From Chloroflexota bacterium (GTDB taxonomy: Bacteria; Chloroflexota; Limnocylindria; Limnocylindrales; CSP1-4), in NCBI GenBank assembly GCA_003171065.1, contig PMXQ01000047.1, positions 3,587-63,514 of the forward strand: a stretch of 59,928 bases of DNA, written 5' to 3'. Both the position numbers and the translations under genes were made by a program. The notes under the pieces are model-generated. The model did no database searches. It saw only the letters and a program-made list of their open reading frames with translations, and had not been told where the DNA came from. Shown piece by piece: positions 1-59,928 of the stretch; position 1 is the first letter of the stretch, and every line of letters begins with the position of its first letter.

Positions 1-1211
1 GGCGGCGCGGCATTCGGCGCGGCTGTAGCCGGAACAGGCAGAGCCGCGGCGGCGCCGGCTCGTGCGGCCAGCATCGCCCGTTCTCGGGCCACAGGCAGAA
101 CGGCAACGGCGATCGTCACAACGCCAAGCGCGCCCAGGCACGCGGAGACGAAGTACAGCCCGCGAATCGTCAGCAAGCCCGCCAGCTGACCCCCGACGCC
201 CGAGCCGAGGATCGCGGCCAGGCTGGCCGTCACCCCGCTCAGAAGTCCCTGGGCCGTGGCCGCGGTCCCTTTTGGCGCCTGGAGCGAGACGAATGTCACT
301 CCTCCAATCAGGATCAGGGCGTAGCCCGCGCCCTGGATCAGCGAGCAGGCAAGGAGCAGGGCCGGAGCCGTGAAGACCACATTGGCGACCTGGCGCAAGA
401 AGGTGATGGCGGCCCCGATGACGATCAAACGCTCGACCCCGACGCGTCTCGCCAGCCACGGGAAGAGGAACATCGTCGGGACCTCCAGTGTCGCGGCGAT
501 GGCCCATGTCCAGCCCACCACGCTGCCCGGCGCACCGAGGCTCCCGAGATAGATCGAGAAGAACGACGTCTGCGCGGAGATGGCCGTCCAGGCCACCAGC
601 GAGCCGACGAGGAAGAGGGCGATCGGACGATGGCGCAGGACGGTGCCGGGGGCTTTGCGGAGGCTGGACGGGCGCACGGAATCGTGGCGCGGAGGGAGCG
701 CGATTGCGGAGGCGCCGACCAGGGCCAGAGCCGGGACCATCACCCAGAACAGAGCGCCCATGCCGCCACGGTCGACCAGCAGACCGACGATCGGCGCGAA
801 GACGATGAAGCTGGCCGATCCGCACGCTCGAATCCAGCCATAGCGGGTCCGGTCCGCGCCGACCATCGACAGAACGCGGACGTCCATCATCGGGCCCATG
901 CCGGCCATTCCCACGGCCCACGTCCCCGCCGCGACGACGATCAGCGGGGTGGCTCCTGCCGTGGCCAGGCCCACGGCCCCAACCGTGGCGATCATGGCGG
1001 CGAAGGGGATCAGCAGCCGTGAGGCAGGAACATGGTCGTGGATCGCGCCCCAGATCGGTGCCGCGCCCACGACCACGGCCGAGGTGAAGGCCGCCAGCAG
1101 ACCAATGGCGGGCAGTGGGAGGCCGAGGCTCTGGTAGTACTGCTGGAGGAACGGCGAATACGCGCCGACGGCGGCGAACAGGATTACGTAGGCCGTCGCC
1201 GCGCGAAACAC
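1..1211 (-). CDS. MFS transporter (MFS_1-like), 3' end beyond window
   Basis: Manual reverse-strand translation from GTG at 1211: VFRAATAYVILFAAVGAYSPFLQQYYQSLGLPLPAIGLLAAFTSAVVVGAAPIWGAIHDHVP..., hydrophobic and typical of MFS_1-like N-terminus; runs off the left edge so absent from ORF track. Confidence 0.75.
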   Translation of the reverse strand, partial: MFRAATAYVILFAAVGAYSPFLQQYYQSLGLPLPAIGLLAAFTSAVVVGAAPIWGAIHDHVPASRLLIPFAAMIATVGAVGLATAGATPLIVVAAGTWAVGMAGMGPMMDVRVLSMVGADRTRYGWIRACGSASFIVFAPIVGLLVDRGGMGALFWVMVPALALVGASAIALPPRHDSVRPSSLRKAPGTVLRHRPIALFLVGSLVAWTAISAQTSFFSIYLGSLGAPGSVVGWTWAIAATLEVPTMFLFPWLARRVGVERLIVIGAAITFLRQVANVVFTAPALLLACSLIQGAGYALILIGGVTFVSLQAPKGTAATAQGLLSGVTASLAAILGSGVGGQLAGLLTIRGLYFVSACLGALGVVTIAVAVLPVARERAMLAARAGAAAALPVPATAAPNAAP

Positions 1212-1372
1212 CCGGTCAGGTCCTCCATACCGTCGATCGTGGCAGTCCCACTCCGGGCCAGTCTGCCACTCGCGGCCCGGCGGCGCAGATGGCCACACGG
1301 CCGGGGGCGGCCATTGGCGGCGCGGGACGCCGGCGAGCCTGTGGATATCCGGGCCGCGGACACCCGATCGGT

Positions 1373-2149
1373 CTAGCCCCAGGGCGCCTCGCCCGGGCAT
1401 CGGAGATGGCCGACGTCGTTGGCGAGGATCAGCTGAGCGCCGTCGGGCGGATCGCCCCGCTCGTAGCGCAAGACCGTGAGATTGACCCGATCTTGAAGGA
1501 AGCGGCGACGGTAGTCACGGACGGGGATGCCCAGCGCCACGCACAAGAGGATGCGGTCGAAGGTCCCGTGGGCGACTACGAGGGCGCGGCGCTCACCCTC
1601 AGCCTCGGCCTGGGCTTCGGACACGATCGCCCGCGAGCCGCCCGGATCGGGCGAATGCCGGCCGTCTCGTGTGCCGGGCGTGCCGGGCGTGGGCGTGTTG
1701 GCCGTGGGCGCGCCAGCCGTGCCGTTCGACGCCGACTCTTCGGCCTCGATCAGGTCCACCAGGAAGTTGAGCGCCCGGGCCGCCACGTCATCCCCCGATT
1801 CGCCGCCGGGGGAATGCGTAGCCGCCGGATCGTGCTCCCAGCGAGCCCTCAGCTCCGGGTCCTGGGCGTCGATCTCAGCGTAGGTCAGGCCCTCCCAGCG
1901 CCCGTAGTCGAGCTCGCGCAGCCGCTCGTCCACCTCGACCGGCCGTCCGGCGGCGATCGTCTGGGCCGTCTCGAGCGCCCGCAGCATGGGGCTCGAAACG
2001 ATACGGTCGATCCGAACGCCCGAGAGCCGGCGGGCCAGCGCCTCGGCCTCCTCGCGCCCGCGGGGGAGGAGTGGCACGTCGAGCTGCCCGCCGAGCATGA
2101 CGTCGCCCTCCGCAGCCTGGCCGTGACGGGTGAGAAGCAAAGTCAGCAT
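1373..2149 (-). CDS. Histidine phosphatase family protein (phosphoglycerate mutase-like)
   Basis: LLTRHGQ motif, RALETAQTIA, ELDYGRWEGLTYAEI, VVAHGTFDR. Confidence 0.85.
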   Translation of the reverse strand: MLTLLLTRHGQAAEGDVMLGGQLDVPLLPRGREEAEALARRLSGVRIDRIVSSPMLRALETAQTIAAGRPVEVDERLRELDYGRWEGLTYAEIDAQDPELRARWEHDPAATHSPGGESGDDVAARALNFLVDLIEAEESASNGTAGAPTANTPTPGTPGTRDGRHSPDPGGSRAIVSEAQAEAEGERRALVVAHGTFDRILLCVALGIPVRDYRRRFLQDRVNLTVLRYERGDPPDGAQLILANDVGHLRCPGEAPWG

Positions 2150-2501
2150 GGTGGAAGTCTACGGTGGAGCCGGCGGTGCGGTGTGCGCAGGATTCCCGCC
2201 CTATGAACGCTATGCAGAGCACGGCCGTCCGATCCCGGGTGGACTGGCCCGACGCGCCACACTCGCCAGCCCGGGAGGTACCTCCTGCGCTCCGAATCGC
2301 CACCTTTCGGCGGGCAGACTGGGCCCGACGCGCTGCCGCCGGCCGCTCCGGGCGGGTGGTCTCTGAACAACGCCCGTCATGTGAGAATCTTGCAGAAATG
2401 GGCCGCCCGCCGCAGCGCCCCGCGCCGCGCTCGCGCCGGCGCCCGACCGTCGCCGGCGCGCCTCTGGGCCCCCGCGCCGCTCGGCCCGCCCCGCGCCGCG
2501 C

Positions 2502-4226
2502 CTAAAACAGCCCGACGATGTTGCCTTCGGCGTCGATGTCGATCGATTCGCCGGCGGGGTGCGAGGGCAGCCCCGGCATCGTGCGCATCTCGCCCAGGAG
2601 CGGCGTGACGAAGCCCGCCCCGGCCGAGAGACGAACCTCGCGGATGGGGACGCGGAAGCCGGCCGGTCGACCCTTGAGCGAGGGGTCGTGGCTCAGCGAG
2701 AGGTGCGTCTTGGCCATGCAGACCGGCAGGTTGCCGAAGCCGAGGTCCTCGTACAGCTTCAGCGCCCTGGTGGCGGCCGGCAGCTCGTCGACGCCGCGTG
2801 CGCCGTAGATCCGGACCGCCACCGTCTCGATCTTCTCGCGCAGGGGGATGTCGTCCGGGTAGAGCAGCCGGAACTCCGGCGCTCCTTCTTCCGCCGCCGA
2901 CCAGACGGCCCGGGCCAGGTCCTCCGCCCCGGCCCCGCCCTCCTCGAAGTGACGGCTCACAACCACGTCGCGCGCGCCGGCGGCCATCGCCACTTCCCGG
3001 ATCGCGGCGACTTCCGCCTCCGTGTCGCCGGGGAAGTGGTTGATCGCCACGACCACCGGCACGTTGAACACGCGGACGTTCTCGATCTGGGCGGCCAGGT
3101 TGGCCGAGCCCTTGCGGACTGCCTCGACGTTCTCCCGCTCGAGGGCCGGGTCCAGCGGCCTGCCGGCCACGATCCGCCCGACGCCGCCGTGCATCTTGAG
3201 AGCGCGGACCGTGGCCACCATGACGGCAGCGTCGGGTCGCAGCCCGCTCTGGCGGCACTTGATGTCGAAGAACTTCTCGGCGCCCATGTCCGCCCCGAAG
3301 CCGGCCTCGGTGCAGGCAATCTCGCACGTCGCCAGCGCCAGGCGATCGGCCAGGACGCTGTTGTTGCCGTGGGCGATGTTGGCGAACGGGCCGCAATGGA
3401 CGAAGGCCGGACCGCCTTCGAGCGTCTGGAGCAGGTTCGGCTTGATCGCGTCGAGCAGGAGGACCGTCATCGAGCCGGCGCACTTGAGGTCTTCGGCGGT
3501 GATCCGTCGGCCGTCGAAGCTGGTCGCGACGACCATCCGCCCGAGCCGGCGGCGCAGGTCCTGCAGGTCCGATGCGAGCGCGAGGACCGCCATGACTTCG
3601 CTGGCGACGGTGATCTGCCATTCGGTCTCGCGCGGGTAGCCGTTCTCGCGGCCGCCCAGGCCGATGATCGCCTTTCGAACAGCGCGGTCGGAGATGTCGA
3701 CGACACGCGGCCAGAGCACGCCCAGCGGGTCGATGCCGAGCGGGTTGTTGTGCGTAAGCGAGTTGTCGACGAACGCGGCGAGCAGGTTGTGCGCCGCACC
3801 CACGGCGTGGTTGTCGCCGGTGAGGTGGAGGTTGAAGTCCTCCATCGGGATCACCTGGCTGTAACCGCCGCCGGCCGCGCCGCCCTTGATCCCGAAGACG
3901 GGCCCGAGTGAAGGCTGGCGGATGCAGACAGCCGCGCGACGGCCGATCCGGTTGAGCCCCTGTACCAGCCCGATGTTGGTGGTCGTCTTGCCCTCGCCGA
4001 GCGGCGTCGGTGTGATCGCCGTGACGACGACGTATTTGCCGTGCTTGCCCTTCGCTGCCGCCTCCGCTTCCAGGCGAGTGATGCCGGCCAGGCTGATCTT
4101 GGCCTTGTACGGCCCGTAGAGCTCGACCTCGTCGTCGTGGAGGCCCAGCTCGCGGGCGAGCTCCATGATCGGCCGCGGGGTCACCGACCGGGCGATCTCG
4201 AGGCTGTTGGGCATGGGGCCGCTCAT
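2502..4226 (-). CDS. fhs: Formate--tetrahydrofolate ligase
   Basis: TPTPLGEGKTTTNIGLVQGLNRIG, RQPSLGPVFGIKGGAAGGGYSQVIPMEDFNLHLTGD, typical FTHFS. Confidence 0.97.
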   Translation of the reverse strand: MSGPMPNSLEIARSVTPRPIMELARELGLHDDEVELYGPYKAKISLAGITRLEAEAAAKGKHGKYVVVTAITPTPLGEGKTTTNIGLVQGLNRIGRRAAVCIRQPSLGPVFGIKGGAAGGGYSQVIPMEDFNLHLTGDNHAVGAAHNLLAAFVDNSLTHNNPLGIDPLGVLWPRVVDISDRAVRKAIIGLGGRENGYPRETEWQITVASEVMAVLALASDLQDLRRRLGRMVVATSFDGRRITAEDLKCAGSMTVLLLDAIKPNLLQTLEGGPAFVHCGPFANIAHGNNSVLADRLALATCEIACTEAGFGADMGAEKFFDIKCRQSGLRPDAAVMVATVRALKMHGGVGRIVAGRPLDPALERENVEAVRKGSANLAAQIENVRVFNVPVVVAINHFPGDTEAEVAAIREVAMAAGARDVVVSRHFEEGGAGAEDLARAVWSAAEEGAPEFRLLYPDDIPLREKIETVAVRIYGARGVDELPAATRALKLYEDLGFGNLPVCMAKTHLSLSHDPSLKGRPAGFRVPIREVRLSAGAGFVTPLLGEMRTMPGLPSHPAGESIDIDAEGNIVGLF

Positions 4227-5221
4227 CGGGCTGCGTCTCCCGTCGTCGCAGCGCCCCGCTCCGCCTGATCCGTCGCCGCCCGCAAGAGATGCGTCAGGAG
4301 CAGCGCGTTGGTGAGCGGCCCAACGCCGCCGGGCACGGGCGTGATCGCCGAGACGACGCCCTGCGCGGATTCGAAGTCCACGTCGCCGACGAGGCGCTCC
4401 GCGCCGTGGCCGTCCGGCACGACGTTGATGCCCACGTCCACCACTACTACTCCCGGCGAGAGCATCTCGCCGGTGACCAGGCCCGGCTTGCCGGCCGCCA
4501 CGATCAGGATCTCCGCGTCGCGGGTGTAGTGGCCCAGGTCGCGCGTCTTCGAGTGGAGGATGCTGATCGTGCCGTGCTCGCGCAGAAGCAGCAGCGCCGC
4601 AGGCTTGCCGACGACGTTCGACCGCCCGACAACGACCACGCGCTTCCCGGCGATCTCGATGCCGGACCGCTTCAGGATCTCGACCGAGGCCTGGGCCGTT
4701 GCAGGCAGGAAGCCGTCGTAGCCGAGCGAGAGCAGGCCGGCGTTGCGGGGATGAATGCCGTCGATGTCCTTGGCCGGGTCGATCGAATCGATGACGGTCC
4801 GCAGCGGAACGTGGGCCGGGAGCGGCATCTGGACGATGATCCCGGCCACAGCCGGGTCGGCGTTCAGGCTCTCGATCTCGTTGCAGAGCGCATCGGCGGT
4901 CACGTCCGAGCCGATCTCCACCAGTCGTCCCTGGACGCCCACCTTTTCGCAGGTCCGAAGGATCTGCCCGAGGTACACGGCTGAAGGCGCGTCCGCGCCG
5001 ACGAGGACGATCGCGAGTGTGGGCACGTAGCCCCAGCGCTCCTTAAACGCGGCGAAGTCGGCGGTCAGGCCGGCGCGAATCTCAGCCGCGATGGGGCCGC
5101 CGGCCAGCAAGCGCGGGCCCGCCGTCGCGGCGGTCGCGGTCTCGGCCACAGGCGCAGGGGTGGTTGGCACCGTCGCGGCGAGTCCGGTCGTGACGATCGT
5201 CCCGTCGCGGCGGTCGCTCAC
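4223..5221 (-). CDS. folD: Bifunctional methylenetetrahydrofolate dehydrogenase / methenyltetrahydrofolate cyclohydrolase
   Basis: VGADAPSAVYLGQILRTCEKVG, IVQMPLPAHV, DIDGIHPRNAG, VVVVGRSNVVGKPAALLLL, TPVPGGVGPLT; 4-bp overlap with fhs. Confidence 0.96.
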   Translation of the reverse strand: MSDRRDGTIVTTGLAATVPTTPAPVAETATAATAGPRLLAGGPIAAEIRAGLTADFAAFKERWGYVPTLAIVLVGADAPSAVYLGQILRTCEKVGVQGRLVEIGSDVTADALCNEIESLNADPAVAGIIVQMPLPAHVPLRTVIDSIDPAKDIDGIHPRNAGLLSLGYDGFLPATAQASVEILKRSGIEIAGKRVVVVGRSNVVGKPAALLLLREHGTISILHSKTRDLGHYTRDAEILIVAAGKPGLVTGEMLSPGVVVVDVGINVVPDGHGAERLVGDVDFESAQGVVSAITPVPGGVGPLTNALLLTHLLRAATDQAERGAATTGDAAR

Positions 5222-5886
5222 TCGTCCTCCGGGTCCCTGGCCCCTTCGGACAGGACGATCTCGCGGATCCGCGACGCCAGCGCCGAAATGTCATGCAGCG
5301 TTTCGTCGAGCTGGCAGCTCATCATCTCGGAATACTCTTCATCGCCGGTCGAGGGCAGGTTGATGCGCACGTTCTCCGCTGCTCCCCTTGCGCCCGCTTC
5401 GGCGAGCAGCGCCGCCACCAGCACGTCGCTGGAGGCGTTGACGTTGCTCCGCCCGGCGAGCGCCTCGACGACCTCCGCCAGCCGCCGGCACGCGCGAACG
5501 CAATCCCACGGCGCGTCCGACGCCACCCGCGCCGCCGCACGAATTGTCGCTTGCCGCGCCTCGATCTGCTGATCCGTGTCCCGCGGCAGCTTGAGTGCCG
5601 CGGCATACACGGCGTACGCGTCCGCGTCTCGATCGGAGATTGCCAGCAACTCAGCCGCGAGTTCCTTGCCCGCGGCGTCGGCTCGAGCAAGCGTGGCCTC
5701 GTAGGCCGAGTACTTGGGCCGGCCGGCAGAGAGACCCGCAACCATCGATACAAGCGCCGCACCCAGCGCCGCCGCCAGGGCGGAAGCCGCTCCTCCTCCA
5801 GGAACGGGTTCGGCCGAGGAAAGGCTCTCTACGAACTGGCCGACGGTCAGATCTGCGAACGAGACGGACTTCCGCTTCTTCTCCAT
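5218..5886 (-). CDS. fchA: Cyclodeaminase/cyclohydrolase family protein (FchA-type)
   Basis: FVESLSSAEPVPGGGAASALAAALGAALVSMVAGLS..., FTCD-C/FchA family; overlaps folD start. Confidence 0.85.
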   Translation of the reverse strand: MEKKRKSVSFADLTVGQFVESLSSAEPVPGGGAASALAAALGAALVSMVAGLSAGRPKYSAYEATLARADAAGKELAAELLAISDRDADAYAVYAAALKLPRDTDQQIEARQATIRAAARVASDAPWDCVRACRRLAEVVEALAGRSNVNASSDVLVAALLAEAGARGAAENVRINLPSTGDEEYSEMMSCQLDETLHDISALASRIREIVLSEGARDPEDE

Positions 5887-5974
5887 ACCGCGATTGTAGG
5901 GAACAAACCACCATTCCCGTTAGTCGCTCGCAGATTCCGCCGGTGGGCGGCGGCAGATTCGGCCGGGCGAGCCC

Positions 5975-6244
5975 TCACGCCAGGCCCACCTCGTCGTCGA
6001 CCCCATTAACCGTCCAACGGTGCGACCGATGCGTGTAGCAGAGCGCCAGCTTGACTCCCGGCGTTTCGACCTCGAAGAACGTGCGGGGGCCGATGGCGGC
6101 TCGAAAGGCCGAAGTCTCACTGCGCACCGCAGTCAGGCGCGTCACCGGCAGGCGAACGTCGCCCCAGGTGATCTCGCGCGGGCTGCCATCCAGCCAGCCA
6201 GCTCGGACACGGACACTGACGGGTTCCATGCGGACGATGGCCAT
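5975..6244 (-). CDS. Small protein, DUF6504-like (tentative), predicted LexA regulon member
   Basis: 89 aa ORF with GGAG upstream of ATG; ends ...TFFEVETPGVKLALCYTHRSHRWTVNGVD; preceded by two LexA-box palindromes. DUF6504 assignment is by pattern resemblance only. Confidence 0.6.
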   Translation of the reverse strand: MAIVRMEPVSVRVRAGWLDGSPREITWGDVRLPVTRLTAVRSETSAFRAAIGPRTFFEVETPGVKLALCYTHRSHRWTVNGVDDEVGLA

Positions 6245-6300
6245 CGCGGACTCCTCTTCGCATTGGCGGGCCGTCGTTCGCTCGGGGGCACTTGAGCAGA

Positions 6301-6314
6301 AGAACGGACGTTCT
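6301..6314. promoter_or_regulatory. Second LexA-type box AGAACGGACGTTCT
   Basis: GAAC-N4-GTTC palindrome centred 33 bp from the first box, just downstream of the predicted -10. Confidence 0.65.
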
Positions 6315-6325
6315 ATTACACTGGC

Positions 6326-6354
6326 AGCCTAGTCGAACAGGCGTTCGATGTCAA
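6326..6354 (-). promoter_or_regulatory. SOS promoter: TTGACA-17 bp-TAGGCT with LexA box TCGAACAGGCGTTCGA (6333-6348) in the spacer
   Basis: Minus-strand TTGACA (6349-6354), 17-bp spacer that is mostly a CGAAC-N4-GTTCG palindrome, -10 TAGGCT (6326-6331). Confidence 0.8.
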
Positions 6355-6939
6355 GTCCGGGCGCTCAGCGCCTTCATTGACGCCGCAATCGTGCCGGTTG
6401 CGTGTGACAGCTACAGTGTCACTGGAAAGCGGACGCCCGTTCGATTACGGTCGCGGGCCTCGATCGAGCCCTGGATTCGCAGCCAGCGGCCGGACCGGCC
6501 TCGGTTCTTGCCGGCACACACCAGGGAGACATTCGGCAGTCTCGGCCCCGCCTTCGGCACCTGCCGCCCCCGGAAACAAGTCCCTGGAAGCGTCCCCAGA
6601 GCGTGGGCGGCCCCAGAAGGGCACTCGAGGGCGCGATCACCCTCCCAACCACCCCAGAGCGGGCCCTCCACCCACGGATCCCTTGCCCGATGTCGGTGTG
6701 GTGTGAAGTAGGAAGCTTCGGCGGCGAGCGACCGGCGCCGCCTGGCCTTGCTGACCACCCAACAGCCGACGAACCGACATGGCGGTCGCCTCCAGCTGGC
6801 CGGGTTCGACCGGCACGACGATGTCGAGCACCCAGCCACCGCTGGTCAGTGCACGGAGAGTGGCCGATCGCGCCCGAGGGCCGCTGAATCGGCCCCAGCC
6901 AGACCCGGTCGGATGATCGACCGGTTCAGGCCCTCGCAA

Positions 6940-7039
6940 CCCGCGGCCCACTCGATCCCGCGGCCCACTCGATCCCGCGGCCCACTCGATCCCGCGGCCT
7001 ATTCGATCCCGCGGCACACTCGCCCGCGGCCTATTCGAT
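6940..7039. repeat. 17-bp tandem repeat (about 6 copies of CCCGCGGCC[C/T]A[C/T]TCGAT)
   Basis: Units at 6940, 6957, 6974, 6991, 7008 (15 bp) and 7023; the last contains the dinB stop codon (7031-7033). Confidence 0.9.
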
Positions 7040-8278
7040 CTCGTCCTCGATCCTGGGGATGCCGACGCGGCCCTCGACGGCGGAGGCCGGATCGCGCTCG
7101 AAGGGAGAGGGCATCGGGCGATGGAGCAGGCTCGCGCGGGTGACGGCCCGGTCACCGAAGCGGCGGCGGACCGCATCCGTCGCGTCCACCACGCGCCGCT
7201 GCTTCTCGTCCACGATCTCGAACATGCTGGTCTGCTCGGGCTGGCCGAACCCGGTCGCGGCCACGCCGAGCAGCCGGATCTTCTTGCCTCGAACCTCCGG
7301 CCGGGTCAGCTCCAGCGCCGCCCGCCAGATCGTGTCCGTCAGATCGCTCGGCTCCGGCAGCGCTTTCTGCCGCGTGATCGTTCGGAACTGGGAGTCTCGA
7401 ATCTTCACCGCCACGGTGCCAGCGCGAATCCCCGCCGCCCGAAGTCGGGCCGACACGCCTTCGGTCAATGCCAGCAGCGTCCGTTCGATTTCGGCCGCAT
7501 CGGTCACGTCGACCGCGAACGTCGTCTCATGGCTGACCGACTTCGCCCCCTCGCCCCCGCCCACGACCGGGACCGGATCGATGCCGAGCGCCCGCTCATG
7601 AAGTGTGGCGCCGTGGTCGCCGAGGGCGCGCGCGAGCGTCTCAACCGGCAGCGAGGCCAGCTCGCCGATCGTTCGAATGCCCAGGCCGTGCAGTCGATCG
7701 GCCGTCTTGGGCCCGATTCCCCACAGCCTCCGGATCTCGAGCGGGGCCAGGAAGGCGGCCTCTTCGCCGGGTTGGACCACGACCAGCCCGTCGGGCTTGC
7801 GGAGGTCGCTCCCCACCTTGGCCACGAGTTTGGTCGTCGCCACGCCGACCGAAACGGTGAGGCCGGTGGCCACAACAACGTCCGCCTTGATGCGCCGGGC
7901 GATCTCCGGCGCGGGCCCGAAGAGCCCTTCCGAACCGGCGACGTCCAGGAAAGCCTCGTCGATCGAGACCTGTTCGACCACCGGCGTGAAGCGGCGCAGC
8001 ACCGTCATGACCTCACGGCTGACGCGCTGGTACTTGGCGCCATCGACCGGCAGGAAGATGCCGTCGGGGCAGAGCGAGAGCGCCGTCCGCAGCGGCATCG
8101 CCGAATGCACGCCGAACTTGCGCGCCTCGTAGCTGCAGGTGCTGACGACGCCTCGGGACCGCGGGTCTCCGCCCACGATGACGGGCTTGCCGCGCAGCTC
8201 CGGCCGGTCGCGCTGTTCCACCGCCGCGAAGAACGCGTCGAGGTCCACGTGGATGATGGTGAGGCGGCCGGCGGTCAT
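7031..8278 (-). CDS. dinB: DNA polymerase IV (Y-family)
   Basis: IIHVDLDAFFAAVEQRDRPELRGKPVIVGG, CSYEARKFGVHSAMPL, VEQVSIDEAFLDV, LWGIGPKTADRLHGLGI. Confidence 0.95.
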   Translation of the reverse strand: MTAGRLTIIHVDLDAFFAAVEQRDRPELRGKPVIVGGDPRSRGVVSTCSYEARKFGVHSAMPLRTALSLCPDGIFLPVDGAKYQRVSREVMTVLRRFTPVVEQVSIDEAFLDVAGSEGLFGPAPEIARRIKADVVVATGLTVSVGVATTKLVAKVGSDLRKPDGLVVVQPGEEAAFLAPLEIRRLWGIGPKTADRLHGLGIRTIGELASLPVETLARALGDHGATLHERALGIDPVPVVGGGEGAKSVSHETTFAVDVTDAAEIERTLLALTEGVSARLRAAGIRAGTVAVKIRDSQFRTITRQKALPEPSDLTDTIWRAALELTRPEVRGKKIRLLGVAATGFGQPEQTSMFEIVDEKQRRVVDATDAVRRRFGDRAVTRASLLHRPMPSPFERDPASAVEGRVGIPRIEDEIE

Positions 8279-8324
8279 AGCCAAATCATGGCGCGGGGCC
8301 ATTGCCGGCGCCTACCATTTCGAC

Positions 8325-9206
8325 ATGCGCTACGCCATCGACATTCCCAACTTCGGCGATTTCGCCGACCCACGACTGACTGCCGAGATCGCCCGCGACG
8401 CCGAGGCCGCGGGCTGGAATGCGGTGTGGGTCTGGGATCACGTTCAGCGAGACGCCGGCGTGCCGTATGCGGATCCATGGGTTCTGCTGACGGTCATCGC
8501 CCTGGCCACCGAGCGCGTCCGGCTGGGTCCCATGGTCACGCCGCTGCCGCGTCGCCGGCCGTGGCTGGTCGCGCGCGAGGCGGTCACGCTCGACGTCCTC
8601 TCCGGCGGGCGGTTCACGCTTGGGCTTGGAAACGGCAACCCCATCCGCGAGTTCACCGCCTTCGGCGAAGAGGCTGACCTGCGCATTCGAGCGGCCAAGC
8701 TCGACGAAGGGCTCGCGATCATCGAAGGGCTCTTCAGCGGCAAACCGTTCAGCTTCGCGGGCGAGCATTTCACGCTGGGCGATGTGGAGTTCCTGCCCAC
8801 GCCACTGCAGAAGCCGCGAATGCCGATCTGGCTGGCGACCACCTGGCCTATTCGCGCTCCGATTCGTCGAGCCGCACGCTTCGACGGCACGTGGCCGTTG
8901 CGTCGCGCCCCCGACGGCACGAGTCGGCCCATGTCCCCCGACGACGTTCGCGGCGTGTGCGAGATGATCGCCGAGGAACGCGCCGCGGCCGGCCTGCCAC
9001 CGGGCATCGGCGAAGGCCCGAACGCGCGCCTGTACGACGTTCTCGTGGCCGGCGTGACTCCCGCCGATGACCCGGCCCGGGCCGGGGAGATCGCCGCCGA
9101 GTTCGCCGCGGCCGGGGCCACCTGGTGGACGGAACGAATCAACTCATCACGCGGCTCGCTCGCGGAGATGCGGCGCCGCGTCGAAGCCGGACCGCCGAGG
9201 TTCTAG
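8325..9206 (+). CDS. LLM class flavin-dependent oxidoreductase
   Basis: Luciferase-like pattern: AEAAGWNAVWVWDHV, ALATERVRLGPMVTPLPRRRPWLVAREAVTLDVLSGGRFTLGLGNGNP. Confidence 0.9.
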   Translation: MRYAIDIPNFGDFADPRLTAEIARDAEAAGWNAVWVWDHVQRDAGVPYADPWVLLTVIALATERVRLGPMVTPLPRRRPWLVAREAVTLDVLSGGRFTLGLGNGNPIREFTAFGEEADLRIRAAKLDEGLAIIEGLFSGKPFSFAGEHFTLGDVEFLPTPLQKPRMPIWLATTWPIRAPIRRAARFDGTWPLRRAPDGTSRPMSPDDVRGVCEMIAEERAAAGLPPGIGEGPNARLYDVLVAGVTPADDPARAGEIAAEFAAAGATWWTERINSSRGSLAEMRRRVEAGPPRF

Positions 9207-9219
9207 CGCCGGGCCCGGG

Positions 9220-10218
9220 TCAGTACGGCCTGCGCCGCCCCACCCAGACCAGCGCGAACGCCCCGAGCGCGGCGGACCCCGCCAGCATGATCGCCGACTC
9301 GAGCGCCACGACCCGCCAGTAGTTGTCACCGGTTACGACATACCAGGCCAGCTGCGGGCCGATCGACGACGGATCCGGCTCGTCACCCGGGGCGTACTGG
9401 CACCCGGGCACTCCATTGAAAAGCGTGCAGTCCGTCCCCGTGTAGACCTTGCCGTCCAGGTACAGAACGTCTGACTGGTACACGAGTAGTTCTCCCGGCG
9501 AAGAAGCACCCGGCATCTGGAGAACCGCCATGCCGTGGAGCACATAGGCGTCCGTCAGCGGCTCCCAGGTGGCACGGGCAAAGAGGCACGCGATCAGGGC
9601 CACGACCACCACCGGCATCGTCCGGCCGAACAGCGCTCCCAGAGCCACGGTGCCCATTAGCGCAGCTACTCCCCATAGAACGAAGAACACGCCGCGCGAA
9701 GTGAAGTAGTCGAACGAGGCGTGGGGATCGATGCCAGGCTCCTGAGCGCCACGCAGAACGTCGGCTGCCAGACCGGCGATCAGCAAGAGCGGCACGATCA
9801 GCAGCAGCGCCGCAAGGATCTTTCCCGCCAGCCACTTCCAACGTGCCCCGGCAAGGGCCCAGGAAAGCGGCGCAGTTCCCTGTTCGAGTTCCCGGGCCAC
9901 CAACGGCGCGCCCATCGCGATCCCGACAAAGAACGGCAGCACGTCGCCCAGCGACGACACGATCCGCACGTCCCAGCTGCTCAGCGCGTCGGTGAACCGC
10001 TGGCTTGGCAGCTGGCAGGCACCGGGTATCCAGGATGAGTTCGAGGGTCCGTTCCAATAGGGCACGTGTCCGCCCACCAGACACGAAGCCGGCACGCTGA
10101 CCGAGTTGAGATGCCAGCTTGCCAGAAGCGCCCACGCCGCGGCCCCGAGGCACGCGACCGCTACGGCCAATGTCTCGAACCGCTGCTGCTTGTAGGTGAG
10201 CCAGATTCGATCGAACAC
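9220..10218 (-). CDS. ABC-2-type membrane permease (paralogue 2)
   Basis: Starts VFDRIWLTYKQQRFETLAV, multiple TM segments, PLVARELEQGTAPLSWALAGARWKWLAGKIL; ends WVGRRRPY like its neighbour. Confidence 0.75.
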   Translation of the reverse strand: MFDRIWLTYKQQRFETLAVAVACLGAAAWALLASWHLNSVSVPASCLVGGHVPYWNGPSNSSWIPGACQLPSQRFTDALSSWDVRIVSSLGDVLPFFVGIAMGAPLVARELEQGTAPLSWALAGARWKWLAGKILAALLLIVPLLLIAGLAADVLRGAQEPGIDPHASFDYFTSRGVFFVLWGVAALMGTVALGALFGRTMPVVVVALIACLFARATWEPLTDAYVLHGMAVLQMPGASSPGELLVYQSDVLYLDGKVYTGTDCTLFNGVPGCQYAPGDEPDPSSIGPQLAWYVVTGDNYWRVVALESAIMLAGSAALGAFALVWVGRRRPY

Positions 10219-10237
10219 GTCGTCCCCTGCCCTCAGG

Positions 10238-11380
10238 TCAGTATGGCCGCCGCCGATCCACCCAGACAAAGGCGATCGCGCCGCAGAACAACGATCCCAG
10301 CAGCAGGAGGCCCGACTCGAGGGCGACGGTCTGCCAGTACCACGACCCCGGGATGACGTACAGGACCTGCTGGGGCATGTGGCTCGGATCGAAGGCCGGG
10401 CCCTGACACGCTATGCCGATGTCGCCCATCTTCGAATTGTCCGGCGTGGCCGACGCACCCGGCGAGCTCGAATCGGCAGGAGAGGTCGAGGCACTCGGCG
10501 TCGGCGTCGGCGTCGACATCGGCACGCACACCATGTTCTGCTGGTACCAGTCATTGACCTGAGCGTCGGTGACTTCCTTGCCGTCGATGAACGACTTGTA
10601 GTAGACGTACATATCGGCGCTGCCGCCTCCCGGGCCGTAGACGACATACCCCTGCTGCTGCTGGTCCTGCTGGACCTGCTCAACGGCGAACGGCCTCAGG
10701 ACGAAGTGGGTCATGCCGGCATCCCACGCAGCTCTCACGAAGAAACAGACAACGAGCGCGAGAACCACAGCGGGCATAGTCCGACCGAGAATGGTGCCCA
10801 GGGCAAAGGTCCCGGCGAACGCGGCCAGCACCCAGAAGACATCGATGACGCCCCGGCCCAGGTAGTTGGAGAATGAGGCGTTGGGGTTGAGACCGGGGTT
10901 CAGAGCGCCTTCTAGCACGTTGGCGGCCAAACCCACCGCGAGCATAAGCGGCGCGAGAAGCAGGACCCCTGTCAGAACCTTGCCCAGGAGCCAGCGCCGG
11001 CGCGAGCCAGACAGAGCCCAGGAGAGCGGCGCCGTCCCCTGCTCGATCTCGCGAGCAACGAGCGGCGCGCCGAACACGATCCCCGCGAGCAGTGGCGCGA
11101 ACAGAAGCAGGAGCTGGACAAGGTTCATGTCCAAGCTTCCCTTCGTATCGAAGAACGACTTCGCGAGTTCGTTGCAATGCGCCTGGGCCGGGCTAATGGG
11201 CGCCTGCGACGGATCTATGTACCCGCCTTGATAGCTCTGCAGGCACGACAGCGGCACGTTCAGGGAGTTGAGCCGGTAGGCCTCGATCAGAGCGGCTGCG
11301 GTAAGCCCCAGGCAGACGATCGAAATCGCGATGGTCTCGAAGCGGTGCTGCTTGAGGGTAAGGCGAATTCGGGTGAGCAT
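10238..11380 (-). CDS. ABC-2-type membrane permease (paralogue 1)
   Basis: MLTRIRLTLKQHRFETIAI..., PLVAREIEQGTAPLSWALSGSRRRWLLGKVL; ends WVDRRRPY; adjacent to ATPase gene. Confidence 0.75.
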   Translation of the reverse strand: MLTRIRLTLKQHRFETIAISIVCLGLTAAALIEAYRLNSLNVPLSCLQSYQGGYIDPSQAPISPAQAHCNELAKSFFDTKGSLDMNLVQLLLLFAPLLAGIVFGAPLVAREIEQGTAPLSWALSGSRRRWLLGKVLTGVLLLAPLMLAVGLAANVLEGALNPGLNPNASFSNYLGRGVIDVFWVLAAFAGTFALGTILGRTMPAVVLALVVCFFVRAAWDAGMTHFVLRPFAVEQVQQDQQQQGYVVYGPGGGSADMYVYYKSFIDGKEVTDAQVNDWYQQNMVCVPMSTPTPTPSASTSPADSSSPGASATPDNSKMGDIGIACQGPAFDPSHMPQQVLYVIPGSWYWQTVALESGLLLLGSLFCGAIAFVWVDRRRPY

Positions 11381-11387
11381 CTTCCCC

Positions 11388-12299
11388 TCAGTTGAGCTGC
11401 AGGCCGGCGGTGCCTCGCCCCGCGGCGAGGTAGCCGAGCACGACGTCCTCGAGGCTGGTGGTCTCCGGAGCTGCGCTCTGGCCGTCTGCGCCATCGGCCG
11501 CGGCGGCCGCGAGCCGCCACAGCGTCATCACCTTCTGACCGCCCTTGCCAAGGAACGAGCCTACGGCGGTCGCACCGGGCGGTGGCGAGTCGGCGTCGGT
11601 GAGCCGGTGAGTGCGCCGGGCCTGCTCGAGCGGGCAGTCGAGCCTTATCTTCCCGCCGCCCAGGATCACCAGACGATCGCAGGCGTCTTCGACGTCGGTG
11701 ACGATGTGCGAGGAGAGCAGGGCGGTCGAACCTTCGGAGCGAACCGCGTCCAAGAGGACCTGGATGAACTCGCGACGGGCGAGCGGGTCCAGGTTGGCGA
11801 GGGGCTCGTCGAGCAGCAGGACGTTCGCCCGCGTGCCCAGCGCGATGGCGAGCCCGAGCTGCGCGCCCTGGCCGCCGGAGAGCGTGTCCGCTCGCTGGTC
11901 GAGCGGGATGCCCAGCTGGTCGAGCCGGCGGCGGGCGTAGTCCGCGTCGAACCCCGAATGGAGGCTGCGGGCCATCGCCAGGTGGTCTTCGACGCTCAGC
12001 CCGCGGTACACCGCCGGCGTCTGGGGCACGTAGCCGACCCGCCGCAGGGCTTCGCTGCGATGCCGCCAGGGATCCACGCCGTCGACTTCGACCCGGCCGG
12101 CGTTCGGACGCTCGAAGGCCATGCAGACTCGGATCAGCGTCGTTTTGCCTGCTCCGTTCGGACCGACCAGCGCGGTGATGCTCCCGGCAGGTACGGACAG
12201 GTCGACCGAGTCGAGCGCCACCTTCTTTCGGAAACGCTTGCTCAGCCCGTGCGCCACCAGGGCCGCTGTCGCCGTCGAAGCCCCTGCGTCGGCACCCAT
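11388..12299 (-). CDS. ABC transporter ATP-binding protein
   Basis: Walker A GPNGAGKTT, signature LSGGQGAQLGLAIALG, Walker B VLLLDEPLANLDP. Confidence 0.93.
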   Translation of the reverse strand: MGADAGASTATAALVAHGLSKRFRKKVALDSVDLSVPAGSITALVGPNGAGKTTLIRVCMAFERPNAGRVEVDGVDPWRHRSEALRRVGYVPQTPAVYRGLSVEDHLAMARSLHSGFDADYARRRLDQLGIPLDQRADTLSGGQGAQLGLAIALGTRANVLLLDEPLANLDPLARREFIQVLLDAVRSEGSTALLSSHIVTDVEDACDRLVILGGGKIRLDCPLEQARRTHRLTDADSPPPGATAVGSFLGKGGQKVMTLWRLAAAAADGADGQSAAPETTSLEDVVLGYLAAGRGTAGLQLN

Positions 12300-12479
12300 G
12301 CCCCACCTCCGACTCTTCGGCGCCGTTCGCGGCGCGACTCCACCGACCCTGCGATTCACCGCAGCGGACAGTCTCAACTCGGGCGAAAGATACCATCCGG
12401 CAACAGCCGAAGAACGGCGGGAAAACCCGCAACTGGTCGCGGTGAGGTCCCGAGCCTGCGGCGAGAGGCCGCCTCGGGC

Positions 12480-12926
12480 TCAGCCCTTGGGTTCGACGAC
12501 GACCGTGACCTCGGGCGTCATGCCCGAATAGACCTTGACGGCGACCTTGTACGTGCCCAGCGACTTGAGCGGATCGGGCAGCTCGACCTTGTGGCGGTCG
12601 ACGGTGATGCCACGACGAGCCAGCGCGTCGGCGATGTCCTTGGCGGTGATGGAGCCGTAGAGCTTCCCGCCTTCGCCGACCTTGACGCCCATCGTCAGCG
12701 TCGTGCTGCCGATGCGGGTGGCCGCGATCTCGGCCTCCTCGCGTTCGCGCTGTCGCTTCTCTTCGCGACTGGCGATGTCGTGCTGCCAGGCGCGATAGGC
12801 GCCGCCGGCGGCGGGAACGGCGACTTTCCGAGGGATCAGGAAGTTGCGGGCATAGCCTTCGGCGACTTCCTTCATCTCGCCGCTCTTGCCGAGCTTGTCG
12901 ACGTCGGCGGTCAGGATGACCTTCAC
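12480..12926 (-). CDS. rplI: 50S ribosomal protein L9
   Basis: MKVILTADVDKLGKSGEMKEVAEGYARNFLIPRKVAVPA. Confidence 0.95.
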   Translation of the reverse strand: MKVILTADVDKLGKSGEMKEVAEGYARNFLIPRKVAVPAAGGAYRAWQHDIASREEKRQREREEAEIAATRIGSTTLTMGVKVGEGGKLYGSITAKDIADALARRGITVDRHKVELPDPLKSLGTYKVAVKVYSGMTPEVTVVVEPKG

Positions 12927-13444
12927 GCGAAAGATTCCTCCTTAGGGATGAGCGATCGGACCCTGGGGCCGAGCTCTGCTTTGGCGATGAGCCGGCCTGC
13001 CGAATCGATTGCGTCGGGCAGCCGGCGAATGATCCTTCTTATTGGCGCGGGGGTGAGCCGTCGCACCTGATCGATGTCCCGCCGGAAAGCCTCGCGGTCG
13101 ATGGCGAGCTCTTCGAGCTTTTCCTCGAGGATCTCGTCGGGAATGCCGTCGAAGAATACTTCGACTGCGAGGATGACCACAGCCAGATCGTCGAGCCTGC
13201 CCAGGACGGGAATGTCGTCCGGGATCAGGTCCCGACCCACGAGCACGTAGCCGGCAGCTCCGACGAGAACGACCTTTCGGCTGGTCGGGATCCGCGAGTC
13301 CATGGCGAGCGCCCAGATGAGGCGCGCGTACATCGGCGCGCGACTGGCGAGCGGCATGAAGGCGAGCCATTTGAGGGCGCGCAGCAGTCCGCTCTTGCGG
13401 CCGCGACGCTTCTTCCTGGTTACGACTCGACCCCTGCCTGCCAT
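12923..13444 (-). CDS. DUF1232 (YkvA-like) membrane protein
   Basis: RKVVLVGAAGYVLVGRDLIPDDIPVLGRLDDLAVVILAVEVF. Confidence 0.8.
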   Translation of the reverse strand: MAGRGRVVTRKKRRGRKSGLLRALKWLAFMPLASRAPMYARLIWALAMDSRIPTSRKVVLVGAAGYVLVGRDLIPDDIPVLGRLDDLAVVILAVEVFFDGIPDEILEEKLEELAIDREAFRRDIDQVRRLTPAPIRRIIRRLPDAIDSAGRLIAKAELGPRVRSLIPKEESFA

Positions 13445-13640
13445 CAGTCCTCGGCTCTCCGGGCAACCCAACTCACGGGTCCGCTGCGGGGAATCGTGAG
13501 TCTATCAGGCGCGACTGCGGACGACGAGGTCCGCGGCCGACGTGCCTGGCCCGCGGCGTCTCCACGCCCGGGCGCGAAGGGCGAGTTCCGCCCCGGCTCG
13601 GACGGGCCGAGACTCGCCCGACGCTCCCGCCTTCGCCTGC

Positions 13641-13669
13641 TTGACAATCGAACGGGTGTTCTGTACTCT
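13641..13669 (+). promoter_or_regulatory. lexA promoter TTGACA-17-TACTCT with LexA box CGAACGGGTGTTCT (13649-13662)
   Basis: -35/-10 hexamers at 17-bp spacing with SOS box in the spacer, upstream of lexA. Confidence 0.85.
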
Positions 13670-13690
13670 CCCGCTCGGAAGGAGGCGCCG

Positions 13691-14341
13691 GTGACCAAGC
13701 ACGACGCCGAACGCAAGCGCAGGATCCTCGACTTCATCGCCGCGACGCTGCGAACCCGCGGCTATCCGCCCTCAGTGCGCGAGATCGCGGTTGCCGTCGA
13801 TCTCGCCTCCACATCGGCCGTTCATCATCACCTGCAGATGCTCGAGCGCGAGGGTTACCTGGAGCGGGGCGCGGCCCAGTCGCGCGCCATCCGCCTGACG
13901 CCGCTGGCGGCGATACGCCTTGGCCTCTCGGGCGAGCTGATGCCCCAGGCCACCGCCACGGAGGCGCACGTCCTGCCGATCGTCGGTGAGATCGCCGCCG
14001 GCGGCCCCATCGAGGCCTACCAGGACGCGTCCGAGAGTATGGCCGTGCCGGACCTGCTCGCCCCCTCGGGCGACGCATACGTCCTGCGCGTGCGGGGCGA
14101 CTCGATGATCGACGCCCACATCCAGGACGGAGACTTCGTCCTGATCCGGCCGCAGCAGACGGCCCGCGACGGCGACATCGTCGTCGCCCAGGTAGAAGAG
14201 AACTCCGTAACGCTCAAGCAGTTCTTCAAGGAGCAGGGCCGCATTCGCCTGCAGCCTGCCAACGCTGCGTACGCGCCAATGTTCTACTCGGACGTCCGGA
14301 TCCAGGGCAAGCTAATCGGTGTCATCCGCCGCCTGGACTAG
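13691..14341 (+). CDS. lexA: Transcriptional repressor LexA
   Basis: RRILDFIAATLRTRGYPPSVREIAVAVDLASTSAVHHHL; Ala-Gly cleavage region GEIAAGGPIEA; RGDSMIDAHIQDGD; GTG start. Confidence 0.95.
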   Translation: MTKHDAERKRRILDFIAATLRTRGYPPSVREIAVAVDLASTSAVHHHLQMLEREGYLERGAAQSRAIRLTPLAAIRLGLSGELMPQATATEAHVLPIVGEIAAGGPIEAYQDASESMAVPDLLAPSGDAYVLRVRGDSMIDAHIQDGDFVLIRPQQTARDGDIVVAQVEENSVTLKQFFKEQGRIRLQPANAAYAPMFYSDVRIQGKLIGVIRRLD

Positions 14342-14661
14342 ATCATCTGGCCGTCAGACGGCCGATGCTTTCGTTGCCTTCTGCGCTCCTTCGCTCACGC
14401 ACGCTCGGCGTGCTCGCTGCGGTGCTCGGCGGCGCCTCGGCCTCGGCCTTCGGGCCGGCCAGATGGGTTGAGGGCGAGTTCGGGTGAGAAATCGGGTGAG
14501 CCATCCACAACGGATCTCCACAGTCCGCCCACAGGGGCGGCGAGTTCGGGGATAGATGAGCCGCCTCCCGGTCGGTTCGTGGACGCGCCGGGGTTCGGCA
14601 AAGCCACCATTGCGTCGTCACCGTCACCGTCCACAGTCAGGCTCAAGGGGTCCGCCCACCC

Positions 14662-16011
14662 GTGATCGACCAACTGCCACCCCAGAACCTCGACTCCGAG
14701 CAGGCCGTGCTCGGGTCCATCCTCATCGACCGCGACGCGATCATCGAGGTCGCGGACTTCCTCCATCCGGAGGATTTCTACCGCCAGGCCCACGGCCGCA
14801 TCTACGCCGCGATGTTGGATCTCTTCGAACACCGCGAGCCGATCGACGTGGTCACGGTCGCTGAGGCGCTCGAACGTGCCAGCGAGCTGGATGCGGTGGG
14901 TGGCGCCAGCTACCTCTCCACCCTCGGCAACGACACTCCTACCGCGGTTCACGTCGGCCAGTACGGTCGAATCGTCGAGCGCAAGGCCCTGCTCCGGCGG
15001 TTGATCCAGGCCGCCGGCAAGATCGCGGCCATCGGCTACGAGGACGGGCCGGACATCCAGGAGTCCATCGATCGGTCGGAGGCCGAGCTCTTTGCGGTCA
15101 GCCAGCGCCGCTCCGGCGACAGCTTCAGCGCGCTGCGGACACTCCTCCACGACGCCTACGACCGACTGGACTACCTGCACGCCCATCGCGGCGAGATAGT
15201 CGGCATCGCCTCGGGGTTCACGGACCTGGATCTGCTGACCACGGGCTTTCAGGCGAGCGACCTGATCGTCCTGGCGGCCCGGCCCAGCGTCGGCAAGACC
15301 AGCCTGGCGCTCAACATCGCCGAGCACGCGGCCGTGCGCGAGGGCAAGACGGTCGGCGTCTTCAGCCTGGAGATGAGCAAGGAGCAGCTCGTCCTGCGCC
15401 TGCTCTCAAGCGTCGCCTCCATCGACTCGCAGCGGCTTCGGTCGGGATTCCTCGAGGAGATGGACTTCGCCCGCATCGCGCCGGCGATGAACGCCCTGAG
15501 CGAGGCGCCCATATACATCGACGACACTCCGAGCATCAGCACGATGGAGCTGCGGACCAAGGCCCGCCGGCTCCAGGCGGAGCGCGGGCTGGACCTGCTG
15601 ATCGTGGACTACCTGCAGCTCATGCAGGCCACCACGAACAGCCGCGACGCCAACCGAGTCCAAGAGGTCTCCGAGATCAGCCGCGGGCTCAAGTCCCTGG
15701 CGCGCGAGCTCAAGGTGCCGGTCCTCGCCCTATCCCAGCTGTCGCGTCAGCCGGAGATGCGCGAGTCGCGCGAGCCACGCCTCAGCGACCTGCGCGAGTC
15801 CGGCGCCATCGAGCAGGACGCGGACCTCGTGCTCTTCCTGTGGAGGGAGAGGGACAAGCCCGGCGAGGAGGTCGAATCGGACGGCGAAGTCGTGAACCTG
15901 CGCCTGGCCAAGCATCGAAATGGCCCCACGGGCGAAGTCAAGCTATGGTTCAAGAAGAGCCAGACCCGCTTCGTGAGCTACGCCGCCGAGCGCTACGCCG
16001 AGGCGGTCTGA
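14662..16011 (+). CDS. dnaB: Replicative DNA helicase
   Basis: PPQNLDSEQAVLGSILID, ARPSVGKTSLALNIAEHAA, FSLEMSKEQLVLRLLSS, LIVDYLQLM; no intein seen. Confidence 0.96.
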   Translation: MIDQLPPQNLDSEQAVLGSILIDRDAIIEVADFLHPEDFYRQAHGRIYAAMLDLFEHREPIDVVTVAEALERASELDAVGGASYLSTLGNDTPTAVHVGQYGRIVERKALLRRLIQAAGKIAAIGYEDGPDIQESIDRSEAELFAVSQRRSGDSFSALRTLLHDAYDRLDYLHAHRGEIVGIASGFTDLDLLTTGFQASDLIVLAARPSVGKTSLALNIAEHAAVREGKTVGVFSLEMSKEQLVLRLLSSVASIDSQRLRSGFLEEMDFARIAPAMNALSEAPIYIDDTPSISTMELRTKARRLQAERGLDLLIVDYLQLMQATTNSRDANRVQEVSEISRGLKSLARELKVPVLALSQLSRQPEMRESREPRLSDLRESGAIEQDADLVLFLWRERDKPGEEVESDGEVVNLRLAKHRNGPTGEVKLWFKKSQTRFVSYAAERYAEAV

Positions 16012-16050
16012 TCTTGGGCGGCGCGAGCCGCCCGCCTAGTGAGGAGACCG

Positions 16051-16254
16051 ATGGGCGCGATGATCGTGCGAGAGATGGTGGGCACGAGCTCTCATTCGTG
16101 GAGCGACGCGGCGCGCCAGGCCGTGACCCTGGCGTCCAAGACGGTCCGCAACATCCGGACGGTCGAGGTCATCCAGTCGACCGCCCGCGTCGAGAATGGC
16201 GAGATAGTCGAGTACCGAGTCCAGATGAAGATCGGCTTCGAATACGAGGAATAG
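16051..16254 (+). CDS. Dodecin family flavoprotein
   Basis: REMVGTSSHSWSDAARQAVTLASKTVRNIRTVEVIQSTARVENGEIVEYRVQMKIGFEYEE. Confidence 0.9.
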   Translation: MGAMIVREMVGTSSHSWSDAARQAVTLASKTVRNIRTVEVIQSTARVENGEIVEYRVQMKIGFEYEE

Positions 16255-16320
16255 CCGCGCGAGCTGCCGCCGGTGTGGCCCGCGCCGTGGCAATCCGGCC
16301 CTCGTGATAGGCTTCCGGGC

Positions 16321-17649
16321 ATGAGATTCGGGGGATCGCTCACGCCCCTTCGCGGCCTTCTGTCGTCCCGCCCAGCAGTGATTGGACGATCGTTCGCGTT
16401 CGTTCGCCGCCTTTCGTCCCGCCGTCCCGCGGTCGTCGGGGCCGCGATCGCGGTCGCGGTCGCCATCGTCGGCAGCACCATCGCCGTCGCCGACATCTCG
16501 GCCGGCTCGGCGGCGCCGACTGCGATTCCCACCGCATATGCGACAGGCACGCCGACGCCCACGCCCCTGGCCTCGCTCGCGGCCTCTCCCACGGCCTCGC
16601 CCACGCCTTCAGGCTCGGCTGGGCCTTCCCCCTCGCCGTCGGGCTCGACCGCCCCAGCAGGCATGGTGGCGGCCACCACCGATGGTGTATGGCTCCCGGC
16701 GAGCGAGGCCGAGCTGGCCACCCGCAAGCCGATCGCCGTCATGATCGACGACCACTGGGATGCCAGGCCGCAATCGGGCCTGTCGATGGCGGACATCGTC
16801 TACCAGGGTCCGGCCGAGGGCGGCATTCCGCGCTACATGGCGCTCTTCCAGACTCAGGCCCCGCCGGCTATCGGACCGGTCCGCAGCGCCAGGCTCTACT
16901 TCGTCGCCTGGGCCGAGGAGTGGCGCGCCGGGTACGTGCACATGTGGGGCGCGCCGAACGCGATGAACCGTCTGGCACAGGACGCCGGCAAGTACATCTA
17001 CAACATCGACGGACTCCGCTACGGCGGGAAGAGCGGCTACATGTGGCGCACGTCGTTCCGAGCGGCACCCCACAACCTCTACACCTCGTACGCCAGGCTG
17101 GAAACGCTGACGAAGAAGCTAGGCGGCACGGCGCCCCTCACGACGTCCCCGTTCACCTTCGAGGACGCGCTCCCCGGCAGCGCCCGACTCGTCGGCGGCC
17201 AGATCGTGGTGCCGTACGCACAGAACGACGTCGTCTACAACTACGACTGGGAGACGAACACGTATCCGCGCACCGTGTCCAAGGAAGGCCCCGAGATCGA
17301 TGCCGCCACCGGCCAGCGCATCGCGCCCTCGAACGTCATCTTGCTCTTCATGACCGTGGGACTGGCCAACGACACTCCGGCCGAGCTGCATAAGCATCGC
17401 CTCGACGTGCAGTACGTCGGCCACGGCTCAGCGATGGTCTTCAACAACGGACTCGCCACGTCGGCGATCTGGACCAAGAAGAGCCAATATGCCACCACGG
17501 TCCTGACGTACGCGAGCGGTCCGAACAAGGGCCAGCCGGTTCCCATGGTCCGGGGCCAGATCTTCATCCAGGTCGTGCCGACGTACGTACCCGCGAGATG
17601 GACCGTGGGCAGCACCCCGGCGCCGGAGATCGGGACGCAAGGCAGCTAG
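16321..17649 (+). CDS. DUF3048 domain-containing protein (YerB-like)
   Basis: IAVMIDDHWDARPQSGLSMADIVYQGPAEGGIPRYMALFQ...IGPVRSARLYF. Confidence 0.85.
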   Translation: MRFGGSLTPLRGLLSSRPAVIGRSFAFVRRLSSRRPAVVGAAIAVAVAIVGSTIAVADISAGSAAPTAIPTAYATGTPTPTPLASLAASPTASPTPSGSAGPSPSPSGSTAPAGMVAATTDGVWLPASEAELATRKPIAVMIDDHWDARPQSGLSMADIVYQGPAEGGIPRYMALFQTQAPPAIGPVRSARLYFVAWAEEWRAGYVHMWGAPNAMNRLAQDAGKYIYNIDGLRYGGKSGYMWRTSFRAAPHNLYTSYARLETLTKKLGGTAPLTTSPFTFEDALPGSARLVGGQIVVPYAQNDVVYNYDWETNTYPRTVSKEGPEIDAATGQRIAPSNVILLFMTVGLANDTPAELHKHRLDVQYVGHGSAMVFNNGLATSAIWTKKSQYATTVLTYASGPNKGQPVPMVRGQIFIQVVPTYVPARWTVGSTPAPEIGTQGS

Positions 17650-17695
17650 TGCTTCTCCCGCTGTTTCAGCACGGCACAAGATGTAGTGTCGGGGT

Positions 17696-18035
17696 ATGGC
17701 TCGGCCAGGCTTTCCTCGATCGCTCCGCGATTTCCAGCCGACATTCGCTGACGAGGAAGCCCGTGCTCGCTACATCGCCGCCTGTCGCTGGCCCGACGGG
17801 TTTCGTTGCCCGAAGTGCGGACATGACCGCGTCTACGTCCTGACCGCCGCCCGATCGCGTCAGCCGACCACAGCTCCAGGCCTACCTCGACGAGTTCGTG
17901 TTCCGCCACAACCGCCGCGGCAACCCAAAGGCCGCATTTCAGACGCTCCCGGGCTCAGGCACGAACCGGAAGCCCGTGCCGCTGTCGGTCGTTCGCGGCG
18001 CGACGGACATGCCCACCTTTCCCCTGAGGAGCTGA
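17696..18035 (+). pseudogene. Internally deleted IS1595-family transposase
   Basis: N-terminus ...FADEEARARYIAACRWPDGFRCPKCGHDRVYVL (zinc ribbon) joined out of frame to C-terminus QLQAYLDEFVFRHNRRGNPKAAFQTLPG; the central catalytic region is missing. Confidence 0.85.
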
Positions 18036-18048
18036 ATGAGGGGTGGCT

Positions 18049-18089
18049 GGCGGGTCAGAGCCGCAGCTTTCCCGCGGTTCCGACCCGCC
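18049..18089. repeat. Imperfect hairpin GGCGGGTCAGAGCCGC-N9-GCGGTTCCGACCCGCC
   Basis: 14/16 complementary positions; lies between tnp remnant and sigma gene; no T-run follows. Confidence 0.7.
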
Positions 18090-18113
18090 TGCGTGAAATC
18101 GGCGTTCTCCGGG

Positions 18114-18140
18114 TGAACCTGTGGACTCGTCGTGCTCGTC
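18114..18140 (+). promoter_or_regulatory. Candidate ECF-type promoter TGAACC-N17-CGTC upstream of sigma gene
   Basis: TGAACC (18114-18119), 17-nt spacer, CGTC (18137-18140), 36 bp before the ATG; resembles AAC/CGTC ECF promoter pattern. Confidence 0.45.
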
Positions 18141-18175
18141 TGTAATAACGGGGAGATGTTCAGAAAGGCACGAGA

Positions 18176-18691
18176 ATGGTGGACCGGGATCTCGTCGTTC
18201 GAGCGCAGCTCGGTGATGCGGACGCTTTCGAGCTCGTCGTCCGCGCCTCGCTGGAGTCGTGCTACGCGACGTGCGTGAGCGTCCTCCACTCCCCGGACGA
18301 CGCGCGTGACGCCACACAGGAGGCACTCGTCGCTGCCTGGCGGAGACTGCCGTCTCTCCGAGATCCCGACCGTTTCGACGCCTGGCTTCAGACGATCGCC
18401 CGAAACACAAGCCGCGATCTCCTAAGGCGTCGCAGTCGACTGCGCGAAGTTCAGCTCGACGCCTCGACAGCCGAGCTCGAAGCGCCGACCGGGCCCGTGA
18501 ACGGTCTCATCACGATTGTCGACCGTCTGCCTGGGCCGGCCCGGCAGGTCGTAACCCGCCATTACGTCGACGACGAGCCGGTCGCCGGGATCGCCCGATC
18601 GCTCGGCGTCCCGGCCGGCACGGTGAAATCTCGGCTCTTCCATGCGCGGACCGCGCTCCGCGCCCTCATCGACAAGGAGCGAGCACGATGA
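18176..18691 (+). CDS. RNA polymerase sigma factor, ECF type
   Basis: Region 2: SPDDARDATQEALVAAWRRLPSLRDPDRFDAWLQTIARN; region 4: VTRHYVDDEPVAGIARSLGVPAGTVKSRLFHARTALR. Confidence 0.9.
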   Translation: MVDRDLVVRAQLGDADAFELVVRASLESCYATCVSVLHSPDDARDATQEALVAAWRRLPSLRDPDRFDAWLQTIARNTSRDLLRRRSRLREVQLDASTAELEAPTGPVNGLITIVDRLPGPARQVVTRHYVDDEPVAGIARSLGVPAGTVKSRLFHARTALRALIDKERAR

Positions 18692-19413
18692 AGGTGCAAG
18701 GCGTTTCTGAGCCGACGCTCGGTCGGCTCGAGTCGGACGAACTCGTCTACTCGATCATGGATGGCGTCCTCCGCACACCGCAGGAGCGCCGGCGAACGCC
18801 GGGGTTTGTCCGGACCGTCTACGTCGTCGCCGTCGGCGTCCTGCTTGTGGCGGGCGGGCTCATCGCGGTGCCGCGTCTCACGTCTTCCGGGACGACCGGC
18901 GGCAGCGCGCTCTCGACCTACCACGCCGACGGGCTGCGATTCGACTATCCCGCCGGCTGGACGTTGACGCAAAGCTCGACCGTCATCGGCGCCACGGGCG
19001 TCGTCGCGTTTGTGGGCACCGGGGAAGGGGCAGCGGAGTGTAATCCCGTCGCCATACCGACCGGCGGCGGGGAGCGGCTGTGCTCCCTGTTCAGCGCCAG
19101 TCTTGCCCCAGGCCAGATCGTCCTCGAGATCGCCGTCGACGACACAAAGCCGTGGCAGCCTACGAAGTGGCTGAACCCTCCTGATTCGACGCGCAGCATC
19201 ATCGTCGGCGGCCTCCCCGCGATCACCGGCCCGAGCGTCGTCGTGCCGCACCGAATCGGCGCGGATGTCGTCACGTGCTGGGTGCTCACGTCGCTTCAGG
19301 ACATGAACCGACACTACGTGTTGACCGCCGCGATCCGTGGCCCGAATCTGACAGGTCTACAAGCACAGGTCGACGCGTTGCTCGCCTCGGTCACGTTTGA
19401 TCCGCCGAACTAG
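18688..19413 (+). CDS. Single-pass membrane protein, candidate cognate partner/anti-sigma of the ECF factor
   Basis: ATGA overlap with sigma gene; about 45-aa N-terminal segment, one TM (VYVVAVGVLLVAGGLIAV), then extracytoplasmic domain. Confidence 0.6.
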   Translation: MKVQGVSEPTLGRLESDELVYSIMDGVLRTPQERRRTPGFVRTVYVVAVGVLLVAGGLIAVPRLTSSGTTGGSALSTYHADGLRFDYPAGWTLTQSSTVIGATGVVAFVGTGEGAAECNPVAIPTGGGERLCSLFSASLAPGQIVLEIAVDDTKPWQPTKWLNPPDSTRSIIVGGLPAITGPSVVVPHRIGADVVTCWVLTSLQDMNRHYVLTAAIRGPNLTGLQAQVDALLASVTFDPPN

Positions 19414-19860
19414 CGGCGCCGGGGCCTCCCCTGAGCGACTATTACCCATAGTGGTCTGCTGAGCCAACGGGAGAAGCACCAGGCAGCTAGTCGGAGCGAC
19501 TGGTCGGAGTAGGGAGCCCGGCGCAGAGCCCGGCCCGGGAGCGGCCTGGGAGCGGCTTGGGAGCGGCCACGGAGCACGGAGCGCGGATCCTAGCGGCGAG
19601 CTAGAACGCGGAACATCCGTACGATCGTTGTGGCCGGTGGGGCGCCGGGGATCGCCGGACAGCGATCGTGGGCGGAGTGCCTTCGGTTGGGCTGAAGCCG
19701 GACTGAGGCCAGATCATTCGCAGCTAAGCGGCAGATGATCGGGCGCGGCCATCATCCGGTAATGCAAGCCTCCGCCGCCAATCCGATTGACACGCGCCAG
19801 TTCGGCTTTCTATCCTACGCGCCGTCGGTCGGGGGTCGACTGGGGATAGAGGAGTTGCGG

Positions 19861-22800
19861 GTGTCAGTCGAGCCCGGGACCGGCGATCGCGTCGCCGGCG
19901 ATGCCGAGTACGTCCGGCCGAGCTTCCCGCTGCGCCCCGGCAAAGTCCAGCGGCCACTTCTGCCCCCCGAGACGCTCCGGCGCGACCGCCTCTTCGCCTG
20001 GCTCGAGGCCCGGGCCAGTCGCCGGGTCGTCTACGTGGTCGCAGAGGCAGGCTTCGGCAAGACGACCCTTGTCGCCGATTTCCTCCGCCGTTCGCGGGTT
20101 CGAACTTTCTGGTATCGGTTGGACGAGGGCGACACCGACGGCCTGGTCTTCCTTCGCTACCTGGTTGCCGCGTGCCAGGTCGTTGACCCCAGACTGCTGC
20201 AGCGATCCGCAGCTCTCCTGTCCGAATCGGCGGCCGAACCGACTCGGGAAGAGACGGTCCTGCGGACGCTCCTCGCCGAGATGGATTGCCTTGGCGAGGT
20301 TCCGTCGGCGATCGTTCTAGACGACTTCCACGTGGCCGAGGACGTACCGGAGATTGGGGCGGTGGTCGAGCGTCTCATCGCCCGGTCACCCGCCCAGCTC
20401 ACCCTGATCCTGGCGAGCAGGCGAACCCCAAACCTGTCCGCGGCGGCTCTGCGCGTCCGCGGCGAACTCGCCGAGCTGGGACGCGAAGAGCTTCGGTTCG
20501 ATGAAGCGGAAACCGACCGGCTCTTTCGCGAGTCCTATCGTCAGCCGCTCGAACCCGACGTTCTGCATGACTTGCAGGCGCGCACAGAGGGCTGGGCGGC
20601 ATCGTTGCAGCTGGTCAAGACGGCCGTCGACGGCCGATCGACCGCCCAGGTGCGCGCCTTCGTTCAATCCCTGAGCGGCGCTGAAGGCGACCTATACGAC
20701 TACCTTGCGGAAGAGGTGGTCGGCGAGCTGAAGGCTGACCTGCGCGGCTTCCTCATGCGAGTCGCGCTCCTCGAGGAAATCGACCCGGACATCGCCGCGG
20801 TGGCAGCCGACGTTCCCGTCGTGGGAGCGCGGCGACTCCTTGGCCACGCCCAGCGACTCGGGCTCCTGTCACGAGGGGCCGGGGCGGTCGCGTCGTGGCG
20901 ACTTCACCCCCTCGTGCGGGAGTTCTTGCTCGCCCGGCTCGAGGCAGAAGTAGGGCAGGCAGGGATCACCGACCTTCATCGCGACCTGGCCTCCGCCCTT
21001 GAACCGCAGTCGTGGCGCCTCGCCGCCCGCCATTGGGCCGCGGCCGGCGACGCGGATCAGGTCCGCCGCATCGTCTGCTCCGCCGTCCCCACGATCATCG
21101 GCACCGGCGACTTCGCCGCGGCCGAGGAACTGATCACCCGCTTTCCCGACCTCAACCCAAACCCCTGGTACGACATCCTTCGAGCCAGGATGAGATCAGC
21201 TGTTGGTCGGTACGACGAGGCCCTGGAGCTGGCGCTCAAGGCTGCGAACAATGACCTGACCGGAGCAGGCGGCGATTCCTCCCTCGCGCTCGCGAATGCG
21301 CTGAACCTCCTGCATTACGGGGTGGAGATGCAAGATCCCCAGCTCCGCGCGAACGCGCTTCATCAGCTCGTCGGATCCAACGACTCTGAGCTTGCCGCGA
21401 TTGCCCGAGCCACCCAGGCAATCATGGACTCCTCTTGGAGCGGAAGCTTGGATGAGGCCCGGCGGCTGGTTCTCGAGACCGCACGACTCAGCGAAGAACG
21501 GGGACACCGGCACCACGAGGCAATTGCATGGATCAACCTCGCGAATTTGGAGAGGGCTCGTGGCGATGCGGCAGCAGCCGTGGAGGCAGGCACAGCAGCG
21601 CTCCGCTGCACGGCATCTCCGGGCAACGAGAGCGATCGCCGGGCAGCTCATATGAACACGGCGAAGGGACTCGCCCACCTGGGTAGATGGGATCTGGCCC
21701 AGATACACATGGACGCCGCCGTGGGGGACAACCAGGAGTGGATAGAGCCCATGGTTATCGGCGAGTGCGCCGAGTTGCACGCCATGTACGGAGACCCAAG
21801 CCGAGCGAGTCAGATTCTGGCGCGAGCCTTTGCCGAGGATGAACATCGGCGCGGAGATTCCCTCTGCCGCCATGTGGCCGCACGGCTAACGCTCCTGGAT
21901 GGGAACCTGGCGCACGCCAGGGAACTGCTCGATGCGGCCACTGGCCCCACCTTCGAAGCGGGCTTCCGAAGCTCGTGGCTCGCCCTGGATGTCGCGATTC
22001 GGGCTTATGAGAGCGTTCGAGACCCATCATTGATGCCCTCTCTCGAGGAGGCCGTTCGGTTCACCGAGCATCAAAAGGCGTGGTTCTGGTGGAAGACGAT
22101 CCGTTTGACCAAAGCTCTCGTATCGAGCAGCGCTGAGTTGGCCCTGTTCCTCCGCTCGCTGGAGCCCGCCGACTCGGCCTATCTGTCCATACAGGCGGAG
22201 CTCGTGGTCAGGCGCCTCGCAGACCTCGATGGGGCCGGCTTCGCAATCGTCAGACAGGAGGCAACGCAACGCCCCGAACGATGGCGCTGGGCCCTCCGGC
22301 AGCTGCTTTCCAACCAGACCGCCAGAGCGGGAGACCTCAGGCGATCGGCCGAGCTCCTGGACCTGGTCGGGGACGCGAACGACATCAAGCTGCTGCGAGG
22401 GCTCGCCAAGAAGAAGAGCCTGCGGATCCCAGATGCCGGTCTTGTCCTGACGCGGCGGCTCGCCCCGCCGGCTTTCATAGACGACCTCGGTCGTGTGACG
22501 GTACACGTTGGCGACCGGTTACTTCCCGGGACAGAGATTCGCAAGAAGGTGCTGTCACTCCTGACCTTCCTGCTGACCCGCCCGCAGTTCACGGCATCGC
22601 GCGAGCAAGTTGTCGAGGCGCTTTGGCCGCAGATGGAGCCGGAGGCAGGAGCCAACTCCCTCAACCAGACGTCGTACTTCCTGCGTCAGGTTTTCGAACC
22701 CACGACGACGGAAGATGCGACCGCCGGATACCTCAACAGTCGTGCGGACCTGATCTGGCTGGATCCGGAGTTGGTACACAGCCGGAGCTCCGACTGCCTG

Positions 22801-23181
22801 AAGCTCATTGGAACGATTCGCCGCGATCCATCACCCGAGCTCGTCACCAGGCTCGCCGAGTCCTACACCGGGCGCTTCGCGGTCGACTTCATCTATGATG
22901 ATTGGGCGTCCGCCTTCCGGGACACCCTCCACGCCAGCTTCCTCGATCGAATCGAGCGGGCCGTTGTGGCAGACACCAAGGGGGGCGCATTCGACCGGGC
23001 GCTTTCGGTCGCTCAATTGGCGTTGCAGGCCGACCCTGACGCAGAGCAGATCGAACTCTGCCTGCTCCGGCTGTACAAGCGAACGGGCGCCCACGCCGCT
23101 GCGGCCGAGCAGTACGCGCACTACGCCAGTGTCATGCGCGAGCAGTTGGGGATCGAGCCTCCGCCACTGGAGTCGATTTGA
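19861..23181 (+). CDS. MalT-type STAND ATPase regulator with C-terminal winged-helix/BTAD (SARP-like) domain
   Basis: VAEAGFGKTTLVADFLRRS (Walker A), IVLDDFH (Walker B), TPR-like middle, C-terminal LLTFLLTRPQFTASREQVVEALWPQMEPEAGANSLNQTSYFLRQVFE...AEQYAHYASVMREQLGIEPPP; GTG start after GAGGAG. Confidence 0.8.
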   Translation: MSVEPGTGDRVAGDAEYVRPSFPLRPGKVQRPLLPPETLRRDRLFAWLEARASRRVVYVVAEAGFGKTTLVADFLRRSRVRTFWYRLDEGDTDGLVFLRYLVAACQVVDPRLLQRSAALLSESAAEPTREETVLRTLLAEMDCLGEVPSAIVLDDFHVAEDVPEIGAVVERLIARSPAQLTLILASRRTPNLSAAALRVRGELAELGREELRFDEAETDRLFRESYRQPLEPDVLHDLQARTEGWAASLQLVKTAVDGRSTAQVRAFVQSLSGAEGDLYDYLAEEVVGELKADLRGFLMRVALLEEIDPDIAAVAADVPVVGARRLLGHAQRLGLLSRGAGAVASWRLHPLVREFLLARLEAEVGQAGITDLHRDLASALEPQSWRLAARHWAAAGDADQVRRIVCSAVPTIIGTGDFAAAEELITRFPDLNPNPWYDILRARMRSAVGRYDEALELALKAANNDLTGAGGDSSLALANALNLLHYGVEMQDPQLRANALHQLVGSNDSELAAIARATQAIMDSSWSGSLDEARRLVLETARLSEERGHRHHEAIAWINLANLERARGDAAAAVEAGTAALRCTASPGNESDRRAAHMNTAKGLAHLGRWDLAQIHMDAAVGDNQEWIEPMVIGECAELHAMYGDPSRASQILARAFAEDEHRRGDSLCRHVAARLTLLDGNLAHARELLDAATGPTFEAGFRSSWLALDVAIRAYESVRDPSLMPSLEEAVRFTEHQKAWFWWKTIRLTKALVSSSAELALFLRSLEPADSAYLSIQAELVVRRLADLDGAGFAIVRQEATQRPERWRWALRQLLSNQTARAGDLRRSAELLDLVGDANDIKLLRGLAKKKSLRIPDAGLVLTRRLAPPAFIDDLGRVTVHVGDRLLPGTEIRKKVLSLLTFLLTRPQFTASREQVVEALWPQMEPEAGANSLNQTSYFLRQVFEPTTTEDATAGYLNSRADLIWLDPELVHSRSSDCLKLIGTIRRDPSPELVTRLAESYTGRFAVDFIYDDWASAFRDTLHASFLDRIERAVVADTKGGAFDRALSVAQLALQADPDAEQIELCLLRLYKRTGAHAAAAEQYAHYASVMREQLGIEPPPLESI

Positions 23182-23401
23182 CCTTCCGGGGTGAATCCCT
23201 AGGCCAAGTACCGTATTGACCCAGTACCTTTGGCTTCCTAACGTGCCGAAAGTCCGGGGCTGACGTCACCACATGCCCTCCGGACGAGAACGCTCGGACG
23301 CTAGGCGGCCCCGGCCGAATTCGGGCACTTGAGCAGGGACCCAGCAGCTAGTGCGACCCACCGCGCGTCGCTGCCTTTCAGGAGCGGACTCCCGTGTCCC
23401 T

Positions 23402-23477
23402 CGACCAGAACACTCGACCGTGGCTGCCCGACCAGAACACTCGACCGTGGCTGCCCGACCAGAACACTCGACCGTGG
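23402..23477. repeat. 27-bp tandem repeat, 2.8 copies (CGACCAGAACACTCGACCGTGGCTGCC)
   Basis: Exact repeats at 23402-23428, 23429-23455, 23456-23477. Confidence 0.95.
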
Positions 23478-23636
23478 TGAGCGAAATGCGCCAGCGCATC
23501 GTATCGATCCTCCTTGTCGTGGGAGCGGGCCTTCTGGCTGCCGCTTCCGGCGGGGCGTCCTACAGGCCCTTCTAGGTACATCTCTCCCATAGCCTCTCGG
23601 TTCTGAGCCGGGTAGATTGCCGCGCCGGAGAGTGGA

Positions 23637-25007
23637 GTGGCATTGAACCGTCGGCTGCGGGTTTTGCTGGCCGTCGTTGCGCTCGTCAGCGGAGCCCTTC
23701 TGGTGGGCGCCCTTCTCGCGTGCCAGCCGGCGCCGGATATCTCTGTTAAGATCAACGGCCCCATCGACAATGTCTTCCTTGGGGTCGTCTTTTGGGTGGG
23801 ATTGTCGCTGGTCGGTTCCTCGCTCGCGGTGCGGATGCCCGGCGGCAGCGTCGTGGATGTCGCGTTCGCCCCTGTGATCGCCGCCGTGAGCCTTGGAGGT
23901 CCGGCCGTTGCGGCTTGGGTAGGTCTGTTCGGGACTGCCCAGGGTCGCGAACTGCGCAGACAGGTGCCCTGGTACGGGGTAGTCGCCAACCACTGCGCGA
24001 TCCTGACGCCGGCGATCCTGAGCGCCTTTGTCCTCCAGACCGTCCCCTTTCGCAAAGACACCGTCGTTGATTTCGCCGCGACGGTCGCCGCGGCGGCGAT
24101 CTACTTCACGCTCAACGTCCTGATCACATCAGCCTTCATATCAGTTCGTGAGGGCGAGTCCATAGCAAAGCTGCTGCGCGGGTCTGGCGGCGCGTACCTG
24201 AACATGCTCGCCCTTGCGCCGGTGGCATGGCTGATGGCGCAGATGTACCTCACCGCGGGATGGTGGGCGGTGCTGCTGTTTGCCGTGCCTCTGTACACCA
24301 CCAGGCTCGCCTATCGGCGCTTCGTGGAAGTGCGCGAGATGTTCACCGAAACCGTGCGCAGCCTGGCGGAGGCGGTGGACAAGCGGGACAAGTTCACGAG
24401 CGGCCACAGCCACAAGGTCCAGGAGATCGCCATGGACATCGGGCGGGTGATGAAGGTGAGCGACACGGACCTCGAGGCCCTGGAATGGGGCGGCCTCCTG
24501 CACGACATCGGCAAGATCGGGGTGCCGGACGCGGTGTTGCTCAAGCAGGAGCGGCTCACGCGCGACGAGCGCGCGACCATGAACCTGCACCCGGTCCTGG
24601 GCGCCGAGATCATCGCCCCGGTCAAGCACCTGGCCCCGGAGCTGCCGATCATCCGCCACCACCACGAGTGGTTCAACGGATCGGGCTATCCCGATCGACT
24701 GGTGGGCGACGAAATCCCAAAGCTGGCTCGAATCCTGCACGTCGCCGACGCCTTCGAGGCGATGACGGCGGCCCGGCCGTATCGCATGACGCCGCTCGCG
24801 CCCGAGCAGGCGCTGGCCGAGCTGCGCAAGTTCGGCGGGATCCAGTTCGATCCGGACGTCGTGGATGCCTTCGTCCGGACGAGGTGGGCGCGCGGGCTGG
24901 CCGATCCAGGGCGCGACGAGGTCCGAGACGTCCCGCTCATCGGCGACGCGGCTGGCTCGATCGCGAGCCTGGCGGCCGGCGCGACCCCTTCCGGCGCAGC
25001 CAGCTGA
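23637..25007 (+). CDS. Membrane-anchored HD-GYP domain protein
   Basis: Multi-TM N-terminus; VDKRDKFTSGHSHKVQEIA, LLHDIGKIGVPDAVL, HHHEWFNGSGYPDRL. Confidence 0.9.
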   Translation: MALNRRLRVLLAVVALVSGALLVGALLACQPAPDISVKINGPIDNVFLGVVFWVGLSLVGSSLAVRMPGGSVVDVAFAPVIAAVSLGGPAVAAWVGLFGTAQGRELRRQVPWYGVVANHCAILTPAILSAFVLQTVPFRKDTVVDFAATVAAAAIYFTLNVLITSAFISVREGESIAKLLRGSGGAYLNMLALAPVAWLMAQMYLTAGWWAVLLFAVPLYTTRLAYRRFVEVREMFTETVRSLAEAVDKRDKFTSGHSHKVQEIAMDIGRVMKVSDTDLEALEWGGLLHDIGKIGVPDAVLLKQERLTRDERATMNLHPVLGAEIIAPVKHLAPELPIIRHHHEWFNGSGYPDRLVGDEIPKLARILHVADAFEAMTAARPYRMTPLAPEQALAELRKFGGIQFDPDVVDAFVRTRWARGLADPGRDEVRDVPLIGDAAGSIASLAAGATPSGAAS

Positions 25008-25010
25008 CAG

Positions 25011-26840
25011 GTGCCCGCCCTCGGGGTACTCCTCGGGTTTGGCCTCGGTCTGGCCGCCGGCGGGCGGCTGGACAACCTGCTCGACGTCCGGCTGCGCTGG
25101 TGGCCGGTGCTGCTCATTGCGGCCGGGGCGCGCTTTGGGCTAGATGCCGCCCTCGCCGCGGGCGGCATTCCGGACGCCGTGCGGATGTGGCTGGTCCTGG
25201 TCGCGTACGTGCTGCTCACGGCCATGCTGCTGGCCAACCGGAACCTGCCCGGGCTGACGGCCGCCGCGCTCGGCACCGTGGCCAACGGGATCGCCATCGT
25301 CGTCAACGGCGGTTGGATGCCGGTCTGGCAGCCCAGCCTGGCAGCCGCCGGCTTCGATTCGACCGCCGTGCATTCGAGCTTCCACGTCCTGCTGACCGGC
25401 CCGATGGACGCCGGTTTCTTCGCCCACGGCGGTCCGCTGGCCGACGTCATCCCCGTCCCGATCCCGATAATCCAGTCCGTCGCCTCCGTCGGCGACCTGC
25501 TGCTCGGAGCGGGCCTGGCCTTCTTCGTCTTCGCCGCGGTCGTTCGGGCGCCAGTGCTTGTCTCTGTCTCGGTCGGGTCGGCTCGAATGGGCGCGCTGCG
25601 CCATCCGTACGTCCGGCTTGCCACCAACGGCCCGTTCTCGGCCATGTGGCTGGCGCAGGTCATCAGCTCGCTCGGAGACCGAGTCCATCAGATCGCGCTC
25701 GTCTTCCTGGTCGCGCGCGCCACCAACGGGTCGCCGCTGGCGCTCGGCCTGGTCTTCGCCGCGATGACGATCCCGACTTCCCTCGTCGGCCCGCTGGCCG
25801 GAGCGCTCGTCGATCGCTGGAATCGCAAATGGGTGATGGTCGGCTCAGACCTGGTTCGAGCCGGGCTGGTCTTCGCCATTCCGATCGTTTCGGGGCTGCA
25901 CATCAGCCTGGTCGTCGGCCTGGTCTTCCTGATCGCGGTCGCTTCGTCGTTCTTCCGCCCCGCAAGGGCGGCTGCACTGCCGCAGGTGGTCCCGGATGAG
26001 GACCTGCTTACGGCCAACTCGGCGATGTGGGTGGCCGACACGGTCAGCGACCTGGCGGGCTACGGCCTGGGCGGGCTCTTCGTGGCGTTCCTGGGATCGG
26101 CGCTGTCGCTGGCGTTCTGGATCGACGGGGCGAGCTATCTCGCATCGGCGGCGCTGGTGGCGGCGGTGGTGATCCCGCGAATCGTTCCGGCGGGGGGCGG
26201 TGAGGCCGGGGCGGGCCCGGCTGGAGCGGTCGCCTCGCTGGCGGCCGATCTCGTGGCGGGTTGGCGGTTCCTGCGCGCCGAGACGGTCCTGTTCGCGACC
26301 ACGGTCCAGGCCGCGATCGCGGAGTACGGACTCGGGGCGTTGATGGCGCTCTCCCCGCTGTTCGTGGCAGCGCTGCCGCTGGGCAGGCTGGACGCGCCCA
26401 CGGCATACGGCTTCTTCGAGATGTCGATGGGCGTTGGGCTCCTGGGCGGCGGCGTGGTCATCGGAGCCGTCGCGACGCGCATTCCCAAGGGGCCGGCGAT
26501 CGTGACCGGGTTCACGGCGCTGGGCGTGTCCCTGATTCTCTTCTCGGTGACCGGCAGCCTGTGGCTGGCACTGGTACTGGCGGCGGTCGTCGGCCTCGCC
26601 AACGTCGTCTTCGTCGTCCCGAGCCAGACCATCTTCCAGCAGCGCACTCCGGACGAGATGCTGGGGCGAGTGGTCGCCATCCGCCTCGCACTGGTGAACG
26701 CGATGCTCGCCGTTTCGATGGTCACGAGCGGGCTCTTTGCCCAGATCTTCGGCCTCGATGTCGTCCTGGCGGGGTGCGGCATCCTCGCGACGGCCGCCGG
26801 TCTGGCCGGGCTCGCTTTCCGCGCCATCCGCGAGGCCTGA
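25011..26840 (+). CDS. DUF5317 domain fused to MFS transporter
   Basis: N-terminal VLLGFGLGLAAGGRLDNLLDVRLRWWPVLLIAAGARFGLD...GDLLLGAGL followed in one ORF by MFS FSAMWLAQVISSLGDRVHQIALVFLVARATNGSPLALGLVFAA...ALVDRWNRK. Confidence 0.8.
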   Translation: MPALGVLLGFGLGLAAGGRLDNLLDVRLRWWPVLLIAAGARFGLDAALAAGGIPDAVRMWLVLVAYVLLTAMLLANRNLPGLTAAALGTVANGIAIVVNGGWMPVWQPSLAAAGFDSTAVHSSFHVLLTGPMDAGFFAHGGPLADVIPVPIPIIQSVASVGDLLLGAGLAFFVFAAVVRAPVLVSVSVGSARMGALRHPYVRLATNGPFSAMWLAQVISSLGDRVHQIALVFLVARATNGSPLALGLVFAAMTIPTSLVGPLAGALVDRWNRKWVMVGSDLVRAGLVFAIPIVSGLHISLVVGLVFLIAVASSFFRPARAAALPQVVPDEDLLTANSAMWVADTVSDLAGYGLGGLFVAFLGSALSLAFWIDGASYLASAALVAAVVIPRIVPAGGGEAGAGPAGAVASLAADLVAGWRFLRAETVLFATTVQAAIAEYGLGALMALSPLFVAALPLGRLDAPTAYGFFEMSMGVGLLGGGVVIGAVATRIPKGPAIVTGFTALGVSLILFSVTGSLWLALVLAAVVGLANVVFVVPSQTIFQQRTPDEMLGRVVAIRLALVNAMLAVSMVTSGLFAQIFGLDVVLAGCGILATAAGLAGLAFRAIREA

Positions 26841-27035
26841 CGCGGTCGGGTCGCGCCGCCGCGCGACATCCGCCGGAATGCGTCGGCCTTCCGAGCGAGA
26901 TGCAAGCGGCGATCTGTGGATTCCGGCTAAACTGCCGCGGGAGGGTCGCGCCCGAACCGTCATTGTGCGGGCAGCCCGCACCCGGCGAACAAGGCACGTG
27001 CGGTGCCGACACCAACACAGGAGCGAAGCCAGGGC

Positions 27036-27512
27036 ATGTCGGAGCAGGACAAGGACGCCCTCGAAACGGGCGAGCCCAACGAATTCATGCCAGGCGAGGA
27101 CGAGTTCGACGAAGACATCGAGGCCAGCGACGAGGCTGAGGCTGGAGTTCCGATCGAGCCCAGCAAGCCCGGCCGTCGCTTCGGCTTCGGTCGTTCGTCC
27201 GCCGAGATCGAGGCCCATCCACAAGGCTCGGTCCGGGCGACGCACGAGCGCGTCCACATCGACGACCGCGCCTCGGGGCTGTTCGCCCTGGTGTGCGCCG
27301 TGGGCATGCTCGCGATCCTGGTCGGCTCGTTCGCGCTGTCGGCCTGGCCCGCCGGTGCAGCTCCTACGCTGCCGCCTCTGATCCTGGAGACATACTCGCC
27401 TCCGCCGGCGACCCCCACGCCGGTACCGACTCCAACGCCGGTGGCGACACCCACGCCGGTGGTTACCGTCGCGCCGTCGGCTTCGGCCGCACCCACGGCG
27501 ACAGCCTCCTAA
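27036..27512 (+). CDS. Hypothetical single-TM protein with Pro/Thr-rich tail
   Basis: Acidic N-terminus, TM LFALVCAVGMLAILVGSFALS, tail PATPTPVPTPTPVATPTPVVT. Confidence 0.6.
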   Translation: MSEQDKDALETGEPNEFMPGEDEFDEDIEASDEAEAGVPIEPSKPGRRFGFGRSSAEIEAHPQGSVRATHERVHIDDRASGLFALVCAVGMLAILVGSFALSAWPAGAAPTLPPLILETYSPPPATPTPVPTPTPVATPTPVVTVAPSASAAPTATAS

Positions 27513-27613
27513 CCAGTTCAGCCGGCCGAACGCCGGCCGGCAACTCAATCGCTCAGGATCGCCCCGCGCACAACCTCGCATGCGAGGGCCCGGCGAGGGC
27601 GTATCTTCGACGC

Positions 27614-28366
27614 GTGGACCCCGCGAGAGCTGCCTCGCTGCGTGCGGAGATGGTCGAGCGCCAGCTCCGCAGCCGCGGCATTCGCGACGAGCGCGTCCTG
27701 GCCGCGATGGGCGAGCTGCCGCGCGAGCTGTTCCTGCCGCCGGACCTCGCCGGCGACGCGTATTGCGACGCCGCCGTGCCGATCGCCTCGGGCCAGTCGA
27801 TCAGCCAGCCATACATGGTCGGCCTCATGACCGAGCTGCTGGAGCCGCACCCGGGCATGCGGGTCCTGGAGATCGGCACCGGCTCGGGCTATCAGGCCGC
27901 CGTCCTGGCCCTGATCGGATGCGACGTGCTCTCGATCGAGCGCCATCCCGAGCTAGCGGCGGCCGCGCGCATTCGATTGGCCTCGCTTGCCCTGGCCGAC
28001 CCGGGTGCGTCCAATCCGGACACCAGGGGCCCGCGCCTGGCCGACCGTGTCCGGATCGAGGTCGGCGACGGCAGCGTCGGCTGGCGATTGCAAGCCCCAT
28101 TCGAGGGCATCCTCGTGACCGCCGCCGCGCCTCGCGTCCCCGACCAGTTGCGCCGGCAGATGGCGGACGGCGGCCGGCTGGTCATTCCCGTCGGGCCGCT
28201 CGGCGGGCAGGAACTGATCCAGGTGATCCGGCGCGGCGAGGGCTTCGAGGAGCGAGCGTTTGGAGGCTGCGTCTTCGTGCCGCTGGTCGGCGCCGCGGCC
28301 TACGACGAGGAGGAGTTGCTCCGGGCCCGCCGCTGGCCGGGGCCGTTCGGCGGCGCGCGGCGCTGA
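27614..28366 (+). CDS. pcm: Protein-L-isoaspartate O-methyltransferase
   Basis: MVERQLRSRGIRDERVLAAMGELPRELFLP, GQSISQPYMVGLMTELL, VLEIGTGSGYQAAVLA. Confidence 0.9.
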   Translation: MDPARAASLRAEMVERQLRSRGIRDERVLAAMGELPRELFLPPDLAGDAYCDAAVPIASGQSISQPYMVGLMTELLEPHPGMRVLEIGTGSGYQAAVLALIGCDVLSIERHPELAAAARIRLASLALADPGASNPDTRGPRLADRVRIEVGDGSVGWRLQAPFEGILVTAAAPRVPDQLRRQMADGGRLVIPVGPLGGQELIQVIRRGEGFEERAFGGCVFVPLVGAAAYDEEELLRARRWPGPFGGARR

Positions 28367-28397
28367 CGCCTCCGCGGCGAGCGGAGCTGGCGGTCCG

Positions 28398-29653
28398 CTA
28401 CCGCGCCACTCCCTCCGACTGGCGGATGCGCAGGGCGGCCTCGTCGTACAGGTCGGAGACGGACTTGACCATCAGCTCGACGCAGAAGCGCTCATGGACG
28501 ACATCGTGCCCGCGGCGGGCGATCGTGTCGGCCAGCGGGTGGTCCGTCAGCAACCGGACGATCGCGGCCGCCAGCGCCTCGCAGTCGTGCGGCGGGACCA
28601 GCAGCCCGCTAACTCCGTCTTCGATCATCTCTGGGATCCCACCCACCGCCGACGCCACGACCGGCCGGCTCAGCGCCATCGCCTCGAGGACGCTCAGGCC
28701 CTGCGCCTCGCGGTACGACGGCAGGACGGAGACGTCCAGCGCGGCCGTGACCGCCGGCACGTCCTCGCGGCGACCGGTGAAGACGACCCGCTCGGAGATG
28801 CCCAGGATGTCGGCCTGGGCCTCGAGCGAGTCCCGCTCCGAGCCTTCGCCGACGACGAGCAGCCAGGCTTTGGGGACGGCGGCGAGGACCAGCGGCCAGG
28901 CTTCGAGCAGGGTGCGGTGGCCCTTCTCCGCCTCAAGTCGAGCCACGACTCCCACGATTGGGGCCTCGGCGTCGATGTGGTAGTCCTCGTGGAGCGTGCA
29001 GCAGGGCTGCTGGTGGTTGTAGCGCTGCAGGTCGACGCCGTTGTAGATGAGGCTGATCGGCGCGCCCCGGCGCCCCTCATCGGCGATCTTCTGCTCGATC
29101 GCCTTCGAGACGACGATGAGGCGATCCATCAGCGGCGTGAGCTGGCGGAGCGTTTCGCGATCCTCGAGGCAGCGGACGCGGCTCGAATGCACGGTCGAGA
29201 TGACCGCCGGCCGGCGGCAGCCTTTCTCACCGAGATGGAGAGCGGCCTTGGTGCCGACGACCTCGGCCCGGAACATGTGGTTGTGGACGATCTCGGGCTC
29301 GAAGGCGCCGAGCTCCTCGGCCAGCGCCAGGACGGCCAGCCGGTCGTCCGGCTCGTCGATCACCGAGGCTTCGATGCCGGCCTTCTGCAGCCGGCGGACG
29401 CTGCTGCCGTGGGATAGTGAGATGACCCGGACGTCGTAGCGGGCCGGGTTCAGCCGCGAAGCGAGAGAGAAGACGTGCTCCTGCGCTCCGCCGTTGGTGC
29501 CGGTGGCCATGACCTCAACGACCCGCACCCGCCCACCGGGGAGTGGTCCGCGTTCGTCCTGCTCGAGACAGGGCTCCTCGTGGCCCTCGTGGCCCTCGTG
29601 GCCCTCGTGGCCCTCGTGGCCGTCGTGGCCGTCGTGGCCTTCGTCGGCGCCCA
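28398..29653 (-). CDS. Glycosyltransferase family 4 protein with His/Glu-rich N-terminal repeat
   Basis: ATGTNGGAQEHVFSLASRL, VVARLEAEKGHRTLLEAW, VLPSYREAQGLSVLEAMALSRPVVASAVGGIPEMIEDGVSGLLVPP. Confidence 0.88.
29577..29639. repeat. 9-bp microsatellite (CTCGTGGCC x5, GTCGTGGCC x2)
   Basis: 63 bp of 9-bp units, encoding (GHD)2(GHE)5 on minus strand at the GT4 N-terminus. Confidence 0.95.
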
Positions 29654-29656
29654 TCG

Positions 29657-30886
29657 CTAACGGCCCCCCGTGGCGGTCGGGCCCGCCGCCGAGCCCGTGC
29701 CGTCGCCCCCGGCCGCCCCTTCGCCTCCGGCCGTGCGCAGGACGAGCAGCCGTTCGATCGGCTCGTCGACCGCGCCCCATTCGTATTTGTAGGGCTCGTT
29801 GCCCCGCATGAAGTCGAGACGGGTGCGACCCAGCTCGATGGCTCGTTGGATGTAGGACGCGACCATGACCACTCCGGGGGAAAGCTCTCTGGCGTCCGGC
29901 TCGACGCCGGCGTTGTAGTAGTAAACGGTATGGCCGTCGTCGAGGATCACCCCGGCCGCGATTCGGCGCCCTCCGACCGTCAGGAAGTCCAGCTCGACGA
30001 TCCCGGTCGGCGCGCAGCTCTCGAACAGTTCCGCGAAGAAGCGGCGGCTCGCAGCCCCGCCTTCGGTATCGGGGAAGAGCCCGTCCTCGCCCCAGCGCTT
30101 CTGATGCAGGTCGATGAACGCCTCCAGGTCCGCGAAAGGGGCCTCCGACTTGCGCAGGGCGACGGGTCCGACCGCCTCGGCACGGCGGATCTTGCGCCGG
30201 ATCTCGTGCCGCTCCTTCTTGTCGAGCGTGCCGAGGTAGCCCTCGAAGTCCATTCCCGGCGCCAGGGTCAGCACCGGGCAGACCTCCTCCTGCTCGCGGG
30301 TCACCAGCCAGCCGCCGTGCGGCGCGACCCACTCGAAGGCGGCGACGAGCGCGTCCGTGGCCGGATCGCCGGCGCGCAGGCGGCGCAGGTCGATCACGTC
30401 CCAGCGCGAGGGATCCTCGTCGGCGAGAGCTGCTGCCACCGCGTGGCACACGGCCGGCAGGTCCGCCGGCGCCGCCAGGATCGTGGCGTAGTCCGCGTGA
30501 TACGAGGCGCCGAAGAAGACTGCGGTCGCGGAAGCGGACACGGGGCGGAGAGCCGGGCCGACCTGATGGCGGAGCGTCGTACGTGCCGCCACGTCCCCCG
30601 GCTCCAGCTCGTGGCGATGCATCAAGGGCGCGATCCCGACGATCTCGTCCGAGACGGCCTCGTCTACGACGACGAGCGTCTGGTCGTGGGCAGTGTTGCC
30701 GTATGCGTTCCACCATGCCCGCTGCACGCAGTGGCGCGAGAACGGGGTCGCAGCCGGCGACCGATCGACGAGCGCGTCCCACGTCCCTCCGGGTATGGAA
30801 TCGAAGGCTCGACGGCGGGCGACGAGACGGCGCCGCCGCTTCTCCGGACGGGCAGGCCCGCCGGCTGAGGTGGAGGGGATGGTCAC
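29657..30886 (-). CDS. GNAT/FemAB-like acetyltransferase (BioF2-like)
   Basis: GYLGTLDKKERHEIRRKIRRAEA, FIDLHQKRWGEDGLF, DFMRGNEPYKYEWG. Confidence 0.85.
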   Translation of the reverse strand: MTIPSTSAGGPARPEKRRRRLVARRRAFDSIPGGTWDALVDRSPAATPFSRHCVQRAWWNAYGNTAHDQTLVVVDEAVSDEIVGIAPLMHRHELEPGDVAARTTLRHQVGPALRPVSASATAVFFGASYHADYATILAAPADLPAVCHAVAAALADEDPSRWDVIDLRRLRAGDPATDALVAAFEWVAPHGGWLVTREQEEVCPVLTLAPGMDFEGYLGTLDKKERHEIRRKIRRAEAVGPVALRKSEAPFADLEAFIDLHQKRWGEDGLFPDTEGGAASRRFFAELFESCAPTGIVELDFLTVGGRRIAAGVILDDGHTVYYYNAGVEPDARELSPGVVMVASYIQRAIELGRTRLDFMRGNEPYKYEWGAVDEPIERLLVLRTAGGEGAAGGDGTGSAAGPTATGGR

Positions 30887-30940
30887 TCGCCGAGAATAGC
30901 ACCACGCCCCTGGCGCGCTCGCCGGCGCGCTCGCCGGCGC

Positions 30941-32062
30941 CTACGCAGCCGCCGCAGTGGCGCGAGCTGTACGCCGTTCGAGCGCGGCCTCCCACAGCAG
31001 GACCGCCAGGCAGGCGAAGAACGTGATCGAGACGCTGGCCGTGGGAAGCCAGGCGTCGCCCGCGAAGAGCGCGATCCAGCCGGCGAGCGGGAAGACGACC
31101 GCCCACGTCCGACCGCGCCCGATAAGCCAGGCCGTCGGCAGCAGGAGCAGCACGGCGTAGTGGTCGCGCAGCGGCGATGAGATGAGCTGGCTGGCCACGA
31201 TCGTCACCTGGAGGCTGAGTTCGGGGCTGGCATAGCGCCACGCAACCAGGAGGGCGCCCACCGCCAGCGCCGCCGACGTGAGCTGTATCGCTGCGGCCAC
31301 CGCATCCGAGGCTCCGGCCATGTGGGCGACTGCGCCCGGCGAGTAGTTGTGCGGCGTCGTCAGCTGCCCGCCGAGATCCCGCAGCAGGTCGGCATAGGTG
31401 CCCCACGCGGCCAGGCCCGTGACGAGGGTCGCCCCGGCCGCGAGCGCGAGAGTGGCGGCGACGGCCACCACGGCCGCGCGGAACCGTCCAGTGGCAATGG
31501 CCCAGACGCCGAGCAGCGCTGGCTGGACCTTCACCAGCGCCCCGATCGCCGTCACCGCGCCCACCACCGCGGCTCGATCCATCCACCGCCACACCGCCGC
31601 AAAGCCCAGGAAGAGGAGCGGCTCCACCTGGCCGAGCTTGACCGCGTACAGGAGCGGCCAGTCGAGCGCGGCCACGATCACGAGCAGCCAGCGTACGTCG
31701 CGCCGGACCGGCAGCAGCGCCACTCCGGCCAGGAAGCAGGCCGCCATGGCCAGGCACCACAGGCCCGCGGCCGCTCCGCCCAGGGAGAGCCACGGGACGA
31801 GGGCGGCCGCGAAGGCCGGCGGGTAGGTGTAGGTGCCGGGGCACGTGCCGACGTTGACAGAGAAGGCGACGTCGTAGATGGGGCGCCCGTCGCGCAGCGC
31901 CTGGGCCGCTCCCTCGTAGCAGTGGTAGTCGTAGCCGAGGGTGTTGCCCGCCGAGGCGAGGACGAGGGCAAGCATCCCAATCAGCAGCGCCACCGAACCG
32001 ACGGGCACGAAAGCCTCGGCCAGCCGCGAGCGCGACCTCGCCTGCGCCTCCGGCGCGGTCAT
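30941..32062 (-). CDS. GT87-like (DUF2029) membrane glycosyltransferase
   Basis: YDYHCYEGAAQALRDGRPIYD...TYTYPPAFAAAL, LKLGQ-like VKLGQVEPLLFLGF, multi-TM. Confidence 0.8.
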   Translation of the reverse strand: MTAPEAQARSRSRLAEAFVPVGSVALLIGMLALVLASAGNTLGYDYHCYEGAAQALRDGRPIYDVAFSVNVGTCPGTYTYPPAFAAALVPWLSLGGAAAGLWCLAMAACFLAGVALLPVRRDVRWLLVIVAALDWPLLYAVKLGQVEPLLFLGFAAVWRWMDRAAVVGAVTAIGALVKVQPALLGVWAIATGRFRAAVVAVAATLALAAGATLVTGLAAWGTYADLLRDLGGQLTTPHNYSPGAVAHMAGASDAVAAAIQLTSAALAVGALLVAWRYASPELSLQVTIVASQLISSPLRDHYAVLLLLPTAWLIGRGRTWAVVFPLAGWIALFAGDAWLPTASVSITFFACLAVLLWEAALERRTARATAAAA

Positions 32063-32083
32063 CGCTCGGTCATCGCGGCGCGT

Positions 32084-32905
32084 TCATTTCGCCGGCGCGC
32101 CCTCGGCGGCGGCCCGCTTGAGGCCGCGATGGAGGAACCTTATGCGCAGCAGGTCCCAGCCGACGCGAAGGGCGAGGCGCGGGCGGGCGTGCATGCGCGA
32201 GCCGCGCCGATCGGCCCAGACCACGGGCACGATCGCCATCGGGTAGCCGCGCCGCCGCGCCAGGAAGATCAGGTCCACGTCGAAGACGATGCTCGTGATT
32301 CGCAGCCGGCCGAACAGGTCCCGCGCCGCGTCATGCCGGAACCCCTTGAAGCCACACTGCGTGTCGTCGATCGGGCCGGTCACCCAGATCCGCGCCGCGA
32401 GGCGAAAGAGCTTGCCCACGAGCCGTCGAAAGCGGGGTTGCGAAGCCCGCATGTCCGAACCGTCGGGCTGGATCCGGCTCCCGAGAGCGAGGTCGTTGGA
32501 CGCCAGCGCCTGCACGAGCCGGGGCAGCTGGTCCGGCGGCGTGGCCATATCCGCGTCGGCGAACACGATCAGATCGCCCTGGGCGGCCAGCATCCCCGCC
32601 CGAACCGCTGAGCCCTTGCCGGCGTGCGGGACGGTCAGCAGTCGCAGCTCGGGGCAGTCGCCCCTGGGCGCCCTGCCCTCGCCGACGTATTCGGCCCGCG
32701 CCCGAACCAACGCCGCCGTGCCGTCAATGCTTCCGTCGTCAACGACCAGCACGTCCACCTTGCCGGGCAGCGCCCCCTTTGGCGCGGCGCAGAGGTAGGC
32801 GAAGAGTTCGTCCAAGGCGGGCCCGAGCCGGGCCTCCTCGTTGAACGCGGGCAGAACGATCGAAAGGCTGCTGAAAACCATCTTCGGGAGTTTAGCCGGG
32901 TCCAC
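32084..32905 (-). CDS. Glycosyltransferase family 2 (dolichyl-phosphate glucosyltransferase-like)
   Basis: LSIVLPAFNEEARLGPAL, VLVVDDGSIDGTAAL, GDLIVFADADMATP, DTQCGFKGFR. Confidence 0.9.
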   Translation of the reverse strand: MDPAKLPKMVFSSLSIVLPAFNEEARLGPALDELFAYLCAAPKGALPGKVDVLVVDDGSIDGTAALVRARAEYVGEGRAPRGDCPELRLLTVPHAGKGSAVRAGMLAAQGDLIVFADADMATPPDQLPRLVQALASNDLALGSRIQPDGSDMRASQPRFRRLVGKLFRLAARIWVTGPIDDTQCGFKGFRHDAARDLFGRLRITSIVFDVDLIFLARRRGYPMAIVPVVWADRRGSRMHARPRLALRVGWDLLRIRFLHRGLKRAAAEGAPAK

Positions 32906-33114
32906 CGGTCACGCGCCGCTCGTTCGGTGCCACGCCGGGTCCCTCCTCATCTCTGCCCGGGCGACGTCAGGTGGCGGGTACGGCCATGACGGCCGACAGC
33001 CGGGCGATCCACTTTCTCACCGCGCGACCCCCAAACCCGATGGCGCCCGTTGTCGCCCTCGCCGGTCGGGGCAGCCCGATAGGTCCTTAGTACCGGTGGA
33101 GTGGGACCCGGTCG

Positions 33115-34797
33115 ATGCTACGCTGCGACGCCGTGCGGATCCCCTTCGCTCTGTATGCGTTCGCCCTGGCGGCTCGGGCCGTGCTGTTCGCCGTGCACGC
33201 TGACGCGGCGTATCCGGATTCCTACTACTACGTCGACGTGGCCCGGGCGCTGCTGGCCGGGCACGGTTTCAACATCGACTTCATCTGGTCGTTCGTGGAC
33301 GTGGGCGGCCGAATCCCGGCCCAGCCGATGCTGCCGATCCCGAGCAACGCCCATTGGATGCCGCTCGCGTCGATCGTGCAGCTGCCGACGATGTGGCTTC
33401 TCGGCCCCACGCCGCTGGCGTCGGCGATCCCGTTCCTTCTGATCGGGGCGCTGGCGGCGCCGATGACCTGGTTCCTGGCCCGGGAAGTCGGGGCGGGCGA
33501 TCGAATCGCTCTGGCGGCCGCGATCGCCGTCTCACTCCCGGCGGCCGCGGCCATCTACATGGCCCAGCCGGACAACTTCGCGCTCTACCAGCCGCTGGGC
33601 ACGGCCGCCCTGTGGCTCGCCGCACGCGGCCTGCGGGGCCACGCCCGATCGTTCGCGCTGGCGGGCCTGATGGTCGGCCTTGCGACCCTCGCCCGAAACG
33701 ACGGCATCCTGCTGGGCGCCGCGGTCGGGCTCGCATTCCTGTGGGATCGATGGCGGTCCTGGCGCTCGAAGGGCGGTCGAATGCCGGCGATTCCAGGGCG
33801 CTACGCCTTCGCCTGCTTCGGCCTCTTCCTCGTCGTCATGGCGCCCTGGTATCTGCGCCAGCTGGCCGTCTTCGGCAGCCTCTCGCCGTCCTCGACCTCG
33901 GGCCGAATCCTGTTCATCGCGAACTACGACCAGATGAACAGCGTCACCACCGACACCTCGCTCGCGGCCTTCCTGGGGCAGGGAATCGGGCCGCTGCTGA
34001 CCAGCCGAATCCTCGGGCTCGTCTCGGCGATCCAGATATTCTCCGTCCTCGCCTGCTCGATCGTGCTGGTGCCGTTCGTGCTCGTGGGCGGGTGGGCGCG
34101 CCGGCGATCGATCGATTTCGGGCCGTTCTTTCTCTACGCCGGCCTGCTCTTCGCCGCCTCGGGACTGGTCTTCGCAGTCCACGTGCCCTACGGGACCTTC
34201 CTCCATTCGGCCGAGGCGCTGATCCCGTACACGTACATCGCCGGGCTCGAGGGGGTCGTGGTCGTCGCGACATGGGCCGCCCGGCACAGACGCGGCTGGC
34301 AGGAGGAGCGCGCCGCCCGGCTGTTCCTCGCGGCCGCGGTGGCTACCGTGGTGCTCAACGCGGGCGTCTTCGCGTTCCTGGCAGGGCGGTCTTGGGACCA
34401 GGACCGCGACCTGCGGCTCGACGCGGGCGCCGCTCTCGACCGAGCCGGCGCCCCGGCGACCGACCTGTTGCTCAGCGCAGACCCGGCCGGGTTCGAGTAC
34501 TTCACCGGCCACGGTGGCGTCGTCACGCCCAACGACTCGCTCGCCGTGATCCATGTGGTGGCCGCCGATTACGGCACGCGCTGGCTGGTGCTGGAGCGAG
34601 CCCACATCGTGACTCCGCTCATCCCGATCCTGGAGATGAAGCCACGGCCGGATTGGATCGGGGCGCCGACCTACACGGTGCCGTACACGGGGCCTGCGAC
34701 GGGCGATCCGGAGGCGGACGCCGCGCCGGCCCTGGCGATCTTCCCGATCTGCACGACCGCCGGTGACACTCGCTGCGCCACGGGGGCGACGCCGTGA
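33115..34797 (+). CDS. GT39/PMT-like multi-TM glycosyltransferase
   Basis: PDSYYYVDVARALLAGHGFNIDFIWSF, multiple TM segments, soluble C-terminus. Confidence 0.7.
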   Translation: MLRCDAVRIPFALYAFALAARAVLFAVHADAAYPDSYYYVDVARALLAGHGFNIDFIWSFVDVGGRIPAQPMLPIPSNAHWMPLASIVQLPTMWLLGPTPLASAIPFLLIGALAAPMTWFLAREVGAGDRIALAAAIAVSLPAAAAIYMAQPDNFALYQPLGTAALWLAARGLRGHARSFALAGLMVGLATLARNDGILLGAAVGLAFLWDRWRSWRSKGGRMPAIPGRYAFACFGLFLVVMAPWYLRQLAVFGSLSPSSTSGRILFIANYDQMNSVTTDTSLAAFLGQGIGPLLTSRILGLVSAIQIFSVLACSIVLVPFVLVGGWARRRSIDFGPFFLYAGLLFAASGLVFAVHVPYGTFLHSAEALIPYTYIAGLEGVVVVATWAARHRRGWQEERAARLFLAAAVATVVLNAGVFAFLAGRSWDQDRDLRLDAGAALDRAGAPATDLLLSADPAGFEYFTGHGGVVTPNDSLAVIHVVAADYGTRWLVLERAHIVTPLIPILEMKPRPDWIGAPTYTVPYTGPATGDPEADAAPALAIFPICTTAGDTRCATGATP

Positions 34798-36536
34798 GCT
34801 TCCGTCCTGGCCGCCGCGAAGCCTGGCTGAGCGCCGGCGCCGTCTTCGCCCTGGCCCTCGCGGTCCGGGCCGTGGCCGCGGCCACGTTGAGCTTCCCGGT
34901 ACCGGAGGACACCGCGTACTACGCCGGCGTCGCCAGAAACCTGGTCGAGGGGCGCGGCCTGGTGAGCGATGCCCTGTGGAGCTATCAGACGCCGCCCCTG
35001 GAAGTGCCGCGCGCCGCGTTCGAGGTGTGGCTGCCGCTGCCTTCGCTGCTCGCCGCAGTCCCCATCTGGCTGGCGGGCGCCGCCAACTGGTTCCGCGCCG
35101 CGCAGGTGTTCTCCGTTGTCGTCAGCGCGATCGGGGCCGCGCTGGCGTGGCGGCTCGGCGCCGACGTGGCCACTGAGATGAGGCTGCCGGTGGGGCGGGC
35201 ACGCACGCTGGCGGTGGGCACGGGCGTGGTGGCGTGCCTCCTCGGGCCGCTGGTCGTGTACGGGATGCTTCCCGACTCCACGGCGCTCTTTGCGGCGCTC
35301 TCGCTGGCGGCGTGCCTGCTCATGACACGAATCGGGGCGCGGACGCCCGAAGGTGGCCGTCCTGCCGAGGAGGGCAGACTGCCCGACAGCCCGGCCGGAG
35401 GAGGCCGTCCTTTCGATCGCCGTCTCGACCGCCTTTTCGACCGCCGGCTGGTCGCTCTGGGTCTCCTCATCGGCTTCGCCGGTCTGACCCGAAGCGAGGC
35501 CGTCTGGCTCGGCCTGGCCTGGCTCGTCGTCGCCTGGCGCTGGACCTCGACGCCCGCCGGAGAGCGGCCGTCCCGCCTGGAGCGCCTTCGCCTGGTCGTT
35601 GTCCCTGCCGCCGTCGCCGCCCTCGTCTTCGCCCCGTGGGCCGTCCGCGACTGGCTCGCGTTCGGCAGCCCGCTGCCCGGCCAGACCCTCGCCAACGCCC
35701 TCTCGGTGAACCCCACCGACATCTACGCCTACCAGGATCAGCCGACCCTCGCCAACTACCTGGCCCAGGGTCCGGCAGCGCTCATCGGCATGCGCGTCAC
35801 CGGCATCGTCCACAACCTGCTCGACGTGTTGATCGTGCCGGGCTTCCCGATCGGCTTCCTCGGCCTGCTGACGCTGCCGCGATGCGCCAGCCTCCACGCC
35901 CTGCGGCCGCTCGTCCTGCTCGCCGTCATCACCTTCCTGGTCACGAGCCTGGTGTTCCCTGTCAGCACGATCTGGGGCACCTTCCTCCATGCCGCCGGCG
36001 CCATCTACGTTCTGCTGATCGTCAGCTGCCTGGTGGCGCTGGACGCGTTCATCGCCTGGGTCGGGAGACTGCGCCACTGGTGGCGGCCGGTGGCGTGGCT
36101 CGGTCCGGCGCTGGCGACCGCCGTCGTCGTGCCGCTGCTGTTCGTCTCGGTCATCTCGCTCGATCGCGGGGCCGACACGACCCGGGCCCGCTTCGAGGCC
36201 CTGCCCGCGGCGCTCGACCGCGCCGGAGTCCCGCTGGCGGCCAACGCCCCGATCATCACCGACAACCCGATCTGGCTCGCCGAAACCGCGCACGTCACCG
36301 CGCTGGCCCTGCCCGAGGAATCGCCCCAGGCCGTGTCGGACCTGGCCCGCCATCTCGGATCGAAGCTGCTTATCGTGGTCCAAACCGACGGCGGCGGGGA
36401 GTGGCCGGCAATCCTGAACGACGGCGGCCCCGCCGCACAATGCTTCCGCGAGGTTCCGCTGACCGATAGCTCGGGCGAGTCCCTTTCGAATGGTTCTCCG
36501 TTGTATCAAATACGCGCATTCCGGATCGTCTGTTGA
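34794..36536 (+). CDS. GT39/PMT-like multi-TM glycosyltransferase, paralogue of preceding gene
   Basis: PEDTAYYAGVARNLVEGRGLVSDALWSYQTPP; overlaps upstream gene by GTGA. Confidence 0.7.
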   Translation: MSFRPGRREAWLSAGAVFALALAVRAVAAATLSFPVPEDTAYYAGVARNLVEGRGLVSDALWSYQTPPLEVPRAAFEVWLPLPSLLAAVPIWLAGAANWFRAAQVFSVVVSAIGAALAWRLGADVATEMRLPVGRARTLAVGTGVVACLLGPLVVYGMLPDSTALFAALSLAACLLMTRIGARTPEGGRPAEEGRLPDSPAGGGRPFDRRLDRLFDRRLVALGLLIGFAGLTRSEAVWLGLAWLVVAWRWTSTPAGERPSRLERLRLVVVPAAVAALVFAPWAVRDWLAFGSPLPGQTLANALSVNPTDIYAYQDQPTLANYLAQGPAALIGMRVTGIVHNLLDVLIVPGFPIGFLGLLTLPRCASLHALRPLVLLAVITFLVTSLVFPVSTIWGTFLHAAGAIYVLLIVSCLVALDAFIAWVGRLRHWWRPVAWLGPALATAVVVPLLFVSVISLDRGADTTRARFEALPAALDRAGVPLAANAPIITDNPIWLAETAHVTALALPEESPQAVSDLARHLGSKLLIVVQTDGGGEWPAILNDGGPAAQCFREVPLTDSSGESLSNGSPLYQIRAFRIVC

Positions 36537-36565
36537 TGAGAGACGCCCCGTATACTCAAGCCGGT

Positions 36566-37648
36566 ATGGACGCTGCCCGCGGCGCCGCAGAATCGCGTGA
36601 CCCGCGCTTCGACGAGCTTTACGCCGAAGCGAAGTCCACGCTGGGCTACGGAGCCAACAGCCTCCGCTCCGTGACGGAGCGATACCGCGAGGCCTACCGC
36701 GACTCACTGGCCCGCTGGCATCGCCTGCGAGACCTCGTCGATGCCGCCGATCGCGCCCCGTTCCTCGCGGCCGAGGATGGCGACGCGGAATCCGCGGCTG
36801 AGGCCGGCGCCGAGGACGCCCGCCAGAGGACGATGCGTACCGACGTCGAGCGCCAGACCGGGGACCTGGGCAAGCACCAGCAGGAACTCTCCAAGCTCGA
36901 GCTTTCGGTCCGCAGCATGGAGAATGCCTGGCTGTTTCTGGAGCGCGGTGACGCCAGCCTCCTCGCCGAAGTCGCCAATTCGGGTCTGCCGACGGACCTC
37001 CAGATGCGCATTGTGCAGGCTCAGGAGGCCGAGCGTTCGCGCCTGGCCCAGGAAGTCCACGACGGACCCGCCCAGGCTCTCTCCAACGCCATCTTCCAGG
37101 TCGAATACATCGAGCGGGTGCTCGACGAGGACACCCGCGCCGCGCACAACGAGCTGCGCTTCCTGCGCGAGCTGCTGCGCCGCGAGCTGGGCGAGGTCCG
37201 AACCTTCATCAGCCAGCTCCGCCCGCCGCTCCTGGATGAGCTCGGCTTGGACGGGTCGATCATGGACGCTGTGGAGGGCATGGCCGCGCTCACCGGTGCC
37301 ACGGTCGAGACCGACCTGCATGCGCCTGGAGAACAGCTCAGCCCGAGCCAGCAAACCGCCGTCCTGCGGATCGTCCAGGAGGCGCTGCAGAACGTCCGCA
37401 AGCACGCCGGCTCAAGTCATACCGTAGTGTCCACTAAGCTCGACGCAGCGAACTGGATTCTGGAGGTCAGCGACGACGGCCGAGGGTTCGACGTCGGTAC
37501 CGTCGCAGCGCGAGGCCGTCGCAACTTCGGCCTCCAGTTCATGCGAGAGCGGGCAGAGCTCATCGGTGCCCAATTCGAGGTTCGCTCGCGGTCGGGCGGT
37601 GGGACCGTCGTCTGGCTGTCGATTCCAGTGGGAGAGGAGAGCGCATGA
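36566..37648 (+). CDS. Soluble DegS-like sensor histidine kinase (HisKA_3)
   Basis: RLAQEVHDGPAQALSNAIFQVEYIERVL, RIVQEALQNVRKHAGSS (N box), VSDDGRGFD (G1), FGLQFMRERAELIGA. Confidence 0.9.
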   Translation: MDAARGAAESRDPRFDELYAEAKSTLGYGANSLRSVTERYREAYRDSLARWHRLRDLVDAADRAPFLAAEDGDAESAAEAGAEDARQRTMRTDVERQTGDLGKHQQELSKLELSVRSMENAWLFLERGDASLLAEVANSGLPTDLQMRIVQAQEAERSRLAQEVHDGPAQALSNAIFQVEYIERVLDEDTRAAHNELRFLRELLRRELGEVRTFISQLRPPLLDELGLDGSIMDAVEGMAALTGATVETDLHAPGEQLSPSQQTAVLRIVQEALQNVRKHAGSSHTVVSTKLDAANWILEVSDDGRGFDVGTVAARGRRNFGLQFMRERAELIGAQFEVRSRSGGGTVVWLSIPVGEESA

Positions 37649-38388
37649 GTTCGATGGATTACAGCGGGCCGGACCGGCGCCGGCCGGGGACGCCGGCTCG
37701 AAGCGGTGAGAAGACGACGATCCTTCTCGTCGACGACCATGCGCTCTTCCGGGTGGGAGTGCGCAACATCCTGGAACGAGAGCCCGGCTTCGACATCGTC
37801 GGCGAAGCGGACGATACGCGCGGCGCCTTCGACCTTTCGGTGCAACTCTCGCCGGACATCATCCTTATGGACCTCTCCCTGCCGGCTCCGGGCGGCATCG
37901 AGACGACACAGCGGATCAAGCGCGAACTGCCCTCGGCGGGCATCATCGTCCTGGCCGTCAACGAGGATGAGGACGCCCTTTTCGACGCCATCAAGGCGGG
38001 CGCTGCGGCCTTCATCCTCAAGGACGTCACCCCCGACGATCTCGTCGCGATCATCCGCCGCGTCGCCGCCGGCGAGTACCTGATCAACGACAAAGTCTTC
38101 GCCAAGCCAGCCGTCGCGAGCCGCGTTCTCAAGGAATTCCGTGAGCTGGCGATCTACGGCCAGGAGGCCGCTCCGATCTTCGCCCCGCTCTCTCCTCGCG
38201 AGGTCGAAATCCTCGACAACATCGCCCAGGGCATGACCAACAAGCAGGTCGCCTACGCCCTGTCGATCAGCGAGCAGACCGTCAAGAACCACATGTCCAG
38301 CATCCTGCGCAAGCTCAGCGTCAACGACCGAACCCAGGCCGTCGTCTACGCCATGCGCCAGGGCTGGATCAGAATGCCGGAGGACTGA
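37645..38388 (+). CDS. NarL/DegU-type response regulator
   Basis: ILLVDDHALFRVGVRNIL, IILMDLSLPAPGGIE, LSPREVEILDNIAQGMTNKQVAYALSISEQTVKNHMSSILRKL. Confidence 0.93.
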   Translation: MSSMDYSGPDRRRPGTPARSGEKTTILLVDDHALFRVGVRNILEREPGFDIVGEADDTRGAFDLSVQLSPDIILMDLSLPAPGGIETTQRIKRELPSAGIIVLAVNEDEDALFDAIKAGAAAFILKDVTPDDLVAIIRRVAAGEYLINDKVFAKPAVASRVLKEFRELAIYGQEAAPIFAPLSPREVEILDNIAQGMTNKQVAYALSISEQTVKNHMSSILRKLSVNDRTQAVVYAMRQGWIRMPED

Positions 38389-38395
38389 TCCCCCG

Positions 38396-39577
38396 GTGAC
38401 TGCCCCCGAGCCACTGCCACTCCCGCTGCTCGAGATCGCGGAGCGGGCCAGACGTGAGGTCGATCTCCTGACCCGGGAGATCGGCGAGATCGAGTTGCTC
38501 GTCCAGCAGGCTCGAACCGAGGCGACCCGCCACGAGACGAAGCGCGCGCAGTCGGCCGACAAGCTCAAGACCGCGGCCGGCTACAACCCCGACAGCGACG
38601 GAGCTCAGCAGACCGAGCAGCTGCTGGCTCTGACCAGGCGCTCCGCCATCATGGACGCGCAGGTCGACATCCTCGAGGGCAAGCTCAAGGTTCTGTCTCG
38701 CTTCCGCGAGAGCCTGCGGCGCTACAGCTCGGAGCTCGACCGGGCTTCGATGGGCGGCGCGATGCCCCAACACACGGCCGACAAGCTGGACTCGACCACG
38801 CCGCTCCCACCGGCGGTCTCGCGCTTGGTGATGGCCGCGCAGGAAGATCTGCGTAGGGACATCGCCCGGGCCATGCACGACGGCCCGGCCCAGAGCCTGA
38901 CCAACATCGTCCTGCAGGCCCAGATCGTGGAGCGGCTGCTCGACCGCGACCCAGCCCAGGCCAGGACGGAGATAGGGCAACTCGTCGGCATGGTCCAGCG
39001 GACTCTGGACGCGACCAAGGCGTTCATCTTCGACGTCCGGCCGATGGTCCTGGACGATCTCGGGCTCGTCCCCACACTGCGACGCGTAGCCCGCGACCGC
39101 GGCCGTCGCTCGCAGGTCCCGATCGAGTTCGAGTCGTACGGAACCGACCGGCGCCTGCCGATGGACGTGGAGAGCACCCTCTTCCGCATCATCGACGAGA
39201 CGATCACGGGGTTCCTCTCCTGTCACCCGGACCTGATCTCCATCAAGATCGAGTGGTCGGACCACAAGACAGAGGCCCACGTCGCAGCCAGGCGCGAAGG
39301 GGCCGAGCAGCTCGAAGAGGAGGAACCGGAGGAGGAGGCCAACGAGGAGAAGCGCGGCAAGGGCGGCGACCGCGAGATCCCCGAGGCGCTCCAGGTCATG
39401 ATCGACGAACAGCGCGCCGGCGCCGCCGCGGCCCGCAATACCAGGAAGCAATCCCAGGTCCTCGCCCTGCCGGCCTCCACATGGCGCGAGGTTCAGCAGC
39501 GGTCCGACACGATCGGGGTCGCGGCCGAGCTCGTCGACGACGGCCGTGAGCTCGTCCTGGTGCTGGCCGGTCGGTGA
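38396..39577 (+). CDS. DegS-like protein with HisKA_3 domain but degenerate ATPase domain
   Basis: DIARAMHDGPAQSLTNIVLQAQIVERLLDRDP retained; N/G boxes not recognisable, replaced by LEEEEPEEEANEEKRGKGGD-type linker and C-terminal ELVDDGRELVLVLAGR. Confidence 0.75.
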   Translation: MTAPEPLPLPLLEIAERARREVDLLTREIGEIELLVQQARTEATRHETKRAQSADKLKTAAGYNPDSDGAQQTEQLLALTRRSAIMDAQVDILEGKLKVLSRFRESLRRYSSELDRASMGGAMPQHTADKLDSTTPLPPAVSRLVMAAQEDLRRDIARAMHDGPAQSLTNIVLQAQIVERLLDRDPAQARTEIGQLVGMVQRTLDATKAFIFDVRPMVLDDLGLVPTLRRVARDRGRRSQVPIEFESYGTDRRLPMDVESTLFRIIDETITGFLSCHPDLISIKIEWSDHKTEAHVAARREGAEQLEEEEPEEEANEEKRGKGGDREIPEALQVMIDEQRAGAAAARNTRKQSQVLALPASTWREVQQRSDTIGVAAELVDDGRELVLVLAGR

Positions 39578-39756
39578 CCCGGGATCTCCTGGCCCGGATA
39601 CGCCGGTCAAGCGCCGCAGATCACCGTGCCGACGCGTGCAAGCGAAAGCGGCGAAGAGCACCGCAGCGGGCGCCCTCGGAATGGTTCGCGAGCGAGAGGC
39701 GAGGAAGCCAACACAGGAATGAGCCGGCTGACCGGACGGGACGCAGGCGGCGACCG

Positions 39757-39927
39757 GTGGATCCGGGCTCAGGCGACCGTTCCGCGAAATGCTCACGCCA
39801 GGCCGGCCAGGGGCTCGTTGAGTACGGGCTCATCCTCATTCTGGCGGTCATTGTGTGCGTCGCGTCGTTGCTCTTCTTCGGCGACGAGCTGTCGTCGCTG
39901 CTCAGCCTGATCGCGTCCGCCGTCTAG
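39757..39927 (+). CDS. Flp family type IVb pilin (first copy)
   Basis: RQAGQGLVEYGLILILAVIVCVASLLFFGDELSSLLSLIASAV; G/xxxxE-type processing motif; GTG start inferred. Confidence 0.75.
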   Translation: MDPGSGDRSAKCSRQAGQGLVEYGLILILAVIVCVASLLFFGDELSSLLSLIASAV

Positions 39928-40146
39928 GCTGGCGCGCTGGGCGCCGGCGCGGGACGCGCCTGGCGAGTGGTCCACAGACCGTTGCCCCTCGGCGCCAGGA
40001 CCGGCGACCGAGAGAGTCGCTGCGAGTGCGGAAAGGTGTACTCCGGACCGGTCCCATTACCATCTTGCTAGTGGCTCCGCCGATCCCGTTCTCTCAGAAT
40101 GCAGCGCATCCTCCCATTGGAGGGCCGTTCTCATCAGGAGGCCATC

Positions 40147-40287
40147 ATGCTTCTCCGGTCCAAGGGCCAGGGTCTTGCGGAGTACGCCCTGATTCTCGCG
40201 CTCATCGCCATCCTGGCAATCACCGCCCTGATCTTCCTCAGTGGCAACATCAACACGATCCTGAGCACAATCGGCCACGCTCTGTAG
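40147..40287 (+). CDS. Flp family type IVb pilin (second copy)
   Basis: MLLRSKGQGLAEYALILALIAILAITALIFLSGNINTILSTIGHAL. Confidence 0.88.
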   Translation: MLLRSKGQGLAEYALILALIAILAITALIFLSGNINTILSTIGHAL

Positions 40288-40309
40288 CCGCTGCTCTGCG
40301 ACAAACTAA

Positions 40310-40337
40310 GGGCCGCGCCTCTGGCGCGGCCCTTTTT
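40310..40337 (+). terminator. Rho-independent terminator after flp2
   Basis: GGGCCGCGCC-TCT-GGCGCGGCCC followed by TTTTT; perfect 10-bp stem. Confidence 0.92.
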
Positions 40338-40428
40338 CATGCCCTCTGAACACCGCCGACCACGCTCGAAACCCCTCGATCGGTGGCGTAATTGCGGAGA
40401 AACGTTCCTAGCCGGCCTAGCCCATTGG

Positions 40429-40434
40429 TATAGT
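40429..40434 (+). promoter_or_regulatory. Candidate extended -10 (TTGGTATAGT) upstream of cpaB
   Basis: TATAGT with TG one base upstream, in the intergenic gap after the flp2 terminator. Confidence 0.4.
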
Positions 40435-40463
40435 CGCGTTTAGGTACACTGCAAGGCTACTGT

Positions 40464-40479
40464 GGTGACTCTTGTCACA
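40464..40479. promoter_or_regulatory. CRP/FNR-like palindrome GGTGA-N6-TCACA
   Basis: GGTGACTCTTGTCACA, contains GTGAC-N4-GTCAC, 20 bp upstream of cpaB GTG. Confidence 0.5.
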
Positions 40480-40498
40480 AGCCCTCGGGAGAGACGTC

Positions 40499-41461
40499 GT
40501 GAAGCGATCAAATCGGCTCCTCATTCTGTTTGGGGTGTTCCTCGCGGTCCTTGCGATGGTCGGGGTGATCGTCGTCGCCGGTGGCAGCAGCTCCGGCGGC
40601 GGGGCGAAAGGCACGCCGACCCCCACACCGGAGCCGCAAGTCTCGGTCGTCATTGCCGCGACGGACATTGCCCTGGGCGACAAGATCACCGCGGAGATGG
40701 TCACAACTGAGGCCATGTCGGTCTCGGACCGCGACGCTCTCCAGGGGGACACCTATACGACGCCGGACCAGGTGATCGGCAAGATTGCCGGCGGCACCAT
40801 CACCAAGGGCAGCATTCTGTATGCCGACACGTCCTTCCTGCAGCCCGGAACGTTCGTCGCAGGCCAGGACCTGTCCTCCGGCATCGCCCCCGGGATGGTG
40901 GCGGTTTCCATGGAGGTCGACCAGGTCAACGGCGTCGGCGAGCTCCTCGTGCCGGGCGACCACGTTGACATCATCCTGTCCGTTTGGGTAAACGAGCTCA
41001 ACCTCGTGTACGTTGGAACGCCCACCGACAAGTTCAAGGTCACGCTTGGCACGGGGCAGGACGTGACCACGAAGACCGTCATCCAGAATCGCAAGATCCT
41101 GGTCACGCTTCTTCCCGCGCCCACAGCCGCTCAACCCGGCGCCAACACCGGTGCCTCTCCGACGCCAGTGCCCCAGGCAACCGCCCAGACGATCACCAAC
41201 ACCGGCGCCCACATGATCGTCGTGGTCGAGGTCAAGCCTGACGAGGCCGAGATCATGCGCTGGGCTCAGCGCGAAGAGAAGCTCGACCCGCAGAACTACA
41301 TCACCCTCGGCCTGGCTCTGCGCTCGGACCAGGACGACAACGCCCCTGACGTCACGACCCCTGGGATCACGCTCAAGCAGCTGGTGACGATCTACGGCGT
41401 TCTTCCGCCCGATCCGCGAGCGATCATTCCGGCCGACCTGGCCAAGGAGCTTTCCTGGTAA
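40499..41461 (+). CDS. cpaB: Flp pilus assembly protein CpaB (SAF domain)
   Basis: VKRSNRLLILFGVFLAVLAMVGVIVV..., VVIAATDIALGDKITAEMVTTEAM, GTITKGSILYADTSF, VPGDHVDIILS. Confidence 0.88.
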   Translation: MKRSNRLLILFGVFLAVLAMVGVIVVAGGSSSGGGAKGTPTPTPEPQVSVVIAATDIALGDKITAEMVTTEAMSVSDRDALQGDTYTTPDQVIGKIAGGTITKGSILYADTSFLQPGTFVAGQDLSSGIAPGMVAVSMEVDQVNGVGELLVPGDHVDIILSVWVNELNLVYVGTPTDKFKVTLGTGQDVTTKTVIQNRKILVTLLPAPTAAQPGANTGASPTPVPQATAQTITNTGAHMIVVVEVKPDEAEIMRWAQREEKLDPQNYITLGLALRSDQDDNAPDVTTPGITLKQLVTIYGVLPPDPRAIIPADLAKELSW

Positions 41462-41545
41462 CGCGCCCCGCCGCAACACGGCGAATGCGACAGCGAGAGG
41501 CCGAGCGATCGGCCTCTCCGCCACCTCTGGGGTAACCAACACCCA

Positions 41546-42775
41546 ATGGCAGACCGGATCAGGGTCCTCATCGTCGACGACATTCCGGAGACCCGCGACC
41601 ACCTCGCCAAGCTCCTGGGCTTCGAACCGGACATCGAGGTGGTGGGCGCGGCGTCTTCCGGAACCGAGGCGATCGCGCACGCGACGCAACTCCTGCCCGA
41701 CGTGATCCTGATGGACATCAACATGCCCGACATGGACGGCATCACCGCGACCGAGCGCCTCTCTTCGCAGGTCCCCAGCGCGGCTGTGGTGATGATGTCC
41801 GTTCAGGGAGAGGCCGACTATCTGCGTCGCTCGATGCTGGCCGGAGCCCGCGAGTTCCTGGTCAAGCCCTTCAGCAGCGACGAGCTGACGGCGTCAGTTC
41901 GGCAGGTCTACTCCCGCGAGAGGGAGAAGGCCGGACGGATCGTGGTGGCAGCGGCGCCGCGTGGCGCAGGGCCGGCCGAGCTCGGCTCCGTGGTGGCCGT
42001 CTTCAGCCCCAAGGGCGGAGTCGGCCGCACGACCATCGCCGTCAACCTGGCCGTCGTCGCCGCGACCGAGCTGAACAAGAAGGTCGTCCTCGTCGACGGC
42101 TCGTTCCAATTCGGCGACGTGGCCGTCCTGCTGAACCTCAACCCCAAAGACAAGTCAATGTTCGAGCTCGTGTCGGACCTCGAAGCCGGCGGCGACGTCG
42201 ACGCCGTGGACACCTACACGGTGACCCATTCGTCGGGACTCCACGTGGTCCTGGCCCCGCCTTCGCCGGAGATGGCCGACGCCATCACTCCTGCAGGCGT
42301 AAAGCACGTGGTCGAGGCGCTGCGGCAGCGGTACGAGCTTGTGGTCATCGATTGCGCAGCGTGGTTCAACGATACGACTCTGGGTATCCTTGATCTGGCG
42401 GACATTGTGCTGACGGTCCTGACGCTGGAGATCACCAGCATCAAGAACATCAGGCTCTTTCTCGAGGTGGCCGAGAAGCTCGGCTACGAGGACAAGGTCC
42501 GGCTCGTCCTGAACCGGGCCGACACGACGCTTGGGATCAGAGTGGCCGACGTAGAGCATTCGATCGGCCGGAAGGTTGACCACACCATCGTCAGCGACGG
42601 CCGCGCCGTCGTTTACGCGCTGAACCGGGGAGTACCGTTCGTTCTCAGCAACCGTGAGGCCCAGGTCTCCCAGGACGTTCTCCGTCTGGCAACGGCCATC
42701 ACAAGCAACCGAGAACCTCGCGAAGAGGATCACAAGTCGACCCAAAAAGGCAAGTCACTCTTCGCATGGAGATGA
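41546..42775 (+). CDS. cpaE: CpaE/TadZ-type: receiver domain fused to ParA/MinD-like ATPase
   Basis: RVLIVDDIPETRDHLAKLL, VILMDINMPDMDGI, EFLVKPFSSDEL; FSPKGGVGRTTIAVNLA deviant Walker A. Confidence 0.9.
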   Translation: MADRIRVLIVDDIPETRDHLAKLLGFEPDIEVVGAASSGTEAIAHATQLLPDVILMDINMPDMDGITATERLSSQVPSAAVVMMSVQGEADYLRRSMLAGAREFLVKPFSSDELTASVRQVYSREREKAGRIVVAAAPRGAGPAELGSVVAVFSPKGGVGRTTIAVNLAVVAATELNKKVVLVDGSFQFGDVAVLLNLNPKDKSMFELVSDLEAGGDVDAVDTYTVTHSSGLHVVLAPPSPEMADAITPAGVKHVVEALRQRYELVVIDCAAWFNDTTLGILDLADIVLTVLTLEITSIKNIRLFLEVAEKLGYEDKVRLVLNRADTTLGIRVADVEHSIGRKVDHTIVSDGRAVVYALNRGVPFVLSNREAQVSQDVLRLATAITSNREPREEDHKSTQKGKSLFAWR

Positions 42776-42803
42776 CCCTTCGGGCGAGCAAGGGGTGTAG
42801 GCG

Positions 42804-44201
42804 ATGTCCCTTCTGAAGCGAATCGAGAGCGCGCGACCGGGCGTGGCGCCAGGAGCGCCAGGCGGCGGGCCGAGCGCACCTCCCGGAACACCTGGAGTTC
42901 CCTCCGCACCCTCGGGTCAACGACTGCTCAATCAGGCTCCCGTTCGGGAATCCCTGCGAGAAGTCAAGTTCCGGATCCAGTCGCGGGTCATCCAGGACCT
43001 GGACCCCAAACTCGATCTGGCCAACCAGGTCGAGGTGCGCCGCCAGATCGAGGAGATCTTCGGACGGGTCATCGACGAGGAGGGCCTGGCTCTCACTCGC
43101 GCCGAGCGCGTTCGCATGCTCGAGCAGATCACGGACGAGATCATCGGCCTGGGGCCCATGGAGCCGCTGCTCCGCGACGAAACCGTGACCGAAATCATGG
43201 TCAATGGCCCGCGCCAGGTGTACATCGAGCGCGCCGGCCGGCTGGAACTCACCAACGTCGTCTTCCAGAACGACGACCACGTGATGCGCATCATCGATCG
43301 GATCATCGCCCCGATCGGCCGCCGCATCGACGAGTCGAGCCCGATGGTCGACGCGCGTCTGACGGACGGGTCCCGCGTCAACGCCATCATCCCGCCGCTG
43401 TCCCTGATCGGGCCGGTGATCACCGTCCGAAAGTTCTCCGCCTCGCCGTTCACCGTGGACGACCTGATCCGTTTCGGCACGTCGACACCCGAGATGTTCG
43501 ACTTCCTGCGCGCCTGCGTCGAAGCGCGCCTGAACATCTTCGTGTCGGGCGGCACCGGCTCGGGCAAGACCACCACCCTCAACGTCCTCTCCTCGTTCAT
43601 CCCGAACGACGAGCGCATCATCACCGTCGAGGACGCGGCCGAGCTGCAGCTCCGCCAGGAGCACGTGGTCACCCTCGAGTCGCGGCCACCGAACATCGAA
43701 GGCCGCGGCGCCGTCCCGATCCGCGAGCTCGTCCGCAACTGCCTCCGGATGCGGCCCGATCGAATCATCGTCGGCGAGTGCCGAGGCGGCGAGGCGCTGG
43801 ACATGCTCCAGGCTATGAACACCGGCCACGACGGCTCGATGTCCACCGGCCACGCCAACAGCCCGCGCGACATGCTCGCCCGACTCGAGACGATGGTGCT
43901 CATGGCCGGCGTCGACCTGCCTCTGCGAGCCATTCGGGAGCAGGTCTCCTCCGCCGTGGATCTCATCGTTCACCAGTCCCGCCTGAAGGACGGCACCCGC
44001 AGGATCGTGAACATCACCGAAGTCCAGGGCATGGAAGGCGATGTCATCGTCATGCAGGACGTCTTCGTCTGGGAACAGACTGGGGTCGTCGAGGGCAAGA
44101 TCCAGGGTCGCCTCCGCCCGACCGGCATCCGGCCCAAGTTTGTGGAGAAGTTCGAGGTCATGGGCATTCACCTGCCGCGCGGCCTGTTCGGCTTCGCGTA
44201 G
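42804..44201 (+). CDS. cpaF: CpaF/TadA pilus assembly ATPase
   Basis: LLRDETVTEIMVNGPRQVYIER, VSGGTGSGKTTTLNVLSSFIP, RIITVEDAAELQL, VGECRGGEALDMLQAMNTGHDGSMSTGHANS. Confidence 0.96.
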   Translation: MSLLKRIESARPGVAPGAPGGGPSAPPGTPGVPSAPSGQRLLNQAPVRESLREVKFRIQSRVIQDLDPKLDLANQVEVRRQIEEIFGRVIDEEGLALTRAERVRMLEQITDEIIGLGPMEPLLRDETVTEIMVNGPRQVYIERAGRLELTNVVFQNDDHVMRIIDRIIAPIGRRIDESSPMVDARLTDGSRVNAIIPPLSLIGPVITVRKFSASPFTVDDLIRFGTSTPEMFDFLRACVEARLNIFVSGGTGSGKTTTLNVLSSFIPNDERIITVEDAAELQLRQEHVVTLESRPPNIEGRGAVPIRELVRNCLRMRPDRIIVGECRGGEALDMLQAMNTGHDGSMSTGHANSPRDMLARLETMVLMAGVDLPLRAIREQVSSAVDLIVHQSRLKDGTRRIVNITEVQGMEGDVIVMQDVFVWEQTGVVEGKIQGRLRPTGIRPKFVEKFEVMGIHLPRGLFGFA

Positions 44202-44225
44202 AGGAACGGAGGCAGGGAGGCCGCT

Positions 44226-45233
44226 ATGGTCATCATCGTCGCGTTGATCCTCGCCATGGGGATCATGCTCGTCTTCATCGGTCTGGCGACATCCGGCGGC
44301 GGATCGGGGATCAGCGCCCGACTCGAGCGCTACACCGCCAGCAAGCCCGAGGCCTCCACCACGACCGTCCAGTCGGGCGTCGGAATCGGTGACGTGCTTG
44401 CACAAAGCGTCGCCCTGGCCCGCCTGAACAGGATCGTCGAGCAACGCGACTTCGGCGCGAACCTGGCGCGTGACATCGCCCGGGCCGATCTCAAGCTCAA
44501 ACCGGGCGAGTTCATCGCACTCTGGATCGGGTCCATCGTAGGCATCCCGTTCTTGTTCCTCTTCCTGGGCCTTATTCTGCAGCCGCTGGGGTCTCCGCTG
44601 GGGCTCCTGGCAGGGGCCGCCATCGGCGCCTGGCTGCCGCGGTACTGGCTGGGCCGCCGGCGCGCGTCACGCCTCAATGCCTTCAACAAGCAGCTACCCG
44701 ACACGATCACGCTGATCGCGAACGCCCTGCGCGCGGGCTCCTCGTTCCTGCAGGCCATCGAAATGGTCGTGCGCGAGGCCCAGCCCCCGGTGACCGTGGA
44801 GTTCGGTCGCGTGGTCCGCGAGGTAAACCTCGGCCTTGCCTTCGATGTCGCGCTTGAGAACATGGTCCGCCGCGTGCGCTCGGACGACCTGGAATTGATG
44901 GCCACGGCGATCACGATCCAGCATCAGGTCGGCGGCAACCTCGCCGAGATCCTCGATTCGATCGCCTTCACGATTCGTGAGCGCGTCAGGATCAAGGGCG
45001 AGATCAGGACCCTCACGGCCCAGCAGCGGATGTCTGGCTACGTGGTCGCCTTCCTGCCGATCGGCCTGGTGGGCGTCCTGTTCGTCATCGCTCCCAAGTT
45101 CATGGAGCCGATGTTCATGAACCCGCCCGGCATCATGAATCTGCCGGCTGGTCTCATCATCCTCATCTTCGCCGGAATCATGATGTTCATCGGGTTCATG
45201 ATCATCCGCAGCATCGTCAGCATCGAGGTCTGA
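44226..45233 (+). CDS. tadB: Type II secretion system F family protein (TadB)
   Basis: LNAFNKQLPDTITLIANALRAGSSFLQAIEMVVREAQPPVTVEFGRVVREVNLG. Confidence 0.92.
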   Translation: MVIIVALILAMGIMLVFIGLATSGGGSGISARLERYTASKPEASTTTVQSGVGIGDVLAQSVALARLNRIVEQRDFGANLARDIARADLKLKPGEFIALWIGSIVGIPFLFLFLGLILQPLGSPLGLLAGAAIGAWLPRYWLGRRRASRLNAFNKQLPDTITLIANALRAGSSFLQAIEMVVREAQPPVTVEFGRVVREVNLGLAFDVALENMVRRVRSDDLELMATAITIQHQVGGNLAEILDSIAFTIRERVRIKGEIRTLTAQQRMSGYVVAFLPIGLVGVLFVIAPKFMEPMFMNPPGIMNLPAGLIILIFAGIMMFIGFMIIRSIVSIEV

Positions 45234-45234
45234 A

Positions 45235-46188
45235 ATGGTGTACGTCCTCGCCGGTGTGGCGGGCCTCGGGATCTTCCTGATCTTCGTGGCTCTTGCCAGT
45301 GGTGGATCGGTCGACCCGGTGCAGGCCCGGCTAACTCAGCTGGGCAACGTCCAGGCTCGCAACCTAGAAGAGCTCGAGCTCCAGCAGCCCTTCGCCGAAC
45401 GCACCCTGCGCCCGCTCATCGCACGACTCTCGCGGACCGGCGGACGTCTGAGCAGCGCCTCATCCGCCGAAACAGCCGAGAAACGGCTTGCACTCGCGGG
45501 CAATCCGGGCGACATGCGCCTGGCCGACTGGATGGGCGTCAAGATGTTGGTCGGCATCGGCACGGGCACGGTCCTGTTCGTGCTCCTCGGCGTCCTGGCC
45601 GCGGGTGGCATCAGCGGCGTCGGGTCCATCGCCAAGGCGCTCTTCTTCGGGCTCATCGGCTTCTTCGTGGGTTACCTCGCGCCCGAGTTCTGGCTCGGCC
45701 GCAAGATCAAGGCCCGCCAGAAGATCATCCTCAAGATGATCCCGGACACGCTGGACCTGCTGACGATCTCCGTTCGCGCCGGTCTCGGCTTCGACGCCGC
45801 GCTGGCCAAGGTGGTCGAGAAGCTGCCCGGCCCGCTGACCGACGAGTTCCGCCGGGCCCTGGCCGAGGTGCGCGTGGGCAAGGCCCGACGCGAGGCTCTG
45901 CGCGACATGATTCCGCGGACCAACGTTCAGCCCCTCTCCAACTTCATCGGCGCGATCATCCAGGCCGAAACGCTGGGCGTCTCGATCTCCAAGGTGCTGC
46001 AGGTTCAGTCCGAGCAGCTCCGCATCGAGCGCCGCCAGCGAGCCGAAGAGATGGCCGCGAAGGCGCCGATCAAGATGCTCTTCCCGCTTGTGGGATGCAT
46101 CTTCCCGTCGCTCTTCGTCGTCATCCTCGGCCCGGCCATCATCTCGCTGGTGAAGACCTTCGCCGGCGGCGGCATTCCGACCAGGTGA
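45235..46188 (+). CDS. tadC: Type II secretion system F family protein (TadC)
   Basis: IPDTLDLLTISVRAGLGFDAALAKVVEKLPGPLTDEFRRALAEVRVG. Confidence 0.92.
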   Translation: MVYVLAGVAGLGIFLIFVALASGGSVDPVQARLTQLGNVQARNLEELELQQPFAERTLRPLIARLSRTGGRLSSASSAETAEKRLALAGNPGDMRLADWMGVKMLVGIGTGTVLFVLLGVLAAGGISGVGSIAKALFFGLIGFFVGYLAPEFWLGRKIKARQKIILKMIPDTLDLLTISVRAGLGFDAALAKVVEKLPGPLTDEFRRALAEVRVGKARREALRDMIPRTNVQPLSNFIGAIIQAETLGVSISKVLQVQSEQLRIERRQRAEEMAAKAPIKMLFPLVGCIFPSLFVVILGPAIISLVKTFAGGGIPTR

Positions 46189-46204
46189 GCGGAGCTCCGG
46201 GCAG

Positions 46205-46591
46205 GTGAGCAGGCCACTTCTGGTGGCCCGCAACACCAGCCGGGGAACCGTGCTGGCCGAGCGGCTCGAGGACGGTTCCTCTTTCTGGGCCAAGTTCATG
46301 GGCCTCATGGGTCGCTCGTCGCTTCCGCGAGGAGACGGACTGTGGCTACCCGGCGAGAACGGCATCCACATGCTGTTCATGCGTTTCGCGATCGACGTCG
46401 TCTTCGTTTCACCGCCGGCGGGCAGGCGCGATGGGCCGCGCCGGGTCCTGTCACTGCATCGGGCCGTGCCGCCGTGGCGCGGAGTTGTGTGGCGTGTGGG
46501 CGGCGCAAAGGGAGTCCTGGAGCTGCCGCCCGGCACGATCGACCAATCGGACACGGCCGTGGGCGACGAGATAGCGATCGAGCCCCGATAG
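46205..46591 (+). CDS. DUF192 domain-containing protein
   Basis: FWAKFMGLMGRSSLPRGDGLWLPGENGIHMLFMRFAIDVVFVS. Confidence 0.88.
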   Translation: MSRPLLVARNTSRGTVLAERLEDGSSFWAKFMGLMGRSSLPRGDGLWLPGENGIHMLFMRFAIDVVFVSPPAGRRDGPRRVLSLHRAVPPWRGVVWRVGGAKGVLELPPGTIDQSDTAVGDEIAIEPR

Positions 46592-46702
46592 GCACCGCGG
46601 AGGACGCGGCCGTGGACGCGGCCGTGGCCGCCCCAGCGGCGGCCGCCGGTCAGATAAGGGCGAAGTACGTGGCGCGTAAGCAGCCTGCACTAGCTTCCCG
46701 AC

Positions 46703-47413
46703 ATGGCAGCGCAGGCGTCGACGAACAGGATCGGCGGCGTGGCGCGGGCGGCTCGCCTGGGCGGAGCGTTGCTCGATCTGGCGTTGCCGGCAAGTTGCGC
46801 CGGCTGCGCGGCCGAGGGAACCGTTTTGTGCCCGAAATGCCGGGGCGCTCTGGACGTTCGACTGGCGCTGCCGCCGGGCGTGCCGCTCGGCCTGCCCGCG
46901 GCGATGCCGATGCCGCTGATGCAGCTGGAGTGGTGCGCGCCGTTCTCGGGAGTGATCCGAGTGGCGCTGCACCGGCTCAAATACTCCGGGGAGCGGCGGC
47001 TGGCCGCGCCGCTTGCGGACGCAATGGCGGCTCGCTGGGAAGCGGCGGGCGTCGGCGGGGACATGCTGGTTCCCGTTCCGGTGCACGCAGAGCGGGCAAG
47101 GAAGCGCGGCTACGACCAGGCGTTCCTGCTCGCGTCCGGCGTCTCGGACCGGCTCCACGTTCCATGGCAGGCGTCACTCGAACGGACGCGCCACACGACT
47201 CCCCAGTTCGAGCTGGGGCGCCGCGCCCGGCGCGCCAACGTCAGCGGGGCCTTCGCCCTGCGCGCCGGCGCGGGTCCAGTGGTGAAAGGCAGGTGGCCGA
47301 TTCTCATCGACGATGTCGTCACTACGGGCTCGACGCTGGTCGCCTGCGCCGAGGCGCTATACGACGCCGGGGCAATCGCGGTCTCGGCTCTGACGGTGGC
47401 GCGAGAACGTTGA
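46703..47413 (+). CDS. ComF family protein (phosphoribosyltransferase domain)
   Basis: LDLALPASCAGCAAEGTVLCPKC, LHRLKYSGERRLAAPLA, WPILIDDVVTTGSTLVACAEAL. Confidence 0.9.
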   Translation: MAAQASTNRIGGVARAARLGGALLDLALPASCAGCAAEGTVLCPKCRGALDVRLALPPGVPLGLPAAMPMPLMQLEWCAPFSGVIRVALHRLKYSGERRLAAPLADAMAARWEAAGVGGDMLVPVPVHAERARKRGYDQAFLLASGVSDRLHVPWQASLERTRHTTPQFELGRRARRANVSGAFALRAGAGPVVKGRWPILIDDVVTTGSTLVACAEALYDAGAIAVSALTVARER

Positions 47414-47546
47414 TCCGCCGGGAACGACAGGGGCCGAGAGCCGGCGGCGGCTCCTATACTGGCCGCGTGGCAGCGGCTGTTCGAGACGCGCGCCAGTGTC
47501 GGCCGACGGTCGGCGCGACGCGCCAGGTGCTTTGCGGAGGTAGGGC

Positions 47547-48188
47547 GTGAGGACGATCGTCAAGGGCAAGAACATCGACGTCCCGGATTCCGTGAGGCAG
47601 TACGCCGAGCGCAAGATGCGCCGGCTGGAACGCTTCCTGGACGATCGATCGGAGGCAGTGGTCGAGCTTTCGACCGAGCAGCACCGCAGCAACACGGATT
47701 CGCAGATCGTGGAGGTGACTCTCGTCGTCGACGGCCGGCCCCTGCGCAGCCACGCCGCGGGTCCAACCTACCAGGCCTGCCTCGACATCGTGATCGACCG
47801 CATCGAGCGCCAGGCGGTGGACTCCCGCGAGAAGCCCAAGGGCAAGGCTCGGCCGGGCGCCGGCAAGGGCAAGCGGATCGTCGACGATGGCGAGCCGATT
47901 CTGTCCGGTAAGGCCGCGGCTGCGGCGGCAACGGAGGCCGCGGGCCCTGAGGAGGAGGCGCGGCGCTCGCGCATCGTCAAGACCAAGCGCTTCGCCATCG
48001 AGCCGATGTTCGAGGAGGACGCAGTCGCGAGGATGGAGGAGCTCGGACACGTCTTCTTTCTGTTTGTCAACGCCGAAACGGAGCGTCTGTGCGTCATGTA
48101 CAAGCGCAATGGGGGCGACTACGGGCTGATCGAGCCGGTGATCGCCGGCCAGTACACGCCCGGTCGAAACGGCCACAAGGCAGGCTGA
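47547..48188 (+). CDS. hpf: Ribosome hibernation-promoting factor, long form
   Basis: VKGKNIDVPDSVRQYAERKMRRLERFLDD..., C-terminal RIVKTKRFAIEPMFEEDAVARMEELGHVFFLFVNAET. Confidence 0.92.
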   Translation: MRTIVKGKNIDVPDSVRQYAERKMRRLERFLDDRSEAVVELSTEQHRSNTDSQIVEVTLVVDGRPLRSHAAGPTYQACLDIVIDRIERQAVDSREKPKGKARPGAGKGKRIVDDGEPILSGKAAAAAATEAAGPEEEARRSRIVKTKRFAIEPMFEEDAVARMEELGHVFFLFVNAETERLCVMYKRNGGDYGLIEPVIAGQYTPGRNGHKAG

Positions 48189-48229
48189 CGACCATCGACA
48201 GCCACCGCGCCGGGAGGGGCACGACCTAG

Positions 48230-49261
48230 GTGACGGCCGAGTCGAGCCGGCGCGTCGAGCTGCCCGGCGGGCGCCGGGCGGGGCCGCACCTGCCCATGGG
48301 ATCCGGCCTCCTGAAGGTCGCCGAACGCGCCGGCGAGATCGGCGCGTCGGCGCTGCAGATATTCAGCGACAACCCCACGGCGTGGCGGCGGCGGCCCGAG
48401 CCACCGCCCGAAGCGTCCGCTTTTCGCCAGCGTCTGGCCGAGCTGGACATAGGGCCGCTGGCGATCCACGCCGCGTATCTGGTGAACCTGGCCGGGGCCG
48501 ACGACGTCCTTTTCGAGCGTTCCGTCGACGTTCTGCGTCATGAGCTGGCTCACGCCCCGGCCTTTGGGGCCCGGTTCATCAACGTCCATGCCGGCTCTCA
48601 TCGCGGTGCCGGCGCAGAGGCTGGCATCGCTCGTCTGGTCGACGGCCTGTCGCGTGCTCTGGCCGAATCGCCGGATGGTCCGGATGCGCCGCTGGTCGTC
48701 CTCGAGAACTCATCCGGTGGCGGCGACGCCATCGGGGTCAGCGTGGAGCAGCTGGCGGCGGTGCTCGAGACGGCCACCGCGCGGGGCCTGGACGGGCGCA
48801 TCGGCTTCTGCCTGGACACGGCTCACCTTTGGGGCGCCGGCTACGACATCGCCGATCCGGCCGTGATCGATTGCGTGCTGGCCGAGTTTGACCGCTTGCT
48901 CGGGCTGGACCGGCTGGCCATGATCCATCTCAACGACACCTCGTCCGGCCTCGGATCGAGGCACGACCGGCACCAAAACCTGGGCGAGGGACGGATCGGG
49001 CCGGTGGGAATGGCGCACCTGCTCCGACATCCGGCCCTGGACCATGTCACTTTCTACCTGGAGACGCCCGGAATGGAGGAAGGCTTCGACGCGGTCAACA
49101 TGGCCCGGGTCGGCGATCTCGTCGCGGGTAGACCGCTCACACCCGGCCCCTTGCCTCGGCCGGGGACCGGGCCCGGGGCAAAGCCGCAGGCCAGGCCCAC
49201 GCCGCAGGCCAGGCCCACGCCGCAGACGCTGGGGCGAGCGGGGAGTCAGGCGGGGCCATGA
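48230..49261 (+). CDS. nfo: Deoxyribonuclease IV (endonuclease IV)
   Basis: ALQIFSDNPTAWRRR, HAAYLVNLAG, INVHAGSHRG, GFCLDTAHLWGAGYDI, HLNDTSSGLGSRHDRHQNLGEG; GTG start. Confidence 0.92.
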   Translation: MTAESSRRVELPGGRRAGPHLPMGSGLLKVAERAGEIGASALQIFSDNPTAWRRRPEPPPEASAFRQRLAELDIGPLAIHAAYLVNLAGADDVLFERSVDVLRHELAHAPAFGARFINVHAGSHRGAGAEAGIARLVDGLSRALAESPDGPDAPLVVLENSSGGGDAIGVSVEQLAAVLETATARGLDGRIGFCLDTAHLWGAGYDIADPAVIDCVLAEFDRLLGLDRLAMIHLNDTSSGLGSRHDRHQNLGEGRIGPVGMAHLLRHPALDHVTFYLETPGMEEGFDAVNMARVGDLVAGRPLTPGPLPRPGTGPGAKPQARPTPQARPTPQTLGRAGSQAGP

Positions 49262-50922
49262 GCGGGCTCGTGGGTCGGAGGTCCGTGCTCGCGCGCTGCG
49301 TCGGGGGCGCCAGCACTCGCCTGGGAGTGCAGGTCCGCGAGCTCGGCTGCCTGGCCGCTATCCTCGCCGTGGCCGCCGCAGCGCGCTTTGCGAACCTGCC
49401 GGCACGAGGCGGCTGGGATTCCGACCAGGGCACCGAGATGCTGGCGCTACGGAACGCGATCAGCGGCGGTGGCCTGCCCACCTTCGGGCCTCTGGCGATC
49501 AGCGTCGGCGGCACCTTCCACCACGGCGCCCTGTACTACGACCTGCTCCTGCCGGCGGCGTGGCTCGGCAACGGCGACCCCACCTTCGTCGTGGCGGAGA
49601 TCGCGCTCCTGAGTCTGCTCGTAGTCCCGATCGTATGGTGGATCGCACGCTCGATCAGTGGAACCGCGGCCGGCTTGATGGCGGCCATCCTGGCCGCGGT
49701 ATCGGCCAGCCTGATCGGCTACGCCACCTTCATCTGGAACCCCACCCTGGTCGAGCCGGCAGCGGCGGTGGCGTTCCTCGGCGCCTGGCAGGCATGGCGC
49801 ACGACTCGGCCCCAGTGGTGGCTCGTGGCGGCCGCGGGGAGCGCCGTTGCGATGCAGTCGCACGTTGCCGCCGGCGTGATCGTAGTGCCGATGGCGGCCG
49901 CGTTCCTCGCCGATCTGCGGCGCGCGCCGGGTCGTCGGCGTCGCATTGCGGCCTGGGGAGCGGCCGGGGTGGCCCTGGTCGCACTCTCCTACCTGCCACT
50001 GATCGCCTACGAGCTGAGCCACGACTTCGCGGAGACGCGGGGCATGATCGGCTACTTCACCGGCCCGGATTCCACCCCGGCAGCTGACCCGCTCACGCGG
50101 CTCGTCTTCAGCGCCATCCGGATCCTCGCCTGGCCGCTCACCCGATGGCCGCTCGTCGATCTGAAGCCGTCCGTCCTGCCGTCCCTGGCGGTCGCCATCG
50201 CACTGGCCGCGACGCTGATCTGGCACGTCGTCAGGACGGGCGCCCGGGCCTCCAGCGCCAACGCAACGCCGGGCGCGCCGCACCGCGCCCCCGGCGGGGC
50301 CGAGCGTGGCGCGGCCGAGGAGCTGGCGGGGCTCCGTTTCGTCGGGGGGATGCTGCTGCTCCTCGTCCTCGCCCTTGGCCTGGGCCTCAAGGCAGTCTCG
50401 CAGCTCCAGGAGCTGCCCACTGAGCAGTACCACGTAGTTGCCGACCCGCTGGTGCTCGTGGCGGCGGGACTCGCCCTGGCGGCCATCTGGCGGGCGGCCG
50501 ACGGCGGCCTGGCGAGGCAGATGGGCCGTGGCGCCGCCCTCGTGGCCCTGGTCGGCCTGGTTGCCTGGAACGTCGGCCACTGGCCACCGCTCACTTCGCC
50601 GGACGGGGGCTGGCCCGCGGCCGAGGCTGCGGCGACGAGGATCGAACGCATCTCCGCCGGCGCCCCGGTAGCGCTCATCCCTCTCTTCGAGGAGAAGGGC
50701 GGCGATGCCTACGCATACCCGCTGGCGCGCGATGGCACTATCTTGGTTGATGTGGACCGGGCCAGAGTCGTGGTTGTCCTGTGCGATTCTTTCTGGCTCG
50801 AGGGCTGCGGCGGCCAAGCCGAGGCTGAATGGCTCGCCACCCAACCCGGCGGACTGACGCAGGTGGATCGATTCGCGGCTGCCCCGGACAGGATCATGAC
50901 CGTCTACTTTCGATCACCGTGA
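49258..50922 (+). CDS. GT39-like multi-TM glycosyltransferase
   Basis: GGWDSDQGTEMLALRNAISGGGLPTFGPLA..., IWNPTLVEPAAAVAFLGAWQAW; overlaps nfo stop. Confidence 0.7.
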   Translation: MSGLVGRRSVLARCVGGASTRLGVQVRELGCLAAILAVAAAARFANLPARGGWDSDQGTEMLALRNAISGGGLPTFGPLAISVGGTFHHGALYYDLLLPAAWLGNGDPTFVVAEIALLSLLVVPIVWWIARSISGTAAGLMAAILAAVSASLIGYATFIWNPTLVEPAAAVAFLGAWQAWRTTRPQWWLVAAAGSAVAMQSHVAAGVIVVPMAAAFLADLRRAPGRRRRIAAWGAAGVALVALSYLPLIAYELSHDFAETRGMIGYFTGPDSTPAADPLTRLVFSAIRILAWPLTRWPLVDLKPSVLPSLAVAIALAATLIWHVVRTGARASSANATPGAPHRAPGGAERGAAEELAGLRFVGGMLLLLVLALGLGLKAVSQLQELPTEQYHVVADPLVLVAAGLALAAIWRAADGGLARQMGRGAALVALVGLVAWNVGHWPPLTSPDGGWPAAEAAATRIERISAGAPVALIPLFEEKGGDAYAYPLARDGTILVDVDRARVVVVLCDSFWLEGCGGQAEAEWLATQPGGLTQVDRFAAAPDRIMTVYFRSP

Positions 50923-51173
50923 GAGTGGGCTTGGAACCAGCAAACGTCGCGCAGGGCATGAACGATGCCGCTCAGCCGGACTCACCGGAGCCACCGGACT
51001 CCCCGGAGCCGCCGGCCCGTCCCGGCTCGAGAGGTCGATAGGCGTCACTGCGACGGCGCGAAGCATCAGAGCCCGCGTCGGCTCGAATGGCTCGGAGGCG
51101 GCGTGCCCGGCCGCAATCAGCGCCGGGCGCGCGCAACGGCGTCTGCGAGTGGCGGCGATAGACGAGCGCCCGG

Positions 51174-51686
51174 TCAGTCGCGGGCGGAGCGTGCGCGAGG
51201 AGGCAGCTGCCGGACCATCGGGCGGGCCGCGTGGCCGGCGACCGCCGACATGACCGGCGCGTCGCGGCGGTCGTCCAGGAGCCGGCGCGGCTCCATGGGG
51301 CGTTCCTCGGTCCGCATGCCGATGTAGCCGCGGCCGAAGCGGCGCATCCGCACCGCGAGGTAGTACTCCATGATCTGGCGGACCTGCGGCTCCGTGAGCA
51401 CATCGTCGGCCCGGAGGGCGTATTCGACGCGAGCCGTCGGATTGATCGTTCCGCCAGTTACGACCCCCAGGTACTGCGGCGCCTCGGCGTCGTCTCGGAT
51501 CTCACGCAGTCCGCGGGCCAGCTTCGTAGCCGTTCCCAGGGACGGCATCCGGTCGCCGCGGATCAGCCGGGAGATGGTCGAATGATCAACGCCGGATTGC
51601 TGAGCCAGCTGGCGCTGCGACATCTTCTTCGCTTTGAGCTGGGCCCGCAGCCACTCGTTGAAGCCTCGCCCGTTCTGTACGGCCAT
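51174..51686 (-). CDS. XRE-family helix-turn-helix regulator
   Basis: LRAQLKAKKMSQRQLAQQSGVDHSTISRLIRGDRMPSLGTATKLARGL. Confidence 0.88.
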   Translation of the reverse strand: MAVQNGRGFNEWLRAQLKAKKMSQRQLAQQSGVDHSTISRLIRGDRMPSLGTATKLARGLREIRDDAEAPQYLGVVTGGTINPTARVEYALRADDVLTEPQVRQIMEYYLAVRMRRFGRGYIGMRTEERPMEPRRLLDDRRDAPVMSAVAGHAARPMVRQLPPRARSARD

Positions 51687-51904
51687 GCGCTTCGTGGGCT
51701 CCGATGGTCGGGCAATCTGCCCGGATACTGGAACTATCGGAGCGGTCAGCCAAAGCGTGAATGACTAATTGGTACCGCACGTGCAGCGACTGTCGGTTCT
51801 CCCGGCAAGGTGGCTGTAAGGTCAAGCGCGGGCAGATTCGGCGCAGCGCGGGCGCCGGCCGCCGTCGGGGCGCTATTTCGAACCGTCCGAACGGCGCCGA
51901 AAGG

Positions 51905-53056
51905 TCAGGCCGGCGGCCGGACCGGCGTGAGCGAAGGCCCGATCTCCTCGACTTCCATTCCCCCGCCGCGCGGCTTGGAGGAGAGCATGTATGCAACGGC
52001 GCCCAGGACGACGATCGAGAAGACGGAAATCGCCCGGTCGACCACGACGATCGCGGTCGCGTGTACCGAGTTCTTGGTGAAGAACGTGGTCAACACGCCG
52101 AACATGCCCGCATCAACGAGGCCGAGGCCTCCCGGAGTCAGCGGCACGGCCGTCAGCAGCGATCCGATCAGGGCCACGAACATCGCCCCGGAGAAGCCGA
52201 GGTCCACGTCCGCGAATCCGAGCGAGCGGACGACGAAATACAGACGCAGCGCCTCGGTCGCCCAGATCATGAAGGTCAGGAGGCCGAGCACGGGCAGGCC
52301 ACGCAACCCTACGGAACCGAAGACCCCTTCCTCGAACCGCTCGTACAGCTCGACGAAGCGGGCCGGCAGCGGCAGTACGCCGATGACACGGCGACCGAAG
52401 CTGCGCATCGCAACCATGGCCACGATCAGCACCACCACGATCACGACGCCGAAGGCGAAGATGTACTGCGTGCCGCCCGGCAGATCGTTGAGGCTGCCGC
52501 GGAACCTGATGTACCCGGCGGCTACGCCCAGCGCCGCGATGGCGACGAGATCGAGGATGCGCTCCATGAAGACCGTGCCCAGCGTTCGCGTCGCCGAGAC
52601 CGGGCTGTTCTGCTTGACCAGATAGGCGCGATACAGGTCGCCGAGTTTGGCCGGGACGATGCAGTTGACGAACCAGGAGAGAAACAGGATCTCGGTCGCG
52701 TCACTGGTCTTGACCCGATATCCGGCGCCGCGCAGGAGCTTCGTCCAGCGGAAGCCCCGGAGTGGGAAGCCAAGGTAGTAGATCAGGAAGGCGATCAGAA
52801 TGAAGCGCGGGTCGGCGCCCGCGATCGCCCCGGGCACCTGGCCCATTTGGTCCCGGTTGAGAGCCACGGCGATGGCGATGACCGCGACGGGAACGGCGAT
52901 CGACAGGATCGTTCGGGGCTGGCGCAGCCGGCGGACGAGCGACATCTGCTCAGCGGGTGGGACCTCGACCGCGGCCTCCGGATTGATCAGCGCCTCGGCC
53001 TCTTGCTCGAGCGGTTCGCCCATCGGGTGGCGGTGATGGTCTGACGGCTCGGTCAC
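51905..53056 (-). CDS. Flippase-like / lysylphosphatidylglycerol synthase TM-region protein (UPF0104)
   Basis: LLRGAGYRVKTSDATEILFLSWFVNCIVPAKLGDLYRAYLVKQ, LTAVPLTPGGLGLVDAGMFGVL; GTGA overlap with PHP gene. Confidence 0.85.
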   Translation of the reverse strand: MTEPSDHHRHPMGEPLEQEAEALINPEAAVEVPPAEQMSLVRRLRQPRTILSIAVPVAVIAIAVALNRDQMGQVPGAIAGADPRFILIAFLIYYLGFPLRGFRWTKLLRGAGYRVKTSDATEILFLSWFVNCIVPAKLGDLYRAYLVKQNSPVSATRTLGTVFMERILDLVAIAALGVAAGYIRFRGSLNDLPGGTQYIFAFGVVIVVVLIVAMVAMRSFGRRVIGVLPLPARFVELYERFEEGVFGSVGLRGLPVLGLLTFMIWATEALRLYFVVRSLGFADVDLGFSGAMFVALIGSLLTAVPLTPGGLGLVDAGMFGVLTTFFTKNSVHATAIVVVDRAISVFSIVVLGAVAYMLSSKPRGGGMEVEEIGPSLTPVRPPA

Positions 53057-53796
53057 CGGATCTCTCCCCTGGCTTCGTGGGCCCGGCGCCGTCCGTTCCC
53101 CTTCATCGACTGGATCATCTTGGCAAGCGGCGTCCAAGCGCGCACGTAGAAACTCGCGCGTCCGGGTACGAAGTCCACTGCCGACAGCGACGCCAGCAGG
53201 CCCGCCGGAGTTCCGGGGTCTCCGGTCACGATGTTGCAGGTGACGGCGACCTCGAGGACAGTGTGCGAGTCGGATGCGCCGACCCCCGGGAGCCCGTGCT
53301 CGTGGGCGAACCGCGCCGCCTTCTCGTTGGCCGAGCCACCGATCACCCGGGCGTTGTAGGCCTCTACCCAGTCGACCAGATGGGCGATCGATTCGAGCTC
53401 GGCACCGCTCTTTCGACCGAACCCGCGCAGCCCGTCGAATGGGTGCGGGACCCCCACCAGGCCGCCCTGCGCTCGGACCGCGGCGATGGTCTCCACGGCC
53501 GACATGCCCGGCGGGACGACCTCGCGCAGGAAGACCGCTATCAGGTCGCCGTCGGCCGTCTTGACTTCCTCGCCGACGATTACCGTCAGCTCGGGCGGGG
53601 CGGCGTCGAGAAGGCGGAGCGCGGCATCGATCCGGTCGTGGTCCGTGACCGCCAGATGCGTCAGGCCACGCCTGGCCGCGGCCCGAGCCACAGCCAGGGG
53701 ATCGGCCAGCGAGTCGAAGCTGGCGTTCGTGTGACAGTGCAGCTCGATGAACGCCCGCCGTGCGGGGGTCGCAACGCGTTCCTCGGGAACGCCCAT
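53053..53796 (-). CDS. PHP domain metal-dependent phosphoesterase
   Basis: FIELHCHTNASFDSLADPLAVARAAARRGLTHLAVTDHDRIDAAL, GVPHPFDGLR, GASDSHT. Confidence 0.9.
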   Translation of the reverse strand: MGVPEERVATPARRAFIELHCHTNASFDSLADPLAVARAAARRGLTHLAVTDHDRIDAALRLLDAAPPELTVIVGEEVKTADGDLIAVFLREVVPPGMSAVETIAAVRAQGGLVGVPHPFDGLRGFGRKSGAELESIAHLVDWVEAYNARVIGGSANEKAARFAHEHGLPGVGASDSHTVLEVAVTCNIVTGDPGTPAGLLASLSAVDFVPGRASFYVRAWTPLAKMIQSMKGNGRRRAHEARGEIR

Positions 53797-54797
53797 CACA
53801 TCTGCGAGCCGAGGTACTTCTTGTAGAAGTCGAAGTGCTCCAGGGCGAGGCCGGTGCCGCGGGCGACGCAGTTCAGGGCGTCGTCGGCCACGTGGCAGGG
53901 CACGCCCGTGACCTGAGTAAGCAACTTGTCGATGTTCCGCAGCAGCGAGCCGCCGCCGGTCATCACCATGCCCTTGTCGATGATGTCGCTCGAGAGCTCG
54001 GGTGGCGTCTGCTCCAGGACGAGGCGGACAGCCCCGATGATCTGCTGGAGCGGCGGCTCCATCGCCTCCATGACCTCGGAGCTCGTCATCGGGATCGTGC
54101 GGGGCAGGCCGGCGATCAGGTCGCGGCCGCGGACATCCATCGTCAGCTCGCGCTCGAGCGGGAGCGCCGTCCCGATCTGAATCTTGACTTCCTCGGCGGT
54201 CCGGTCGCCGATCATCAGGTTGTACTTCTTGCGGACGTAGCTGGCGATGGTCTCGTCGATCTTGTTGCCGCCGACCCGAAGGCTCGTCGACACCACGATC
54301 GCGCCGAGCGATATGACGGCGATTTCGCTCGTGCCGCCGCCGATGTCGATGATCATCGCGCCAGACGGGCCGCTGATCGGCACGGCCGCGCCGATCGCGG
54401 CGGCCATCGGCTCCTCGATCAGGTACGCCTCGCCCGCGCCCGCCTTGAGGGCCGCGTCGCGGACGGCGCGCTTCTCGACGCTGGTGACGCCGGCTGGCAC
54501 GCTGATCATTACTTCGGGCTTGCCCCATCCAAACCGCCGGCCCGTCTGAACCTTCTGGATGAAGTGCCGCAGCAGCGCCTCGGTGATGACGTAGTCGGCG
54601 ATGACTCCTGCCCGCATCGGCCGGATGGCCTGGATGTTGGCAGGAGTGCGGCCGATCATTTCTCGGGCTTCCGCGCCCACGGCGACGATCACGTTATCGT
54701 CATCGACGGCAACTACGGAGGGCTCCTGCATCACGATGCCCTTGCCCTTGACGTAGACCATCACATTGGCGGTGCCCAGGTCGATACCGATCTTCAT
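53796..54797 (-). CDS. mreB: Rod shape-determining protein MreB
   Basis: IGIDLGTANVMVYVKGKGIVMQEPSVVAVD, ADYVITEALLRHFI, MIIDIGGGTSEIAVISLG. Confidence 0.96.
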   Translation of the reverse strand: MKIGIDLGTANVMVYVKGKGIVMQEPSVVAVDDDNVIVAVGAEAREMIGRTPANIQAIRPMRAGVIADYVITEALLRHFIQKVQTGRRFGWGKPEVMISVPAGVTSVEKRAVRDAALKAGAGEAYLIEEPMAAAIGAAVPISGPSGAMIIDIGGGTSEIAVISLGAIVVSTSLRVGGNKIDETIASYVRKKYNLMIGDRTAEEVKIQIGTALPLERELTMDVRGRDLIAGLPRTIPMTSSEVMEAMEPPLQQIIGAVRLVLEQTPPELSSDIIDKGMVMTGGGSLLRNIDKLLTQVTGVPCHVADDALNCVARGTGLALEHFDFYKKYLGSQM

Positions 54798-54806
54798 GCC
54801 GCTTCG

Positions 54807-56138
54807 CTATGTCCCTTCCGCAAGCCGTTCGATCCTGGCGCCGAGCTCCAGGAATTTCGTGTCGATCTTCTCATAGCCGCGGTGTACGTGGTGCGCGCCG
54901 CGAATCGTGGTCACGCCCTCGGCGGCCAGAGCCGCCAGGATAAGGGACGCGCCGGCTCGGAGATCGCCAATCTCGACATCCACGCCGTGAAGCCGCGTCG
55001 GGCCGTGGATGGTCGCGTGATGCTCGTCCAGGATCTCGATCTGGGCGCCCATGCGGCGAAGATCGCCGAGCCACTCCAGGCGGTCCTCGAAAATCGTCTC
55101 GGTGACGTGGCTCTCGCCTTCCGCCTGGGTGAGAAGCACGCATGTGGGCGGCTGAAGATCGGTCGCCAGGCCCGGGTAGGGCTGCGTCTCGATGTCGGCG
55201 CACCTGAACGGCGCAAGATCGGCGGCGGTCGCGTCCACCTCGACGCTGTCGGCGCCGCAGTTGACCGAGACGCCCATCTCCGCCACGACGCCCAGGAGCG
55301 CGTCGAAATGGCCGCACGGGGCATTCTGGAGCCGGACTCGACCGCGCGTGACGGCAGCCGCGACGACGAAGGTCCCGGCCTCGATGCGATCGGAGACCAC
55401 GGCGTGCTGGGCGCCTCGCAGCCGGCGCCGGCCCTCGATCTCGATGCGGTTGGGCGCGGTCCGTTCGACCTCCGCGCCCATGTCCACCAGGAAAGCGATC
55501 AGGTCGTCGATCTCGGGCTCTCGGGCGGCCGGCTCGATGATGGTGTGCCCGTCCGCGAGGGTCGCGGCGAGGATGGCGTTCTCGGTGCCCATGACTGTGA
55601 TCTGCGGAAACGTCACTCGGCCGCCGCGCAGCCGGCCCGGGGCCTTGGCGAAGTAGTAGCCGTTGCGGTACTCGATGTCCGCGCCCAGGGCCCGCATCGC
55701 GTCGACGTGCAGGTTCACGGGCCGCCGGCCGATCCGGTCGCCGCCGGGGTTGCTGATGATGACGCGCCCGAACCGCGTCAGCAGCGGGCCCAGCAGGATG
55801 AAGCTGGCCCGCATCTTGGCCGCCGCCTCGAGGGGCACGAACAGCCACTCGGCATCGCCGCTGGCAACTTCGTAGACGTTGGGCTCGGGATGATCGACGG
55901 TCACGCCGATGTCCTGCAGGACTTCGGCCAGGACCCGCACGTCCTCGATCTCGGGCACATTCGTGAAGCGGCAGCGCTCGCCGGTCAGCGTGGCGGCGGC
56001 CATCAGCTTGAGCGCGGCGTTCTTGGCGCCGCTGATCGCTACCGAGCCCTCCAGGCGGCGGCCGCCCTCGATTCGGAAGACCTCCCGGTCTACTTCCTCA
56101 GGCTTGAACTCCCAGTGGAACGGGCGAGCGTCGGCCAT
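54807..56138 (-). CDS. murA: UDP-N-acetylglucosamine 1-carboxyvinyltransferase
   Basis: LEGSVAISGAKNAALKLMAAATLTGERCRFTNVPEIEDV, LLGPLLTRFGRVIISNPGGDRIGRRPVNLH. Confidence 0.95.
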   Translation of the reverse strand: MADARPFHWEFKPEEVDREVFRIEGGRRLEGSVAISGAKNAALKLMAAATLTGERCRFTNVPEIEDVRVLAEVLQDIGVTVDHPEPNVYEVASGDAEWLFVPLEAAAKMRASFILLGPLLTRFGRVIISNPGGDRIGRRPVNLHVDAMRALGADIEYRNGYYFAKAPGRLRGGRVTFPQITVMGTENAILAATLADGHTIIEPAAREPEIDDLIAFLVDMGAEVERTAPNRIEIEGRRRLRGAQHAVVSDRIEAGTFVVAAAVTRGRVRLQNAPCGHFDALLGVVAEMGVSVNCGADSVEVDATAADLAPFRCADIETQPYPGLATDLQPPTCVLLTQAEGESHVTETIFEDRLEWLGDLRRMGAQIEILDEHHATIHGPTRLHGVDVEIGDLRAGASLILAALAAEGVTTIRGAHHVHRGYEKIDTKFLELGARIERLAEGT

Positions 56139-56140
56139 CG

Positions 56141-56620
56141 CTACTCGCCGCCCGGCGGTTCCTCGCGATGCGCCTCCGGATGTCGGCGCGCCGCCTCGTG
56201 CGGTCCTCGCGGTCTGCGCTCCCCGCGCTCGGCGACGCGGATTCGGATCAGCGCGCGCTGGAGCGCGGCCCGCGCGGCCGCCAGGTCGGCCGGCTCCACG
56301 AAGCCACCTTCGAGGACGTGCTCTGCCTCGCGGCGGGCACGCTCGGCGCGTTCTAGATCGATTTCGGAGGCCATGTCGGCGGTCTCGGCCAGGACGACGA
56401 CGCGGTCCGGCCGGACCTGCAGGAAGCCGCCGAAGATGGCGAACTCCTGCTCCTGCCCGCCGCTCTTGAGGCGCAGCACGCCCTGACCGAGCGTCGAGAT
56501 CAACGGCGCATGGTGCGGCAGGATGCCGAGCTCGCCTTCGCTGCCCGGCACAATGACCTCGTCCACGTCGCCGGTGAAGGCGCGTTTCTCAGGAGTGACG
56601 ATTTCGAGGTGAAGAGGCAC
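56141..56620 (-). CDS. atpC: F0F1 ATP synthase subunit epsilon
   Basis: LHLEIVTPEKRAFTGDVDEVIVPGSEGELGILPHHAPLISTLGQGVLRL; GTG start after GGAGGAG. Confidence 0.93.
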   Translation of the reverse strand: MPLHLEIVTPEKRAFTGDVDEVIVPGSEGELGILPHHAPLISTLGQGVLRLKSGGQEQEFAIFGGFLQVRPDRVVVLAETADMASEIDLERAERARREAEHVLEGGFVEPADLAAARAALQRALIRIRVAERGERRPRGPHEAARRHPEAHREEPPGGE

Positions 56621-56660
56621 TAGCTCCTCCCGGGTCGGGAGCGATCCGTCGAGCGATCCG

Positions 56661-58978
<2,318 letters not shown>

Positions 58979-59027
58979 GCTGCCCTACCAGGTTCGGTTG
59001 TGTGGGTGTGGTTGCGCCGCCCTCGCC

Positions 59028-59928
59028 CTACGCGAGGAACGACTTGCGGAGATCGTTGGCCGCGGACTCGAGCTCGGCGGCGGTGGCGTCGTCGAGGACC
59101 TTCGTGTCGGCGAGCTTTGCCATGGCCGCGCCGTGCTCGGTCTCGAGGAAGCGGTAGAACTGCTGCTCAAAGTCCTTGACACGCGGCGTGGGCACGTCGT
59201 CCAGGAGGCCTTTCGTGGCGATGTACAGGATCGCGACCTGCTTCTCCACGGGGACCGGCTGGTACTGGGGCTGCTTGATGACCTCCGACAGCTTCTCGCC
59301 GCGGGTCAGCTGGTCGCGCGTGGCCTTGTCCAAGTCCGACGCGAACTGGGCGAAGGCAGCGAGGGAGCGGTACTGGGCCAGGTCCAGCTTGAGCGGCGCC
59401 GCGACCTTCTTCATGGCTTTGGTTTGGGCCGCGGAGCCGACGCGAGAGACAGAGATGCCGATGTTGAGCGCGGGCCGCTGGCCAGCGTTGAAGAGGTCCG
59501 TCTCGAGGAAGATCTGGCCGTCGGTGATCGAGATAACGTTCGTGGGGATGTAGGCCGATACGTCGCCGGCCTGCGTTTCGATGAGCGGCAGGGCCGTCAG
59601 GGAACCGCCGCCGTTCTCGGCGCTCATGCGCGCGGCGCGCTCGAGCAGGCGGCTGTGGAGGTAGAAGACGTCGCCGGGATAGGCCTCGCGGCCGGGCGGG
59701 CGGCGAAGCAGCAGGGACATCTCGCGATATGCCCAGGCGTGCTTGGAGAGGTCGTCGTAGACGCACAGGGCGTCCTTGACGAGCTCGCCGTCGATCTCGA
59801 CGCCGACTTCCATGACCTCCTCGCCCATAGCGCAACCGGCGTATGGAGCGATGTACTGGAGAGCGGCCGGGAACTCGGCGCCGGCGCAGACGACGATGGT
59901 GTGCGCCATGGCCCCGTGCTGCTCCAGG
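59028..59928 (-). CDS. atpA: F0F1 ATP synthase subunit alpha, partial (5' end beyond window)
   Basis: [80 protein letters not shown]. Confidence 0.97.

Follow-up and report, generated by a model that had tools for sequence, protein, structure and literature searches.

The 59,928-nucleotide stretch of Chloroflexota DNA analysed here (the window) contains a 1,833-bp element, at positions 17648-19480, which has a DUF3048 gene on its left and a large MalT/BTAD-type regulator gene on its right and carries an ECF sigma factor gene together with a coupled gene for a single-spanning membrane protein. We consider it very probable that this is a non-autonomous derivative of the IS1595 family, descended from a transporter insertion sequence (tIS) that already held the ECF operon, reduced by a 617-bp deletion and later inserted at the DUF3048 gene, where it resembles a mobile insertion cassette (MIC). 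The ancestor would have been of the transporter type, with a transposase and a passenger between 24-bp ends; the passenger, here the sigma/membrane-protein operon, would have stood on the right-hand side of the transposase gene. Internal deletion of the catalytic core of the transposase would have produced a cassette in which both ends were still good and the two cargo genes apparently intact. Once the host had diverged from the closest relative sampled, this cassette would have entered AGGCAGCT where the DUF3048 gene ends, with an 8-bp duplication and a restored stop codon as the result. To move in this form, it would need another element to supply the transposase.

The original prediction listed inverted ends, flanking repeats, a broken transposase, an ECF sigma gene and a coupled membrane protein, and all of these are present, within borders that we have corrected (Table 1).

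Table 1. The element, its cargo and its insertion site, in window coordinates.
Feature	Position	Strand	Evidence and remarks
DUF3048 gene	16273..17649	+	PF11258, 1.3e-42; insertion interrupts the stop codon (17647-17649), which the first two bases of the element complete again
Left target-site duplication AGGCAGCT	17640..17647	.	its final T opens the DUF3048 stop codon; empty site in G038
Left terminal inverted repeat AGTGCTTCTCCCGCTGTTTCAGCA	17648..17671	+	20/24 to right end
Transposase 5' part (N-terminus and truncated zinc ribbon)	17696..17853	+	PF12760, E 3.8e-9, 36.8 bits (cut-off 25.4)
Junction left by the internal deletion of 617 bp (DDE core lost, reading frame shifted)	17853..17857	.	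located against the intact G043 and G022 copies
Transposase 3' part (LQAYLDEFVFRHNRRGNPK... to stop)	17874..18035	+	frame differs from 5' part; 81% identical to G022 transposase residues 261-317
Candidate ECF-type promoter TGAAC-N18-CGTC	18114..18140	+	tentative; upstream of sigma gene
ECF sigma factor gene, 171 aa	18176..18691	+	PF04542, 1.2e-14; PF08281, 3.2e-12; TIGR02937 sigma70-ECF, 66.0 bits (cut-off 42.9)
Single-TM protein gene, 241 aa, PsbP/Mog1-like outer domain	18688..19413	+	presumed sigma partner; 4-bp (ATGA) overlap with sigma gene
Right terminal inverted repeat GGTGCTTCTCCCGTTGGCTCAGCA	19457..19480	-	20/24 to left end
Right target-site duplication AGGCAGCT	19481..19488	.	same 8-mer as left

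The inverted ends (AGTGCTTCTCCCG.../GGTGCTTCTCCCG...) are 24 bp each, and the register of the element was set from its relatives. In these the element starts two bases before TGCTT, which gives exact 8-bp duplications of the form A-N6-T in all four cases: ACGGCGCT in genome G043, AGAGTGCT in G022, ACGCATCT in G015 and AGACCTCT in G010. The same register applied to the window returns AGGCAGCT on both sides, bearing out the predicted 8-bp duplication. The border had previously been placed one base further right (GGCAGCTA), and it was this shift that made the left end appear to have lost 2 bp; no base is missing.

The uninserted site that had been proposed as a check was found in G038, the closest relative searched, whose DUF3048 orthologue is 89% identical at the protein level. 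At the orthologous DUF3048-BTAD locus G038 has a single copy of AGGCAGCT, within an empty site reading CGCAGGGCAGCTAGTCGG; the locus runs ...ATCGGGACGCAGGGCAGCTAGTCGG... and then into the same downstream regulator gene, while the window reads ...ATCGGGACGCAAGGCAGCT, the element, and AGGCAGCTAGTCGGAGCG... at the same point. The insertion therefore took place after the host and G038 had separated. The DUF3048 gene also adjoins the regulator gene in G043 and G040, where the element is likewise absent. Insertion across the DUF3048 stop codon with restoration of TAG, as predicted, is seen in the sequence, except that the codon is made up of T from the target and AG from the start of the element, and not of TA and G; the DUF3048 protein is unchanged. 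RNA families and tRNAs were searched for at the insertion site and none were found. Between the element and the regulator gene, at 19531-19574, there are imperfect 11-bp tandem repeats (GGGAGCGGCCT).

The domains and coordinates of the two cargo genes place both of them inside the ends, as originally described. The sigma protein consists of regions 2 and 4 only and matches the ECF superfamily model. Its neighbour has a short N-terminus, one transmembrane helix and an outer domain. An AlphaFold model of this protein has a mean pLDDT of 66, the disordered N-terminus being modelled less well than most of the outer domain, and in Foldseek the outer domain falls nearest to PsbP proteins (E 2.4e-4, with modest TM-scores). 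A search of PDB sequences with a profile HMM of the protein returned nothing. In the ECF/anti-sigma paradigm a membrane protein holds the sigma factor until a signal arrives, and then releases it. We presume that the membrane protein here binds and inhibits the sigma factor in this way, as the coupling of the genes and the topology of the protein suggest; on sensing some signal with its PsbP-like outer domain it would let the sigma factor go, and transcription from the sigma factor's own promoter and of further genes would follow. The cargo is probably a self-contained envelope-signalling unit and works as a membrane-gated regulator. It seems doubtful to us that the membrane protein is instead an unrelated envelope passenger of lipoprotein type, with the sigma gene acting alone. 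Such a reading would accommodate the lack of the zinc anti-sigma motif HxxxCxxC (residues 1-42 contain no His or Cys), the lack of a match to the anti-sigma families of Pfam and NCBIfam, the low confidence with which the N-terminal 42 residues are modelled, and a PsbP-like lipoprotein gene in G075 that adjoins an IS end with no sigma gene beside it. It does not sit well with the ATGA overlap, with the single helix following a short cytoplasmic N-terminus, or with the same sigma/membrane-protein pairing at many chromosomal loci of the genus.

Those chromosomal pairs, in which many sigma genes are followed by such membrane proteins, often with the same 4-bp overlap, resemble the cargo in gene order, overlap, single helix and PsbP-like domain (for example G000:C114, L103), but, unlike the cargo, are not enclosed by IS ends of this type. 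They are also diverged from it: the chromosomal relatives in the genus are 29-38% identical to the membrane protein, and sigma homologues in the family reach 46-49%. Neither the class nor the GTDB contigs yielded a close homologue of the pair, the GTDB scan giving only one distant match. The chromosomal pairs mostly have a GGAACGAAT-type motif upstream, whereas the element's copy does not. The candidate promoter in front of the cargo has the same spacing as the motif GGAACGAAT-N17/18-CG(T/C)C, which precedes 11 of 18 homologous sigma loci, and the loose pattern that it matches has a chance density of 0.021 per 150 nt. As that pattern was picked after the site had been seen, a conserved promoter for the cargo is only suggestive. 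Upstream of the chromosomal ECF sigma genes of the genus (L081-L107) we observed a strongly conserved motif, GGAACGAATC-N~16-CGCC/CGTC, likely to be an autoregulatory promoter.

The transposase relic retains the zinc ribbon and the C-terminal tail of an IS1595-family enzyme. Its 5' part is 68% identical to residues 1-56 of the G022 transposase. The 617 bp absent relative to the intact copies contained the DDE core and are not a multiple of 3, so that the remainder is frameshifted; the predicted loss of the middle of the gene holds, but the two pieces are not joined in one frame. The IS1595 origin also proved correct, since PF12760 scores above its cut-off and the relatives that share these ends have DDE transposases matching PF12762. 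The zinc ribbon, the ends shared with intact members and the 8-bp duplication all place the element in the family; with the PF12762 domain deleted from this copy, it is a derivative of IS1595 and not an autonomous member.

In the host's family, complete elements that have the same ends and the exact duplications given above, and that each encode an intact transposase and a further gene, include a 1386-bp element with a small ORF (G043), a 1894-bp element with a DUF4240 passenger (G022), a 1645-bp element with a lipoprotein passenger (G015) and a 2083-bp IS1595-type element with a RhuM/Fic-domain passenger (G010:C14, L130:2466-4548). Another IS1595-type element, of 1900 bp, has other ends, perfect over 24 bp, and the duplication TTGCAGCA (G072:C44, L126:5704-7603); beside its transposase lies a nucleotidyltransferase-like protein with an AadA_C domain (PF13427, 4.8e-9). 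Transposase-only or deleted forms occur in G003, G056, G080 and G071. A 480-bp cassette in G038 (C12, L041:1873-2352) has no transposase, contains a small membrane-protein ORF and is flanked by an 8-bp duplication matching at 7 of 8 positions. Relics of it are 94-97% identical in G049 (C73, L040 463-698), where BLAST reports no shared flanks, and an end piece in G036 (C14, L110 2979-3059) is 94% identical. Two copies that are each cut by a contig end, G037:C30 (L037:1468-2814) and G054:C16 (L115:2999-3585), share DNA about 90% identical over the end of the transposase and a lipoprotein gene; one passenger therefore travels with one IS in two species. This shared passenger and the relics of the G038 cassette offer the strongest indication that the lineage's passengers and its transposase-less cassettes move.

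Two loci have a single IS end. At G075:C73 (L042:1453-2364) the end lies beside the PsbP-like lipoprotein gene mentioned above; no second end was found and the locus was not counted as an element with paired ends. The G075 lipoprotein is distantly related to the membrane protein of the window, and no sigma gene is adjacent. At G037:C64 (L156:2998-6890) an end is followed by a lipoprotein gene and then by another ECF sigma/membrane-protein pair; a second end was looked for there and not found, and the arrangement may be a coincidence. The search for relatives in which the ends bracket sigma and membrane cargo found no relative carrying that pair, neither in the family, nor in the class, nor in the GTDB contigs. 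The idea that the element spreads a signalling module is accordingly not borne out: there is one copy, no relative has the pair between its ends, and homologues elsewhere are chromosomal and diverged.

The host assembly is a draft of 3.02 Mb in 151 contigs, 88% complete, with the window on contig C121. Searches of it with PF12760, with PF12762 (which had no match) and with the G022 protein turned up no intact transposase of this lineage, and there are no further copies of the ends or of the cargo element. Other pieces of transposase are limited to contig C53, with a weak zinc-ribbon match, and contig C58, with a deleted element. The element on C58 (11282-11737; L114:2999-3454) is 456 bp long and of IS1595 type; its ends differ (...TCAGGT), and it is flanked by the exact 8-bp duplication ACGGCAAG. 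Intact candidate transposases exist in sister species, in G043, G037 and G022. An intact IS1595 transposase on contig C50 of G038 was ruled out as the cognate helper by its different ends. It belongs to another IS1595 subgroup, in a 2760-bp element (L155:2079-4838) with perfect ends CGGGGTTGTATACTTGACACAAGG, the duplication GACATGTC and a membrane-protein passenger. Mobilisation of the element in trans is no more than plausible, and present-day mobility is unsupported, because no intact transposase of the lineage is found in the 88%-complete host assembly. With candidate helper transposases in sister species and none found in the host, the copy in the window may be stranded.

The single copy, the missing helper and the failure to find a second element with sigma/membrane-protein cargo would also fit a different history, in which an intact IS or tIS inserted at the DUF3048 gene and then, in place, lost part of its transposase, gained the operon, or both, so that the operon never moved as cargo. 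We regard this as distinctly unlikely. The target duplications are identical at all 8 positions, which suggests that the insertion is fairly recent; related elements of the lineage hold passengers in the same position, between transposase and end; and the G038 cassette is a transposase-less form with ORF cargo that transposes or did so.

Among 13,579 pairs of identical 8-mers lying 300-4000 bp apart in the window, the pair flanking the element has the best inverted ends, with a runner-up at 18/24, so the score of 20/24 taken alone is not overwhelming evidence; beyond this score, the empty site and the related elements settle the insertion. That an ordinary chromosomal sigma operon beside an IS relic has come by chance to be framed by an imperfect inverted repeat and an 8-bp repeat, as the 18/24 pair with an identical 8-mer elsewhere in the window might suggest, has next to no probability, since it is refuted by the G038 empty site, and the same end sequence occurs on intact IS1595 elements of relatives, each with its own 8-bp duplication, and is confined to the host's family, at up to one mismatch, in a 400-genome sample of the phylum.

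A transposase-dead derivative of a passenger-carrying element, as we read the window copy, can be compared with two known systems. Transporter insertion sequences of the IS1595 family include tISCpe8 and MTnSag1, and passenger-bearing IS1595 elements were thus already known (PMC5704250 and references there); the term tIS appears in a passage of PMC3129680 that cites Siguier et al. 2009. The element shares with these the transposase lineage, inverted ends of about 24-25 bp, the target duplication and a passenger between the ends. It differs in that its transposase has been destroyed by internal deletion and in that its cargo is a two-gene ECF regulator module and not a resistance gene. Its passenger genes are unrelated to transposition, but a functional transposase of its own has been lost to the 617-bp deletion and frameshift, and with a broken transposase the element does not strictly qualify as a tIS. 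The second system is that of mobile insertion cassettes such as MIC231 of Bacillus cereus, an IS231 derivative for which mobilisation in trans by IS231A is on record, and the qnrD mic element (PMC3913671). Here too passenger genes are bracketed by IS ends and a target duplication with no working transposase, features by which such cassettes are described (PMC3913671, PMC3129680). Unlike MIC231, the element has ends of IS1595 type and retains a large transposase relic. The element most likely works like a MIC derived from a tIS, with putative mobilisation in trans.

Elements that carry passengers and have a dead transposase are hence a known kind, and it is the ECF sigma/membrane-protein cargo that is unusual; in the open-licence literature we found no paper on ECF sigma factors as passengers of insertion sequences. 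It is conceivable, as a tentative extension, that small envelope genes and regulators (lipoproteins, membrane proteins, the ECF module) are carried quite generally by the IS1595 lineage in the host family, with transposase-less versions moving them in trans and so re-siting extracytoplasmic regulators.

The usual view of insertion sequences is that they move themselves or resistance genes. The clean empty site, the intact relatives and the shorter transposase-less cassette in a sister species make mobilisation in trans directly testable with an existing transposase gene. If our reading is right, regulators would have a simple way of jumping between loci and species in a cassette that holds a whole envelope-sensing sigma operon and possibly its promoter as well.
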